Assembly (NCBI GenBank): GCA_034687125.1
Contig: JAQGBZ010000183.1
Span: 1-64,000 of the forward strand
From: Neelides folsomi
Taxonomy: Eukaryota; Arthropoda; Collembola; Neelipleona; Neelidae
Reading direction: 5' to 3'
Length of the DNA stretch: 64,000 nucleotides
Below, piece by piece: positions 1 to 64,000 of this stretch. Position numbers and translations under genes: made by a program. Every line of letters starts with the position of its first letter. Position 1 is the first letter of the stretch. The notes beneath the pieces are model-generated. The model worked only from the letters and a program-made list of their open reading frames with translations. It was not told where the DNA came from and did not search any database.

Positions 1-2014
1 TGCACAAATAAGAAAACTGAAGCTGTTTGTGTCGCCTGTCAAACTCCAAATCCAGCCAATAAATCTGCTGTGACTCCTAAAAAAGACCAACAAGCCCCAT
101 TGGCCACACCATTCTCATTTGGATTCACGCAGAAAACAGAAGAGACAACAGGACCAGCACCACTACCAAACTTATTTGGAACTTCAACCATCCTCTCTAC
201 GCCTGGATTTGGAGAATTAGCAAAAAGTTCTCCATTTGGAAGCATTGGTAGCTCTGGGCCAATTGGTGGCAGCCCTTTTAAATTCACAACTGGATTCTTT
301 AATGCTGGGGCTCCCGTGTTTGGAGGTTCTTCTACTTCAAATGACAGTCCAAGTACCGAAAGAACAAGGACGACAAGCACTGATGAACATCCTGATGATT
401 TCGTCCCAAATGTTGAATTCCAACCTGTTATTCCCCTTCCTCCACTTGTGGAAGTGAAGAAGGGAGATGAAAATGAAAATTTGATTCATGAAGTAAGAGC
501 TAAAGTTCTTAGGTTCGACCCATTGCTTAAAGAATGGAAAGAACGGGGTGTTGGAAATATTAAAATTCTCCAAAGCAAAGACGATGAATTCAAGATTCGT
601 ATTGTGATGTGGAGAGAACAAGTTTTAAAATTGGCTTGTAATCACTATCTTGAAAAGGGTATGAAGGTTGACTTCTATCAGGGATCCGAAAAAGCAATTA
701 TGTGGACTGCCATTGATTTTGCGGAAGAAGGGCCAAAGAAAGAAATATTTGCTTGCAAATTCGGAAATGAAGAGAAGGTACATTGATAATATTATTTTAA
801 AATTCGAATCTTTTTTAATCTCTACAATTTTATTGAATATTAATTCATAATGTTATTGAATTTAATGTTTACTTATTAAAATTTTGTTTGTTTATTCATA
901 GACTAAAGAATTTAAGAATCATATGGAACGAATGATCAACTTCATTAACGGTAAATCCGAGGGAGCAAAAGTGGAAGACAAAAAGTCAGATCTCATAGCT
1001 AAAACTGAAAGACTTCAACTTCCACCCAATTTCTATGATTTCGAAGATGAGAAATTTACGCCATGTGTTGGATGTATTGGCTGTGATCCTGACGATTTTG
1101 ATTTTTCGCAATTTATTGGGCGAACCATCCCTGACTTTTCTTTAGAAGAGCCATCCGAATCAACCGAGGAATTTAGAGTTAATTATCTTTCACATGCACA
1201 ACAAGAAGATGAGGACGATGATGAACATGAACTCATGTTTGATAATGAAGCAAATTTCTTTATTCGAGAATATCAATTTGGAATTAGTAAGGAAAAATAT
1301 TCTAAATTATTTAATATCAATTTCTATTTTCTCTCTATCAATTTACATTATGAGTTGTAATTATATAATTACAATCGTCACAAATCGCAATTTTTTTTAA
1401 TTATTTTGTTTTTGCAGATTTTACTGACTTGGGTCCGGGAAATATCAAAATTATCTATGATGGAGATCAATTTTGTGCACGACTGATGTTCAATAATTTG
1501 GAAGGAGTTACGTTAATTGATCATTATATTGCCGCTGAAACTAATGTCACTGTAAGTTTTAATTAATAATATATTTTGCTAAATACATTTATACGTTCAA
1601 TTACGAATGTTGAAAAGTGTCATGGTAAGAAAAGCTGAGATTTAAATTGATTTTTTTCATTCCATTACAGTCCGCCGGTGATTTAACTTTTGAATGGGAC
1701 GGAGTTAATATGACTTTAGAAGGCAATATGTTCAAGAGCCGAATGAGAGTTGTCTTCCCAGACCAGCAAGCGTTTGATTCATTTTCTGCAGTAATGTCGG
1801 ATGTAAGACGATTTCCTTTATTATTATCATATTTACAATCGTAGTGTACTATGAATTAATTTGAATGGTTTTTTTATGAAATACTAAATAATGATTTTTA
1901 AAATATTTAATTGTAATAAAATATTTCTTATAGAGCGTCGATCTGGCGATGCAAGCAGGAGTTACTGAAGAGTTTCTTCTGGGACATGAAGACCATGAAG
2001 CGCAAGATGAGTAG
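1..2014 (+). CDS. RANBP2: RANBP2/NUP358, C-terminal part (5' end outside window)
   Basis: Nucleoporin of the cytoplasmic filaments of the nuclear pore that binds Ran-GTP. The visible part starts with the second half of a RanBP2-type zinc finger (CVACQTPNP), followed by FG motifs (PFSFGF, PNLFGT, SPFGS, PVFGG). A well-conserved Ran-binding domain (KEWKERGVGNIKIL, ACNHYL, MWTAIDFAEE) runs across the first intron. A second, more divergent Ran-binding domain (DLGPGNIKI, DHYIAAE, FEWDG) is spread over the later exons. Exons are about 1-777, 902-1286, 1418-1551, 1671-1802 and 1934-2014; phases agree at each junction and the last exon ends TAG. No cyclophilin domain follows, unlike the vertebrate protein and as in insect NUP358. 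Family assignment is secure; the divergence of the last domain is read by eye. Confidence 0.9.
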
Positions 2015-2867
2015 TGTGATTAACGATAAAAGTGATTATTGACTACCTATAATATAAATATTATGTGTTTATAATCTTAATAATGATTGTTTCAAGTTTC
2101 ATGAACCATGTATGTAATATAATTTGGTTTTCTTATTTGAGAATCAAACTTCTCAACTATTTACTTAATAATTGATTGCAGTTAAGCTAATATAAAGTAA
2201 TTTTTTGCCTTAAGTTATTCAATAACCATATAATAATATTTACTAAACCGACTACTTTATGTATTAAATATACAATACAATTATGTATTAATTATTATAT
2301 TAATATTAATTAGGTATAATAATAATAAATCAATATCACAAACTGAATTTTTATTTAATTTTAGGTATTAGGTATGCATACTTACATTGTATTGCATATA
2401 ATACTTATATGAATTTGGCGTATACGATTATATCGTTTTTTTAACATTTAATTATTAATTATGCAAATTTGCACTTGCATTATGCTATTGCATGCATATT
2501 TTGATACAATTAACTGGTTCCATCTATATTTGGAGGGGTTTTTGCAAAATGTATCAAAGCTACTTTTAGTGTTCTTTCCTTTGAGACACGCACGCACCAT
2601 GCACTCACTATAGTGTCAGTTTAGGCGGCATTTTGAATTCGGTTTTCTCGTTCTCAATTTTCCCAAACGTTCAAACATCAATCAAGGTCAAGGACGTCAA
2701 CTGATTCATTGTCGGTCTGATTCAATCCAACAATAACATCGTGAAGAGAGAAAGTTAGCGTGAGTAAGATGTTTTGAATTTATTTATTTCAATTGGCTGG
2801 TGGACGTGGTGGATAAAAAATTAACATTAACAGAATTAACATTATATCACAGGAAAACAAACTAAAA
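2015..2867. other. intergenic, AT-rich
   Basis: Spacer between RANBP2 and the next gene on the same strand. It is mostly AT-rich. A less AT-rich patch near 2570-2770 lies just upstream of the next start and may be its promoter or 5' leader. No gene or repeat family is recognisable. Confidence 0.5.
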
Positions 2868-3855
2868 ATGGAATGTGAAGCGCTAGAATCCTCTACTGTA
2901 AACATTGACATGAAGGATTATCTTAAGATGTTAATCAGCAATACTGACGAAAATTTCCTCCAGGGAATTGATACACGTAAGCACGTCTTATGAAAAGTCC
3001 AGGGCTTAATTTAAATGCCATCGAATAATCATTCATAATATCTCTTATTTATGAATTAAAAACAAGGTTTGATAGTAATTTACCATTCATACATACTTAA
3101 AAGATGAACAACATGATATAATTGAATCGATTGATTCTACATAGTTTTTGCTGGGGAAGCCAGAACATTCAAGTTTGATTCAGGCAAAAAAGTTTGGGCG
3201 GAAAGGGGGCTTGGCGTTATTTTCATTGTGAAATTGATATCAGAACCCTCTTGCCGTCTTGTTCAATGGAGATTTGAGACCAAAACGGTTGCAATCAATC
3301 ACTTCATCTTAAAAGACGTTGGGATCATACCAGTTCAAGCAAATGCAAATACTTATTGTTGGACTTCGATTGGAAAGGATTTTACAACCCCCTTTAAATA
3401 TGCTGCACGGTTTGAGGTAATTAAATTTAAAGATATTGCTATAATACCATATATGGTTATATAAATACAATACAATACTTATGATCCATTAATAATATAT
3501 AATTAATTAATATGAACAATCAATTTTAATATTTTAGCAGGAAGAAGTTGGCTTTTACTTCAAAGATGCCTTTGAAAAGTGTGCAAATATTGGTGGCATT
3601 AGCATGAAAGATTTGGTTGCAATGAAGAAAAGAAGCGAAGATTTGTACAAGTCTGCAGCTACAAAGGAAATTGAAGATTCGGAAATGGCTTTCGACTCGG
3701 AAGTAGACACGGAGGAAAACCAGGAAAGCTCAGAAGAAAATGCCGAGAAGCCTTCTGATCTGTATGAAGAAACAACTGATGAAGTTTTTCATGGACGAGA
3801 TATAAAAAAGAAAAAATCATTTTTCCGGAAAGTTTTTGGATGCTCGGTTTGCTAA
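2868..3855 (+). CDS. Small RanBP1-domain protein with a C-terminal CaaX-like box
   Basis: Three exons (2868-2976, 3145-3416, 3541-3855) give 231 residues with consistent phases. After a short N-terminus, residues about 37-150 read as a divergent Ran-binding domain: LFAGEARTFKFD, VWAERGLGVIFIVKL, AINHFILKDVG, CWTSIGKDF, AARFEEE match the family in order. The remainder is acidic (TEENQESSEENAE), then basic (KKKKSFFRK), ending GCSVC and stop. CSVC fits the prenylation pattern C-a-a-X, and Cys in the last position is tolerated by farnesyltransferase; the basic run before it is typical of membrane-targeted prenylated proteins. It lies about 850 bp from RANBP2 on the same strand and may descend from one of its Ran-binding domains. 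Ran binding and lipidation are inferences. Confidence 0.75.
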
Positions 3856-5423
3856 ATCCCCTTTTGGGCTTAATAATTTACACGTGAGTTGATTTAAAAG
3901 TGATTTATTTTACAAAGGGAATTAATTACTTATAACTATTTGGAAAAGAGTTTGGTTGATTTTTATAACAATTTGTTTGAATAATGAGAATTAAAAGAGA
4001 TGTTTGGTAAATACAAAGCTAGATCCACGTTTAATTATTTCAATGTGCTTTGATTCTTGTTCTAAACGCTTCTATTGATCACAAACCAAGTACCTGAATA
4101 TACCATGTATTTAATTTGACCTTTGCCAGTATTGGTATATTACATAGTTCATTGGACAAAAACTAAAGCTTTATAAGCTTTTAACTCTATGTACAAATAG
4201 ACAGAATCTATAAAGTTTATAAACAATAACTTATGTAGAATTAAAATGGCTCAACAATCAGATATGATCAATAATTCAATTAATAATGACTTGTGGTGCT
4301 GTGTAGTTTTGAAAGATACAGATGAATACACAACAAAACTTATAAGATAAAAAGCTACGAATTCTAAAAGATTTTTTTAAAATATTTCCCCTAATATTGT
4401 TCAGAACATTCAGAAACAAAGTTAAAAAAATCCAAAGAGGTAAAACAGTCCCATAACACTTATAAGATACATAAGGTAATCATGTAACATTCCAATATTC
4501 GTTTAGTCGCAATCTCGAAACTCATTCATAATGTTCACTTATATTTATAATATGGTATGGTATATGTAATTGTAATTGCTACAAGTCGATATCATAACGC
4601 ATATATTTATACGTATTCGCAAATACTTAATTAGAAGTACTTTGAGACAGTTTTAAATTGAAAAGTGGCAGAGAGTGCGGTGCTCCGACAATTTATACGA
4701 AATTATTCTATTTATATTGCATTATTCGTTACGTTGAACTAGGGTATAATATGTAGAGTATGTACTATATAATTATCAATATTAGAGTACCATTCAGAAG
4801 GATTCTGACAGATTACCCAATAATTAATTTCGGAACTTTGTATAAATTAAACAACAGTTAGAAATAACAGGATTAAATTACAAGTTTGTATAACTTGGTT
4901 TACTCGATTAGTCTTTTATAAAAATAACTTAAAAGACGCATTCCGTATTTGCAATTTTAATAGGTAGAAAATTATCGGAAATATTTACCTTGATGGCTAG
5001 TTAAACATATTGCTATAAAAACATTTCTTATTAACTACAATTAATTTCTTCTCTTATTGTTATAGTTTGTTAGTCAGCCAATAGTTTCAAGTTGTTCAAT
5101 GTTTCTACTATGTAAATAGGTACTACTCTACTTTTACCTAATAATGTCATTCATATAGTTATAATTTACTTATTATGTAGTAAAGGTTTCAATTATATTT
5201 ATCTTTAACCCCGATTAAAGTTTAAAATTGCTGTTACCTATTTACACAAATCAAGTACAAATAATGACTGAAAATAATTAAATACGGCCAATTATATCAT
5301 GCGTTTTTAAAGGGCATGAAATCCGTATTTATCTGGTTTTTTAATTAAAGCAAATAATGTTAAATATTTGACTTCAACCATAAAATTAATATCATAAAAG
5401 TCTAGCGGCATTTGACACTACGT
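3856..5423. other. intergenic, AT-rich, no gene seen
   Basis: About 1.57 kb of AT-rich sequence between two convergent genes, which probably holds both 3' UTRs. Stops are dense in all frames and no repeat family or RNA gene is recognisable. Confidence 0.5.
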
Positions 5424-6785
5424 TTATTGAATTTGCGCTATTATGGAATGAACTACTTTCCTAACTTGATCTGCAAACCACATGGGAAAAGAACAAACAG
5501 CCATCTGAAAATAAACAAATAGTTTGAAATTAATAAATTCTGTATATTATAATGCAGAGCAAAATAGGGATAAAAAATTAAAACTTACTTCACAGAAATG
5601 TTGAATGTACTCATGAAGTTCCCAGGGACCATGCCCCCCATTTAAGTAAAGAACGTAAGTGAATCCATCTTTGGCACGGCCAGCGATCGAATAGTAATAG
5701 GGAAGAAACTTGTGAACTCTAAAAGTAAAATCCATTTAAGAGAATACCTATGTGCTTAAGTATTAATACTTAAACGATTATTGTCCATTGTAATATAAGG
5801 GTATTAACTTACTTGAACCGATGCCTTTCATAAAAGCGAAGAGCAGGCTCGTTGGAAGTTAGCACATGGAGAAAGACTGCTTTGCATTGAAGGGTCGACA
5901 AATGGTTCAGAAGGCTTGAGAGTAGAAGGGAAGCAATACCTCGCCGCCTTTAAAAACACAAAATTGGTAATTAATTTAATAATATAGTTAATTATATGAA
6001 AATGACATTTTTAATTAAATGACAATTAACAAGTTGTTTACCTCTTTGTGTCAACGACGCCCAAGCTCAAAATATAAGCAGCTGAAAATTTCAGCTGTGA
6101 CTCGCACAGAATATCACGGTCCTCACGACTCAAATCTTTTCCATTTTTTAACTCTGCTACAATAAGTCCTATAAAATAAACGACAATTTCATTTATCTTA
6201 TAAAACGTCTAACTTATAACCAAGTAATGTTGTAATTGTGTAGCGATATTGAAATAATGTTTAATTATATAATTATTTAGATATTACTACATCCTTACCA
6301 ATGATTCTACCATCAAGTATTGCAGCGAGCGAGAAAAGATTTGTGTCCGAAGTTATCGATTCAAACCTTTAAAGCAATCATTATTTATTAATTTAAATTA
6401 AAAGTTAAAATAGCAATATTTGTAACATTGAAAGGTTAAAGCAATAAGCTTGCCATTTTGATGGGTACTCTACAGGAAACCATTCTTCGCATAATTCCTT
6501 TACAATATCATAATCCCCAGGGTTGAGAAATCTCAATTGAATTTGATTGTTATTCAATTTTGAAAATATTTCATTTTCATTTTGAATGATTCTCTCTCTT
6601 TCTTGGGCATACAAGTGTTGATTGTTGGCCAAATTTCCCGAGACATCTTCTTTGTTCGTTTTGAAGGAGAGAGGATTTGGAAGGAGAATTTCAGCAAAGT
6701 CTTTCTTGGATTCCTCTGGTTCCAGCGGAGAATAGTAAAAGTTTGACATTCTCCCCAACACACCACTTGTGCAAGACAGTAACAA
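5424..6785 (-). CDS. NAA60: N-alpha-acetyltransferase 60 (GNAT family), apparent frameshift in exon 3
   Basis: Golgi-associated N-terminal acetyltransferase acting on transmembrane proteins. Six exons (minus: 6785-6454, 6366-6299, 6169-6042, 5947-5813, 5718-5589, 5504-5424) match the family in order: IQLRFLNPGDYDIVKELC, WFPVEYPSKW, NLFSLAAILDGRIIG, AAYILSLGVV, the acetyl-CoA loop RRGIASLLL, LHVLTSNEPALRFYERHRF and KFLPYYYSIAGRAKDGFTYV. The start may be 6785 or 6749; the N-terminus is longer than in vertebrates. Intron 1 begins GCAAG, not GT, and splicing there restores Trp plus FESIT. Exon lengths sum to 874, one more than a multiple of three. Around 6116-6122 the frame shifts by one base between LSRE and RDIL, where the family reads straight through. 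This could be an assembly error, an allele or a decaying gene. Confidence 0.85.
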
Positions 6786-7940
6786 GGACTATTTTCCAAG
6801 GTTCACGCTCAAGTGAATCGTGTCTTCTCATATTTCAACTCACTCGTCAATAATGATGAAATTGCAAGATTATAAAATAAGCAATTAAAGTTAACTAAAG
6901 GAATGGAATAAGGCGCCGCGATACTTTCCGACAACATAAATGTCTAGACTTTTTAAATTCCTATCGATGAAATTTAAAACCACCAATATAATAAACTTTA
7001 CTGAAAGTACTCTGTTTACTGAAAGTTATACATTGAACACATAAATAGAGAGCCGAGGGCTTAAAGTTGTTTATAAAAAATTAATAAATATTAATATCAT
7101 TTCCAAATTTCGACAGTACTTTGTACTTTCTCGTGCGATTAAGGATCGGAGACACCACACTTTATAAAAGGTTCTTATAAAGTGTTAAAATTTCTAAATA
7201 TTTACTGTAAGTCAAACGGAGGGGTAAGTTATTAAGTACGGCGGTTACATAATAAATACAATTTAAAGTTTAAATCTTAAATTCTACATTTACCATCATT
7301 TAAAAGATGGTTAAACACGTATATTAACCATCGCAAATTATATAAACAAGTCATTCAAATGTCTCACTATTTCTCCTATATCCATTCATTTCAAGTTTTT
7401 CAAGGCATAGCCATTTCACGTGTTTAAAGGGCAAATGGGGTTAAATGCGAAATTTGGATTATTTCCTCCATTTGCCATCTAGCGTCGAGGGGGAGGACTT
7501 TATTGAGCGGCAGCAAATCAGAAGTCAGCATTCCTTTATGAAAATCTGTGAATCAAAACAGCCTTTGTCATTATAGGAGGAGAATGGGAAGATCTACGTA
7601 GAAACTCCGTTCAACTTTTTTCTCTTTTTACTTCCTATCTTCTCCTGTCGCACTTTACGGCACTTTCTTCAAAGTTCAAATTTGTAATACTTTGCTCAAC
7701 TTCCGACTTCTTAATCATGTCATTATTTAAATGTTCACAACAAATATTAACACTTAATTAATTTATTATTACTCTTATCCCATATTTATCGATTATCGAT
7801 CAGATATTAATTTATAATATTCTTTTTCGCCCATCATTGACACCACAATTATTATGTATTGATTAATTGTTTGATCGTTGTTTAAGCCTGAAGAAGTAAA
7901 TTAGGTCCCCAACGACGCTTGAGACGTCTGAGGGAAGAAA
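6786..7940. promoter_or_regulatory. Divergent intergenic region between NAA60 and the kinesin
   Basis: About 1.15 kb between two divergent starts, so it should hold both promoters. A short inverted repeat (ACACTTTATAA / TTATAAAGTGT, about 7158-7185) lies in the middle. The part near 7420-7700 is less AT-rich than its surroundings and sits upstream of the kinesin. No core promoter element can be assigned with confidence. Confidence 0.4.
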
Positions 7941-10900
7941 ATGTCTGGGATTATAAATAATACTCGGATAAATGTGGCCATTCGTATACGACCTCTTATT
8001 AAAAGAGAAATTGATGATAACGGTAAGGATTGTTAATTATTAAATTTTTATATTTTTATGTTTTATACGAGACATTTAAATATGGGCTTATAGTTTATAA
8101 TATATTTATAATTATAGTTGTTATTTTTATTAATTTTGCAGCGAACATTCATTGGGTGTCGAATGGTAATCATGTGAAGCAGATTGATCCTTTAACTCAA
8201 GAAGCTTCTACGGGGAGTTATAATTTTGACAACGTATTTGGAATATCTTCTCAAACTGATGAGATTTATAGTCGAATTGTTTCTCCGATTATATTGAAGG
8301 CATTTCAAGGCTTCAATGGAACCATATTTTGTTATGGCCAAACATCCTCAGGTATAACATTATTATTTTAAAAATATAGTTTTCACACAGCAATCAAAGC
8401 ATTAAATATTATTAAAATTATTTAAGTAATATAACATGATAAACTGATAGAAAATTGCATCATTAATGATATTTTTACTTTTATAGGAAAAACATATACC
8501 CTGTATGGCGATGAAGAAAGGAATCAACTTGGGTTTATTCATTTTATGTCCGACCAGCTCTTTGAGATTTCAAAAGATGGGAATTACATGATCAAGTAAT
8601 TTTGAAATAAATATAACTTGTAAATTCTATTGTTTTTTTCGTTATATAAAATGACTTCTAAATATAATAAATTCGATTTTTTAATTTTATAGAGTTGGGA
8701 TCTTGGAAATTTATAACGAACATCTAAGCGACATGCTCGAACCTAAGAATAAAGTTGAAATTAAAGAGATTGACGGAGTTGTGACACCTACAGGAATGAA
8801 AGAAATCCCATTGTTTTGCAAGGAAGATCTGGATAAATTAATTGTTGAGATAAATTCGAAGAGGATTGTTGGAGAAACGAACATGAATACTAAAAGTTCC
8901 AGGTCTCACACCATTGTAAGATTGACCATAGAAAAGGCTTCAACTCCTGTGGCGACGAAAGCATTCCTCAACCTTGTTGACCTTGCCGGCTCAGAAAAGG
9001 TCGGACAAAGTGGTGCTGAAGGACAAAGGTTCAAAGAAGGAATGAACATCAATGCTTCTCTGAGCGCCTTATCTAAAGTTTTCCACGAGTTAAGTCAGAT
9101 TGATAACAATTCCCACTGCGTGGGATCAACTTCTCCTCCACTCCAAGGAACAAGCTTCAGACAGTCATTTTCTATTGGATCTGAATCGCAGTCAATGAAA
9201 GCGCCCTTCAAAGCAAAGCCAAAGTCGAGGTTCGTTAATTTCCGAGACTCAAAATTGACGAGAATTCTTCAAAGCTCTCTTCAGGGAAATGCTTACATCA
9301 TCATGATTTGTAGCATAACACCGGCAAGCATCGATGAGACGAGCTCGACATTAAGGTTTAACACTATTGTTATTTATAGGTTATCTTATTATACATAAAT
9401 ATTAACGATTATTGGTTTACTACTCAAATAACATTTATTCGATATTTGGATTCAATATTTAATAATATGAATATTACATTAGATTTGCTAAACAAGCCAA
9501 GTCGATTAAGGTTGAACCCGAACTGAATATTCTTCCATTTAACAAGAGAAATAAAGAAGAATACGAAAAGATCATTGAAGAATTTAAAACACAACTCATT
9601 GTAATATTTACTGAAATTATCCTATTAGCTGATACTTCATAAAAAACTTGATTTGATAACAATATGTAATCTTACATAAGTATGAACATATTACTAATTT
9701 TTATTATAATGTATGATTTGTATGTTTGATTATAGGCTAAAGATGAAGAGAAAGGGGCTCTTCAACGGCGCCTTGAACATGTCATGCGATTCTGTGGAAG
9801 CAATGAAATAACTGAATTGGAAATGAAACCTCCAATTAACGTAATTTTTGCATTCGTTTTAGCATCCACATTTTCCCAACTTTAATCCCAAATTAAACGA
9901 ATCATATATTTATTCCATCAATTTAATAACTTTACAGAGACGGCAAACAGTTTGCGGAACAGAGTTAAGAAATGAAGGGAAGCATCCGAGTCAAATTGTT
10001 TTCAATCAAATGCCAAAGACTTTTGACATTTTTGACAAGCCGAAAGATAATAAAGCGGACATCAGCGGTCTTTTTGATACATCTGAAGAAGGAATTAGCG
10101 GCGAAAGTAAGTTTTTTAGAGAAAAACATTTATGTATGGTATAAGTATAAAGATTTAAAAGTTAATAATTTTTTTATTGTAGAATTTCAATCTCATTCCG
10201 ACACTATCAATTACTTTAGTCGTAAATGCGAATTTGTTGACTCTTCTGATGATTCTCTTGAAATTCCAAAAGAGAGTATTTTACCTGCTAAATCAAGTGG
10301 TACTGATAATAGGTAATTAATTTGTTTATTAAAATAATATTACATATTCAGAGTATAATTCTTTTCATTCCAGATTCCAATTTACATTATATTTCAAATA
10401 TGAAACGAAATTGATTAATTCGTTAACTATTTAAGGAAACGAGAAGGGGAAAATCTTAATGAAGGTCTGCCAGCAGTAAAAAAGTTCAAGCAAGAACCTG
10501 ATGAAACTCCTGTGAAAATTTTGAGGATCCAACGAGGCGTTCTTAGAGCCGAAGTCGAATATCAAGGAATTGAATATGAAGAATTGCGCAATTTTCATAA
10601 GATGGAATTGGTAAGAATTGATTTATTAAATTATTTTCTAACACAATTAGTATAATGGATTTAATTCAAAATTATTTATTTCATCTTTCATTTTTAGGAA
10701 GAAAAAAGCAAAGAAATCGAAGCATCCCAGCAATACAATAAAGAACTTGAAGACAACATATCAAAAGCATATTCAGAGATGCAAGAAATTAAAAAGTCAA
10801 TGGTTGAGCTTCAATCTCGTTTGAACGAAGATCAAGAAAAGTTCAAGGAACTTCAAAAGAATAAAGAATTCGAAGTTGACATCATGAACCAAGAAGTTCA

Positions 10901-13760
10901 AAAGAAGAATAAAATTATTGCCCAACTAAAGGAGTCTCTAAACCAAGCGTCAAGTAAAACACCGACGGACTCAATTGCTGTTTCACTTCCAATCTCCACA
11001 TCTTCTCAGACTGATGATGGGACCTTTTCTCCTTTGGAATTTTCTCTCAAAGCCATTGAGGCTGAATGTCAAACCGAACCGGGCAGAGTTCTTCAAAGTC
11101 ATCAATCCTTAGACCCAATCACCTGGGACAGCTTTCAAATGGACCGAGATTGTCAAACTGATATTTTTGCCACTTCAGTTTATCTCGATCAAGCTCTGGA
11201 TCCAATTGTATGGGACAAACCTCAATTGGACCAAGAGAGTCAAACTGAAGATTTAAAGCCACAAATTGTTCAATCAGATAATCAGAGTCAAACGGAAATC
11301 CAAGTTATTCATGCCGAAGTCGATGCAATTGTATGGGAAGTGATGCAAAATGAAGAGGGGAGCCAAACTGAGACCTTTGCTGTTGTTCACCAAGGTGTGG
11401 ATCCAATCTTTCCAATTAGAGAAATTGGAGATCATAAATCATGTCAAACTGAAGAGGAAATGGAAATCAAACCCGAAGTTAATGAAATTGAATGCCAAAC
11501 TGATTGTAATTACAAGGATCAGGGTTCAGATCCGATTTGTTCAAAATTGGCAGATCAAGCTTCAGATCCAATTGTATGGGAGAAAAATCAAAGTGAAATG
11601 GGCTGCCAAGTGGTACCCTCAATCATTCATCAAGCATCTGATCCCATCAATTGGGCCGATTTCATGACTGAAAAGTTTTCTCAAACTCAAACGAGTGTTG
11701 TTGATTTGGGATTGGATCCGATTTCATGGGAGTTTTCTCAATTTGCTAAAGAATGCCAAACGGAATTGAAAGTTAAGGATCAATCATTGGATCCGATTTC
11801 ATGGGAATTTACCATGTTTGGAAAAGAGTGCCAAACTGATGAAAAGAATTATCATGATCAAGCTGAAGATCCTGTTATTTGGGAAGCTCAACCAGTCTTT
11901 AATAGCGAAAGTCAAACAGAAATCGTGCAATTAATGGACAAATCACTAGACCCGGTTTATTGGCAATGTTTTCAAAAGGCGAGTCAAACTGAAACAAAGG
12001 TCTTTGTACATCAAGGATTGGATCCAATTCTATGGAAAAGTACGAATGTGGAGAAGAGTAGTCAAACACCACAGAAAAACGTGTTTCATAAGGCTGTTGA
12101 CTCCATGTATACCTGGAAATATCTTGAAGGTAATTTTATAATTATTAATTATATTTCATTTATTATATTACAATCAATGTAATTAATCTAAATATAAAGT
12201 GTTAAAAGGAGACGTAATAATGATATGATTTTTATTTTTAAAGATTCCTTCGGTGAGAAAATGAGACTTAAAGATGTAGAAATAAGTCGATTGAAAGAAT
12301 CATTAATGAAAGAGAAATTGAAAGCAGAAGAGTCGAGCAAATATGGAAAAAATAAAACTGTTGAAATTGCAACGCAAGCCAAACCTATTATGACCCACAG
12401 ATCAACAGATGCTAGTGACACTTGGGAACTTATGAAAAGTAATGTTATTATTTAGATAAAATGACTATTGAGATTGTCTTTAAAATGTAAGGTATACTAT
12501 AATTAATTTTTATTTTTACAGAGGATCTTCACAACTCGTTAATATACAAGAAAAAGGCAATGATCGACTTTCAAAATTTCCGTGTTGCATCAGACGAACA
12601 GATTAAGAGATTTCAATTGGACCTTAAAAAAGAAACTTCTGAAAATGTGAAATTAAATGCAAAGGTAAAGAGTGAAAAAGTTGACGAAATTGATAAGCTA
12701 TGAATTTATGAATATTCATTTTAATCTCAGCTAAACTTGAAATAAACTTAAATTCTTTTTATTTTAGAATGAAGATCTTCGAAAATTGATTGCAAAAATT
12801 AGAGAAGAACATGAAAGAGCAAAAGAAGATCAAAATGTAATTAATTTTTAAAATTCATCCTGTTAAATTATAAATTCTTATTTATGAATCGTATAAATTA
12901 AAATTTATGTTAAATGTCTTTTTTAGGAAAATGGGATTCAATGCGATTTATTGATGGAACTCGTAGAGCAATCGAAGAAGGAAGACATCGAACTCTTTCC
13001 GTGGATTCCGAATGTTAAAAAATTGGAAAAGGAGATCACATCGCTGAAGTTAAGCTTGAACCAGAGCAAGAGGGATGTTAATGCTAAAGTGAGAGAAGAA
13101 GTTGAAAAGGAGAAGAAGAAATTATCTGAACTTTATAGTGACAAAGAAGGACCCCCTAAGAAAAAGTTTTACGCTCCACCACAAGTGAAACCTCCGCAAT
13201 TGCCTGTTCCGAAATTGTTAACTACACCAATAGCTGCACCTCAATTACCATATGAAAATCCTAAATATTCTCTCCGTTACAATGCATCGAGACATTGTGC
13301 CATGGCGTAAGAATTTTTTACTTTATGTTTATTTATTTTATTATTGTTAATAATTTAGTATAGTAATTTTAATATAATTTTGCATTTTTTAAATTGTAGA
13401 TCTCGTGGTCTCAAAGTGGATGTTCCAAGTACAAGTTCTCTAACAAATGGAAAAGCAGAAGTTCCTTCGATTCCACCAACTCCTCTACCAGAACCCCAAT
13501 CGAGCAAGAATGGAGAACGCGGTGAAAGAATGACTCGATCAACTTCACGGAAATCAATAAGCAAATTGAAAGTTGAATCTTCAGTTGAAATTCCTCAGTC
13601 GAGCGGAGACGCTGTAAACGGTGAATTGAATACCCGACCAACTCGAAAATCATTGCGCAAATCCAATCCAAGAACAAATTATAATTTGTTTAATTTGCTC
13701 GACGATGAGGAGGAAGATGAATCATTTTCGGACATGCTCCTTTCGCTCGTTAAAAAATGA
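7941..13760 (+). CDS. CENPE: Kinesin-7 / CENP-E-like motor with a QTE repeat array in the tail
   Basis: Plus-end-directed microtubule motor of the kinetochore, needed for chromosome alignment. Fifteen exons, with lengths summing to 4341 nt, give 1446 residues. The N-terminal motor (about 1-400) has RINVAIRIRPL, P-loop GQTSSGKTYTL, switch I NMNTKSSRSHT, switch II LVDLAGSEKVGQ and FVNFRDSKLTRILQSSLQGN. Between SALSKVFHELSQ and RFVNFRDSK there is an insertion of about 50 residues relative to vertebrate CENP-E. Coiled coil follows. Residues about 690-1050, in the large exon 10698-12129, form an array of alternating QT[E/D] and DPI.W motifs. More coiled coil and a basic Ser/Pro-rich C-terminus come after. 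It is much shorter than vertebrate CENP-E (about 2700). Kinesin-7 assignment is strong; true CENP-E orthology is likely. Confidence 0.88.
11000..12070 (+). repeat. Protein-coding repeat array in the kinesin tail (QT[E/D] ... DPI.W units)
   Basis: Within one exon, about 14 copies of [SC]-Q-T-[E/D/P/Q] occur, typically every 26-31 residues, alternating with about 13 copies of [L/S/V]-D-P-I-x-W. Examples are ECQTE, DCQTD, ESQTE, GSQTE, FSQTQT and SSQTP; LDPITW, LDPIVW, SDPINW and LDPISW. One unit is degenerate (GCQVV). A fragment of the pattern continues in the next exon (ATQAKP, STDASDTWE). Adjacent units differ at many codons, so the array is old or under protein-level constraint, not a fresh DNA satellite. 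Confidence 0.85.
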
Positions 13761-14749
13761 TAAATATAATTTGAATAATGTGAGTTCAAATTTTGAATTT
13801 CAAATTATAACATACATTTGAGTTTTACCATTGAATTAAGATTTTGTCAATTTTATTCGAATATTAATTTATTTTAATTTGAATATTGTAATATTATAAT
13901 ACTTATTGGCAGTTAATTTATTAATTATCTACGTAATTAAATTGACATGATCCTATCGGAAAATACAGTCTAACGGATAGTAATTTTTAATTTTTTTAAT
14001 TTATACAAATAATAAAATGAGAATGAGTATAAAAAATATAGTTAGGTTAACTTTCATTTCCCTTTTATCTAGTTATTACAAAAATAATTGTATTCACATT
14101 ATACACTATAATAGACATAATTAAATATTAATGTAGATTGGTTAAAAAATAAAAAATGTTAAGTAATTCCTTAACATTTTTTGGTATGTAAGGATCAATA
14201 TCAGCTCAATTATTCTAATAAATTCTTATGTAATGACTAATGATATTTAATTTAAATGAATGAAATTGTAATGTTTCCCGAACTGACTTTGACTATGAGA
14301 ATAAAATGGTGCAAGGAGGATAAAATTGGGTTTGGCTATAAGTTGAAATTACTCTTGGAGGGGTTGTGTGTGTAGTGTGGTTTTGTTTTCAGTCGGCATT
14401 TTCCATTTTCACTTCGGCGAGAATTTTATGACATTTTTCATATATATTTTTAATCTAAAGTCATTTTTAAAGTAATTGTCATCACCGAAGACTAAGCGGT
14501 ATACGGTATAACTCTAAAAATTCGACATTTTATCAACAATTTTTTATTTGGTAAGTTAAATATGAATATTCGTTTCATGCTTTCATTTCCAGAGTCGGGT
14601 GTCTGATCTTCAGTTAAATACTCTTATTATATAAAAATATAGTTTAAATGCATGCATGTCATTAATTTAAAGAGCCTTTAAATTACCGAGGCTTGATAAT
14701 GATTGTTCCGCTTTTCCAGAAGATACTCAACATCCAGTTGGATTGATTT
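13761..14749. other. intergenic with a small perfect hairpin
   Basis: AT-rich spacer between the kinesin and MYG1. It contains a perfect 13-bp inverted repeat with a 6-nt loop (arms 14151-14163 and 14170-14182, AAAAAATGTTAAG). The stretch 14280-14420, upstream of MYG1, is less AT-rich and may be its promoter. Nothing else is recognised. Confidence 0.5.
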
Positions 14750-16473
14750 ATGTTTTGTCGAATTCAGCACAGGTCTCGTAATTTGTTAAAAAGTGTTAAG
14801 CTTTACGCTGAGTTAAGAATGAATCCTGTCAGACTCGAAAGGAAATTGAGCGGCTCTGGGGGTTCTGTAAAGTCAATTGGGACACATGATGGAAAATTCC
14901 ATTGTGACGAGGTTCTGGCTTGTTTCATGCTCAAACTTTTGCCGGAATACTCCGATGCACAAATAATAAGGTAAAATAAATATTATTTGTACGTCTTTTT
15001 TGCAATAATATTGGTATTGGCTAATTAACCATTTGATGACAAATAGGACAAGAGATGAAGAAGTACTTCGAACCTGCGACATTGTTGTTGACGTTGGATC
15101 AACTTATGATCATTCACAATTACTTTATGATCATCATCAAAAGTAAGAAGCTTATAAAATGATTATAATATATCCTACATAAAATCAAATACTATTTTAT
15201 AACTTAATACAAACACTTTTAGGTCTTTCGAGCACACAATTAGTACTCTTGATCCTTCCAAGCCATTTAAAACTAGATTGAGCAGCGCTGGGCTCATTTA
15301 TTTCCATTATGGTATAACATATTTATTCTGTTAAAGACTTTCTATATATTAATTTATGATAATCATTTAAGTAATCATAATTATAACCAATAACTTGACA
15401 AAGAACTATATCTAATTGTAAACATTTTAAATCTACTTTATAATATTTTCATTATTATAGGCAAAGCGGTTATTGCTCAAATATTGGACCGAAAAAAAGA
15501 TGACGAAGCCGTTATCCAACTCTACGATAAATTATATGAAAATTTTATTGAAGAAATCGATGCAACTGATAACGGAATAAGTTTGAATGAACACCCCATG
15601 AGGCAATCCATCACTAATAAAATACTTTTAAATCCTATATTTAACATGCAACTGAATTTTATTAAAGTTTTATTTAAAGTTTTATTGTTTAGATATAGAG
15701 TTACGACAACGTTAAGCCATCGTGTTAGTATGATGAACCCGAGTTGGAGAGATTCAAATCCTGACGAATGGCAAGGTTTTCAGAAGGCTCTTAAGCTTGT
15801 TGGAACAGAGTTCATGGAAAGAGTTCACTATTATTCTTCTGACTGGTGGGAAAGTTTTGCTTTGGTTAGAAGTGCTGTCGAGGCCAGATTTGAGGTTTAA
15901 CGATATAACAAGTTATTATTTTATAGAAATGCATATAATGTTCAAGAAAAATTTATATATTCGATTTGATTAGGTTGATGTAAGCGGAGAAATAATCGAA
16001 TTTTCAAATGGAGGCTGCCCATGGAAGGACCATTTGGCCCAAATTGAAAAGGAATTTGCACTTGAAACTAAAATTAAATTTGTAATTTTTCCTGATAAAA
16101 ATGTCATGTGGCGAGTTCAAGCAGTGCCTGTTTCTCCTGATTCGTTTATTCTAAAAGTTCCTTTGCTCAAAGATTGGCAAGGTTTGAGAGGCAAAGAACT
16201 TCAAGAAGTTAGTGGGATTCCAACAATCAACTTTGTGCATGCCAATGGGTATGTCAAATTTGTTCAATTATCTATGTTCATTTTTTATCGTTTTCTTAAA
16301 TATATAAAATATGTTTAGATTATGAAAATCAATAGGTTTTTAAGGAATAAAGAGAGGTTAAGGTTAAATCAAATAATTACAAATAAATTGACAGGTTTAT
16401 TGGTGGAGCTGCTGAACGAGAAAGCGTTATTGAAATGGCAAGAATTAGCTTGGAGAGAAACAGTTTTATCTAA
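14750..16473 (+). CDS. MYG1: MYG1 exonuclease (DHH-like, UPF0160)
   Basis: 3'-5' RNA exonuclease of nucleus and mitochondria that coordinates RNA processing in both. Seven exons (14750-14970, 15047-15142, 15223-15311, 15461-15602, 15693-15894, 15974-16248, 16395-16473) give 367 residues, close to the human 376. The metal-site motifs are present: [31 protein letters not shown]; also [40 protein letters not shown] and [14 protein letters not shown]. The N-terminus ([19 protein letters not shown]) is basic and amphipathic, consistent with mitochondrial import. The segment 15603-15692 is open in frame but adds 30 residues absent from the family; removing it as a GC-AG intron gives a family-length join (NEHPM-RYRV). 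I therefore treat it as an intron. Confidence 0.92.
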
Positions 16474-16671
16474 AGATTCAAATTGACGATGTTGAACTCA
16501 TTGACTTCACTTTATCACCGTGTGAATATTTTACTAATTATTGTTCTATCTTTAATTTATAAGATGTCTTAAATTATATTATTAACCTTAAAATGATGTT
16601 GTTTGATCAATGGCCTTAATGACCTTTTGTGAAGAAATTTTTTTTGAAATAAATAAGTATTGTTTTATTTA

Positions 16672-17496
16672 TTAGATGTTCTTAAATCTGTATTCAAGTT
16701 CATATATTCCAACCGTTTCTTGAGCTTTTTCATCATATTCAACCCAGTCCTTTTCTCCCAAATCGACCGGTGTGAAAGAAGTAGAAGAATTGAGACATTT
16801 TGCGGTCCATCCGGTCTATAAAAATCATACATGGTTTTATAATTAATTATTTTTAATCATTTCATAAAATAACAAGATTGACTCAAAATTAGGAAGAATG
16901 TTTAAGTTTCATTTACCCTTGGGTCAAAGTCAATAGGTTCGCACCCTCTGCATTCAAATATCACGACAGATTGGAATTCTCCGTCTTTCTCTTCATGGAA
17001 TACATATGGTTTGATTGCGTTTTCTTCAATAACTATTGAACGACAAAAGCTCTGATTACTGACGATGTCAACGAAGAGTTTAAAAGATTTAAAGAACTCA
17101 CTCAGGGTGATGTTATCTCTGAGGCAAACTTTACATTTTGCTACAAGATGAGCTGTCGATCTTCCTTTCTGGGTTTCATGTGTTTCGCAAAGTGTCACAT
17201 ACTGCCACTTGTCTGGCACTTCTCCACACTGCGTGCATTTAATCTAAAAACGAATATATTTTACTATATCAGTTAATAGATTCTTGTAAGACGAGTTAAA
17301 AAATTAATATCTAATACCTTTAAATACCAACGGAAATCTTCGCCATCAGGAAAAAATTCTTTCACATTCTCCAATGTGCACTTAAACTCCAAGCTGAATC
17401 TCTGAAACAATATTAAAAAGTAGATAAATACAATGTAAAGAGCGTTAATTCCTACAAATAATAGTAAATATGTTAATGATTAATGATTACCCCCAT
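16672..17496 (-). CDS. CZIB: CXXC motif-containing zinc-binding protein (UPF0587 family)
   Basis: Small zinc-binding protein conserved across eukaryotes; function unclear. Four exons (17496-17491, 17401-17318, 17243-16917, 16815-16672) sum to 561 nt, 186 residues. The first coding exon is only six bases (Met-Gly) and gives MGRFSLEFKCTLEN, matching the family start MGK...LE/KATLEN. Both zinc CxxC motifs are visible (KCTQCGE and KCKVCLRD), as are FECRGCEPIDFDPR and the C-terminal EKDWVEYDEKAQETVGIYE. It is about 25 residues longer than the human protein because of an insertion around FFKSFKLFVDIVSNQSF in the third exon. It is tail to tail with MYG1 (about 200 bp) and head to head with the cytochrome b5 gene. 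Confidence 0.92.
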
Positions 17497-17966
17497 ATTA
17501 GGCCAACTCAATTACTTAATTCAATCCTAATTAAATTGGAGATCTCAATTCCAATTCCTTTCAGTTCAAGTCAATGTAATTCAAAACACGTGTTTGGGGA
17601 CTTTCTACAATACATGCTCATTTTAGCATGCTGCTTGGGTTTAAGCTTTTATGTCATTCAACGAGTAAACGGCGGAATCTGTTTAATTATAGTTATGTCA
17701 TATATTACAACATGATAATTGATAATTATTAGCTAATAATTAAATATTATTAAACACTGATGAATCATTAATGATTTAATGAGTAATAAACATGAAACAC
17801 CTATGTATAACCATCTATCAATTTCTCTTCATTATCATATTGCACATAACGCAGGGTTTGTGTTTGTGCCTATAGAAAACTCTCCTTGATTTATATGCAA
17901 ATGCAAAAATGTCAAAAAAAATTGCAAATTCAATTTTAAAGTGAGTGTATCAAACCATTCTTGGCA
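17497..17966. promoter_or_regulatory. Divergent promoter region, CZIB / cytochrome b5
   Basis: 470 bp separates two divergent start codons, so both promoters probably lie here. It is AT-rich with short TTAATGATTAATGATT-like runs. There is no assignable core element. Confidence 0.4.
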
Positions 17967-18758
17967 ATGGCTCCGAATCGAACTCGAGAGATTGAATTAA
18001 GTGAACTTGCGAGCCACTCAAGCAAGAATGACGCTTGGATTGCGATAAGAGGTATATAAAAATCCATTGTTGACCTTTGTATACCACAGAATATAAAATA
18101 TTAACAATGATGTGATTAACCTCCTTCTAATGAAAAATATTATTTGAGGTTGAATGGTTGAATAATTCTGCCTGTTTTTATATTTTATTTAAATTATAGG
18201 AAAGGTCTTCAATTGCACTGCGTTCATCGACAAGCATCCAGGTATGAATAAATGGACTTTAAATATTATGAACTTACAATTTTACCGTTATTACGGTTAT
18301 CATTATGATATGATATAAGTACTAATTTTTCTACCAACTTAAATTGATTGTATTATAGGAGGAGTTGCAAATATTATGAAAGGTAAAACTCTCTCTGGGT
18401 CTGGCCGGGTCTGGATGAGCTTGCTCTCATTCTAAAGTTATTACATAATTTGATTTTTGATTCTTTCAATTTTTGTGGCTTATTAAAAGGAGTTGGAAAA
18501 GACGCCACTTCAACGTTTGATAAGGTATGGTATACGTAGAGGTAGAGCTTTGAAGGCTTATTTAATTTATTTACGTTTTAACAAAATTTAATATATACCT
18601 ACCTTAATCTGTAAATGTGTATGCAAGTGTTTTTAATAGTTTTTTTTTAAATGTAGGCTCATTCGTATGTATTTTATGAAAACATCCTTGGGGAACAACA
18701 GGTCGGAGTGCTTAAAGGCGCAGTGGTCGGAACTCAAGCGACTTCTGGGAAAAAATGA
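17967..18758 (+). CDS. Stand-alone cytochrome b5-domain protein, Ncb5or-like
   Basis: Five exons (17967-18051, 18200-18241, 18359-18382, 18490-18524, 18657-18758) sum to 288 nt, 95 residues; the third exon is only 24 nt. The whole protein is a b5 haem domain: ELASHSSKNDAWIAIRGKVF, then FIDKHPGG with the first axial His, and FDKAHSYVFYENILGEQQVG with the second. This pattern (IRG.V.N, FD..H..V.YE..L) is closest to the b5 domain of the NADH reductase CYB5R4/Ncb5or, not microsomal b5. There is no membrane anchor, CS domain or flavin reductase domain, so it must take electrons from another protein. Function beyond electron transfer is unknown. Confidence 0.85.
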
Positions 18759-19603
18759 ATGAATCCTTTTTAATCCTATTTTAAATAATAATTATTAATA
18801 TTTCACATTTTCTAAATTATAATCGCTGTGATTTTTTATACGCGGTATCCGAATCATAAGTTAAATCATTAAAATAAATAAGGTCTATATGGTAGACTTG
18901 AAAATATTGAAAGTTATTGTGTACTTTACTCCATTTTTTATTTGAGCATGAAAACTCATATTATGGATAAATAAGCAAGGAAAAGATTAAAATAGGGCAT
19001 GTTTTGTTCTTCGATTTATAACACGAATATTAAAATCGTGTTTAAAACAATCAAGGTTGAGCATCAATATGTATCTAATAAATTCTAAAAAAAATTACAT
19101 ATTTAAACTAGATTCTTAATATTAAGTTTGTATCAAAAAATATTTAAAACTATTTACTTAACAATACAGCAATGTAAAATGTTAAAATTGTTTTAAAAAG
19201 CTTATTTCCTAAGTTTAAAGTTTGCGCCAAAAATTTATTTATATTTCCTATAAAAAATTTTCGCGGAAACTTTGAACTCAGGAAACAAGCTTTTGAGGTC
19301 AAGTTTGATTTAATACATAATATTATATTCTACTACTTTTAAAACATGAATATAATTGGATATACTATATAGTATCAATTTACCTACTTATCAATTTATG
19401 AATACAATAATTATATTTAACATACAATAATACATTATGTGTCTTACAATTAGTTACATTATGTGTAATAAAAAACAAGCTTTTCAAAAAACTAAATCCT
19501 CTAATATAAAATAAACATTATAATTTACCTATGAAATCGAATATTATAAAAGTGTAAGTTAAAAGTTAACAATAAAAGATAAATTTTGTTGATGGCAAAA
19601 TCG
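18759..19603. other. intergenic between convergent genes, contains a fold-back
   Basis: AT-rich 3' region shared by two convergent genes. The only structure seen is an imperfect inverted repeat at 19198-19292, listed separately. Confidence 0.5.
19198..19292. repeat. Fold-back inverted repeat
   Basis: Arms of about 39 bp (19198-19236 and about 19254-19292) read toward each other with roughly 33 matches, separated by about 17 bp. Both outer ends are AAGCTT, followed by TTTCCTAAG / TTTCCTGAG and AAAGTTT. It could be a solo fold-back transposon remnant or a chance hairpin between two 3' UTRs. No target duplication was found. Confidence 0.55.
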
Positions 19604-21491
19604 CTAAATTCCTGGTGGTAAAGTATAACGTTGAACAGTTACAGAAGAATGTGGTGGAGGTACTACTTGATGTCCATGTGAATGACTAAAAGAAAGCCGT
19701 GGAGGACCAGCAGTTGAACCAGCATAGGAACCCTAGTCATTTTATTATCATTTTTATTAACAAACAAACTAAAGAGTTTAAAAATTTAGAGTAAAGGAGA
19801 AACAACAAAAGTTGTATTATGTCATATTTTGATAATTTGCTTATTGCTTACATGTGGAGAAGGTGGTCGTCCTTGGTACGATGAAGCAGGGGTTGTTCTT
19901 ATGGGATAACCAGATGTAATGCCTCCACTTGTTCCCTTTATTAAATATAAAGAAAATTAAATTAAATATTTTCAGATTGAAATATTATACTGTAAATTAA
20001 ATGAAATCAATTTAATACCTGTGAAGGTTGTATGGTGAGTGAAGGATGCAAAGAAAGTGAATGGGAAGTCCGAAGTGGTAAAGGCGGAGGTGGATAATAT
20101 TTTGGACTTTCCGATTCAAACTTCTGCGGTGGAATATGCTATAAACGAAAAACAAAAAGGTTAATTATACAATTAATTTATATTAAATTATTGAATGATT
20201 CGTAAAAAGCTTACAAATCCTCTTGGTATAGACTGTGTTGGATGTAAATACATCCTTGGTGGGAGGTTGCTCTTCGGTTGCTCTTCTCGGGTTATTTGAG
20301 GGGATCTTGAAGATGAGGAAGAAGATCCACTGTAATTGTAAATGGATGACTGTCCAGATTGCCCAATAGGCCCAGAAGAATAAGTTGTCGAAATATGTTG
20401 TGTACTCTGAGAGATTGGCGGCGGATAATACTGAATGCCCATTGGTTCTGCAAGTAAAGAAATGTCACAAAAAGTTCGTAAATACTGATATTGTTTTTTA
20501 AAATCAAATTGAAACATTTTTAAACGAAATAGTATTTCTATATAGTATACTAAAAAAAATACTAAATGAGTTGTGTATAAAATAATATTTTCAAAGTTAA
20601 TACTTGGCGGATAAGAATGCATAGCTTGTGGCGGTGGTTTAAATGGCCCGAATTTGTAATTGTGTGCTTGATGTTGAGGTGGAGGAGAAGGACTCTGACC
20701 TCTCTTTAAGGCTCCCTGAATAATTAGAAATATATCAATTTTTAAAATTTAATTATTTGCTTATTTAACTTATTAAACTACATAATTATATACGTATTCC
20801 TTACTGTTTGAAGAAGTGTGTGATGAGTTTGCACCGGACCAACTTTGTACATTGGAGATCTTGTTAGGGTCAATGGTTGTAAAAACATTTGTGACGTACC
20901 AGGAGGACCCTGGCTAAATTGTACACCTTGAGGAGCCATGTAACTTTGCATTGCTAGCATTTCACTACAATAAAAATCCAAATTGTTAACATGAGTTATT
21001 TGATATCTGAAGCAGAATCATGATTATGAAATTGTTTCATAGTTTTATAATATTATTGAATTTTGAACTTACTTGGCTTCTTTGTTTAAGAGTTGTCGCC
21101 GTCTTGTTTCGTCTTCATTGAGAACTTTCTTTAGCTGGAGAAAAAGCTGATGTTTCTCTTCCTTCAATTCGGTGAGTTTTGTGTCAAGAGAGGAGATTTG
21201 CTCTTTTGTCTCACTTAAAGTCATCGAATCTTGTTTTTCTTGTTGTTCTCTCTCTTTACGCTGCCTCTCGACTTCGGCATCAGCTTCCAATTCTAGTAAA
21301 TAAATATTTATTATGTTTTGATGCACAATTAAATGTCAAACCCCTTCCTAGCAAATTATGTAATTTTTTTGTAATTAAAAAAATAGTGAATGACATTTAC
21401 CTTGTTTTTTCTTTTGTCTTTCTCTCATTATATGACATTTTAAGGCATCCCACATTGGACGGCTCATTTTTGGTCTTTCTAACACGACCAT
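19604..21491 (-). CDS. GPS2: G protein pathway suppressor 2
   Basis: Subunit of the NCoR/SMRT-HDAC3 co-repressor complex and an inhibitor of Ubc13-type ubiquitin conjugation. Eight exons (first 21491-21401, last 19732-19604) sum to 1149 nt, 382 residues. The N-terminus MVVLERPKMSRPMWDALKCH parallels the mammalian start (LERPKLS..M..AL..HIM.ER). It is followed by a charged coiled coil with LSETKEQISSLDTKLTELKE and KHQLFLQLKKVLNEDETRRR, the family signature. The rest is Pro/Gln/Ser-rich with repeated YYPPP-type motifs, as in orthologues. It shares a 412-bp upstream region with the divergent ACTMAP gene. Confidence 0.92.
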
Positions 21492-21903
21492 TATATAAAA
21501 ATTTGCACTATGAATCAAATTCCTCCTACTATATGATTATTACTAAACTATGAATTTATTATAGCTTGAAAACTTTAATTTGAATCAACAGGGAATCCTT
21601 TTCTCTTTGCATCAATTTCGCTCTTGGGGGGTTTTGAGTGACAGAAGCCTAACATCACAGTCACGGGATCGGATCTTCAACTTGATTTTTGGCTGGGTCC
21701 AATGAAGGCGGTTATCCCGGAGCCAAGCTCCCTATAAATCAACTCCTGTTTAATTGATCTTCCTCAGTAAGTAAACAAACTCAGTTGTTTAAAGTTCTAT
21801 AAGGATCCTTGTTAATTAAATAAACTATTTTGTATCAATTAATCTTAATATTAATTTGAATAGTGGAATAAAAAGATTTAATTCCGATTCAGATGCTTTG
21901 AAG
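21492..21903. promoter_or_regulatory. Divergent promoter region, GPS2 / ACTMAP
   Basis: 412 bp between divergent start codons. The part 21590-21740 is clearly less AT-rich than its flanks and likely contains both transcription starts. The reading frame of ACTMAP is open a little upstream of its ATG but without another ATG. Confidence 0.45.
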
Positions 21904-23216
21904 ATGAACTCCTTGCGCGGATGTTCGAGCCCTTTGGATGCAAAACCTGCACCCCTTCCACCACCACTGCCACCACCACCACCGCCCGAGGACATAAAGA
22001 ACAAAGTACAGGATGATCCCAAAGCCTTCCATAAGAACATTTTAAACCATAAAATGAATTTGAAGGAGGATAAAAAATATGATTTAGCTCAAGAAATTGA
22101 ACAACAATTTAAACCGATTATGAAGAGAGAAAATATAGAAGATGCTTCAGCCGTTGTTGTTTATTGTTCATTCGACTCTTCCTTTCAACCTATGCTTCAG
22201 AATGGACCAATGTGTGTATTAGAGATATATTTTGGACACATAATACATATTTTATAATATTAACATAAACATTTGTATATAAAATATAAGTAGGTAGGTA
22301 GGTATTTACACAATAAATGCTTATATTGTAGTTATCAACAATAATTTTTATTGTTTTTTTTAATTTGTGGATTTTATTCATTTTTATTTCAGGTGTGGAA
22401 TTGTTGCACTTGCTATGGCTGGATATCTTATCGGTAAATCAAGTTCACAATCAGAAGCGGATGTTAATCAATTATTGGATACAAGTATTGAGAAAGGATT
22501 TTCAAAACAAGGAGAAATGTTTTCATGCGAAAATATGAAATCCCTTGTAGTTTCTTATTTGGGAGATAAGTGCGATGTTTCTCTCTACTCAACATTGAAC
22601 GAAGGAATTAAAGGAGAAATGGTTAGAGGGATTTTAGAAGGAGGAATTTTTCTAGTTCCGTAAGAAAACTTATATTGTTATAAGAATTGGCTATAATACA
22701 CAGTATTTTTACAATTGATTCATGGAGATTGACTGCATGATTGTTTTTAGGTATGATGCGGATTTTAATCACAGCCCTGCAAAACGTAACGGTCATGGCG
22801 CTCATTGGGCAATAATCCATGGAATTTTATTATTTTGCCGTCATTCTGAAGCATTTGATAAACTCGTTGGGAATGAGAAAAATTATGCGAAGATTAAATT
22901 GATGCAGGATGAGAGAGAAAGTGGTGATTATTGTTGTAAATGTATTTATTTGAACCAAGGCTTGTCAACAATGGCGCCGGCTCTTTTCGCTAACATGTTA
23001 GACAAACTTGACGATTTCACAATATATTTAACAGCCAGCCAAGGCAAAAGCTCACACTTGGGGATTTGGAAGTTTGACGATCTAATTGATAGTAATAGGA
23101 ATTTATTCGAAATTTCTCCTAAGATTACCAAAGACGAAATTCAAAACTTTTTAACGTTTGATATTAAAAATGACCTCTGCTCAAAAGTAATCTTTATTAA
23201 AAAGAGTCAAAATTAA
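21904..23216 (+). CDS. ACTMAP: Actin maturation protease
   Basis: Cysteine protease that removes the acetylated N-terminal residues of actin. Three exons (21904-22211, 22393-22659, 22751-23216) sum to 1041 nt, 346 residues. The Pro-rich N-terminus (APLPPPLPPPPPPED) is as in the human protein, which recruits profilin-actin. The catalytic Cys lies in QNGPMCGIVALAMAG, split across the first intron. YDADFNHSPAKRNGHGAHWA carries the catalytic His, and SQGKSSHLGIWKFDDLI and NLFEISP are conserved near the C-terminus. I chose ATG 21904; the frame continues upstream only without an ATG. The first intron contains a short GTAG tandem (about 22291-22306). Confidence 0.92.
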
Positions 23217-23688
23217 CCGTATGAAATGTGAATAGATTGAGTTTAAAATTTAATAATAAACATCCACCGTTTTTAATAAACTTAAGTATTTTTGATATTT
23301 TAATTTTACTTGTAATATTAATCATTTAATCATTTTAATAATGTAAAATGTATTCTTATTAAGTGACTAGAAAACTCATAAATACATATTATATACCGTA
23401 TTATACTTAATTATGAATACAATATATCTCATAAAAAGTAGTTTATTTACATGTACCATATTTATTTTAATAATAAAACAATAAAAATCACAATACATTA
23501 ACAATAATTAACTAATAAGTATATCCTATTTGTAGAATGTATATGCTCTCGTAATTAATTATAATAATGCTAACCAAATGCCCTTTGTAGTTTTTTAATC
23601 AACAAGTTTGTAAGATACATATAAAACTGTATATTTTAATATTGGTAAACTATAGATTAAAATGCACATTTTACAATATTTACCTATT
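23217..23688. other. intergenic, AT-rich
   Basis: 3' region between two convergent genes; dense stops and AATAAA-like motifs, nothing else seen. Confidence 0.5.
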
Positions 23689-24579
23689 TTAAACGGAATC
23701 AGTATTTTCTGATTCTTCTTCAAGTCTTTGAGGTTTTATATTGGATTCTAATCCAATTTTGTCTCCAAACGTGTCAATCTCCACAACTTTCCTAAATTCA
23801 ATTGCTATAAAAAAGAAGTAGCTCTGTATTCCGATGATAATGATGAGAGGAATATAGCATAGCCAAGTGAGTTCTGCAAAAATCATGAGAATCATGAGAA
23901 CCACAGAAGCTAAGATCAACACCCCGTTGAAAATGATTGAAAGATTTGTCAACAAATAACTTTTCTGAAATAGTTATAAAAAGAAATATTATGTCTTTAC
24001 TCCATTAGTAAAGAGCTTTTGATTGAGTGTCAAAACAAAATTATTTTAAGTTTTCAGTGAGTTGATCTCATCATGCAAAAAATATTACTGATAGAGTTGA
24101 ATGTGAATACCTTGTAAATAGCAACGCCAAACACTATTGCAAAAGAAGTAAGAAATATTCCAAGTGGTAGAAGGAAAAGGAAAGCTCTTGCAAAATATTT
24201 ATTGTCTGAAAAAAATTATTATTATTTCCAACATGCAAACAAATAAGACAGTTATTATGTACCATATTACAAACTCATTTAAGGGTGTATTATGTTATGT
24301 TGTTCATCTAATTGTGTTAACTAATATAACTACAAATATGGGCATGGGTATTGGGGTATAAAAGTGAGCACTTTTACCTATCCCAGTCGTTAAAGATAAT
24401 AAACAGGACAAGCCGAAAACCTTGAAAAGCAAAATATTTTTTTATTAAATCTCTTTAACCTAAAGTGAAAAATCGAAAAAAGCCCAAATACCTACATTAT
24501 ATTTTTTATATTTTACCAGATCAATAAAAGTTGCAATAATTGCAGCAGATCTTCTGTTGATAATTGGACAAGGCTTCAT
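23689..24579 (-). CDS. Uncharacterised four-helix membrane protein
   Basis: Not recognised as a named gene. Four exons (24579-24517, 24420-24378, 24205-24111, 23964-23689) sum to 477 nt, 158 residues. After MKPCPIINRR come four hydrophobic segments: IIATFIDLVFGLSCLLSL, FLFLLPLGIFLTSFAIVFGV, LSIIFNGVLILASVVLMILM and LCYIPLIIIIGIQSYFFFIA. An acidic C-terminus (RLEEESENTDSV) follows. Short loops and a roughly 160-residue size resemble the small tetraspan proteins common in arthropods, but no signature motif (CCG, claudin WxxW) is present. No function is proposed. Confidence 0.7.
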
Positions 24580-26781
24580 GATGAACTTCTATAAAACTCC
24601 TAAAAAGACTGAACTTATTTTTAAATATTTGAAGTCTTTCGATAAACTTTGGAATTTTATGACTTTTTTATATCAGTCTTTTAAACATTACTTTTAAGTT
24701 GAGGACGAGGTTCATTTGAGTCGAGAAGAATTGAAAAATACCATTAGGTTCCAATTCTACTCTAACTGTGAATCAATGTGCTAAATGCATCCACAAATTA
24801 TTGCAAAAGCACACTACCTAATAAATAAATACATACATAATGCGAGTGCTGGGAATCTATAAGTATTTAAAATTGATATGGATTGTCTAGCTAATCCTTT
24901 TTTAACAAGTAAACATATCTTCTTAAATGTTAAATCACAAGTATGGAAAGTTAGCTTTCATTTGCATGCACACGTGTAAACGACCTTATAAGGAAGGGAA
25001 AGAGGAAGAGTTCTTTAGACGTAATTTAAAGGGTTTAAATCAATTTTAGCTCCCAATTGAGATGATCGTTGTATTTTTACCAATATATGATTTTTGCTAT
25101 ACCCATATTTTGTGTACTATCGTACACAATTAAAAAATTAGAAAATCAATTGGTATTTTATTACTAATGCCTAATATGCGATATACATAATACATATACT
25201 AATTTACCATATAGTGAAAGATTAAGCATAATGTTTGCTTTATTTAAAATGCTAATAATTTCCCCGTTAATCAATTCCTTTGAATGAAGTGAACGTTTGA
25301 ATCTTCCTTAACTCATTAAAATCCTTAACTGATATTTGCAGACGAGTATTTATTCATTCAGCTGAATATGTATGAGAAGATGGGAACAACTTCCGAATTA
25401 CCATTTGCATAATAACCTGTAAAGTGATTCGGTTCATTAATCCGCTACGTTCGCAAATTATTTTATACATTATTACTTTATTATTAAATACATTACGTAG
25501 AAGTTAAATGAGTTTCAATGAATTCTACATAACTTTGGATTTAAAGTTTTAAACATTCCAATAAGCTAAAATTACATATAATGTGACGTTTCAACGCACG
25601 AGTTCATAGATCAAATCTTTGAGAATTTTTTTACAGATTTTTCTCCGATTGCTCGATTGTCAAAGTTGACTTTTTCCTTATCGTGAGAAAGTGTGAAGGG
25701 CAAAGGAGATGACCTAGAACTGAATCTCATCGTCAACTCTGTCCCTCCCTCCGATTCTATTTCTGGCCAAATGATGAAGATCGTCCTCCTCCTCTTCCTA
25801 AATTCCAAAGACCTAATTTCCATCCTCCCACACAAAGATACCTCCGCAGTCGTCGTAATTTCTAATATCACCACCTAATTTAAGGCCACGTTCGAATTAA
25901 ATTGAATTATTGAAATGTTACGAACATAAAGACACTACACATTCATTTAATTGATTTCATTTTATTTTCGAACATTAGTTTTAATTTGTTAGCTTTAACG
26001 GCCAATTCATGCCATTCTCTCAGGATGCATTGCATTTTTGCACTATGCGTTGTAAAACAATTGGATCAATTCCATAATCAATTAACAAAACCTATTATAT
26101 CTGTATATGTATAATGTTGTTTACAGGTAGTAGGTAAAATAGTATATTTTGATTTATTGTATCTTTATATCCTAGAGCTCATACAAATATTCTTAGGTGC
26201 ACCGTACTAGAGTACATATTATGTACTTGAGAGACTCAAGGAATTTTTGTTTATATAATAATAGCATAGCGGATAGGTATAAGCATAGGTATTCTATAGA
26301 ATGATATTAATCGAGTAGTTTGCTGATTGATTGTGAGCTTCTTGAACACTATCTATTAAACTAACATGTCTTGTCTCAATTCTGAATATTGAAGGAATGG
26401 ATGTGCGAAATGTTCGACTGATTTTAAAAAAGTTAAACCATCTGTAGGTTTTGGCTTTGGTATTTTTAGTATTTCTACATGACAGCTGGATATGAAGTAA
26501 AGTAAATCAAAATCAAGATCAAACCCATAAACTCCCCGAGCTCTTAAAAATAGCAGTAAAGGTTGTAAAATTCGAAATGTATCATACAAACTTTGGTTAC
26601 TTCTGGTTGTACAAGTAATTCACTTATACAATTACGTATGTTCCTTCATTTTTCAAGTTATAAAAATTACATTAGGAATATTCAATTAAACTTAAAAGCA
26701 ATGTACCATAAGTTAAAGTTAATAATAAAGTTGGCATATTTGTATATGCTGGCTTATGTTAATTAAAAATCGTATGTAAAT
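24580..26781. other. gene-poor region, left part
   Basis: AT-rich DNA without a convincing gene. A patch at about 25620-25880 is less AT-rich and is open in opposite directions for 60-90 codons, but neither reading resembles a known family. It could be a non-coding first exon of the filamin gene downstream, or an enhancer. The 78-codon minus-strand open stretch at 26356-26589 is also unsupported. Confidence 0.45.
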
Positions 26782-27460
26782 TAGGGATGTGTCCCCGGGG
26801 ACAACCCAAATATTCGGGGAGTGCTCCCCGGGGAATTGGTTCGGGGAGACGGGGTCTCCCCGAACAAGAAAAATGACCTAAAAATGGCCCTTTTTATCAT
26901 ATTTCCCTATCAAAAATTTAAATTTGAATAGCAAAATCAAATTTAAAGAAGATATTTTCGTAAAAAGGTTCTATTTTTTGAGTTTATGTTGATAGAATTC
27001 GTTTAATTTTAGAATAATATCATTAATATGTGAATGGATTAAATATTTAAAATTGAATTAACCCTAAGATATCGATTCAAAACGCAAAAATTAAAAATTA
27101 ATGTAATTAAACTTAAGCGCCCTTTAAAATTTTTATATTATAAAAGTAATAATTATTAATATTATAAAATCTTTTCATTCGTATGTTTTTAAAATTATTA
27201 AAACAACACTTAATAATATTCAATGTTTTTTAAATATAGGGAACAATTTAAATTTTAACTATCTATTCATTTAACAAGCTTAATTATTACCTTTAATATG
27301 AATTAAATAAATACATTTAAATTATTTAAAATTTTTCATACATAATTGTATGTATTAGGTATACAAAACGGGGACGGGGAATTCCCCGTCTCCCCGGAGA
27401 GAAAGTCCGTTCGGGGAGGGCTCCCCGGGATAAAATATTTTCGGGGAATCGACATCCCTA
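26782..27460. mobile_element. Non-autonomous hAT-like DNA transposon (MITE), 679 bp
   Basis: The element is flanked by a perfect 8-bp direct repeat, ATGTAAAT (26774-26781 and 27461-27468), the target duplication length of hAT elements. Its ends are inverted: TAGGGATGTGTCCCCGGGG on the left; the complement of the right end begins TAGGGATGTCGATTCCCCG. TAGGG is a typical hAT terminus. Both sub-terminal zones (first and last 100 bp or so) are GC-rich with many CGGGGAG/CTCCCCG palindromic pieces. The middle 480 bp is AT-rich with no coding capacity. It is a deletion derivative or MITE that would need a transposase from elsewhere. Intact duplications suggest a fairly recent insertion. Confidence 0.88.
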
Positions 27461-27553
27461 ATGTAAATCCAATCATCAATAAAAATTGACATTTGAAATA
27501 TTTACATCTGTAATCTGTACATACTAGTACGGAAACTAGTGTTACTTACTGTA

Positions 27554-27698
27554 CTGTAAAAGTTCGCTTTTGACTTCCCGCATTTTAAAGTTATTTAGAT
27601 CAGCATTTAGATTAACATAAATATAATTGTGATAGATTATAAATATATGTTAATCTAAATGCTGATCTTAAAAAATCTAAAAAGGGGAAGAGCGACAG
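27554..27698. mobile_element. Small TA-flanked MITE-like fold-back element, about 145 bp
   Basis: A perfect 23-bp inverted repeat (27597-27619 and 27646-27668, containing CAGCATTTAGATTAACATA) surrounds a 26-bp AT-rich loop. Similarity continues outward with gaps to CTGTAAAAGTTCGC on the left and GAGCGACAG on the right. The element is bounded by TA on both sides (27552-27553 and 27699-27700), as for Tc1/mariner-type insertions. It has no coding capacity. Family is inferred from the TA boundary only. Confidence 0.65.
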
Positions 27699-27700
27699 TA

Positions 27701-29739
27701 TATATAAATTATACATAAACAATGTTAAGTAGTTAACCTACGGTTATTTGTGTAAAGACTATTTTCTGGATTATGCGTAGTTGATTATTTGTGTGTAGGC
27801 CTATTTACGTGTGTACCACCTGTACGATACTTGTCAGCTTTATCTGTATCTGTATATGATATAAACATGCATTTCCTACAAGCTATCTCTGTGATCCACA
27901 TTTCAATCGGATTCAAATAGAATCTGTGTCACCTCAATTTGCACATTTTACATTTTTGTCGATTTGTAGATCAACAGATAAAGAAAAACGCATTTCCCAT
28001 TTCAACATTTGTGGCAACCTAGAAAGTAAATTCTTTCCTCATGCAGAAAAATAAACAATTACCGAATTGACACGCAGAGAGGATTTTCTCTATCTATTCG
28101 CAACCCGAAAGAAAAAATGACTTAGGACCAGCTTTAAGCTCTTCTGACTTTGCTAACAAGACTAGCATAGTGAAATACACAAGAACCAATAAATATATGC
28201 GATCTTAATTTATTTTCATTCAAAAAGTTGGCTTATGCTGTTCGAGTATTTATATTTATTTTAAGAAAACATGTCAAATGATCATTTTTAATATTTGCAT
28301 CCAACTGCACATTAGTATTCAATTCAAAGACTACAATTCTAAATTCTCAAAATGATGTAAATTCAAATAAAAAATAATAATATAAATTCAAATTGGGTAA
28401 AAATAATTTATAGTTTTAATGTAAATAAAGTAAATACTGATATGTATGGTATATCTAGAACATTTCATGAGAAACTTTTGATTTAATTAACGTATAAAAA
28501 CACCCTGTATGAGTTGTAATCATGAGTAGAACTTTGCTCACAAATCATTCATTGAATAAAAGCTAAAAATGAGTTAAACCACTTTTCTAAAACAACTGAC
28601 CCTGAGTTTTAATCATATCGTTCATCAGTTAGATTTAATTAAGAAAACCAGCTGCCACAAGACCTTACGAAATTAGTCCTGTCATTATAAAGCGCAATAA
28701 AGTTTAAGCTTTGCAAATTCCCTCACATCAACGTATTTGTCAAATTCAATTAAAATCTGCTAAGAGTCTGTTCCAAATTCATATCTCGAGTTCTTTAATT
28801 TCAATCTAACAAGCTGAATTTATCAGATGGGAAACTCGGGCATTAAAGGATACAAGGAAAATAAATACTTTATGCTCCGCAATTTATGAATGAACTTTAA
28901 ACTGTATGCTAATTGCGTGTTAGTGTTAAGTGATCCTTTGAAAACGATTAAAATCCTTGTACACGGTCGAGAGTACAAACACAGAAAGGATAATGATGTT
29001 ATAAGCCAACATGATGTTCAATAATTAGTAAGGTTCAAACGGCGGTGAGCTTTGTAAACTGCCAGAGCAAATCTTTCCAAACTAACAAGTAAGTTTAAGT
29101 TGTAAGTTCCATATCTCTTTTCATAAGAAGCGAAATCTTTACGAGGATGGACAAATGTGAATTTCTGTTCATCGCTATCGCTGTCTTGTTTCCTCATGTG
29201 TGGAAGGAGCAGAAGGCCACTCTTCATCTCTCCCAGAATTGGCGGACAATTAGAGTAGAGGAATTTGGGGCCGCGTTGAGACAAGACCTCATCCGCTCAT
29301 TTATTTTCTTTCCGGGATGGCGAAGTAACCCCTAAAAATATACGCATTTACCCCCAATGCTCCGGATTTTAAAGAGTCATAAAGGGCTGTAGTTAAAAGT
29401 TAACATACTCGGTGTGTATCTATCTTTTGGATAGAATGAGCAGCTGAGGACCTCCGCTGCTTCCATTGAAGATCAACCATGGGATTGGCATGATTCGGGA
29501 ATCGGGAGAAACATCCCGCCTACTACTCCCCGTATACCTCCACCCTTACATGGTTAAATGAGCTATTTTTAATAATTTTTTTCCCTCCCTCCTTGAAATG
29601 AAATGAAGGGAAATTTCCATTCCACGGGAATCGTTGGGAAGAAGCAGATCTCTTTCGTAGCTCTTTTAGTCAATCCACACCTTCGCACACCTTTCCCATC
29701 CGAGACGTTTCAAGTTCCTTCGTCAAAATTCCGGGCCCT
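27701..29739. other. gene-poor region, right part; upstream of filamin
   Basis: AT-rich to about 29000, then increasingly GC-rich toward the filamin start. A good splice acceptor (CTCTTTTAG at about 29661-29669) is followed by a frame that stays open into the filamin ATG. Either a 5' untranslated exon starts there or coding sequence continues from an exon elsewhere. An 88-codon minus-strand open stretch at 29018-29284 has no recognisable similarity. Confidence 0.45.
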
Positions 29740-30575
29740 ATGATGAACACGTCTATTAACGCGAAGGGGACGGGCCTCAGCAGCGGGTTTGCTGGTGAGA
29801 CTTTTTATTTTAATTAATTAATTGGACAATTTGTATTTATAATGTAAGTAATTAACGGATTGAACGTGGGTTTGACAGAGGCGCCAAACAAGTTCACTAT
29901 AAACTGCCAGGGCCATAATGTAAGTCTCTTGGCTCTGGCCTTCGACGGTCCCTCGAAGCCCGAGTGTTTGATGACAACTCAGAAAGACGGGAGCGTGGAC
30001 GTCTGCTACAAAACACCCTGTGCGGGAGATTATCGAATTCATATTAAATTCGCCGACAAGCACATTGACGGAAGTCCATTCAAAGTTAAGATTCTTGGAG
30101 ATGTTAAGGCCAATGTGAACAAAGTGAAAGTTGCTGGGCCAAATCTTAAGGATGGAAAAGTAAGAATTGCATTTATCTCCCCCAATTATATTTAAATGTA
30201 GTTAATATGGTTAGTTAATTTAATTAAGACTTAATTTTAATATTTTTCCTTTTAGACGCATTTAACAAATGAGATCATCGTTGACGCCAGAGAGGCTGGG
30301 ATTACAAGTAAGTGCTTCAAAATTTGAAGTTCAAATGGCTTTAAACGATTTTTGAGTTAAATTTTTGATCTTTAACATTTGGGTTTTATGATTATTTAGG
30401 TGGATTACAAGTGTCGATGGAAGGACCGAGCAAACCAGAAATTAACTTTAAAACCCAGCCAGAAGGAACGATCAAAGTTACTTACAAACCAACAGCTGCG
30501 GGACAATACAAGGTTCATTTGAAATTCGAGAACCTGCCACTTCCAGGAAGCCCTTTCTTGATCAATGTCAAATAA
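29740..30575 (+). CDS. Filamin-type protein with only two immunoglobulin-like repeats
   Basis: Four exons (29740-29794, 29879-30159, 30256-30307, 30400-30575) sum to 564 nt, 187 residues. Two tandem filamin repeats are evident: NKFTINC..., FDGPSKPECLM, GSVDVCYKTPCAGDYRIHIKF, HIDGSPFKVKI; and EIIVDAREAG, MEGPSKPEINF, GTIKVTYKPTAAGQYKVHLKF, PGSPFLINVK, then stop. The last repeat ends the way filamins do. Full filamins have an actin-binding domain plus about 20 or more repeats; neither is present in the window. It may be a separate short gene, or the 3' end of a filamin whose other exons lie elsewhere. A two-repeat protein could dimerise or bind receptor tails but not cross-link actin alone. The start codon is provisional. 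Confidence 0.8.
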
Positions 30576-31549
30576 ATAAACTGGGGAAGCCTTGACTTTT
30601 TGACTCTGACACTGACATGACAGCTCGCTCGAGACAAGACTCATTACGTTACTACAAAACACACACACTTGTTTAAATACTCATTTACCCTCTGAAACTG
30701 TCAATACGTGATGAACTTTTAGTGAATTAAACTTACGCAGATAAAGTAAATATAAATTACGTAGGAAAAGATGGAATTGTTAATGGTGGATTAACGGCTT
30801 ATGGCCTTTCACATTAAAAATAAATGACAACTTGGCAAATAATACCTTATTTACTGTTAGTTTATCCTTTCACGACATACACACTCATACCATATACAAA
30901 TATTTTATAGACAGATGAACTTTGACCAATTATGTAGACTTTGGGTGATTGATGGGCATTGATTATAATTACATAAAGACTATTACATGACTTGACTTTG
31001 CATCAAACACATAAAGTGGCTTTATGAATTAATAAAATCACATCCTATATCAAGTACCTTAAATTGTAACTTGTAATGTTCTTAACAGTATTTAAAATGA
31101 TTTGCTATTGCAACATGTGGGGTGAGTGAATTAAAGTTTTATTCAAGTGTCTTTTAAACAAAGGTCAATATAATTTCGTTTAATGGCATTGTATTATTAT
31201 TAATTATTAGAATAAAGTGTTAATGTAATTATTTTATGTTGAATTATAATTTAAGGATTTTAGCTTACTATTATTACATTTAATTTCTTTAATTCATGAA
31301 AAGTATCCAAACGGAATGCAAACCCTGTTCAATATTTTTCTAACTTGGACAGACTATGTGAATATGCAAGAAATAAAGTTTTGTTGGTTTGAAAATGAAT
31401 TTGATTTTACATGATAGACTGGTTAAAAAATCAAATCTGCATAAAACACATATCTAACTAATACTTACTTAATAATTAACTTGAACACTTCCATAATTTA
31501 CTTTAGTTTAAAACATGTAGTACTTATGTCTTGATTCTTGATAAATTGT
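30576..31549. other. intergenic, AT-rich
   Basis: 3' regions of two convergent genes. No gene or repeat was recognised. Confidence 0.5.
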
Positions 31550-34500
31550 TCAATCTACATCCATCCACCAGTGAGTAGAGTGAGGATAATCGGTGATAAT
31601 TCCTTGGAAGTTCAATGAGTAGAGTTGGAGAATTTCTAATTGTAATTTTGTTGCAACTTTAAATTTTTCTATAATTTACAAAAAAATAATTAAAATTTGT
31701 ATAGCATATAAATATAGCATATATGCATAGTTAAACAATTACATTCATTAATAATCTTAAATCATTTTTATTACCTATTGTCATATTGTCGTCTAACTTG
31801 TCAAATATTAGATTGACTTCTGGTTCCGAAATTTCAAAAAGTGAGTTCATCGTGTAAGCGCATTTCTCTTTATTCATCGTCTCAGCCCATTCAGAGTAAA
31901 TCTATTTACAAAAGTTTAGATCATTCATATTGATTTAGAATATTTTAAGTAAGGTATAATAATGCTAACTAATATTATGCTTAATTACCTGAAAAATGAC
32001 AAATGCCATTTCATCTGAAATAGAAGAGAATATTTTAAACTTATGAATTGTTTATTACAAATCAGATGATGTTATGCTATGATTAACAAATTAACAATTT
32101 AGTATCACCTCGGGTTAATGGAAGTTTTAGTATTAGATCCGTAATAAGGAACTCTCTAAGGTCAATTCGTTCATTTTTCTAAAAAGTATTAAAATAAAAT
32201 TTAGAAAATTTAATAATAACTATGCATTTATCATAAAGTTAATGTTAATCTTTTGAACCCGGCACTATATCATTATATTAGGTCAAGTTTTCAATCCTTT
32301 GCTTACGGAATCCAATAATACGGTGGGTTTGTAAAAAATACTGTTGATAACGGAACCAAACAAAATGAGTTTTTCAAAATTCCCTTTACTACGGCAAACT
32401 CAACAAAAGCTTGTGTTTTAAAGTTTTGACTTTTAATCGCTTATTAATTACTTCTTACTACACAATTAAGTTTCTTATCTTAATCATGAAGGATCCAATT
32501 AAAACTCAAATCGAAAGGCGATTAGAAGCTATTGGATTCCGTTTATACATTTAATATTGAATGACTGGTATGTTTAAGCTTATGTATATATAATTTTTTA
32601 TTATTTCAAAAATAAAATTGTTTTATAATTATTGACCTTATTTATTTATTTAACTAATCAACGTTTCCTTTAAGTAATTGCTTATTTGAATCATCAAATT
32701 GAAGGATCCGATGCGAATCATTTGGCTTTGAGGAATCAAATATGCGATTACATCAAGAGATTTAAAGAAGACTGAACCACATGTTGATATTGAAAGATAT
32801 GGATCTTTCGGAGATTATAGTAAGTTTTATAATATAAATATATTATAAAACATAAAGTCTCGTCTCAAAACCCCAAGTCAAGGTTTAATGGTTTAATGGT
32901 CTCGTCTCTTTTGGATCAGAAAGAGTTGGTCTCGTCACTTTTGATTCAGAATGTGATGGTCTCGTCTCGGTCTCGTCTCTTTTAAAATAGGGTGGTCTAG
33001 TCTCGTCTCAATTTTGCCTTAGGCCATCATTATAATATAGGAAAACTCGCGAGACGAGACCATGGAAAAGTTTTGTGATCTCTTTTGGCTTAGAATGAGA
33101 TGGACTCGTCTCGGTCTCGTCTCTTTTGATTTGAAATATTAATATCTAATAATATTATTAATATTCTAAATTAATTGATTATTCTGATTTATTAGACTTT
33201 CAAATCATCTTCCCGAAAAAGTTAGAAAAATAAAAAACCCAGCTATTGTCATTGCAAGCTTTGCCAACTTAATGGAAATAAAATCTTACTCAAATCAAAT
33301 GTAAGGCATACAACGTGCGTCTTTGTTTTGATAAATGCAATTCACTTTGGCACACACTTAAGACTTTACCAAAGCCGAAAGTAATAATCAAAATTTCATT
33401 TTTAAATATAAAATAATTCATTAAACAAGCTATTATACCGGGTTAAACATTCTGAAAAGTTCTTCAACGTCCAATTCATCTGCTTCGGTAACGATAATTT
33501 CTTTGAACGTTTGTTCAGAAATTGACCAATTTCTCCAGTTTATTTTGTAAACATACTTAACAGAATTTAAAAAATTCTCCAAGTTTTCTACAGAGATATC
33601 CTTCAAGCTAAATTGAAAAGACACTGATTACTTATTAGATTAATTCACATATTATACATATATAGTAAAAATGGAGTTATTTATTTTTAAGTTATTACCT
33701 GAATGGAACATGTTTCATCTGTGCGGAGAAAGGACGGAGTCTTGAAAATAAAGGTAGCTTCTGGATATTCGCAACTTTGTTTCCATCAGGAAAAGAGTAA
33801 TTCGTAAGCGGAATATTCAATTGTCTATTAAATAAACAAGATTCATATAAGATCATTTTGAATTGATGTTAAGAATATATAACTGTAATTACTTTAAGTA
33901 AGTGATTACAAATAGGTAAGTGAAAGTTCGATTCTTACTTTCCCATTTCTCGTCGAACAAGCATGTTAAAAACTGAAGGATCTAATTCACCTTCTGGTGG
34001 ATTAATTACTGGAAGAAATTCGATTTCCAAAACATTGCCCCAATTGGTCATTGCTAAGAATGTCGTCTTATAGCTATAAAAAAGTAAAATATATCATTAT
34101 AATCTATAAACCAATCGTGTTTTTACCTTATGTAATCACAGTTAATTTATTTTAAAGATTTTCCCAAAGATTTTAGCGTATTTATATAATACTCGTAATT
34201 TATAAAAATATGTAATTACAATGATGGTCCATCAAACGTCCAGGTAAACGTGTCTTTGTGTTTGGGATATTTGATCAGAACAGGCTGAACTGGAACCATG
34301 GGTTGAAAAGATCCATTTTTAAAAGCCAAAAGAGAATTACGATTGGAAGTTGTGCCCTCAGGAAAAATGAATATCTGCGCATCAATAAGACATTTTATGA
34401 TGAAATCATCCTTATTTTATCGATAAGACTTTATCGTGAACTTCATTGCTTTTATGATCCATTCTTACTTGATTGATCTCTGTCTTCATTCTGGCCCTCT

Positions 34501-35490
34501 GAATTATTTTGTCTGAAGTTGACCTCCTTGACGTTCCGCTGTCCCGTTGAACAAATATCGGTTGCATGAATTCAATAGCCCCTATGTTTAGTCATACCCA
34601 ATATTAATATTTTATTCGTTATATCCTATATCCAACGCCTTTTAATGATTTTATGTTTTAGGACTAAATCAATAATAAATGAACTCAGGGCATAATTGTC
34701 ATTAGAATTTCATTAATAAATCATATTTACTTCCGAAGATTGGAATGTAGCGAACATCCACTTTGGACACGACGCTTGGCCCTCCTAAAACAGCCAATAC
34801 GAGAATGTCCATATATGAGGAATGAGGAGCAGCGACGAGGATTGGAGCTTCTGCCCACGTTGCACGTTTCCCCTTCACACGAACCCAATAAAAACCGGTG
34901 AAAAAGAAAATTCCTCTCAGGAATATTCTGTAGCTGATCCATCGAATGAACCTTTATACAATTACAACAAGTACGCATATTATTATTATGTAAACAATTT
35001 TCGAAGAGAAATTTACAATTATTAGCAATGAATTTGAATGAGCAATGACTCCATGAGGCAAGGTTTATAACAGTACAGGTTAATGCGTCAATTGGGTTGA
35101 TTATTTAAGATAACAGAATGAGTAATATTTAAATATTTATAAGAAATGAATGTTTATTAATTTATTTACCTTTCAAACTTTGTGAGCGGACGATCAAAAT
35201 ATCCTTCACCGAAACAACCAGACCAAATGGTACAATAGGCAATAAAAAGCCCAATTCCTCCGCTTAGAAAAGCACCAATGAGCTTTAGAATTATGAATGG
35301 TGTTAAGACAGTTATCTGTAATGAAGCGATTATTTTGATTAAAATAATTTCATCAAATTGATTAAAAATGTGTAATTATTTAAATACAATTATTGTTATT
35401 GAGAGGAAAGTTTCTTACACGAACAATGTCAGCGACGGACAAGTGAATTCTATGAAAAAAAGGGTTAATTGAAATTTTAATCTTGTCCAT
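31550..35490 (-). CDS. LPCAT: Lysophosphatidylcholine acyltransferase (LPCAT1/2 type)
   Basis: ER acyltransferase of the Lands cycle that re-acylates lysophospholipids. Twelve exons from 35490 to 31550 sum to 1479 nt, 492 residues. N-terminal MDKIKISINPFFHRIHLS matches the family's NPFVHEL.LS, followed by a hydrophobic hairpin (IIGLFIAY region). Catalytic motif I is HSSYMD (HxxxxD) in APHSSYMDILVLAVLGGPSVVSK. Motif III is FPEGTTSNRNSLLAFKNG, and PMVPVQPVLIKY is typical of the LPCAT acceptor region. The C-terminal half looks like degenerate EF-hands (ERIDLREFLI; EVNLIFDKLDD) lacking most calcium ligands. One exon is 26 nt (32014-31989). Intron 8 (33438-32179) is unusually long and repeat-bearing. 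LPCAT1 versus LPCAT2 cannot be decided. Confidence 0.9.
32487..33385 (+). pseudogene. OTU-protease-like relic inside an LPCAT intron
   Basis: On the strand opposite LPCAT, several short pieces recall an OTU-type cysteine protease in the right order: IERRLEAIGFRLY; NCLFES; SDANHLALRNQICDYI; DIERYGSFGDY; then beyond a minisatellite VIASFANLMEIKSYSN and VFVLINAIHFGTHL. These correspond to the start, the catalytic-Cys block, the helix after it and the C-terminal His block of OTU domains. The copy is degenerate, with several breaks in reading frame and no complete frame, so it is non-functional. Source (host gene copy or mobile element) is unknown. Each fragment alone is weak; the ordered set is the evidence. 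Confidence 0.4.
32864..33136. repeat. GTCTCGTCTC minisatellite
   Basis: Degenerate tandem repeat with a unit of about 30 bp, best seen at 32897-32956, where two adjacent 30-bp units begin TGGTCTCGTC. The core GTCTCGTCTC recurs, and once appears inverted (GAGACGAGACC near 33052). It lies within LPCAT intron 8 and splits the OTU-like relic. Confidence 0.75.
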
Positions 35491-35928
35491 CTAAAGGCCG
35501 AATTGGAATTAACTTTAGAAACTTAAAATTTTGATATCAACGTAACATTATTCGAGTAATTTAAAATTGAAGTTGAAGGAAAAAATTTCTTCGTTTGGTC
35601 CTTTGCGTATCTTTAGCAAAATTTAGTAAAATAAATTCAAAAGGAGAAAACTCGTTTTCACCGCTTTCCTCTTCGCCAACTCGAAAGTATTTTAATTCAA
35701 CACAATGTAAAAAATGTTAATGATTTAAATGGTTTACAATTTAATCAAATCACAGTTAATCACAATGAATCAGGTCAATAATATTCTTTTAAACGCAGAG
35801 AAATTGTTTGCAAGAGAGAAATCAATAATTGCCCTTAGCCCACATTCTCCTGAGGAAAATGAGAAACAGGTCAGAGAATCAAATTCCCATTGCGGTCACT
35901 TCATTTTTCACTTTAAATATTTGATTTT
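35491..35928. promoter_or_regulatory. Divergent promoter region, LPCAT / POC1-like
   Basis: 438 bp between divergent start codons. An upstream ATG at 35766 opens a 35-codon frame that does not join the POC1-like exon in phase, so it is probably an upstream ORF or chance. Confidence 0.4.
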
Positions 35929-37391
35929 ATGAATAGACGGCCAGAAATTCGGAAACGAGACGTGTGCGGAAGTGAAATTGTAAAGAGCACCAAGATAATC
36001 TCTTCAGCTTGTTCCTCCAAACCCGAGGTTTACGAGAAATTCAGTAATTTGCACAAAAGAGGAATCAATGCGGTGTATTTCCATCCTCTCCTCCAGAAAT
36101 TCGCATCTGCTGGGTCGGACGGATCAATACTTCTCTCGACTTACTCCCTTATGAAAGATGGAAAGAAACCAAAGGCTCCAAAACCAACCACGAGGTTTCA
36201 ATCTTAACCTTTACAATAATTTCTCATAAGCCCTAGCTTTCCCGATTCTTCACTCTCTATCCTCTTTAAATAAATTATTGAAAATTCACAGACTAATTAA
36301 AATTATTTATTTAAATTAAAATTATTATATTTTAGATTTATTGGACATAATGGAAGCGTCAACGACGTTTGTTTCTCATCAGATGGAAATATTATGTTGT
36401 CGGGTTCTGATGATCGAACGGTCCGGATTTGGACTCCTACATTTAAAGGCTATTCTCGTTTTTGGCATGCTCATGGAGGCCCAGTGAGGTCAATTGCCTT
36501 TAATCCAATTGACAACTCTCAGATTGCCTCGGGTTCAAATGATAAAATCATCAAGATTTGGTCATTGGATCGAATTGGGAAACCCGGAACCAAAACGACC
36601 AAATTCACCTTCGCTCTTCAAAAGTTCTTAGCGTCATTGACTGAACATTCCAATTGGATTCGATCCGTGAGATATTCCACCGAAGGACATCTCATCATTA
36701 GTGCTTCTGATGATAAAACGGTCAATTTGTTCGATTTGAGGAATTCGAATAGAAAGCCAATTACGGCCGCAAGTCTTCAAGATGCGCCGCTCCATGCGGA
36801 CTTTCTCCTCAGTGGAATGCAATACTTTGGGGCATGCACAGACAAAGGCCATTTTCACATTTTTGACATTAGGAGAGATTCCAAGATTCTTCAAAGCTAT
36901 CTAAACATTCATCAAGTAAGTTAAATATAATACAAGTATATTGTACAAAATAAAAATACATACATAGTACTATGTACATAATATACAGATATTTTGCTAT
37001 GTACTGTGTTTGCAAATTGGAGATTTAATTAAATTGAAGACATATTTAGGAATTCATCAAAGGAAAATTAATACACTATTGTTATTGGTATTAATCATGA
37101 AATTATAAATTGTAATTTTTGTAATTGTAGGGACCAATTACTTCATTTGACTTTCACACTTCTGGGGATTATGCTGTTTGTGTTGGAGGAGATGGAAAAG
37201 TGAAAATTCTTGATCTTGTAGAAGGTCACAGTTATTATACTCTTCATGGTCACACGGGCCCGCTGAATGCGGTGAAGGTTTCTTATGACGGCCAATTAAT
37301 TGCAACTGCTGGAAGGTGCAAGGAAGTTGTCCTGTGGAATGGAAACCTCAAATCTTATCAAAACGATGAATTTACTTATTGCTGTGATTGA
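35929..37391 (+). CDS. POC1-like WD40 protein
   Basis: Three exons (35929-36194, 36336-36915, 37131-37391) sum to 1107 nt, 368 residues. About seven WD40 repeats are visible: RGINAVYFHP...ASAGSDGSI; FIGHNGSVNDVCFSSDG...SGSDDRTVRIW; HAHGGPVRSIAFNP...ASGSNDKIIKIW; EHSNWIRSVRYSTEG...SASDDKTVNLFD; then KGHFHIFDIR, GGDGKVKILDLVEGHSYYTLHGH and a last blade ending VVLWNG. NWIRSVRYSTEGHLIISASDDKTV and ILDLVEG..YTLHGH are hallmarks of POC1, a centriole-stability protein. It carries a roughly 35-residue basic N-terminal extension and ends right after the propeller. The C-terminal coiled region conserved in POC1A/B is missing, so it may be a divergent paralogue. Confidence 0.82.
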
Positions 37392-37828
37392 ATTTCAAAT
37401 TCAATGAAGAATTTGCCATGAAACGTTCATCTGAAGAATTTTAAATTTTAACTAAAAATAATGTTAAATGTTGTTGTTATTCATTCTCACAAATGTCAAA
37501 ATAATTGTTCATGTATACATAATGTGAAATACTCTAGAAGATTATGTAGCTTTTAAAATAAAGAGATATTTTGGTTTCTTTATGTTGTCTTTAATTATCA
37601 TTTATGGTAATCGCTCAATTTCTTAGAAAAATTACTGCCATAATCCATTCATTTGAGAGTAACCAAGAACTAATTTTCTTTAAAAAAATTATAAAAAACG
37701 AAGAATTTTAAATTTTCGATTTGCATAATTTTTAGTTTTTAGCATTTTGTTTTAGTTTTTAGTCTTTTTAGACTTTATTATTACTGTATAGCATACAGGA
37801 TTTAAAATCATTAGATTCAAAATTGAAG
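37392..37828. other. intergenic, AT-rich
   Basis: Spacer between two same-strand genes. An AATAAA at about 37557 fits the end of the POC1-like transcript. Confidence 0.5.
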
Positions 37829-38575
37829 ATGTACACATTCTTATGGCCAAAAGAAATGACAAAGGTGAAGAGCGACTATGAATGGATGAACCGACGAGAT
37901 TCCTACTTTCCAGAAAAATGTCATTTTAAAGACTCAATTGGCGATCGTGGAGATCCACCAAAATACTACAAAGAGCCGATTCCTCCTCCACCTAAGACAA
38001 CGACACAAAAGGTCACAACTTGGTTCAACTATCTCCAACTCCCAATGGAGTTTGAAGTCGGCGAAAAGGCTGCAGGGAAAGTTCTTGGTGTTCCTTACAA
38101 ACAGTACCTGAGGGATCTCAATATGCCAAAAGATTACGTCCAAAGGAACCTCACGAAAATCTCGGTAATTAAATATTTTACAACTGTTTAATCTTTTAAA
38201 TTAATCTTTTTTTGTTGAAATTTGATCACATTTATTGTACATAGGTTTGTGGAAGTATCTTGGTTGAATTGATAGCATAAAAATTTTTGAAATTTTAAAG
38301 ATGAATCTCATTAAGCATTTTATTTATTTTGTTGAATATAGATTCCGCCATCAGGATGTAACAAAGCATATGCACCTTATTTTAAACCAGAAAGCCCCCA
38401 ATGTACGGACAGTGGATTGAAGCCAGGTCGACAACGCGTTGGTCTCAAACCAAATCGCTATGCACATGGTGGAAGGAAAATGGAATCAGGATGTCAAAAA
38501 TGCACAGCATGCCAAGTCCTCTTTAAGGAATGTGACACTCTCAATGATTGCGATTCAAGCACGAAGAGAAAATGA
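37829..38575 (+). CDS. Uncharacterised protein, proline-rich with a Cys-rich tail
   Basis: Not recognised. Two exons (37829-38164, 38342-38575) sum to 570 nt, 189 residues. The N-terminal part is aromatic and charged (MYTFLWPKEMTK, DYEWMNRRDSYFPEKC) with a Pro run (EPIPPPPKTTTQ). The middle is WFNYLQLPMEFEVGEKAAGK; the C-terminal exon contains GCNKAYAPYFKPESPQC, SGLKPGRQRVGLKPNRYAHGG and a Cys cluster CQKCTACQVLFKEC. There is no signal peptide or membrane segment. The pattern of short PY/KPxxP pieces recalls microtubule-inner proteins of cilia, and it follows a POC1-like gene, but this is only a suggestion. Confidence 0.72.
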
Positions 38576-38809
38576 GGATTCCAAAATCAGAATTAATAAT
38601 TAGCAAAAATATTTATTTGCAAACCTTAAACTGAATTTTCAAATAAATAAATAAATGTAAATCATTATTTGTTCTTGGGTAATTTCATTCTTTCTCCATA
38701 TTTCATTGTGAAAAAGTCATATTAAATATTATCTAAACATTTTCAAAGATCATCATTGTAAATATAAAGATTCCACTACTTATTATCTTTAATGATTATT
38801 GTAAGTATT

Positions 38810-39883
38810 TTAATGTTCATGAATCTTGCTTGAACATTTAAGGTCATGAAGGTCATGAACTAAATCACCTCTGCTTTGAATAGGCCGACAATTTTTGTTC
38901 AATAGAAAACCTTCATTATCTTCAACTGATCTAAATGCTTCAATGTCATCCGGGTGGAAAAAGATCGGTTTGACAAAAACAGCCCAACTCACAAATTCTG
39001 AACATGGAGGTGTTGTAAGAGATCCTCCGTATCTAAACACTTTCTCCCGATCCTCAGATTTGGATGGCAAGAAAGATGAAAGATTCATTTGTTCTTTAAT
39101 TTCAACCGGCTCAGGCATATACTTTCTTGGGAGATGAGCAATTATTGAATTAATGTAAGGATTATTTGGCTCTTTGTTGGAAGATTCTACAAGAACCCCA
39201 ATTACAGCTAATGCAGATGAATCGTTTGATTTGCTCGCTTCAGAAATCGTAGAATATTCACTTGAGTAATGAACAAAATGAATTTCCATTGCTGAACCTT
39301 TTCCATTTATTCGGTGTTCGGATCCAATTGTGTCATTATCACCCCCTGTATTAAATATAATTAAACATAATTAAAATGATAATTATCTGTAATATAAAAT
39401 ATCTTTAACTTTAAATATTAACTCTCATAATATTAGACTTTGACGAAAATATTAAATGAAAAAGAAATTACAATGAAAGTGCATTTGAGCAAATATGTAA
39501 CGTTTGTTGGGATCTTCAAATTGAATTCCAGTTACAAAAGCATCAGACGTTTGATTGAACTCAAGTTGAATTTGAACTGTATGACCATTGTTTCTTATGA
39601 AAAAAGAATCGTGAACTTTTTTGTAAAAATCATTTACTTCAATTGCTAAAGTCTGATTTTCACTATAACTCATAGCTTCTGAAGGGATGTCAATCGGGGA
39701 TTGTCTGTGTCCATCTTTACACAACCCGCTCCATTTATCCGAAGTATAATCACAAACATTATCCGCGTAGCAAAAATCTCCAGCTGTATGATGAAGTCCA
39801 ACTTGTTCACTCAAATGAACACAAATTAGGATTCCAAATGCACAATAAATATTTAAAGACATCCTGGACAAATGTTTTAACAT
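38810..39883 (-). CDS. Secreted alpha-carbonic anhydrase
   Basis: Zinc enzyme interconverting CO2 and bicarbonate. Two exons (39883-39472, 39345-38810) sum to 948 nt, 315 residues. A signal peptide is likely from the second Met (MSLNIYCAFGILICVHLSEQ). All key residues are visible: QSPIDI; NNGHTVQIQL with the proton-shuttle His; QMHFHWGG with the first two zinc His (the W codon spans the intron); GSAMEIHFVHY with the third zinc His; and SLTTPPCSEFVSWAVF with the substrate-positioning Thr. The first pair of Cys near the N-terminus (DFCYADNVCDY) and a late Cys suggest extracellular disulfides. There is no C-terminal anchor. Catalytically competent by inspection. Confidence 0.93.
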
Positions 39884-40717
39884 CTACACTGACAGCTCCG
39901 AGACCAGCAATGTAAATTATTTTGGAATTTCATGCGTTTTAATACTTTCAACGTTTCAAGCGGAGTAAGATGAAAGATAAAATAATGGGATTCAGAGTAT
40001 GAATAACAATAGTGTGATTTCGCTTGAATTGTGATAATTAGGTAGTTCAAAGTTAAAGCACAAATCACAAAGGATATACAGAATGCTCTTCAATGTCAAA
40101 ACCATTAGTGTTAACCTTGGATAAATATAAGAGTAAAATCTCACTAATGTGACTGAAATAAATAATGAACATGAAAGATGAATGTCCTTTATATAGTCTA
40201 AATGTATTTAAGTAGGTATTACATAATGCATAAATAAAATTTTGAATTAAACTAAAAATATCAAGATTTGACTCGACTCATTACAACCTTAATTGAATTG
40301 CTATTTCTACAACACATGAAGATGGACAACATTTAAAAGTTTATCCCAAGGACTGCAAGAATAATGTTTCCCGAGTTCAACATTTAATGCAAACCATTGG
40401 GACATATTGCAAAACAACAATGACATTTTATGATTCCTATTATTTAAATTGTATTTTAACATGCAATTTAACCATTAATTTTTCGGAATTCTTGTTATTA
40501 CTATAAATAAATATAATTATAATACCAAATAATTAAATATATGGTTAAAATTGAAATGCAAATTTTATTATTTACGATAAAATTCTTATGATAAAATATA
40601 TTAATAAAATCGTTAAAATAGTGGAATTGTGGAATCTATAAAAGTAATTTTATATGATGCAAACACATGCACAACTTAAATATTAAAATTCGATTTTCCG
40701 TCTCGATCAGGAAATTT
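39884..40717. other. intergenic, AT-rich
   Basis: Between carbonic anhydrase and ORC5, both on the minus strand. It should contain the carbonic anhydrase promoter and the ORC5 3' UTR. Nothing else seen. Confidence 0.5.
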
Positions 40718-42754
40718 TTAAGCCTTGTATATGTAATTTGGAACATCAAAGTTGACACTCCTGTAAAGATAACATTTTGATTACAACACACGATAAATCA
40801 TTTTGTATTTGTATTTATAATTTTAATGTCATTTAACTCATTACCTTCCAATTGCAATAATAAGATCGTAATCGACGTTGCATCGGTACTTCCTTTCATC
40901 TAGCAAAAATTTTCCGGCTAAATTCAAAAGACCCATTTGGCAAAGTGACGCAACCTAAAAATACACCAATAAGCAGATTTTACTAACGTCTATGTTTATT
41001 AGGAACATTAAGTTTTACATAAAATTAAAATGCGTTTTAATTAACGTACATTCGTCAAAATAGTGGAATCAATTTCAGTCTCGGGAATATCTGAATCTCG
41101 AATGATAGATCTGAAAATAGCAAGGAACCGATCGTGAGAAAATGAAGATGGTAAATATTCTTCACCCATGTCTATTTTCTTGGATCTTTTTTTCTTTCCG
41201 CCGATTTTAACAAAGAATCTGGAAATAATAAAATGAATAAATAATGTAATATATGTATAAGTTAAATATTTTTTAATTAATTATTACTAAAAATTAAAAA
41301 AATATTAAATCGTTTACCTTTCATCAAATTTTGGTGGGTTTCTTGAAGCAAGAAAACCAGCAATGAGTAAATACTTGGAAGTTCGAGTCAAATCAAAATA
41401 AGAACTTTTGGGCTTTTTACTTCCGTTGAATTCATCCAGTTGTTCAAATGGAACAAAATTAGAGCTGAAATTTTGAAACGAAGCCTTTAATAGTTTCTTG
41501 TCTAATCTCCAGTTGATTAATTGTTCGGCAGCAGTTGTGCTCTTCCGTTTGGATGGTGACTTTGGAATTGTGTCATTAATTCGAAAACTGTCTTTGACCT
41601 ATAATTTATAATATTTTAGGCTAAATTCAAATTTTAAATCTAAAAATTGAATGACCAGTTTAAACTTACATATTTGGAGAGCTTCCGCAAATCTCGACAA
41701 GAACTATAAAAATGTTGAACACACTTTTTGGCGTTTTCATTATATGCTCCACGATTTTGCTTATCATGCTTACAATCAGCTTTAATTATTTTTATAATTT
41801 CTTCTGTAAATTAAAAAATAGTTTTAGTTTCAAAAGAATATTTAGCAATAAATTATTAAATATTCGATACATGATACCTTTTGTGTATTGTGGAAAATGC
41901 AATTGACAGACTTGTTTAAAATAATTGATGTTGAGATATAATGAGAATGGAAGTCGACTTTCTAATATCACACAAATATTCGCTTGAAGCAATTCACGAA
42001 TGGAAAAGAAAACATTTAAAATATTTTCATATGCTTCACTTCTCAAAAATTCTGCATTTGTGACCAACTGAAATGAATGAAGTAAAATTACATTTCTAAA
42101 TTAGGTAAGAATAATATAAAAAAGTTAACAGTAGTTAAATACGAAACAAAAGAATGTCTTACTATGATAAATCTATTTTCTCTTTCTTGTGGAAATTCTC
42201 TGTAAAAATCCTTCAATATACGAACAAAAATTCTCAAATTTTCGCATTTCACGTTGGGAGTATTTTCAAAACCTGGATGCAAAGAAATGATTAATCATAG
42301 TTTAACCAAACTTAACAATCATAATCCATTATACACCAATGTGATTATTTATTAAAATTGTGTATTTGAAATATTACCTTGAAAAAGCTTCTTAAGAATA
42401 GTTTCCAGAAAAGGCCTGATACCACAAATGACTTCATGTGCAGACACTTTGGCAAACACAGCTTTAATATCTTGAAAGATTTTATTACATAAAAATGTTT
42501 TCCCACTTGATTCAGGACCCCATATGAAAATTCCACTCGGCAATTCAACCCTTGATAAACCCTGAAAAAATGTAATAATTGAAGCATATATATATATATA
42601 TATATATATATTATTTACAATTTACAACCCTTCATAAAGTACATGAATGTTCATATCTTATAAGCATACAAGTAATTTAAAGTATAAAATTTATCACCTT
42701 TCCTAAGACCCTATTAAGGACAACTTCTTGCTCTTCCCTCGCAATTATACTCAT
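40718..42754 (-). CDS. ORC5: Origin recognition complex subunit 5
   Basis: AAA+ subunit of the complex that marks replication origins and loads MCM. Nine exons (42754-42698, 42561-42378, 42272-42163, 42067-41878, 41803-41670, 41598-41318, 41218-41050, 40954-40845, 40760-40718) sum to 1278 nt, 425 residues, near the human 435. The Walker A motif GPESSGKTFLCN is intact. The Walker B strand reads FIILVTNAEFLR, with Asn where the acidic residue is usually expected. CVILESRLPF follows. The C-terminal half has RTSKYLLIAGFLASRNPPKFDERFFVKI..KKKRSKK, DLTR and the terminal winged-helix pieces. The second intron-proximal region contains an (AT)13 microsatellite. Confidence 0.92.
42586..42611. repeat. 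(AT)13 microsatellite
   Basis: Uninterrupted AT dinucleotide run within the first intron of ORC5. Confidence 0.95.
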
Positions 42755-43840
42755 TATTAATCACGAATGAATGAGAAGAATTTGACAGGAGATAAGACTT
42801 ATCGCAACCTGTGAAGTCCTGTGTTGTGCTGTTTTACTATAGATTTATTGGCGGAAGTTCCGTTGACGTTGGTTCGGCGGTTCTTGCCGGGCCCGAGTTG
42901 GATTTGGTGTTATTTTATTGTTCAACATTCCTCATTGCAAATATCCGCATTGTATGCGTGGAGTTGCTCTCTGCCCCTGTACCAACAAACTCCTCTTTGC
43001 TCTCTAATTGATTTGATCTCTGAACATTTACTCTCATGTTTCTTCTTATGATTAATGCCAGCTTTAATGGACTAAATAATAATATTTGGTAATATTTCTG
43101 TTGAGTTTTTGATGATGGATATCCGCGATGACATGATGAATTAGGTATTTTAGGCATGTACAGAAAAATGACCTTCTCCCGGAAAAGTTCTCCATATTTA
43201 TCAGTACTTTTATTTTCCTTTTAGCAAATTACAACAATATTTCAATTATTTTCTTATAATATATTTTCTTTATTGGGTATAAAAGATAATGCAACTGATA
43301 TACCTAGGTATGCATATTTCTAATGTTCAATTCAAATATGAATCTTATATACAAATTTTCAAATGTGTTGAGATTTGAGATTGACTATGAATGTGAAGTA
43401 AAAAGAGGATTAGGAAATGAGGTAGAAAGTTGGGAAAATTAATTTGTAAAGTGAAATTATGAGCATATTGTTTTTCCAAAGACAATTCATGTGTTTCAAC
43501 CTTAAATGGCAGTATTGATCTTGGTCTTATTCGTTTCGCATGTAAAGCAAATCATCTTCACGAGCAAAATAGCGATTAGTGTTCAGTATTCAAGGACCAA
43601 ATTATGAATTTTACGTGTAAATACATTTATATTTGCTAATCACAGATCTAGCCAGTGAGGAGGAGATGGGCTAAAAGGGGTTTTATGAAGGAGAACTAAC
43701 CATTGATTTTTAAAAGTATTATATAACATTTGACTGCAATTAGTTGAAGGCTGAATAGGTGGAAAATTTCCTATTTGGCTTCACTCATTTCTTGAGCATT
43801 CATTTTTCTAGTTCTTTGTCTTTCATTTTGGAATTCGAAT
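42755..43840. promoter_or_regulatory. Divergent intergenic region, ORC5 / SLC43A3-like
   Basis: About 1.1 kb between divergent starts. The first 270 bp, next to ORC5, is less AT-rich and open in several frames for 65-80 codons without similarity to anything known; it is probably ORC5 promoter. The rest is AT-rich with no recognisable feature. Confidence 0.4.
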
Positions 43841-46675
43841 ATGGAAAAGTGGCGGAGAATTGTGATTGTTCTTATTGGATTCTTTGAATCAATTGCTTTT
43901 GCTGGGTGTATATTTGGTTGGCCAAGTCTTCTTTTTATTTTACAAGCTGAAGGAATTTACAGGTAAAATATAAGAAATTTTAAATTAAAACATATTATGT
44001 ATAAGATATTTCATTTCAATCGATACTGTTATTTTTTAGCCATCTCTGCAAAGGATTAAAGTTGGAAAACATTAGTTTAAATGAAAACAATACAGATTTC
44101 GGCTCTGACATTGAGAGTATAATCGATGATAACTTGAAAAATGAAACTGAAGTCATATTTCAATTTACGAATGAAACGACGTTTCCTTTAATCCAAGACA
44201 TTCCAATTATTGTAATAAAAGACATTGCTTAAAACATTTATTGAAATTTATTGAATCTTACTTGATTGTGTATGTCAATATTTTGTAATTTTGTAGCGGT
44301 GTAAAGAACAAGATGGAATTTTTGGCCTCATATTTACCACATCAGTTGTTGTATATGGCGTTCCAGCGATTTTAATCGGCTTTTCACTGGATAAGTTGGG
44401 GCTCAGAGTCACGAGAATATTTGGAAGGTTTGAATCACTCACATTTTCTGTAAATTCTATCATTGTATATATATACATAATTTATAACTAACTAGAATCG
44501 TTAATTAGTGCTGGTATTAAGTCTTTATCATTATTAGTTATTAACTTTAAACAACTATAAACTTTGTGATTGAGAATTTCTAAAGTACTTTCATCGTTAT
44601 AGTTTATGTATAACAATGGGCTTTATATCACTGTCTTTGTGCACAAAAGGTAAGCTACCAAGATTTTTAAATTAATGACGATTCAAATTTTTCGTATACA
44701 TTTTCCACTTTTATAATCGAACAGAGAATAGCTGGTTAGTATGGCCAGGGATGATCTTAATTGGACTCGGAACAAATCCCCTCCGACTTGGAGCACTTCA
44801 ATATTCAAATCTTTTTCCCAAAAGAAGATCCACAATCCTTTTTGTAAGAATATAAGATGAGAGAAATTCAATTAGGAAATTCATTTTGGGAATATTAATT
44901 GATTTTGACTTAAAGGCATATACAGCGGGTCACTCGATCTCCACAACTCTTTTCCTTCTCTTCCAGGTAAGTTATTATGTTAAGTTTCTATCTGATTATT
45001 TTGATCAATTTATATGAAAGTTTGCATACGCTTGGGGGATTTCATTGCAACACATTTGTCTTACGATGACCATTGTAAGCTCAATGACCTTTGTCTCAAC
45101 TTGGATAATGCCATGTATGAAAACTGAACATGAAGAATCTTCGCGTGAGTCTCGTATAAGCGGACTTACGGAACGACGTGCTTCCAACTTTAGCGTAAAG
45201 GAAAGACTTTCAATTGGTAAGCCTTGTAACTTTTATGTTCAAAAATTCAAAATAGCATATAAACACCTATTTTAATTATTGGAAATCTATATATTCTTTT
45301 CATATTAAATTAGTGAGCGAAGTAACTGAAACTGGCGAAAGTGGTCCAATCCCTCTGAAAGAGTCCATTATGACGCTTTCTTTTCTCCTTCACGTTATTT
45401 GGCATTTTAATCTTTATGTACGTAATGTTGATTTTTGTTACAAATTAATATTTTTATCCGATGGAGTAAAATCCCATAATTGTGAATGTGGTTTTCAGAT
45501 GCTTCGATTTTATGTAACATCTTTTAATACATGGGTGTATATGACCACGGACGATTCAAAACAAGGCAATTACAACATGTTTAATTGATCTATTTATTAT
45601 TTTCATTGTTACACACGCTTACTTTCAACTTTAACATAATAATTATTTTTAAATTGTAGTTGGTCATTACAATACGATCATGGGACTGGCTGCTTTGATC
45701 TCTCCATTATTCAGTCCATTATGTGGGCTCATTACCGATTGTCTCATGAGAAAAGCAGATAAAGGTTTCTTTTTATTTAACTACCTTACAATCACTAATT
45801 GTTCATAAGATTATTTATAAGCATAATTTACATATCGCTATTAAGTTTCGCATGACCTTCTATTTAACTTACATTAAACATAAGAACTTAAATAATAAAT
45901 AACTACTGTTAAATAATTTAAATGCAAAGTAGCTATATTTAGGGTAAACAGCTTAAATTAACTTTTTACCTTATGATGATAATGACTTAATGTATGTATT
46001 TTCAGAGGACGATAAAGTTGAACGTTTGAGGAAGCATTTTGCAGCGCCGAGTTTGATTCTCTTTCTTGCCACTTTTTTAATGTTTGGAGTTAAATTCTCT
46101 AAATTCTACTTTACACCGACGGCTGTTTACGTATCAATTCTGCGTAATACACAATATCAAATACAATAATTTAATCTTTTATGATATAAGTATTTACATT
46201 ACAATTAAAATAATTATGCATGAATTAATTGAATTAATTTGATAGTTGTGTCCGTCGCTCGACCATTATTGGTTGGGTCCATTTATTCTCATGTGAGAAT
46301 TCGGTTTTATCCTGAGCATTTCAACCGACTCACTGGGTTTGGATTTACACTTGTCAGTCTTCTCTCAATTTTTCAGTATCCTTTATTCGTTTGGCATTTT
46401 TCATCTGACAGTTCTTATAATGCGGTTTGCCAATTTTCTCAATTTTCATATTTGATGATTTTAATTTTTAAATGATAAAGGTTAAAATAATGGAAACATT
46501 GAATTTTTATTTCCTTATTTATAATGCAAAACTAATTGATGTTTTGGATTTCTAGTCAAATGTAATGATGTGCTTGATTATCGTTATTTCTCTTGCATCT
46601 CCAATTCATCTCAACATTAAGAGACTCACAAGAAAATATGCAAAGAGCCAATTAAGGTTTCGAAAAGATATTTAA
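43841..46675 (+). CDS. SLC43-family transporter (SLC43A3-like)
   Basis: Major-facilitator membrane transporter; SLC43A3 carries purine nucleobases, SLC43A1/2 large neutral amino acids. Thirteen exons from 43841 to 46675 sum to 1590 nt, 529 residues. The start reads GFFESIAFAGCIFGWPSLLFIL, matching the family's GLLECLGFAGVLFGWPSLVFV. An extracellular loop with several N-x-S/T sites leads to RCKEQDGIFGLIFT. DKLGLRVTRIFGR, IGLGTNPLRLGALQYSNLFPKRRST and the C-terminal FYPEHFNRLTGFGFTLVSLLSIFQYPLF align with SLC43A3. Exon 3 must end at 44449 (TCT before gtaaat), not at the nearer gt, to keep phase. The intron 45566-45659 begins GC instead of GT. The substrate is not predictable from sequence. Confidence 0.88.
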
Positions 46676-47183
46676 TAAATTAATAAATTATGTAATACTT
46701 ATAGGCATAATATAATATATTTATGTATTTTGCATTGTTAATACAAGAATGTGGATGGCTTAATATTTGATGTTAAAAGCTAAAATGTAGTGTTATAAAA
46801 TTGTAAAATAAATTATATTTTGACAATGTTTTATTTTCAATCAAACAGTTTATTCTTCCATTCGAGCTCATTCATTTCATATAATACTGTTCAATATCAT
46901 CCTAATTTTGAACATTTAAACATTTTCATAGGCCATTAAAAATTAATAATGATTATATAACGAGAAAATAAATTAAAAACTTTGATTAATATTGCACGAT
47001 AGTTACATAAGGTGAGTCTCAAAGCATAATACTATGAATGGTTTCATTTAAAAAAAATTAAAGAAAAGTAAATTAAAAATTAAAAATTATACATTGGTTA
47101 ATTATAATATTATTAACCTCTTTAAAAATTACAATTGGATCTAAATAAATACATTAAGGGAAAGATAAAAGCTTATTATAAAA
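46676..47183. other. intergenic, AT-rich
   Basis: Between the transporter and the first reductase gene; AATAAA at about 46806. Nothing else seen. Confidence 0.5.
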
Positions 47184-48340
47184 ATGTCTCTTGGAGCGAG
47201 TTTCAAAGGAAAGAAAGTTCTTGTCACAGGCGTTGGTCAAGGTAAGACAATTCAACAGAGATTTTCACAATAAAAAACACAATTTATTTTACAAAATTAA
47301 AAGTCAATCACTACTCTCATTACTAAATATTGATAGGAATCGGAAGAGCGCTTGCAAAGAGATTACATGAATACGGAGCCATAACTTTTGGTTTATCAAA
47401 AGACACAGAAAATTTAACAACGTTGGTTAAAGAGTGCCCATCAGTTATCCCTATTGCTGTCGATTTGATTAATTGGGATGCAACTAAATCTGCAATAGAA
47501 AGGATCGACCGTGTTGATTATCTTATCAACAATGCTGGTAAAGTTAGAAGTTATGATATAACCATATAAAAACTAATACATACTTTTCATTAAATGTAAA
47601 TCCTTTTAATTATATGTAATTTTTATATTGGTATAATATCATTGATTAACAAATTATACTTCTAAAGGAATCATTGAACCGGCAAAATTTTTGGATATCA
47701 AACCGGAGCAGTTTGACAGGTAATTTAATATTAATTAGGCAATTAGCTCTCTGATTATGCATTTTTTCTAGAACTCTCGGAGTGAATTTAAAGTCCGTCA
47801 TCAATGTTAGTCAAATTGTGGCTAAACGAATGATCAAAGAAGGAAAACCCGGTTCGATCCTCAACATGTCTTCAATTGTATGGGAATTTATTAAAATGAT
47901 TTTAAATATATTTTTATTTATTAACTCAAATACAATTAAACACTTTGTTTGATTCGAGCATTGTTACAAATTGTGAATTTATGAAATTGTTTTAGTGTTC
48001 CAAAGTCCCTGTTCTTCCATTATCATTGTATTCAACATCTAAAGCTGGAGTTGACTCGCTTACCAGAGCTATGGCTCAAGAATTGGGACAATACAAGATC
48101 AGAGTCAATGCCTTGAATCCTGGACCCGTCGACACTCCAATGCTCCAAAGTGAAATTGCCTATTTTAAACAACTTGGAATTGACCAAACGTTCTTTCAAC
48201 CAAGCAGACTTCCAATGGGAGAAGCAATGACTCCAATGGATCAAATCGTCAATACGGCTTTGTTTCTTCTTTCTTTGGATATGGCTCCAATGATTGATGG
48301 TGTCACTTTGGTTGTCGATTGCGGGTTCTCTGTTTCATAA
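47184..48340 (+). CDS. DCXR: Short-chain dehydrogenase, L-xylulose/dicarbonyl reductase type (copy 1)
   Basis: NADPH-dependent reductase of dicarbonyls and L-xylulose. Five exons (47184-47241, 47337-47537, 47668-47719, 47772-47877, 47996-48340) sum to 762 nt, 253 residues. Cofactor motif TGVGQGIGRALAKRL spans the first intron; NNAG follows. The catalytic Ser lies in ILNMSSICSK and the YxxxK pair in SLYSTSKAGVDSLTRAMAQELG. RVNALNPGPVDTPM and the hydrophobic C-terminus VVDCGFSVS complete the fold. It matches human DCXR across its length. It is the upstream member of a tandem pair with identical intron positions. Confidence 0.9.
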
Positions 48341-48949
48341 GATGGACGCTCCTCCTTGTTTCTTGATGAAAATAATGACCAAAATCATTATCCGAATTAA
48401 TCAAAAAATTGAACATTAATAAATAAATAAACTACTAAAATTTATCTTTGTTTTTTGCCATTATTTTCTCTCATTGTCATTCTTCAAAATGTATATCTGT
48501 ATCATATTACATTCACTCACTAACATTAAATAAATAATATGCTTTATTTATTCATTGACATAATATAAAGTCCATATAAATTAATTGCTCATATACAAAC
48601 TTACGTATAATGGAGTATCAAAATGAACGTGACAATTGGCAATAAGCATGCACATACTTATTAGGTAAAGGGTAAACTGGTGTAATATGGAAAAGGATTC
48701 ATCCTTGGACGATGAAGGTCACCAACATTCATGTGAGCTCCAGAAACTTTAAGTGGATGGCTGGATGGTCGATATATCTTACTGACAAGAAATATTCTTA
48801 GGTATTATTCCTTATTATATTGATGAACTGAAGTCTGTCTCTATCCACCAATTCCATTAACTGACAATTACAGTAACGTTGAAAGTTACATAATAGAGAA
48901 TTCATCAAAAGATTCTTTTTAATTAATATTTTTATTCAAATAAACGAAA
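48341..48949. other. spacer between the tandem reductases
   Basis: About 610 bp. A less AT-rich stretch at 48690-48860 probably holds the promoter of the second copy. No obvious similarity to the region upstream of copy 1. Confidence 0.45.
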
Positions 48950-50127
48950 ATGTCGCTGGAAAATAGCTTCAAAGGAAAAACTGTCTTGATTACCGGAGTT
49001 GGACAAGGTATTAAAAATCAATTAAAAGTTTTACCATTACATGGTTATTTTTATACTAATATTGTACATTTATAAATATTGAGATGAATTGAGTTGTTTC
49101 ATTTTATGAATTTTTCAGGTATTGGAAGAGCAATGGCCAAGAGACTTCATGGTTATGGAGCAACAGTAATAGGGCTTTCAAAGACTCAAAGTAATTTGAA
49201 TTCCTTGGTTGAAGAATGTCCATCAATAATTCCAATATGCGTCGATTTAATGGATTGGGATGCCACTAAAATTGCTCTTGAAAATCTTGATTACAATGTT
49301 GATCATCTAATTAATAATGCTGGTTCGTTATAATTCTCTTAAACTAAACTTTATGTATACTTTTTTATATTATTAATTATATGTTGTTTATCCAAATAAG
49401 AATAATGAATACAAAATTAAACGTTTTATTTTATTATAAAACAGGTGTAAATGAACCACAAAGATTTCTTGACATAACCCCAGATGCTTTTGATAGGTAT
49501 ATTAAATTACAATAAAATTACAATTTATGATTATTTGAAAAAAAAAACGTTATTTTTGATTGAAAATAATTGGAGTTTAAAATGCATTAATTGTTTTTAT
49601 AGAACTCTTGCGGTAAACTTAAAAGCTGTAATAAATGTGAGTCAAGTGATTGCAAAGAAGCTGATCAAGGAAGGAAAACCGGGTTCAATCTTAAACATTT
49701 CTTCAATTGTAATTTCCTAACCACATAATTATTTATAAAGAAATCTTACATAATGAATTTAAAATTTAATTGTATTTAAAAGTGTTCCAAACTTCCGGTC
49801 CTTCCTCTTTCTCTCTACTCCACAACAAAGGCTGGGATAGATTCTCTCACTAAAGCAATGGCCCAAGAACTTGGTCCACACAAGATCAGAGTCAATTCAT
49901 TGAATCCTGGCCCGGTTGACACTCCAATGATGCAAGGAGAACTTGAACTTTACGAGTCAATGGGAATTGACCAAACATTCTTTCATCCTTCAAGATGCCC
50001 ATTGGGAGAATCTTTGGTTCCAATGGAGCAAATTATTAATTCGGCTCTTTTTCTGCTCTCAGGGGAAATTGCTCCAATGATCAATGGAGAATCTCTATTT
50101 ATTGATTGTGGATATTCAGTTTCTTAA
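48950..50127 (+). CDS. DCXR: Short-chain dehydrogenase, L-xylulose/dicarbonyl reductase type (copy 2)
   Basis: Five exons (48950-49007, 49119-49322, 49445-49496, 49603-49708, 49783-50127) sum to 765 nt, 254 residues, one more than copy 1. Exons 1, 3, 4 and 5 have exactly the same lengths as in copy 1. Motifs are intact: TGVGQGIGRAMAKRL, NNAG, ILNISSICSK, SLYSTTKAGIDSLTKAMAQELG and RVNSLNPGPVDTPM. The two proteins share most residues, with more changes around residues 40-80 and 180-205, the latter near the substrate loop. Tandem duplication is clear; whether substrates differ is unknown. Confidence 0.9.
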
Positions 50128-50480
50128 ATAAAGTACACCTCGTAACTCGTCGAAATCTATGATTTAATGAATAATCTACAGGTATAATAAAATAAATTTT
50201 ATCATTTCTATAAAGATTTATTCAAAAAAATTTAAAAAAGCTTAAAGTGTAATAAATAGTACAATATAGAGTAGTACATGATACAGATTATATTGACGGA
50301 TTAATTTGTTTTGTTTAATAAAAAAAATAGGAATGGGTACATAAAATAATTACAATAAATACTATAATGCATGGGAAAATGGAAAAACTCCTTCAAGATC
50401 TTTTCTAGAATATTATAAATGTATTTATAGTAAACATACACACATACACAATTCAGTTGTTAATCAAAGAGTAATCAATT
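50128..50480. other. intergenic, AT-rich
   Basis: 353 bp between convergent genes. Nothing seen beyond 3' UTR-like sequence. Confidence 0.5.
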
Positions 50481-51586
50481 TCATTCTTTTCTCATAGCGA
50501 GCATTGTGTTTATGTCCCAAATAATTTGACGTAACTGATCAACCGTATCCTTTAACTGTCGATTTCTTGTTTTTACTTGCTGTTAAAAATAAACAATGTC
50601 CACTTAAAAATGTTATAATTTATAATAACGATCAATTTGTAATTTTTGAAAGTATTGTGTTACCTCTAATGTTTCTTGATGTTCTTCCATTGCTAATTTG
50701 TATACTTCGCTATTCTTATTTTCTTCAATGCTGTAAATGCTTAACTCTAATGTGGCTAGTGTAACTGGATTCTAAAATTTAAAATTAGTTTTTATTATAT
50801 GTAAAGTGAGTTGAATTATTAAAGTAAAAAATACACATTTTACTTGTTTTAATTACTGTTATAGTTTTTTAATTACCATAAATTGATCATCTGTTGTTGG
50901 AAGACTCTTCTCGATTTGATCATAAATAACTCTCAGTCTTTTGAATAGCATTCTAATACTTTTCAGAGTATCAGTATATTTAGGTTTCCTATCGAGTGCT
51001 GCAGCGGATTGTAATTTTCCGTCTGGCGGCTATTAAAAAATGATTATTTACAATTTTAGATCAAGCCAAGTAACTTAATACAGATCCTACATAGTTCATT
51101 AAAAATGACCCTTTTAGCATTGACATTTAGTAATTGGCTAATTAATTTACCTGTATATTTCTTAAAGTGTTAAATGTTTCAGTGGTTCGAGAAACAATTT
51201 CTTGGACAGATTCTTGACCCAATCGGCAAAATGTGGCAATATTAAATTCCTTTTGTTGCTGTTGTTGGGAGTTTTGTTGCTGTTGAAGTTGCTGTTGTTG
51301 TAAAGCATTTTGATTATTGGATTCTCCGACTGAACCAGGACCAGAAGAATTCATGTGATGAACAGGAGGAGCATTAATTCCACTTCCACCCATTTGGCTT
51401 TGATTCATTGGAACTTGAGACATTTGAGACTGTTGATTGCCAACAAAACCAGAAAAATTTTGCTGCTGTTGAGGAATCTGAGCATGTTGCTGCTGCTGGT
51501 GAAATTGGAGTTGATTTTGCTGTTGCTGCTGCTGCTGTTGTTGTTGCAGCTGTTGTTGCTGCATTTGATGTTGCTGCTGCATTTGC

Positions 51587-51618
<32 letters not shown>

Positions 51619-52044
51619 TTGCTGTTGTGGTATCATATTTTGATGATACTGAGGAACCTTTATAATCAGAAAATGGCTTAATAAATACATCGTCCTTTAA
51701 CAAAATTAAAATCTTCAATAACACCAATTAAATAATATTTAACATATATAATATAAAATTAAATCTTACAATATTTGGTCCAATGTTTCCCATATTTGGC
51801 TGTTGCTGCATATTCATATTCTGTTGGTTGCTGAAATGATGCATTTGATGTTGTTGTTGCTGCTGCATGTGCTGCGGCATCATAGTTTGACCTGAACCCA
51901 TTTGACCCTGTTGCCCTCCCTGGTATCCTATTAAAAGAAATATTCAGTTATTGTCGTTTATTACAATTTATTATTAAATATTTATTCCATACCTTGCTGC
52001 ATCATTTGCGGCATATTATTTTGAGTGTTATTGAAATTTGACAT
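50481..52044 (-). CDS. MED30: Mediator subunit 30, glutamine-rich
   Basis: Metazoan-specific subunit of the Mediator head, linking activators to RNA polymerase II. Six exons (52044-51993, 51927-51770, 51657-51151, 51029-50877, 50771-50664, 50579-50481) sum to 1077 nt, 358 residues. The conserved part is EFNIATFCRLGQESVQEIV and TTETFNTLRNIQ, then LFKRLRVIYDQIE, and the C-terminus DQLRQIIWDINTMLAMRKE; all match human MED30. The N-terminal half is Gln/Met-rich with long poly-Q coded by CAG/CAA, roughly doubling the human length (178). Poly-Q expansion of this N-terminus is common in insects. Confidence 0.92.
51470..51630. repeat. CAG/CAA trinucleotide tract coding poly-Gln
   Basis: Interrupted CTG/TTG run on the plus strand, which is CAG/CAA in MED30. 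Mixed codons suggest an old, relatively stable tract. Open frames on the opposite strand here are its shadows. Confidence 0.9.
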
Positions 52045-53161
52045 TGCAGGTTGTAAGCCTATGCAATATGACCGATAAGTTACAGATCCGGATTCCTTAA
52101 TTATTATATATAAATAATGTTATTTAATTATGGAGGTCAATCAATTATTTCAACTTCAACTGTAATTGGAATTAAAAGATAAATGAATTAAACTGGGACC
52201 GAATTAAATCTATTTGTCTGTGGAGTGGAGGATCTAGTCTCACAACTCCTTCATTCGGCTTTTTCACAAGTAAAAGATAAAAGCTGAGCTCTCATTTCAT
52301 TCTCCAATTTTACAAAATTTGCCAAAGTGGTCGATCCTGTCGAGTCGAACGTCGAACTCAAAGCCGAAGACGAAACTCGAATTTACACAAGAGCCCGAGG
52401 AAATAGTAGAAATGTTAACTTTAATAATTGTAGTTTAAATGTGAAATCTCCCATCATTGAAAGTCATCAAAAGTAAGAGTTTTTAAATATTTAAAGAAAT
52501 AATCATAAGGAAATGATTTTAAGCTTATTGTCAATTTTGTATTATGCATGACAGCATGACTGAATGATTTGATGTGTGAATGTATGATATAAGATTTAAC
52601 TGATATACTAATTTCACAATATTAAAAAAGGCAGTTTAAGCATGTCTTGTTTATCTATGAATATGAATGAAAGGTATTGATGGTTTTATGAGTAATAATT
52701 TTTGATCAAATTGTATAAAGGCAAATTTTTATTGCTTGAGCGTATACTATTTAATTAGCTCATATAAATATTTAATGAATGCGTACAAAAATAGGGAAAT
52801 AAATAATTCATATAAATAAATACAAAATAAATATAAATATCATCATAAAATAAAAATTTTAAACACTCCAACTTCTTTTTCTTGATGTTAGGCCGGCATC
52901 ATTTCAAAGTTATTTTCTCTGCTGACTTCACTAACTTATGTAGCGTCTACGGTTAAAATTTACAATAATAGCAATTGAATAAATACATTCTTCATTTAAA
53001 AGGAAGACACACTTACATTAATACTATCTGATCCCTGTTTACAATAATACGCTTTTATGTGTGTCATTGGCCATTCTGCATAATGATGGCTGCCAAGAAT
53101 ATCAATGTTTACAACTTATCATCATTAGTTTAATTGTGCTGTCAAAATGAAAAATGAATAG
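52045..53161. other. intergenic, AT-rich with a GC-richer MED30 upstream patch
   Basis: The segment 52200-52410, upstream of MED30, is less AT-rich and may be its 5' leader and promoter. The remainder has dense stops and no recognised element. Confidence 0.45.
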
Positions 53162-55765
53162 TTAAACTCGGAGAAAGTAGTCCCTTTGTCCAATTTTCGG
53201 TCTGATTCCCGAATAAGGGTCAGCTGTTGGATTCCCCCCGAGGAAGGCATTCATATCAAGCCAATAATAAAGCCCATTGGGTTTATTTGGCCTCTGAGTT
53301 GTTCCAAAAATGTTAAAGAGGAGATTGGACTCTGATGGCGTGACCTCTTGAGTTCTTGGAGTAGTCACGAGATTATTGAACGCCCAATTGTTGTTGGGAT
53401 TCAAAAGGGACGCGAGGTCAAATGGTGCCTGTGTCGGTGGAGGAGCCTGAGTTGGAATTGCCCTCACACTATTTTGATTCCTCGCGTTCTCCAGCGTCAA
53501 TCCAAGATTGAACAATTGAGCAATGAGGTCTGAGGGATTTTCTGTCGACGCTGCCACCGTGGTGGTCGATGCAACCGGTGGTGGTGGCTGAGTTACTAAA
53601 AAGTTCTGGAATGGATTTGACCCTTGATTATTGAGATTATTCATCTGAGGGAAACTCTGTTGTAAATTGGATGTAAACACGTTGAGCATGTTTTGAAGCA
53701 AAGGATGGAGAGTTGTCGTTCCACCAGGGATTATTGGCTGAGGTGTCGTCGTGGACGTTGTTGTTGTAGCCCGGGTGGTCGTTGTCGTAGGACGAGTTGT
53801 TGTGGTCGTTGTTGTTGTCGTTGTCGGGATGGTCGTGGTTGTTCCAGGGGTTTGGTTGTCAATTAAAGAATAAATACTTTTTAGATCCGCATCCGAAAGA
53901 CCTTTTTGAGTCACTGGGGGTTCTTGTTGAGCCACGTGGGATTGGGCATTGGATGGATTTCCTTGTTCTTCAAATTGAACCCCTTTGAACAGATTTTCAA
54001 GAAGGGCCAATTGAAGTTGAAGACTTTCTAAACCTCCTCCTTCTCCGCTTCCGCTTCCAGTCCCTCCGAATAATGAAGGATTTGTAGGTTGCTGAGGGTG
54101 CTGGGGCTGTTGAGGTTGTTGGGGTTGAGGTTGTTGAAATAAATTTAATGTGTTCAATAAATCAGAAATTCCACTAACTCCGCTATCCGATGCTCCGAAA
54201 TTCAAAAAAGGATTTGTCGAATTTGCAGATTTCATAACTTGTTCTATAACTTTTTCAGGAGAGTTTGAGTTTGAGCTTTGGGTTGTGACTTCAATGATTG
54301 GCGGGAGTGTCGTTCTTGACCTTGTTATTGTCACTGTTGGTTTTGACTTGATTGTCGGCGTTGGCGTGACTAAAACCAACCGATTCTCCTCGCGAATATT
54401 ATTTATTTTATCGGCAATGGAGGTTGGCACTTTTGCGGGTTTCTCCGTCGTGGACGTTTTTCTCACTCCGGACAGCCTCGGGGTTGGCCGTCTTGATAGG
54501 AGAATTCTTGTAGGTCGCTGAGTTGTCGTAGACGTTGTAGACGTCGTGGTCGAGGTTGACACACTCATTGTAGGGATTGTTATAAATTCGTCAGATTCCT
54601 CTAGTGGCTTTGGTCTCATTGTGATGATTGTGAGTGATGGTCTTCTTGTGGATTTTCCCGATGGAGTGGAAGTGATTGGGTTAATTGTCGTCGTCCACGA
54701 ATCTCTTTCTGGTTCTCGATCATAGTTGTGATTTGGGTGATTGGCTTGCGGCGAGGAAACTGAGGTTGACATTGTCATTGTAGTTCTCACATTCACAGGA
54801 GAACCTATTTTCAATGCTGTTGACTCGGCTGAAATGGCTGAATCATCATTGAGCAACGGCGGTCTTTTCCTCCTTAAATCTGGAACAATTGGAACTTCCC
54901 CAAAGGCATCGCTCAATTGATGTTCAATTGAGACGGTTTTGTCCTCGGGTAAATTATTTACACTACCTAGGATCGAGTCGGAAGTGAGCAAGGGATGAAG
55001 ATGGGGAATTTGATCAAAATACAACGAGTTTCTCAAGTCGGAGGAAATAGGGGTTGATGAATTAATGAATGGATTGGCGCTTTCTCCTTGTAGTAAGTCA
55101 CCAATTGACTCATTCCTTCTTGAATCAAACGAGAGGAGTTGATCTTGTCTGGTCTTAACTGATTGGCGGTTCAAGTTGTTGTTGGGATCTTTCAATCTCA
55201 AAACTGTTTTTCTTTCATATTGCGGATCCTCCAAATATTTGTATAATTCCGCCCTATTTGATTCCTCTCGCCAGGCACTTTGGTCCACTAAAGGCTCCGG
55301 ACTATTAAAATTAATTTTTTCCTTGCTGGTGGCCTTTTTAGAGCTTTCTTTGTCAATCACACCACGGACAGCGGAAAGGGTGACTTCCCCGCTCTTGAAC
55401 TTTTCTTTAAATACTCCGTTCCTCAAATAAGTTCCGTTCCCTTTACGAACCCGCGTTCTTCTAAATTTCTTTGGCTGGACATTGAGCTTTTCCTCCGTTG
55501 CATTGTGTTTATGAATAATCTGACCGTAGCCGAAATCTAAACTGCCTTTATAATTGTTGTCTTCTTCAACTGTCGAGTCTTGGATTATTTGCTCTGGAAC
55601 AAAAATTCCTGACCTTTGGCTAAATTTCCCTCCTTGTAAATGTCTCCTTCCGCGAAGGGCCCATGGGTCAGAATAAACTCTGAACGAAGTCACACCGCCC
55701 TCGCCCCACTGCACAATACACAATTGGAGGGAGAGGAGGAAAAGACAGGAATGGACAAATCTCAT
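53162..55765 (-). CDS. Large secreted Thr/Pro-rich protein, uncharacterised
   Basis: One intron-less open frame, unusual beside heavily spliced neighbours. The frame is open from Met at 55819, but the second Met at 55765 begins a good signal peptide (MRFVHSCLFLLSLQLCIVQWG), so I prefer it: about 867 residues. After the signal come basic stretches (RRTRVRKGNGTYLRNG) with possible dibasic cleavage sites. Thr/Ser/Pro-rich zones follow (runs of STTTSTTSTTTQRP and TTTTTTTTTTRPTTTTT), which are likely O-glycosylated, then a Gln/Pro segment. The C-terminus GLYYWLDMNAFLGGNPTADPYSG is well structured and non-repetitive. The composition suggests a mucin-like extracellular or cuticle-associated protein. 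I do not recognise a domain. Confidence 0.8.
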   Translation of the reverse strand: MRFVHSCLFLLSLQLCIVQWGEGGVTSFRVYSDPWALRGRRHLQGGKFSQRSGIFVPEQIIQDSTVEEDNNYKGSLDFGYGQIIHKHNATEEKLNVQPKKFRRTRVRKGNGTYLRNGVFKEKFKSGEVTLSAVRGVIDKESSKKATSKEKINFNSPEPLVDQSAWREESNRAELYKYLEDPQYERKTVLRLKDPNNNLNRQSVKTRQDQLLSFDSRRNESIGDLLQGESANPFINSSTPISSDLRNSLYFDQIPHLHPLLTSDSILGSVNNLPEDKTVSIEHQLSDAFGEVPIVPDLRRKRPPLLNDDSAISAESTALKIGSPVNVRTTMTMSTSVSSPQANHPNHNYDREPERDSWTTTINPITSTPSGKSTRRPSLTIITMRPKPLEESDEFITIPTMSVSTSTTTSTTSTTTQRPTRILLSRRPTPRLSGVRKTSTTEKPAKVPTSIADKINNIREENRLVLVTPTPTIKSKPTVTITRSRTTLPPIIEVTTQSSNSNSPEKVIEQVMKSANSTNPFLNFGASDSGVSGISDLLNTLNLFQQPQPQQPQQPQHPQQPTNPSLFGGTGSGSGEGGGLESLQLQLALLENLFKGVQFEEQGNPSNAQSHVAQQEPPVTQKGLSDADLKSIYSLIDNQTPGTTTTIPTTTTTTTTTTRPTTTTTRATTTTSTTTPQPIIPGGTTTLHPLLQNMLNVFTSNLQQSFPQMNNLNNQGSNPFQNFLVTQPPPPVASTTTVAASTENPSDLIAQLFNLGLTLENARNQNSVRAIPTQAPPPTQAPFDLASLLNPNNNWAFNNLVTTPRTQEVTPSESNLLFNIFGTTQRPNKPNGLYYWLDMNAFLGGNPTADPYSGIRPKIGQRDYFLRV

Positions 55766-57808
55766 CTTTCCAAGCTTCCTCTTGAGGAACTCACATTCTA
55801 ATAACAATTTTCTTACCATTTTGACCGACCAAGTACACTAATAATTATTTTAAAATCCACTTCACTTCTTTGGCCCGGCATAATTGGTGTAGTTTAGAAC
55901 GAGGGGAAACTTGATTTCATTTTCTACGAGGAGCAAAGTAGAACTGGTCACTTCACCTTACTTTCCGTATACTTAAAGAGAGAAGTAGGTCTGGCGAGAG
56001 ATGAAAAGGAAGATGAGATGGAGGGGTAATGAGTCTCTATGCATCTCCCTCTCACCTCCCCTATCTTAATATTCAATTCCTTATGCTCTTGGTGCACCAA
56101 AGGAGTTCTTCCCATGAAGATAAGAACAAGCAGTTTGACAGTAACACTCCTATCCTTCACATTATAAGTTGATAAGTAAGGGAGCCGCTTTTCTTATTTT
56201 AACAGTCACCTCACGGATCTTCATTAAACTTTATTAATTTCAACCACCTGAGTTCATACAAGTAATAATAATAATAATATGGATGTAGTTTACTGCAGTT
56301 TGCTAGGAATTGACTGAGAATAAAAATGGCTGATGAATTCTGATGAATAAGTTCAGAGGGCAAATCGAATTCTACTTAGGAGGAGAATTCGATTGAAGTG
56401 CCTTGGACCAAGATTCCTCTGTTGTAACTCTCTCTTTCCGTTTGGCAAGTTTTTAACTTTTATTACACATGCCGATTGCCCTTTGAAACCCTCTGAAGCT
56501 GTGAAGGTGTGTGTGTGTGTGGAAGTTGACTGGGCCTCTCATAGATTTCTAATCTTCAGAACCTATATTTTATCTATTTGTCTTCCCACTTCCACCCTCT
56601 CACTTCTCGACCACTCCCAAATGCGGATCCGTTAAGAGGAAAGGGCTATTTAAATCTAGTAATTTCCCCTTGTCCGTTCATGAATGGGTGGATTAGGCGA
56701 GTCAAAAGTGAGACAATTTGATAACTTATTTGCCAATTTCATTCATCAATCGAGTCTAAAATGAAATATCACACTTTGAGATTTTCACACGAGTTTGATC
56801 TGCTCTGTAATAATTATGAAGTTAGCGTGTAAAAGCAATTTCTGCAACATGGTCATTATAATTTTTTGAGAATTTAAGCAGCGTTACTTTTACTCAAATG
56901 TTTTGACCATTTATACTGATACCTTCGACCCTTCAAAGTGATTGCATTTAAATTAATTAGAAAATTACATATATTAGGAAAGCTTAAGTTGTGTAATTTT
57001 CGACTTTGGAAGGTTGTTAAAATTGGTCAAATGTGTAATTTTTTAACTCAATTTTTTTTACTTTTTATTTCAAGTAAAAGTTTTTTCCCTTTGCACGCAT
57101 ATTCAATTTAAACGGTTGGGTCTTTAAGCTTTTAATGAGTTAAAAGTGAATTTGGGATATTAAGCATTATTCTTATTGTAATTAAAGATGTCGTTTGTCG
57201 GGGTTCAAAGTTTCATTCTATTTCTGGTCCAATTAATATGTAAGTTTGTGTATATTGAGAGATCTTATAGTTAAGAGAGGGAAGAGATATATTAAATTAT
57301 TATGGAGGTCTTCAGTGGTATGGTAGAGGGTAATTGGGTCAATTCATCGCTCCATGTTTTTACTTTTTCTCGTTGGACCACTTTGGTTTATTGCTCAAAC
57401 CAGCTTTACTTTTCTTTCCTAGTGAATCTAATTCGATTAATATGGTCTTACCTTTGAAGTCCATGTGTGAATGCGTAGTATTTAACAAATTTTTAATTCC
57501 TCTTCCTTTGACCCTTCCTAATCGACTTATACAAGATGAGATTCCTAACGAGGTTCTATATTTCTATCATATTCTTATATGATTATATCTTAAAACGGAC
57601 ATTTCCTATGTAGTAACTTCGGCTTTGAATGATCTTGATTTTAATTCCTTTTCATTTCCACCTCAGCTCACCTGCCCCTTGTTTACCAATCACGACTCAT
57701 TTTAATGATTTTTTTGTATTTACTCTCTCTAGACTTGACCTCAGCCAGGACGCGAGCGATCAGTTTGTGTGGACGTGAGAACTCGATTCATTTTGAATAT
57801 TAATCACA
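55766..57808. other. intergenic with simple repeats
   Basis: About 2 kb between the divergent secreted-protein and MED18 genes. It holds a short TAA run (about 56263-56279) and a (GT)7 run (56507-56520). Several 70-80-codon open stretches (for example 56393-56635 and 57334-57582) show no similarity or splice support. The region just before 57809 is less AT-rich and is likely the MED18 promoter. Confidence 0.45.
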
Positions 57809-58501
57809 ATGGATATTGAGCCAAGTTCCAAGCAGCAGGAAATCCAATCCCTTTCTGCCTTAGAAGCCTTAACCGCAGCTCATAAAACCAATCTCATCCC
57901 CAACCAAGAATATCTTCTCCAAGGGTCCATCCTTGACAACCACGTGGAATTCCTTCTCCATAGACTCCGAGGTCTTTGTGACAATGTTGACATTGGGCTT
58001 GAGAAATTTCATGATCATGAAATGTGCTTCGTTTTGGGTCATCCTCCTGGTCATCCTGGACAAGGGCTTTCTCTCCGAGTGAGAAGAGCTTTGGATGACC
58101 CCCATGTCCCGATGCATTTGAGATATGTTGGCCAACCCGAATTGGGAGATAAGAATCGGCCCACAATGGTGAGAAGCATTTTGGATGTGGCTTGTGGCTC
58201 GGAAGTTGTGGATTTTCTTAAGGAATTGGGATGCAGGAAGGAATTTGATTTCGTGTCTAAAGGCTACATCTTTCGGAAGGGACGTCTCAAGATTGTTGTG
58301 GCCAAGATGTTTAGATTGGAACCTGGGAAAGTTCAACCGAGCGAGCCTGTCCTCGAACCATTAACCCAATCGCATTATGTGGAGATGAGCGTCGTCACAC
58401 CCTCTGGACAAGATGTGATTGGGGAAGATATGAAGAACCTTTCAGAACAACTTAAACCACTTGTCACACTTGATAAAGTGGATCACCGCCGAATGCCGTG
58501 A
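57809..58501 (+). CDS. MED18: Mediator subunit 18
   Basis: Head-module subunit of Mediator. Single exon, 230 residues, near the human 208. It matches throughout: EYLLQGSILDNHVEFLLHRL, RGLCDN, FHDHEMCFVL, LRYVGQPELGDKNRPTMVR, EFDFVSKGYIFRKGRLKI, VEMSVVTPSGQDVIGEDMKN and LSEQLKPLVTLDKVDHRR. The fold is a pair of beta barrels that bind MED20. It is unusual for this region in having no intron, but it shows no sign of being a retrocopy (no internal breaks, no visible A tract). Confidence 0.95.
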   Translation: MDIEPSSKQQEIQSLSALEALTAAHKTNLIPNQEYLLQGSILDNHVEFLLHRLRGLCDNVDIGLEKFHDHEMCFVLGHPPGHPGQGLSLRVRRALDDPHVPMHLRYVGQPELGDKNRPTMVRSILDVACGSEVVDFLKELGCRKEFDFVSKGYIFRKGRLKIVVAKMFRLEPGKVQPSEPVLEPLTQSHYVEMSVVTPSGQDVIGEDMKNLSEQLKPLVTLDKVDHRRMP

Positions 58502-58753
58502 TTTCATTTTTTATATTTTATTTTTAAGCTCCTTTATTTACATTGTCTGTCATCATCTGTTTAAGAGATTTTTTATTTGGTTTAACTAATTGGTTGAAGA
58601 TTTAATGGATGAAATTACTTTGTACTCTACATGATTTATACTCTGATTTACAAACAATATTGTAAGTATGATGAATCAAATTGTTTATACATAGTAATTT
58701 TTAATGAAATAAATAAGTACAGATACTTACATATCTTGACATTATTTATTTTC

Positions 58754-59278
58754 TTAATTCATTAATGCAATTGTTAACTTTATAAGTAATAGGAACAAAA
58801 AATTGTTCGTGTGAACTTTCAATGCTCTGTTGGGTCCATATTGAAAGTTATGGCATTCAGTTGTGGTTGATTCCGTAATCGGGTAAATTTCATTGTAGAA
58901 GGCATTGTTACATCCACTTGAATCCCAATTCGGTTTATATCCACTGTAACAAACACACCTTTGTTTTGTCACGCTGCAAACTGAAAAGGGCGTACAGTTG
59001 AGTTCCCAATCCTCATGATTCCTTCCGACAATGTCTTCACATGGTTGGCCAACTTTAATCATACACCGTTTTTCAAAAGGAATCCACACTTGTTCCGGCT
59101 CCTTGCATTTGCATTTGGATGATTTGGGGCTGCATATTAAAAGGCTTTTGGGATTGCAACTTCTGGATGTCCCAGGAAGATCTGTACAATTTTCTCCGTA
59201 GTTTTTATACGACAAAGTCATCTCACAAATTGAACTCAAATAATAAAAGGATATAAGTGAACCAAGATCAGCTCGCAT
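58754..59278 (-). CDS. Cys-rich secreted protein, probable GPI anchor
   Basis: 174 residues in one coding exon. The exon has a splice acceptor (tttttttcag) a few bases before the ATG, so a non-coding first exon precedes it. The N-terminus has a hydrophobic stretch (LGSLISFYYLSSIC) that could be a signal peptide. The body has about 14 Cys spaced as in EB/EGF-like modules: GENCTDLPG..RSCNPKSLLIC, SSKCKCKEPE, CMIKVGQPCEDI and CTPFSVCSVTKQRCVCYSGYKPN. The C-terminus is a hydrophobic tail (FLFLLLIKLTIALMN), typical of a GPI signal. It resembles short arthropod EB-domain surface proteins. Role unknown. Confidence 0.72.
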   Translation of the reverse strand: MRADLGSLISFYYLSSICEMTLSYKNYGENCTDLPGTSRSCNPKSLLICSPKSSKCKCKEPEQVWIPFEKRCMIKVGQPCEDIVGRNHEDWELNCTPFSVCSVTKQRCVCYSGYKPNWDSSGCNNAFYNEIYPITESTTTECHNFQYGPNRALKVHTNNFLFLLLIKLTIALMN

Positions 59279-60041
59279 TTTTCTCTGAAAAAAACTTTAA
59301 TTGTGTATTGTGTTAATAAGATTTTAATACAAGATACTAGCTTACTGGTTAAAATAAATCCGCTGTAAGAATTAAGGCCAAGTGCGGGACCTTAAACACC
59401 TGTAAATTAGGAGAATATGCCACGAGAGAACTAAACACATTCTAATTCTTGCCACGTTAAAATTAAATTCATTAATGCTAAAAGCCATCATCGTCAGACT
59501 CTTCTGACTCGACTCGAACTATGTCTTGAATAAACTTTTAGTTAATTTTCAATGGCCGATGCCTTTCCTTTTAATCGTCACGGAATAGGCACAATTTGCT
59601 AATAAATGCAAAGCTTAATCATTTAATGATTCAATGAGCTTATATTGAAACGGCTTGGAAATATTTTCTACCAAAAATAGGAACAGAATAGAAAATATAA
59701 TAAGTGTAATTAAACTGTGCTTAAAATTTATAAGGAAGTTGTTTAGCTTTCATATTTTGATCTTCTCATGTCTCGTTTTTACAAACTTGCAATTTCACCG
59801 CTGCATTAGATTAAAGATAGATTATGGGCTTATATGGCATGCTCCCACCCGTGGCAAATGTTCTTTAAGGAAAATGAAAAGTGATGAGAATTGAATGAAA
59901 AGAAAAAGTATATAATTTTAAAGATTTTACTTATTACCTTTTATGAGTTATTGTGATTAGATTTTTATATAAAAATATTAATTTGCATTTTATAAATACT
60001 AAAATCCTACAATTTGTTGATTGAATATAAAAAGGGAATGA
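59279..60041. other. intergenic, AT-rich
   Basis: Between two minus-strand genes. A non-coding first exon of the Cys-rich gene may lie within 59330-59560. Nothing else seen. Confidence 0.45.
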
Positions 60042-63000
60042 TTATTCTTCTTGATCTTCTCCCTCTTGCTCTTCTTCATTATCAGGTTGAGATCCTTCTC
60101 CTTCTTCTCCTCTCTCTTGCTCTTCTTCTTGGCCTTCCTCATTTCCTTCTTCTTCCTCATTTCCACCTTCTTCTCCAGCGGTTTCCTCTTCCTCTTCTGG
60201 CTCAGCAGGAACTTCAGGAACCTCAGGAGCTTCTTCTTCCTCTCCGCCGGCATCATCTCCCGTTTCTGTCACGGCTTCTGGCCCTGGAGGAACAACAGAG
60301 ACATCTCCATCATTCTCCTCCATTTCCTCCTCTTCGCCTTCCTCCTCCTCTCCTTCATCTTCTCCTTCCTCCTCTTCTCCTCCAGCATCATCCTCCTTTG
60401 TATCATCTACCTCTTCTGCTGGTTCATCTGGTTGGGCATTTACAGGTGCTGCCGCTTTAGTCTCTGCTTCCTTATCCTTTTCATCATCATCTACCTTAGC
60501 TTCTTCTTGCATCACTTAATTTAAAAAAATGTATCATTATTCAAATTTTACCAGAACCATGAAATTAACTAGAAAGTTGAATCAGATTTTGACTACTATA
60601 ATTACAGATAGTCGTAAAATTAATTTTGATTGATTAGATTGAATTGATTGAAAAATTGGCTAATTTCCAATATAATTAAATTAAACTTTAAGCTTCACTT
60701 TGACATACTTAACATTGAAGTCGTGATGTCAAGACTGTCCCGTTGTTCTTCTCCTGCTTGTTCTTCTTCTTCCTCCTCAACGGCCATTTTATCAGGGAAG
60801 GCGTCAATTCCTTTTTCTTCAATTTCCTACAATGAAAAAAAGAGAAATGAGTGATTATGAATTCATCTCGTTATTGGTGTTGAGGGATTGGGAGCAGACG
60901 GAACCTTTCTAATAGACACAAAGAACTCTCTCTCGGCCTTCACAATCGGATCATGACGAGCTTCAAACTCAATGTCAAATTCTTTTCCAGAAGTGAGATC
61001 TGGAGCTTTGACAATTTCGCCCTTCTCCTTCGCTTTCTCCACTGCAGCTTCGATCTCCCGAATACGTTCTTCTTCCTCCTTCTTCTGATTGGCGATTTGC
61101 TTCTCTTTGTCGCGCTTCCTCAATCGGATTTCTCTGTTGCGCTGTTCAATAAACTTCTCTCTTCGGGATTCTCTTTCAAAGATTGCTGCAAGAGCCGGCC
61201 TTTAACAATACATAAAATAGAAATATATTAATTTATATTTTACTGAAATTGATTATGGTATATTGTGGGCGCATATCAATGTTATTCAAATGACTATAAA
61301 ATCTCAAAATTTATTAAATCCACTTGTCATTTTTCTCTGAAGTTGTCATTCCATCGGCCAGCTTCAAAAGACTCACATATCCCATTTCAGTTCCTACTGC
61401 CACATATTTTCCATTTTCTGCCGGAGCTAAACAAGTTAAGCTATCGTCGCAGACCTTATGAAAGGATTCAAAGTCAATTATGTAATAATAAAAATTTTCA
61501 TCATTCGCCAATTTGTATGTTTGTATTGTATCTAAATATTTTGTAAAATACTTACCTTGACTGTCAGATTGGGTCTTGCAGCATCCATAAGCAGATCCCA
61601 GAAATCACAATGTCCATCCATTCGACAACAAACCCAGCTAGAAGCTCGAGTTGGAATCCAAGCACCATGAGTGTAATATGTATCCTTAAATTATAAACAC
61701 AACGTAAGTAATAAATTAAAATTAAAATTGTTACTAAAAATGGGTTAATGGCTTTAAGTTGTTTAAGTTAAGTTTTAATGTAAAGATGATTAAACCTTTG
61801 GTGCCGTCCACATGATTGAAGATTCTCTGACGTCTTCAGCAAAAATTCTGCATGTGGAATCTCCAACAGTTAAAATGTTCTTAATAAACATGGGATTCCT
61901 TTGAAGTGCTCGAATGGGTCCTCTGTGTGCTTGGTAAGTGTGAACTAATTTCTCATTAGGATTCTTCCCCTTCTTCATCATGATCATTACACTTCCTGAA
62001 AAGATTTGTTTAAAATACAATAAGAGTGAATTTATAATTAAATGCCTTTGTGAATAACCGTGCCTTTAAAATCTTAACATTTAGCTTCAACTACCAAATT
62101 ACTAAACATTGAGTTTTTAACAGTTGCATTAACCTGCTTCTGTTCCAGCCATAAACTTTGTTGGAACGGTGTGTTCATATTCGAGTACAGAACAACCGAT
62201 TGCGGCTTCTGCACGAACTTGGCCTTTTTCCGGATCAAGCCACGTGTTTTCGATGATTTGATTCATCTTTCGACTGTCCCACCAAATAATTTGTCCATCG
62301 AGACCACCAGAGAAAAACTCAGTTCCGGTTTTACTGTTAATCCAAATTGCATTTGTGCACAAATCTTGATGAGAAATGTCAACAGGAGTTGTGTCAACGG
62401 GATTTGGTCCAACTCGAGCATCCCACAAGCAAATCTGAAGTCATTAAATTGACAATTAAAAGTTAAAATTTCTTATTTTGATTATCCCCACCGTTCCGTT
62501 GAAACAACCGCCGATCATGCAATGAATGTCTTTGGGATTATATCTCAAATCACAAATATGACTCATATTTCGAACAAGACTTTCGGGCCTATTTGAATTC
62601 TGTAAAGTTATTTTTCAGTTAAAATTTCGGACTATTTTAACTACTTGACAAAAGAGATTGAATATGAATTGCATAATGAAAAACCTCAAGATCCCAAATA
62701 AAAGCTTCTGTTGGAGTTTGCCGAAGCGTAGGATCAAATTCATGTGGACAATGAGCAATTCCAATCCTTCCAACATTGTCAGGAGCCCAAGTAATCCTTG
62801 CAATTGCTCTCCTTAAATGAGCAGGATCTCTGTACACTTGGACTATATTGGCATAAGGAGCAGTTCGATGAGTATCGGTTTCTTCCCAACAATGGTCGAA
62901 AAACTCGGAATAAATGTCCATTGCATTGTTCTGTTTGATGTATTTTTCCATCGTCTAAAATCATCATAATGATTGGGTTAATTTCATCGAATTTGCACTT

Positions 63001-63464
63001 AACACATTTAAAATCTTAAATTAAGTAAACTCACTTTTAACATGCTGGTCATAGCCACTCCATAAGCCTCCTCTTTTTCGAGCTTTTTTCTATATCTGTT
63101 CATCATTTCGGGTTCATCATGGTTGATATCTTTGGGCCAACCTCCTTCCACATGATAAAATCCCCTGTCTTCATAAGTTGCTCTCGTTGTATTGATCTGT
63201 GGAGATTCTTTTTAATTTACCTCATTCCAATCATTCAATTGATAAAAAACATTAATTAATTTTGTCAACCTCGTCTTCAGCCTGAACGGGAACTGCCTGA
63301 GTGGCCTTATCAATGTAAACCATGCGACGTAGTTTTTTATGAAGCCTCTTGTCAGGCTGAATGTCAATGTGGACTCTTGGATGATCTTCAATGCATTGTG
63401 GCTGCTTTCCAAAGTCCTTCCTTTGCTTAACATAAGGATAAATAATATCTTGACTCATTGCCAT
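60042..63464 (-). CDS. DNAI2: Axonemal outer-arm dynein intermediate chain 2
   Basis: WD40 subunit of the outer dynein arm of motile cilia and flagella. Eleven exons (63464-63270, 63196-63035, 62954-62685, 62599-62492, 62434-62134, 61995-61796, 61684-61556, 61454-61324, 61199-60905, 60826-60709, 60514-60042) sum to 2382 nt, 793 residues. Order matches the family: IIYPYVKQRKDFGKQ, VEGGWPKDINHDEPE, YIKQNNAMDIY, IGGCFNGTICLWDAR, SKTGTEFFSGGLDGQIIWWDSRKM, LPTKF-type VPTKFMAGTEAG, HRGPIRALQRNPMFIKNILTVGD, VRESSIMWTAPK and FERESRREKFIEQRNRE. The last exon encodes about 157 residues that are mostly Glu/Asp/Gly/Pro. The acidic tail is much longer than in human DNAI2 (605 residues in total). Confidence 0.93.
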
Positions 63465-64000
63465 TTTGATTTCCCTTAATTGATCTTTAGCTTAATATAA
63501 TATACAAGATTTTAATCTATCATATATCTATATGGCAGATATGTAAATTCAAGATTTTCACTTTTCACTTTTTAACAATGAAAGAAAAGATGCATAAAAA
63601 GAGGATTTTTTATTTAACTTTAATTTCTGTTAATTTTAAAACAATATGAACGACTGGATTTATTTCCTTGACTAGTTATGGAGCAAAAGTCTTGAGTCCG
63701 CTTATTCATACTTAAATCATTATTGATCAAACGGATTTCGTTGTGATTTCTTTACAAAGTGTGTTGTGTCGTCTTTTCAGTCTCACTTGAATTATGGCAA
63801 GTAGGCAGCATTGCAGCTAATGCAGTTTAATGTTAAGTCAATTAACCAATCAATGTAAATTTTCATTTTATAAAGGATATATGCAAAATGGGCCACTAGC
63901 CAATTAGGTTTTTTTACATTTATGGATTGCTTTGGATTGCTGCTATATTTTCGTAACCGTTTTTGCTTTGAAAGGGGCAAGACGCAAATGGTGATTAGTG
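63465..64000. promoter_or_regulatory. Region upstream of DNAI2
   Basis: 536 bp to the window edge, which should contain the DNAI2 promoter. No assignable element and no further gene is visible. Confidence 0.35.

Follow-up and report, generated by a model that had tools for sequence, protein, structure and literature searches.

A two-motif array with putative LC8 docking sites in the tail of a CENP-E-like kinesin

The consensus of 41 LC8 motifs has [D/S] at position -4, K at -3, any residue at -2, [T/V/I] at -1, Q at 0, [T/V] at +1 and [D/E] at +2 (PMC3078936). In the same source, phage display gave the motif V-S-R-G-T-Q-T-E, in which -5 is Val, Met, Ile, Leu, Arg or Lys, and LC8 motifs are described as often lying in disordered regions that adjoin coiled coils. 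The LC8-binding domain of ASCIZ/ATMIN has a disordered region with numerous QT-type sites. Human ASCIZ has 11 TQT motifs and three SQT/VQT motifs, and these three also had to be mutated to abolish LC8 binding (PMC5963919). The ASCIZ linkers range from 3 to 41 residues, and the five tandem LC8 sites of Nup159-Dyn2 form a rigid stack (PMC10046861). Weak LC8 motifs in ASCIZ and Nup159 are aided by the presence of multiple sites per chain (PMC12057147). In the WWC1/KIBRA family, which has single sites, LC8 binds S-Q-T-D preceded by D at -4 and L at -5 (PMC5746249 Table 1). LC8-GFP is present at prometaphase kinetochores and spindle poles (PMC6607443). The mitotic SKAP:Astrin complex may include LC8, and its kinetochore recruitment is linked to CENP-E (PMC4843017); LC8 is there part of another complex, not of the CENP-E tail. 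The tethering of CENP-E and its matching with dynein at kinetochores are an active research topic (PMC10711656).

We analyzed a window of 64,000 nucleotides (the whole stretch of DNA under study), in which the tail of a kinesin-7-like protein carries an array of [SC]Q[TV] sites with a second motif, DPI.W. Like ASCIZ/ATMIN, the array has many QT-type sites, some of them SQT. In contrast, ASCIZ anchors are mostly TQT, whereas only S or C precedes Q in the array; its spacers are 8-29 residues. Within their available text, the ASCIZ accounts (PMC5963919, PMC10046861) do not mention a companion such as DPI.W, which the array possesses. Tandem sites are common to the array and Nup159-Dyn2, but the spacers of the array are mostly 16-21 residues and its anchors are S/C. 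The array sequence LDQESQTE is close to the WWC1/KIBRA site, although that family does not have such an array. If the LC8 reading of the QT sites is true, about 15 sites would make this a large array of its kind. LC8 bound to a CENP-E tail was not found in the titles and abstract openings of the literature searched, a collection with most subscription journals outside it.

The kinesin-7-like gene lies on the plus strand at 7941-13760 and was assembled by hand splicing at GT/AG junctions: 15 exons give a single frame of 1446 aa, open to TGA. The motor domain (aa 1-370) is encoded by exons 1-5 (7941-9528, plus strand), and the exon 4 frame matches Pfam Kinesin with an E-value of 1.8e-50. When the motor was compared with PDB kinesins by phmmer, two CENP-E entries were the top matches among PDB chains (214 and 212 bits), and OSM-3, from the next family, scored 182 bits. 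Thus, the motor is nearest to CENP-E among PDB kinesins, which supports a kinesin-7-like assignment by sequence and agrees with the CENP-E-type motor of the preliminary description. Human CENP-E is much longer than the 1446-aa kinesin here, and we know of no array of such kind in it. The gene described here differs from CENP-E by the array and by an insertion of about 40 residues in a motor loop. This insertion (aa 270-312, 9099-9227) is rich in S and K and aligns to a gap in the two CENP-E structures, which have only a few residues there; judged by its position, it is presumably in loop 12.

The array (aa 687-1064; 10995-12128, plus strand) is housed entirely in exon 10 (10698-12129) and contains 15 [SC]Q[TV] sites and 13 DPI.W-type sites. 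The QT positions run from 11007 to 12063. Among the 15 QT-type sites, 14 are [SC]QT and 12 are [SC]QT[ED]. Together with one decayed site in exon 11, there are 14 DPI.W-type sites: nine match DP[IV].W exactly, one reads DAIVW, two have DPI but lack the W (aa 822 and 865) and two are decayed (aa 1055 and, in exon 11, aa 1120). We shuffled the 378-aa region 100,000 times. The maximum number of [SC]QT[ED] was 3 (12 observed), that of DP[IV].W was 2 (9 observed) and that of bare QT was 13 (15 observed). Thus, the two-motif array in a CENP-E-like kinesin is confirmed, as the preliminary description had it with about 14 QT[E/D] motifs and DPI.W. Its period of 26-31 residues does not hold, however: the QT-to-QT spacings are, in order, 21, 28, 29, 16, 25, 27, 17, 37, 25, 25, 25, 27, 24 and 26 residues, and 10 of these 14 intervals fall at 24-29. 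The reported alternation of the two motifs stands in part. All ten W-bearing copies of D-[PA]-[IV]-x-W are upstream of an [SC]Q[TV] site, but 5/15 QT-type sites lack such a copy. Likewise, the array trails into the next exon, as was claimed, but by just one decayed unit (TQA...HRSTDASDTW, 12363-12425, plus strand). In the other frames of the window, no convincing unit was found (best other E-value 1.7). A pattern search of prokaryotic and viral contig collections gave one viral and three genome matches and no relative; these collections are uninformative for animals.

The units with a W are all on the plus strand. In eight of the ten, the distance from W to Q is exactly 10 residues: HQSLDPITW...CQTD (11100-11162), DQALDPIVW...SQTE (11187-11249), HAEVDAIVW...SQTE (11310-11372), DQASDPIVW...CQVV with a degenerate anchor (11553-11615), HQASDPINW...SQTQ (11628-11690), DLGLDPISW...CQTE (11703-11765), DQSLDPISW...CQTD (11778-11840) and HQGLDPILW...SQTP (12009-12071). 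The distance is 11 residues in DQAEDPVIW...SQTE (11856-11921) and 8 in DKSLDPVYW...SQTE (11937-11993). Eight units could be aligned without gaps, and their DNA identity is 58% on average (range, 47-75%). Unit DQSLDPISW...CQTD is 75% identical in DNA to the unit preceding it, which suggests one later duplication for these neighbors (Q941 and Q966). Tandem Repeats Finder gave no repeat within the array among 150 of its 153 rows, listed in positional order.

To describe selection on the array, we compared pN/pS between copies. Over the 15 QT-type sites, pN/pS was 0.33 at -1 to +2 and 0.75 at -5 to -2, and outside the QT core it was 0.95 at -9 to -6 and 1.12 at +3 to +6. At single positions, -4 to -2 were slightly constrained (0.59-0.70) and -5 was not (1.23). 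The footprint of constraint thus extends N-terminal of the QT core, as in the LC8 motif. Over the eight aligned units, pN/pS was 0.26 at -14 to -10, where DPI.W lies, and 0.53 across all 21 columns. Values of pS in these column blocks were 0.57-0.77, which is near saturation. Because synonymous sites are near saturation and the motif cores are kept, the array is held by selection at the protein level; it is an old repeat. The constraint on DPI.W is no weaker than that on QT. Two features of codon usage were observed. At unit position -18 (11100-12071), H or D is found in 8/8 aligned units, encoded by CAT or GAT (four each), a one-base exchange. At -1 (11007-12063), the residue is S or C, encoded by AGT/AGC, TCT and TGT/TGC codons, and T (ACN) is used in 0/15 exon 10 sites though it is one base away from several of the codons used.

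On this sequence evidence, the best reading of [SC]QT[ED] is that of putative LC8 (DYNLL) docking sites, a reading that we hold tentatively, at somewhat less than even confidence. The flanks fit published preferences. At -5, V/I/L/M/F occurs in 9/15 sites, including four F, a residue outside the list of PMC3078936; at -4 a polar residue occurs in 13/15, at -3 K/R in 7/15 and at +2 D/E/P in 13/15, counts that are not independent at each position because the repeats share ancestry. We scored these flanks with rules of our own making from PMC6607443 and PMC3078936. The 28 non-binders were taken from PMC6607443 (18 from Table 1, which has 31 rows, and 10 from Table 2, which has 12) after exclusion of rows lacking a Q-T/Q-V anchor and of one duplicate, and one duplicate MUC4 row was excluded from the binders. 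The mean score was 4.47 for the 15 array sites, 4.47 for 18 strong published binders, 3.25 for four weak binders and 2.88 for the non-binders. Because the rule weights were fixed after the binder papers had been read, the match with binders is partly circular. Random flanks scored 2.32 (sd 0.37), with a maximum of 3.77 among 20,000.

The lack of constraint at -5 and its slightness at -4 to -2 speak against LC8, and position -1 points the same way. S or C is present there in 15/15 array sites and T, V or I in 0/15, and S or C is found in 0/18 of the strong binders in the rule-score set. When -1 was included in the rule score, the array (4.47) was near the non-binders (4.23) and below the strong binders (6.47). 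SQT peptides can nevertheless bind LC8: those of WWC1, WWC2 and WWC3 bind with values of 0.45, 32.7 and 5.34 μM (PMC5746249 Table 1). Therefore, S at -1 does not exclude binding. Of five SQT peptides that have a Q-T anchor in Tables 1 and 2 of PMC6607443, one binds weakly and four do not bind. An SQT site of Chica is below the LC8Pred threshold. We also built a matrix from 31 published binder 8-mers, with approximate background frequencies. Mean matrix scores were 9.71 for binders (leave-one-out), 5.62 for the 28 non-binders and 5.25 for the array. Because every one of the 28 non-binders also has a positive score, the positive scores of 14/15 array sites mean little. Without -1, the array (6.11) is between the non-binders (4.41) and the binders (7.71). 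The seven C sites average 4.01 and the eight S sites 6.34; because no binder in the matrix has C at -1, the low scores of the C sites are no ground for excluding them. The preliminary description had called for a score for each QT motif, with poor scores for nearly all counting against LC8. On our own matrix, not LC8Pred, this is partly the case: 3/15 array sites reach the lower quartile of the binders, as do 9/28 non-binders. Thus, its LC8-like sites are favored by the flanks and by the binding of the WWC1-3 peptides, but not by the residue at -1 or by the matrix level, which is that of the non-binders.

The same observations give some weight to the reading of DPI.W and [SC]QT[ED], about 10 residues apart, as one composite motif for one partner. 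This partner might be a protein of the kinetochore or spindle, or a diverged paralogue of LC8 whose pocket takes a small S/C at -1. The strict S/C at this position (15/15), the grouping of the array sites with LC8 non-binders by the matrix, and the place of the W-bearing copies (10/10 ahead of [SC]Q[TV], 8/10 at exactly 10 residues) would suit it. However, the lean of the flanks to LC8 preferences would be left unexplained, we can name no ligand, and the 5/15 QT-type sites without a W copy show that QT can persist alone. We regard this reading as rather unlikely, although it deserves consideration. A cluster of ATM/ATR-type phosphorylation sites is extremely improbable: S-Q is present at 8/15 sites, but C-Q at the other 7/15 is not phosphorylatable, and both the T and the D/E that follow Q are conserved.

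DPI.W was described as a second repeat, as regular as QT and with no known ligand. As an observation this is borne out by its pN/pS, and we likewise know of no ligand for it. It does not resemble an LC8 site itself (best matrix score -1.48 among 13 segments). We considered whether DPI.W is a W-acidic-type motif of the kinesin light chain kind, by which the tail, with LC8 or without it, would recruit kinesin-1 or be regulated by it. In its favor, a hydrophobic I or V stands two residues before W, and D/E follows W in 7/10 W-bearing copies. In the W-acidic peptide of SKIP, TNLEWDDSAI (PMC6214655), acidic residues are on both sides of W. In contrast, an acidic residue directly before W occurs in 0/10 copies here, and the conserved D-P would be unexplained, so that this is very unlikely. 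Mimicry of the dynein intermediate chain, whereby DPI.W would occupy the Tctex groove while LC8 takes QT, seems less probable still. On that chain, the segment that binds Tctex directly precedes the LC8 segment; peptides of this kind are in PDB entries 2pg1 and 3fm7. A likeness by eye failed, however, when the upstream segment was compared with the unit profile: the permutation p-value was 0.21 for the fly and 0.29 for the mammalian sequence.

The conserved W and the near-regular units of 25 residues would suit a folded repeat domain in place of docking motifs. AlphaFold2 gave a mean pLDDT of 28.8 for aa 876-1064 alone (189 residues); the model had a single helix and three strands, each of them below 50. 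A pair of units, given six alignment rows, reached a pLDDT of 52.0 and had no secondary structure. Because the input was one or six sequences, the missing fold argues only weakly for disorder. The spacers are near neutrality, and a PDB search with a profile of the aligned units gave a single match at chance level (Nup54, E-value 3.4). Thus, we consider a folded domain improbable. A PDB search with exon 10 alone gave four matches with E-values of 0.29 or worse, all in the coiled-coil part, and the ten weak Pfam matches of the exon 10 frame were all below the cut-off. Heptad-like stretches flank the array on the plus strand. The one preceding it (aa 600-683, 10734-10985) has a heptad contrast of 0.46 (shuffle p = 0.0007), and a short one following it (aa 1065-1098, 12129-12344), which spans the intron before exon 11, has a contrast of 0.51 (p = 0.032). 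The contrast of aa 1128-1215 is moderate (p = 0.041), and it is non-significant within the array (p = 0.17) and just past the motor (aa 370-425, p = 0.40).

The preliminary description proposed that LC8 dimers zip the tail into a rigid rod. When each site is taken as 8 residues, the spacers of the array are 13, 20, 21, 8, 17, 19, 9, 29, 17, 17, 17, 19, 16 and 18 residues, mostly 16-21. ASCIZ linkers of 6 and 9 residues gave homogeneous LC8 complexes, and linkers of 12 and 16 were in between; the border was not set (PMC10046861). Because most array spacers are longer than those of the homogeneous complexes, the rod is doubtful, and it would not be expected unless DPI.W stiffens the spacers.

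Between its heptad-like stretches, the tail carries a ladder of short linear motifs that is old and under selection and has no predicted fold, though the absence of a fold is weakly shown. Kinesins are usually parallel dimers. If the motor dimerizes in this manner, two chains would offer paired sites. The [SC]QT[ED] sites may then be individually weak LC8 (DYNLL) strands that act by avidity, with each LC8 dimer clamping two chains, and DPI.W, usually 10 residues ahead of Q, might bind a second partner or hold the two chains packed from one LC8 dimer to the next. Such a scaffold would be flexible and occupied in part, not a rigid rod. A full ladder of two hubs on a plus-end kinesin, in which an undescribed DPI.W motif at its near-fixed offset of 10 residues and the LC8-type QT sites let a second partner and LC8 dimers alternate along a parallel tail duplex, is unlikely as a whole. 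If true, it would make DPI.W a new short linear motif and would mean that a CENP-E-type motor is tied to the dynein light chain, or that LC8 is a glue of the tails. A tail with about 15 LC8-type sites would allow the role of LC8 to be tested, as a link from kinesin-7 to dynein or merely as a means of pairing tails.

Other genes were observed in the window. Downstream of the kinesin gene are a MYG1 exonuclease gene (15394-16318, plus strand) and then a CXXC zinc-binding protein gene (16902-17243, minus strand). One open frame of 891 aa with threonine-rich tracts is present at 53162-55837 (minus strand) and has no Pfam match at an E-value of 0.001. Two genes encode Mediator subunits: Med30, which contains long glutamine runs (51142-51696, minus strand), and Med18 (57797-58501, plus strand).
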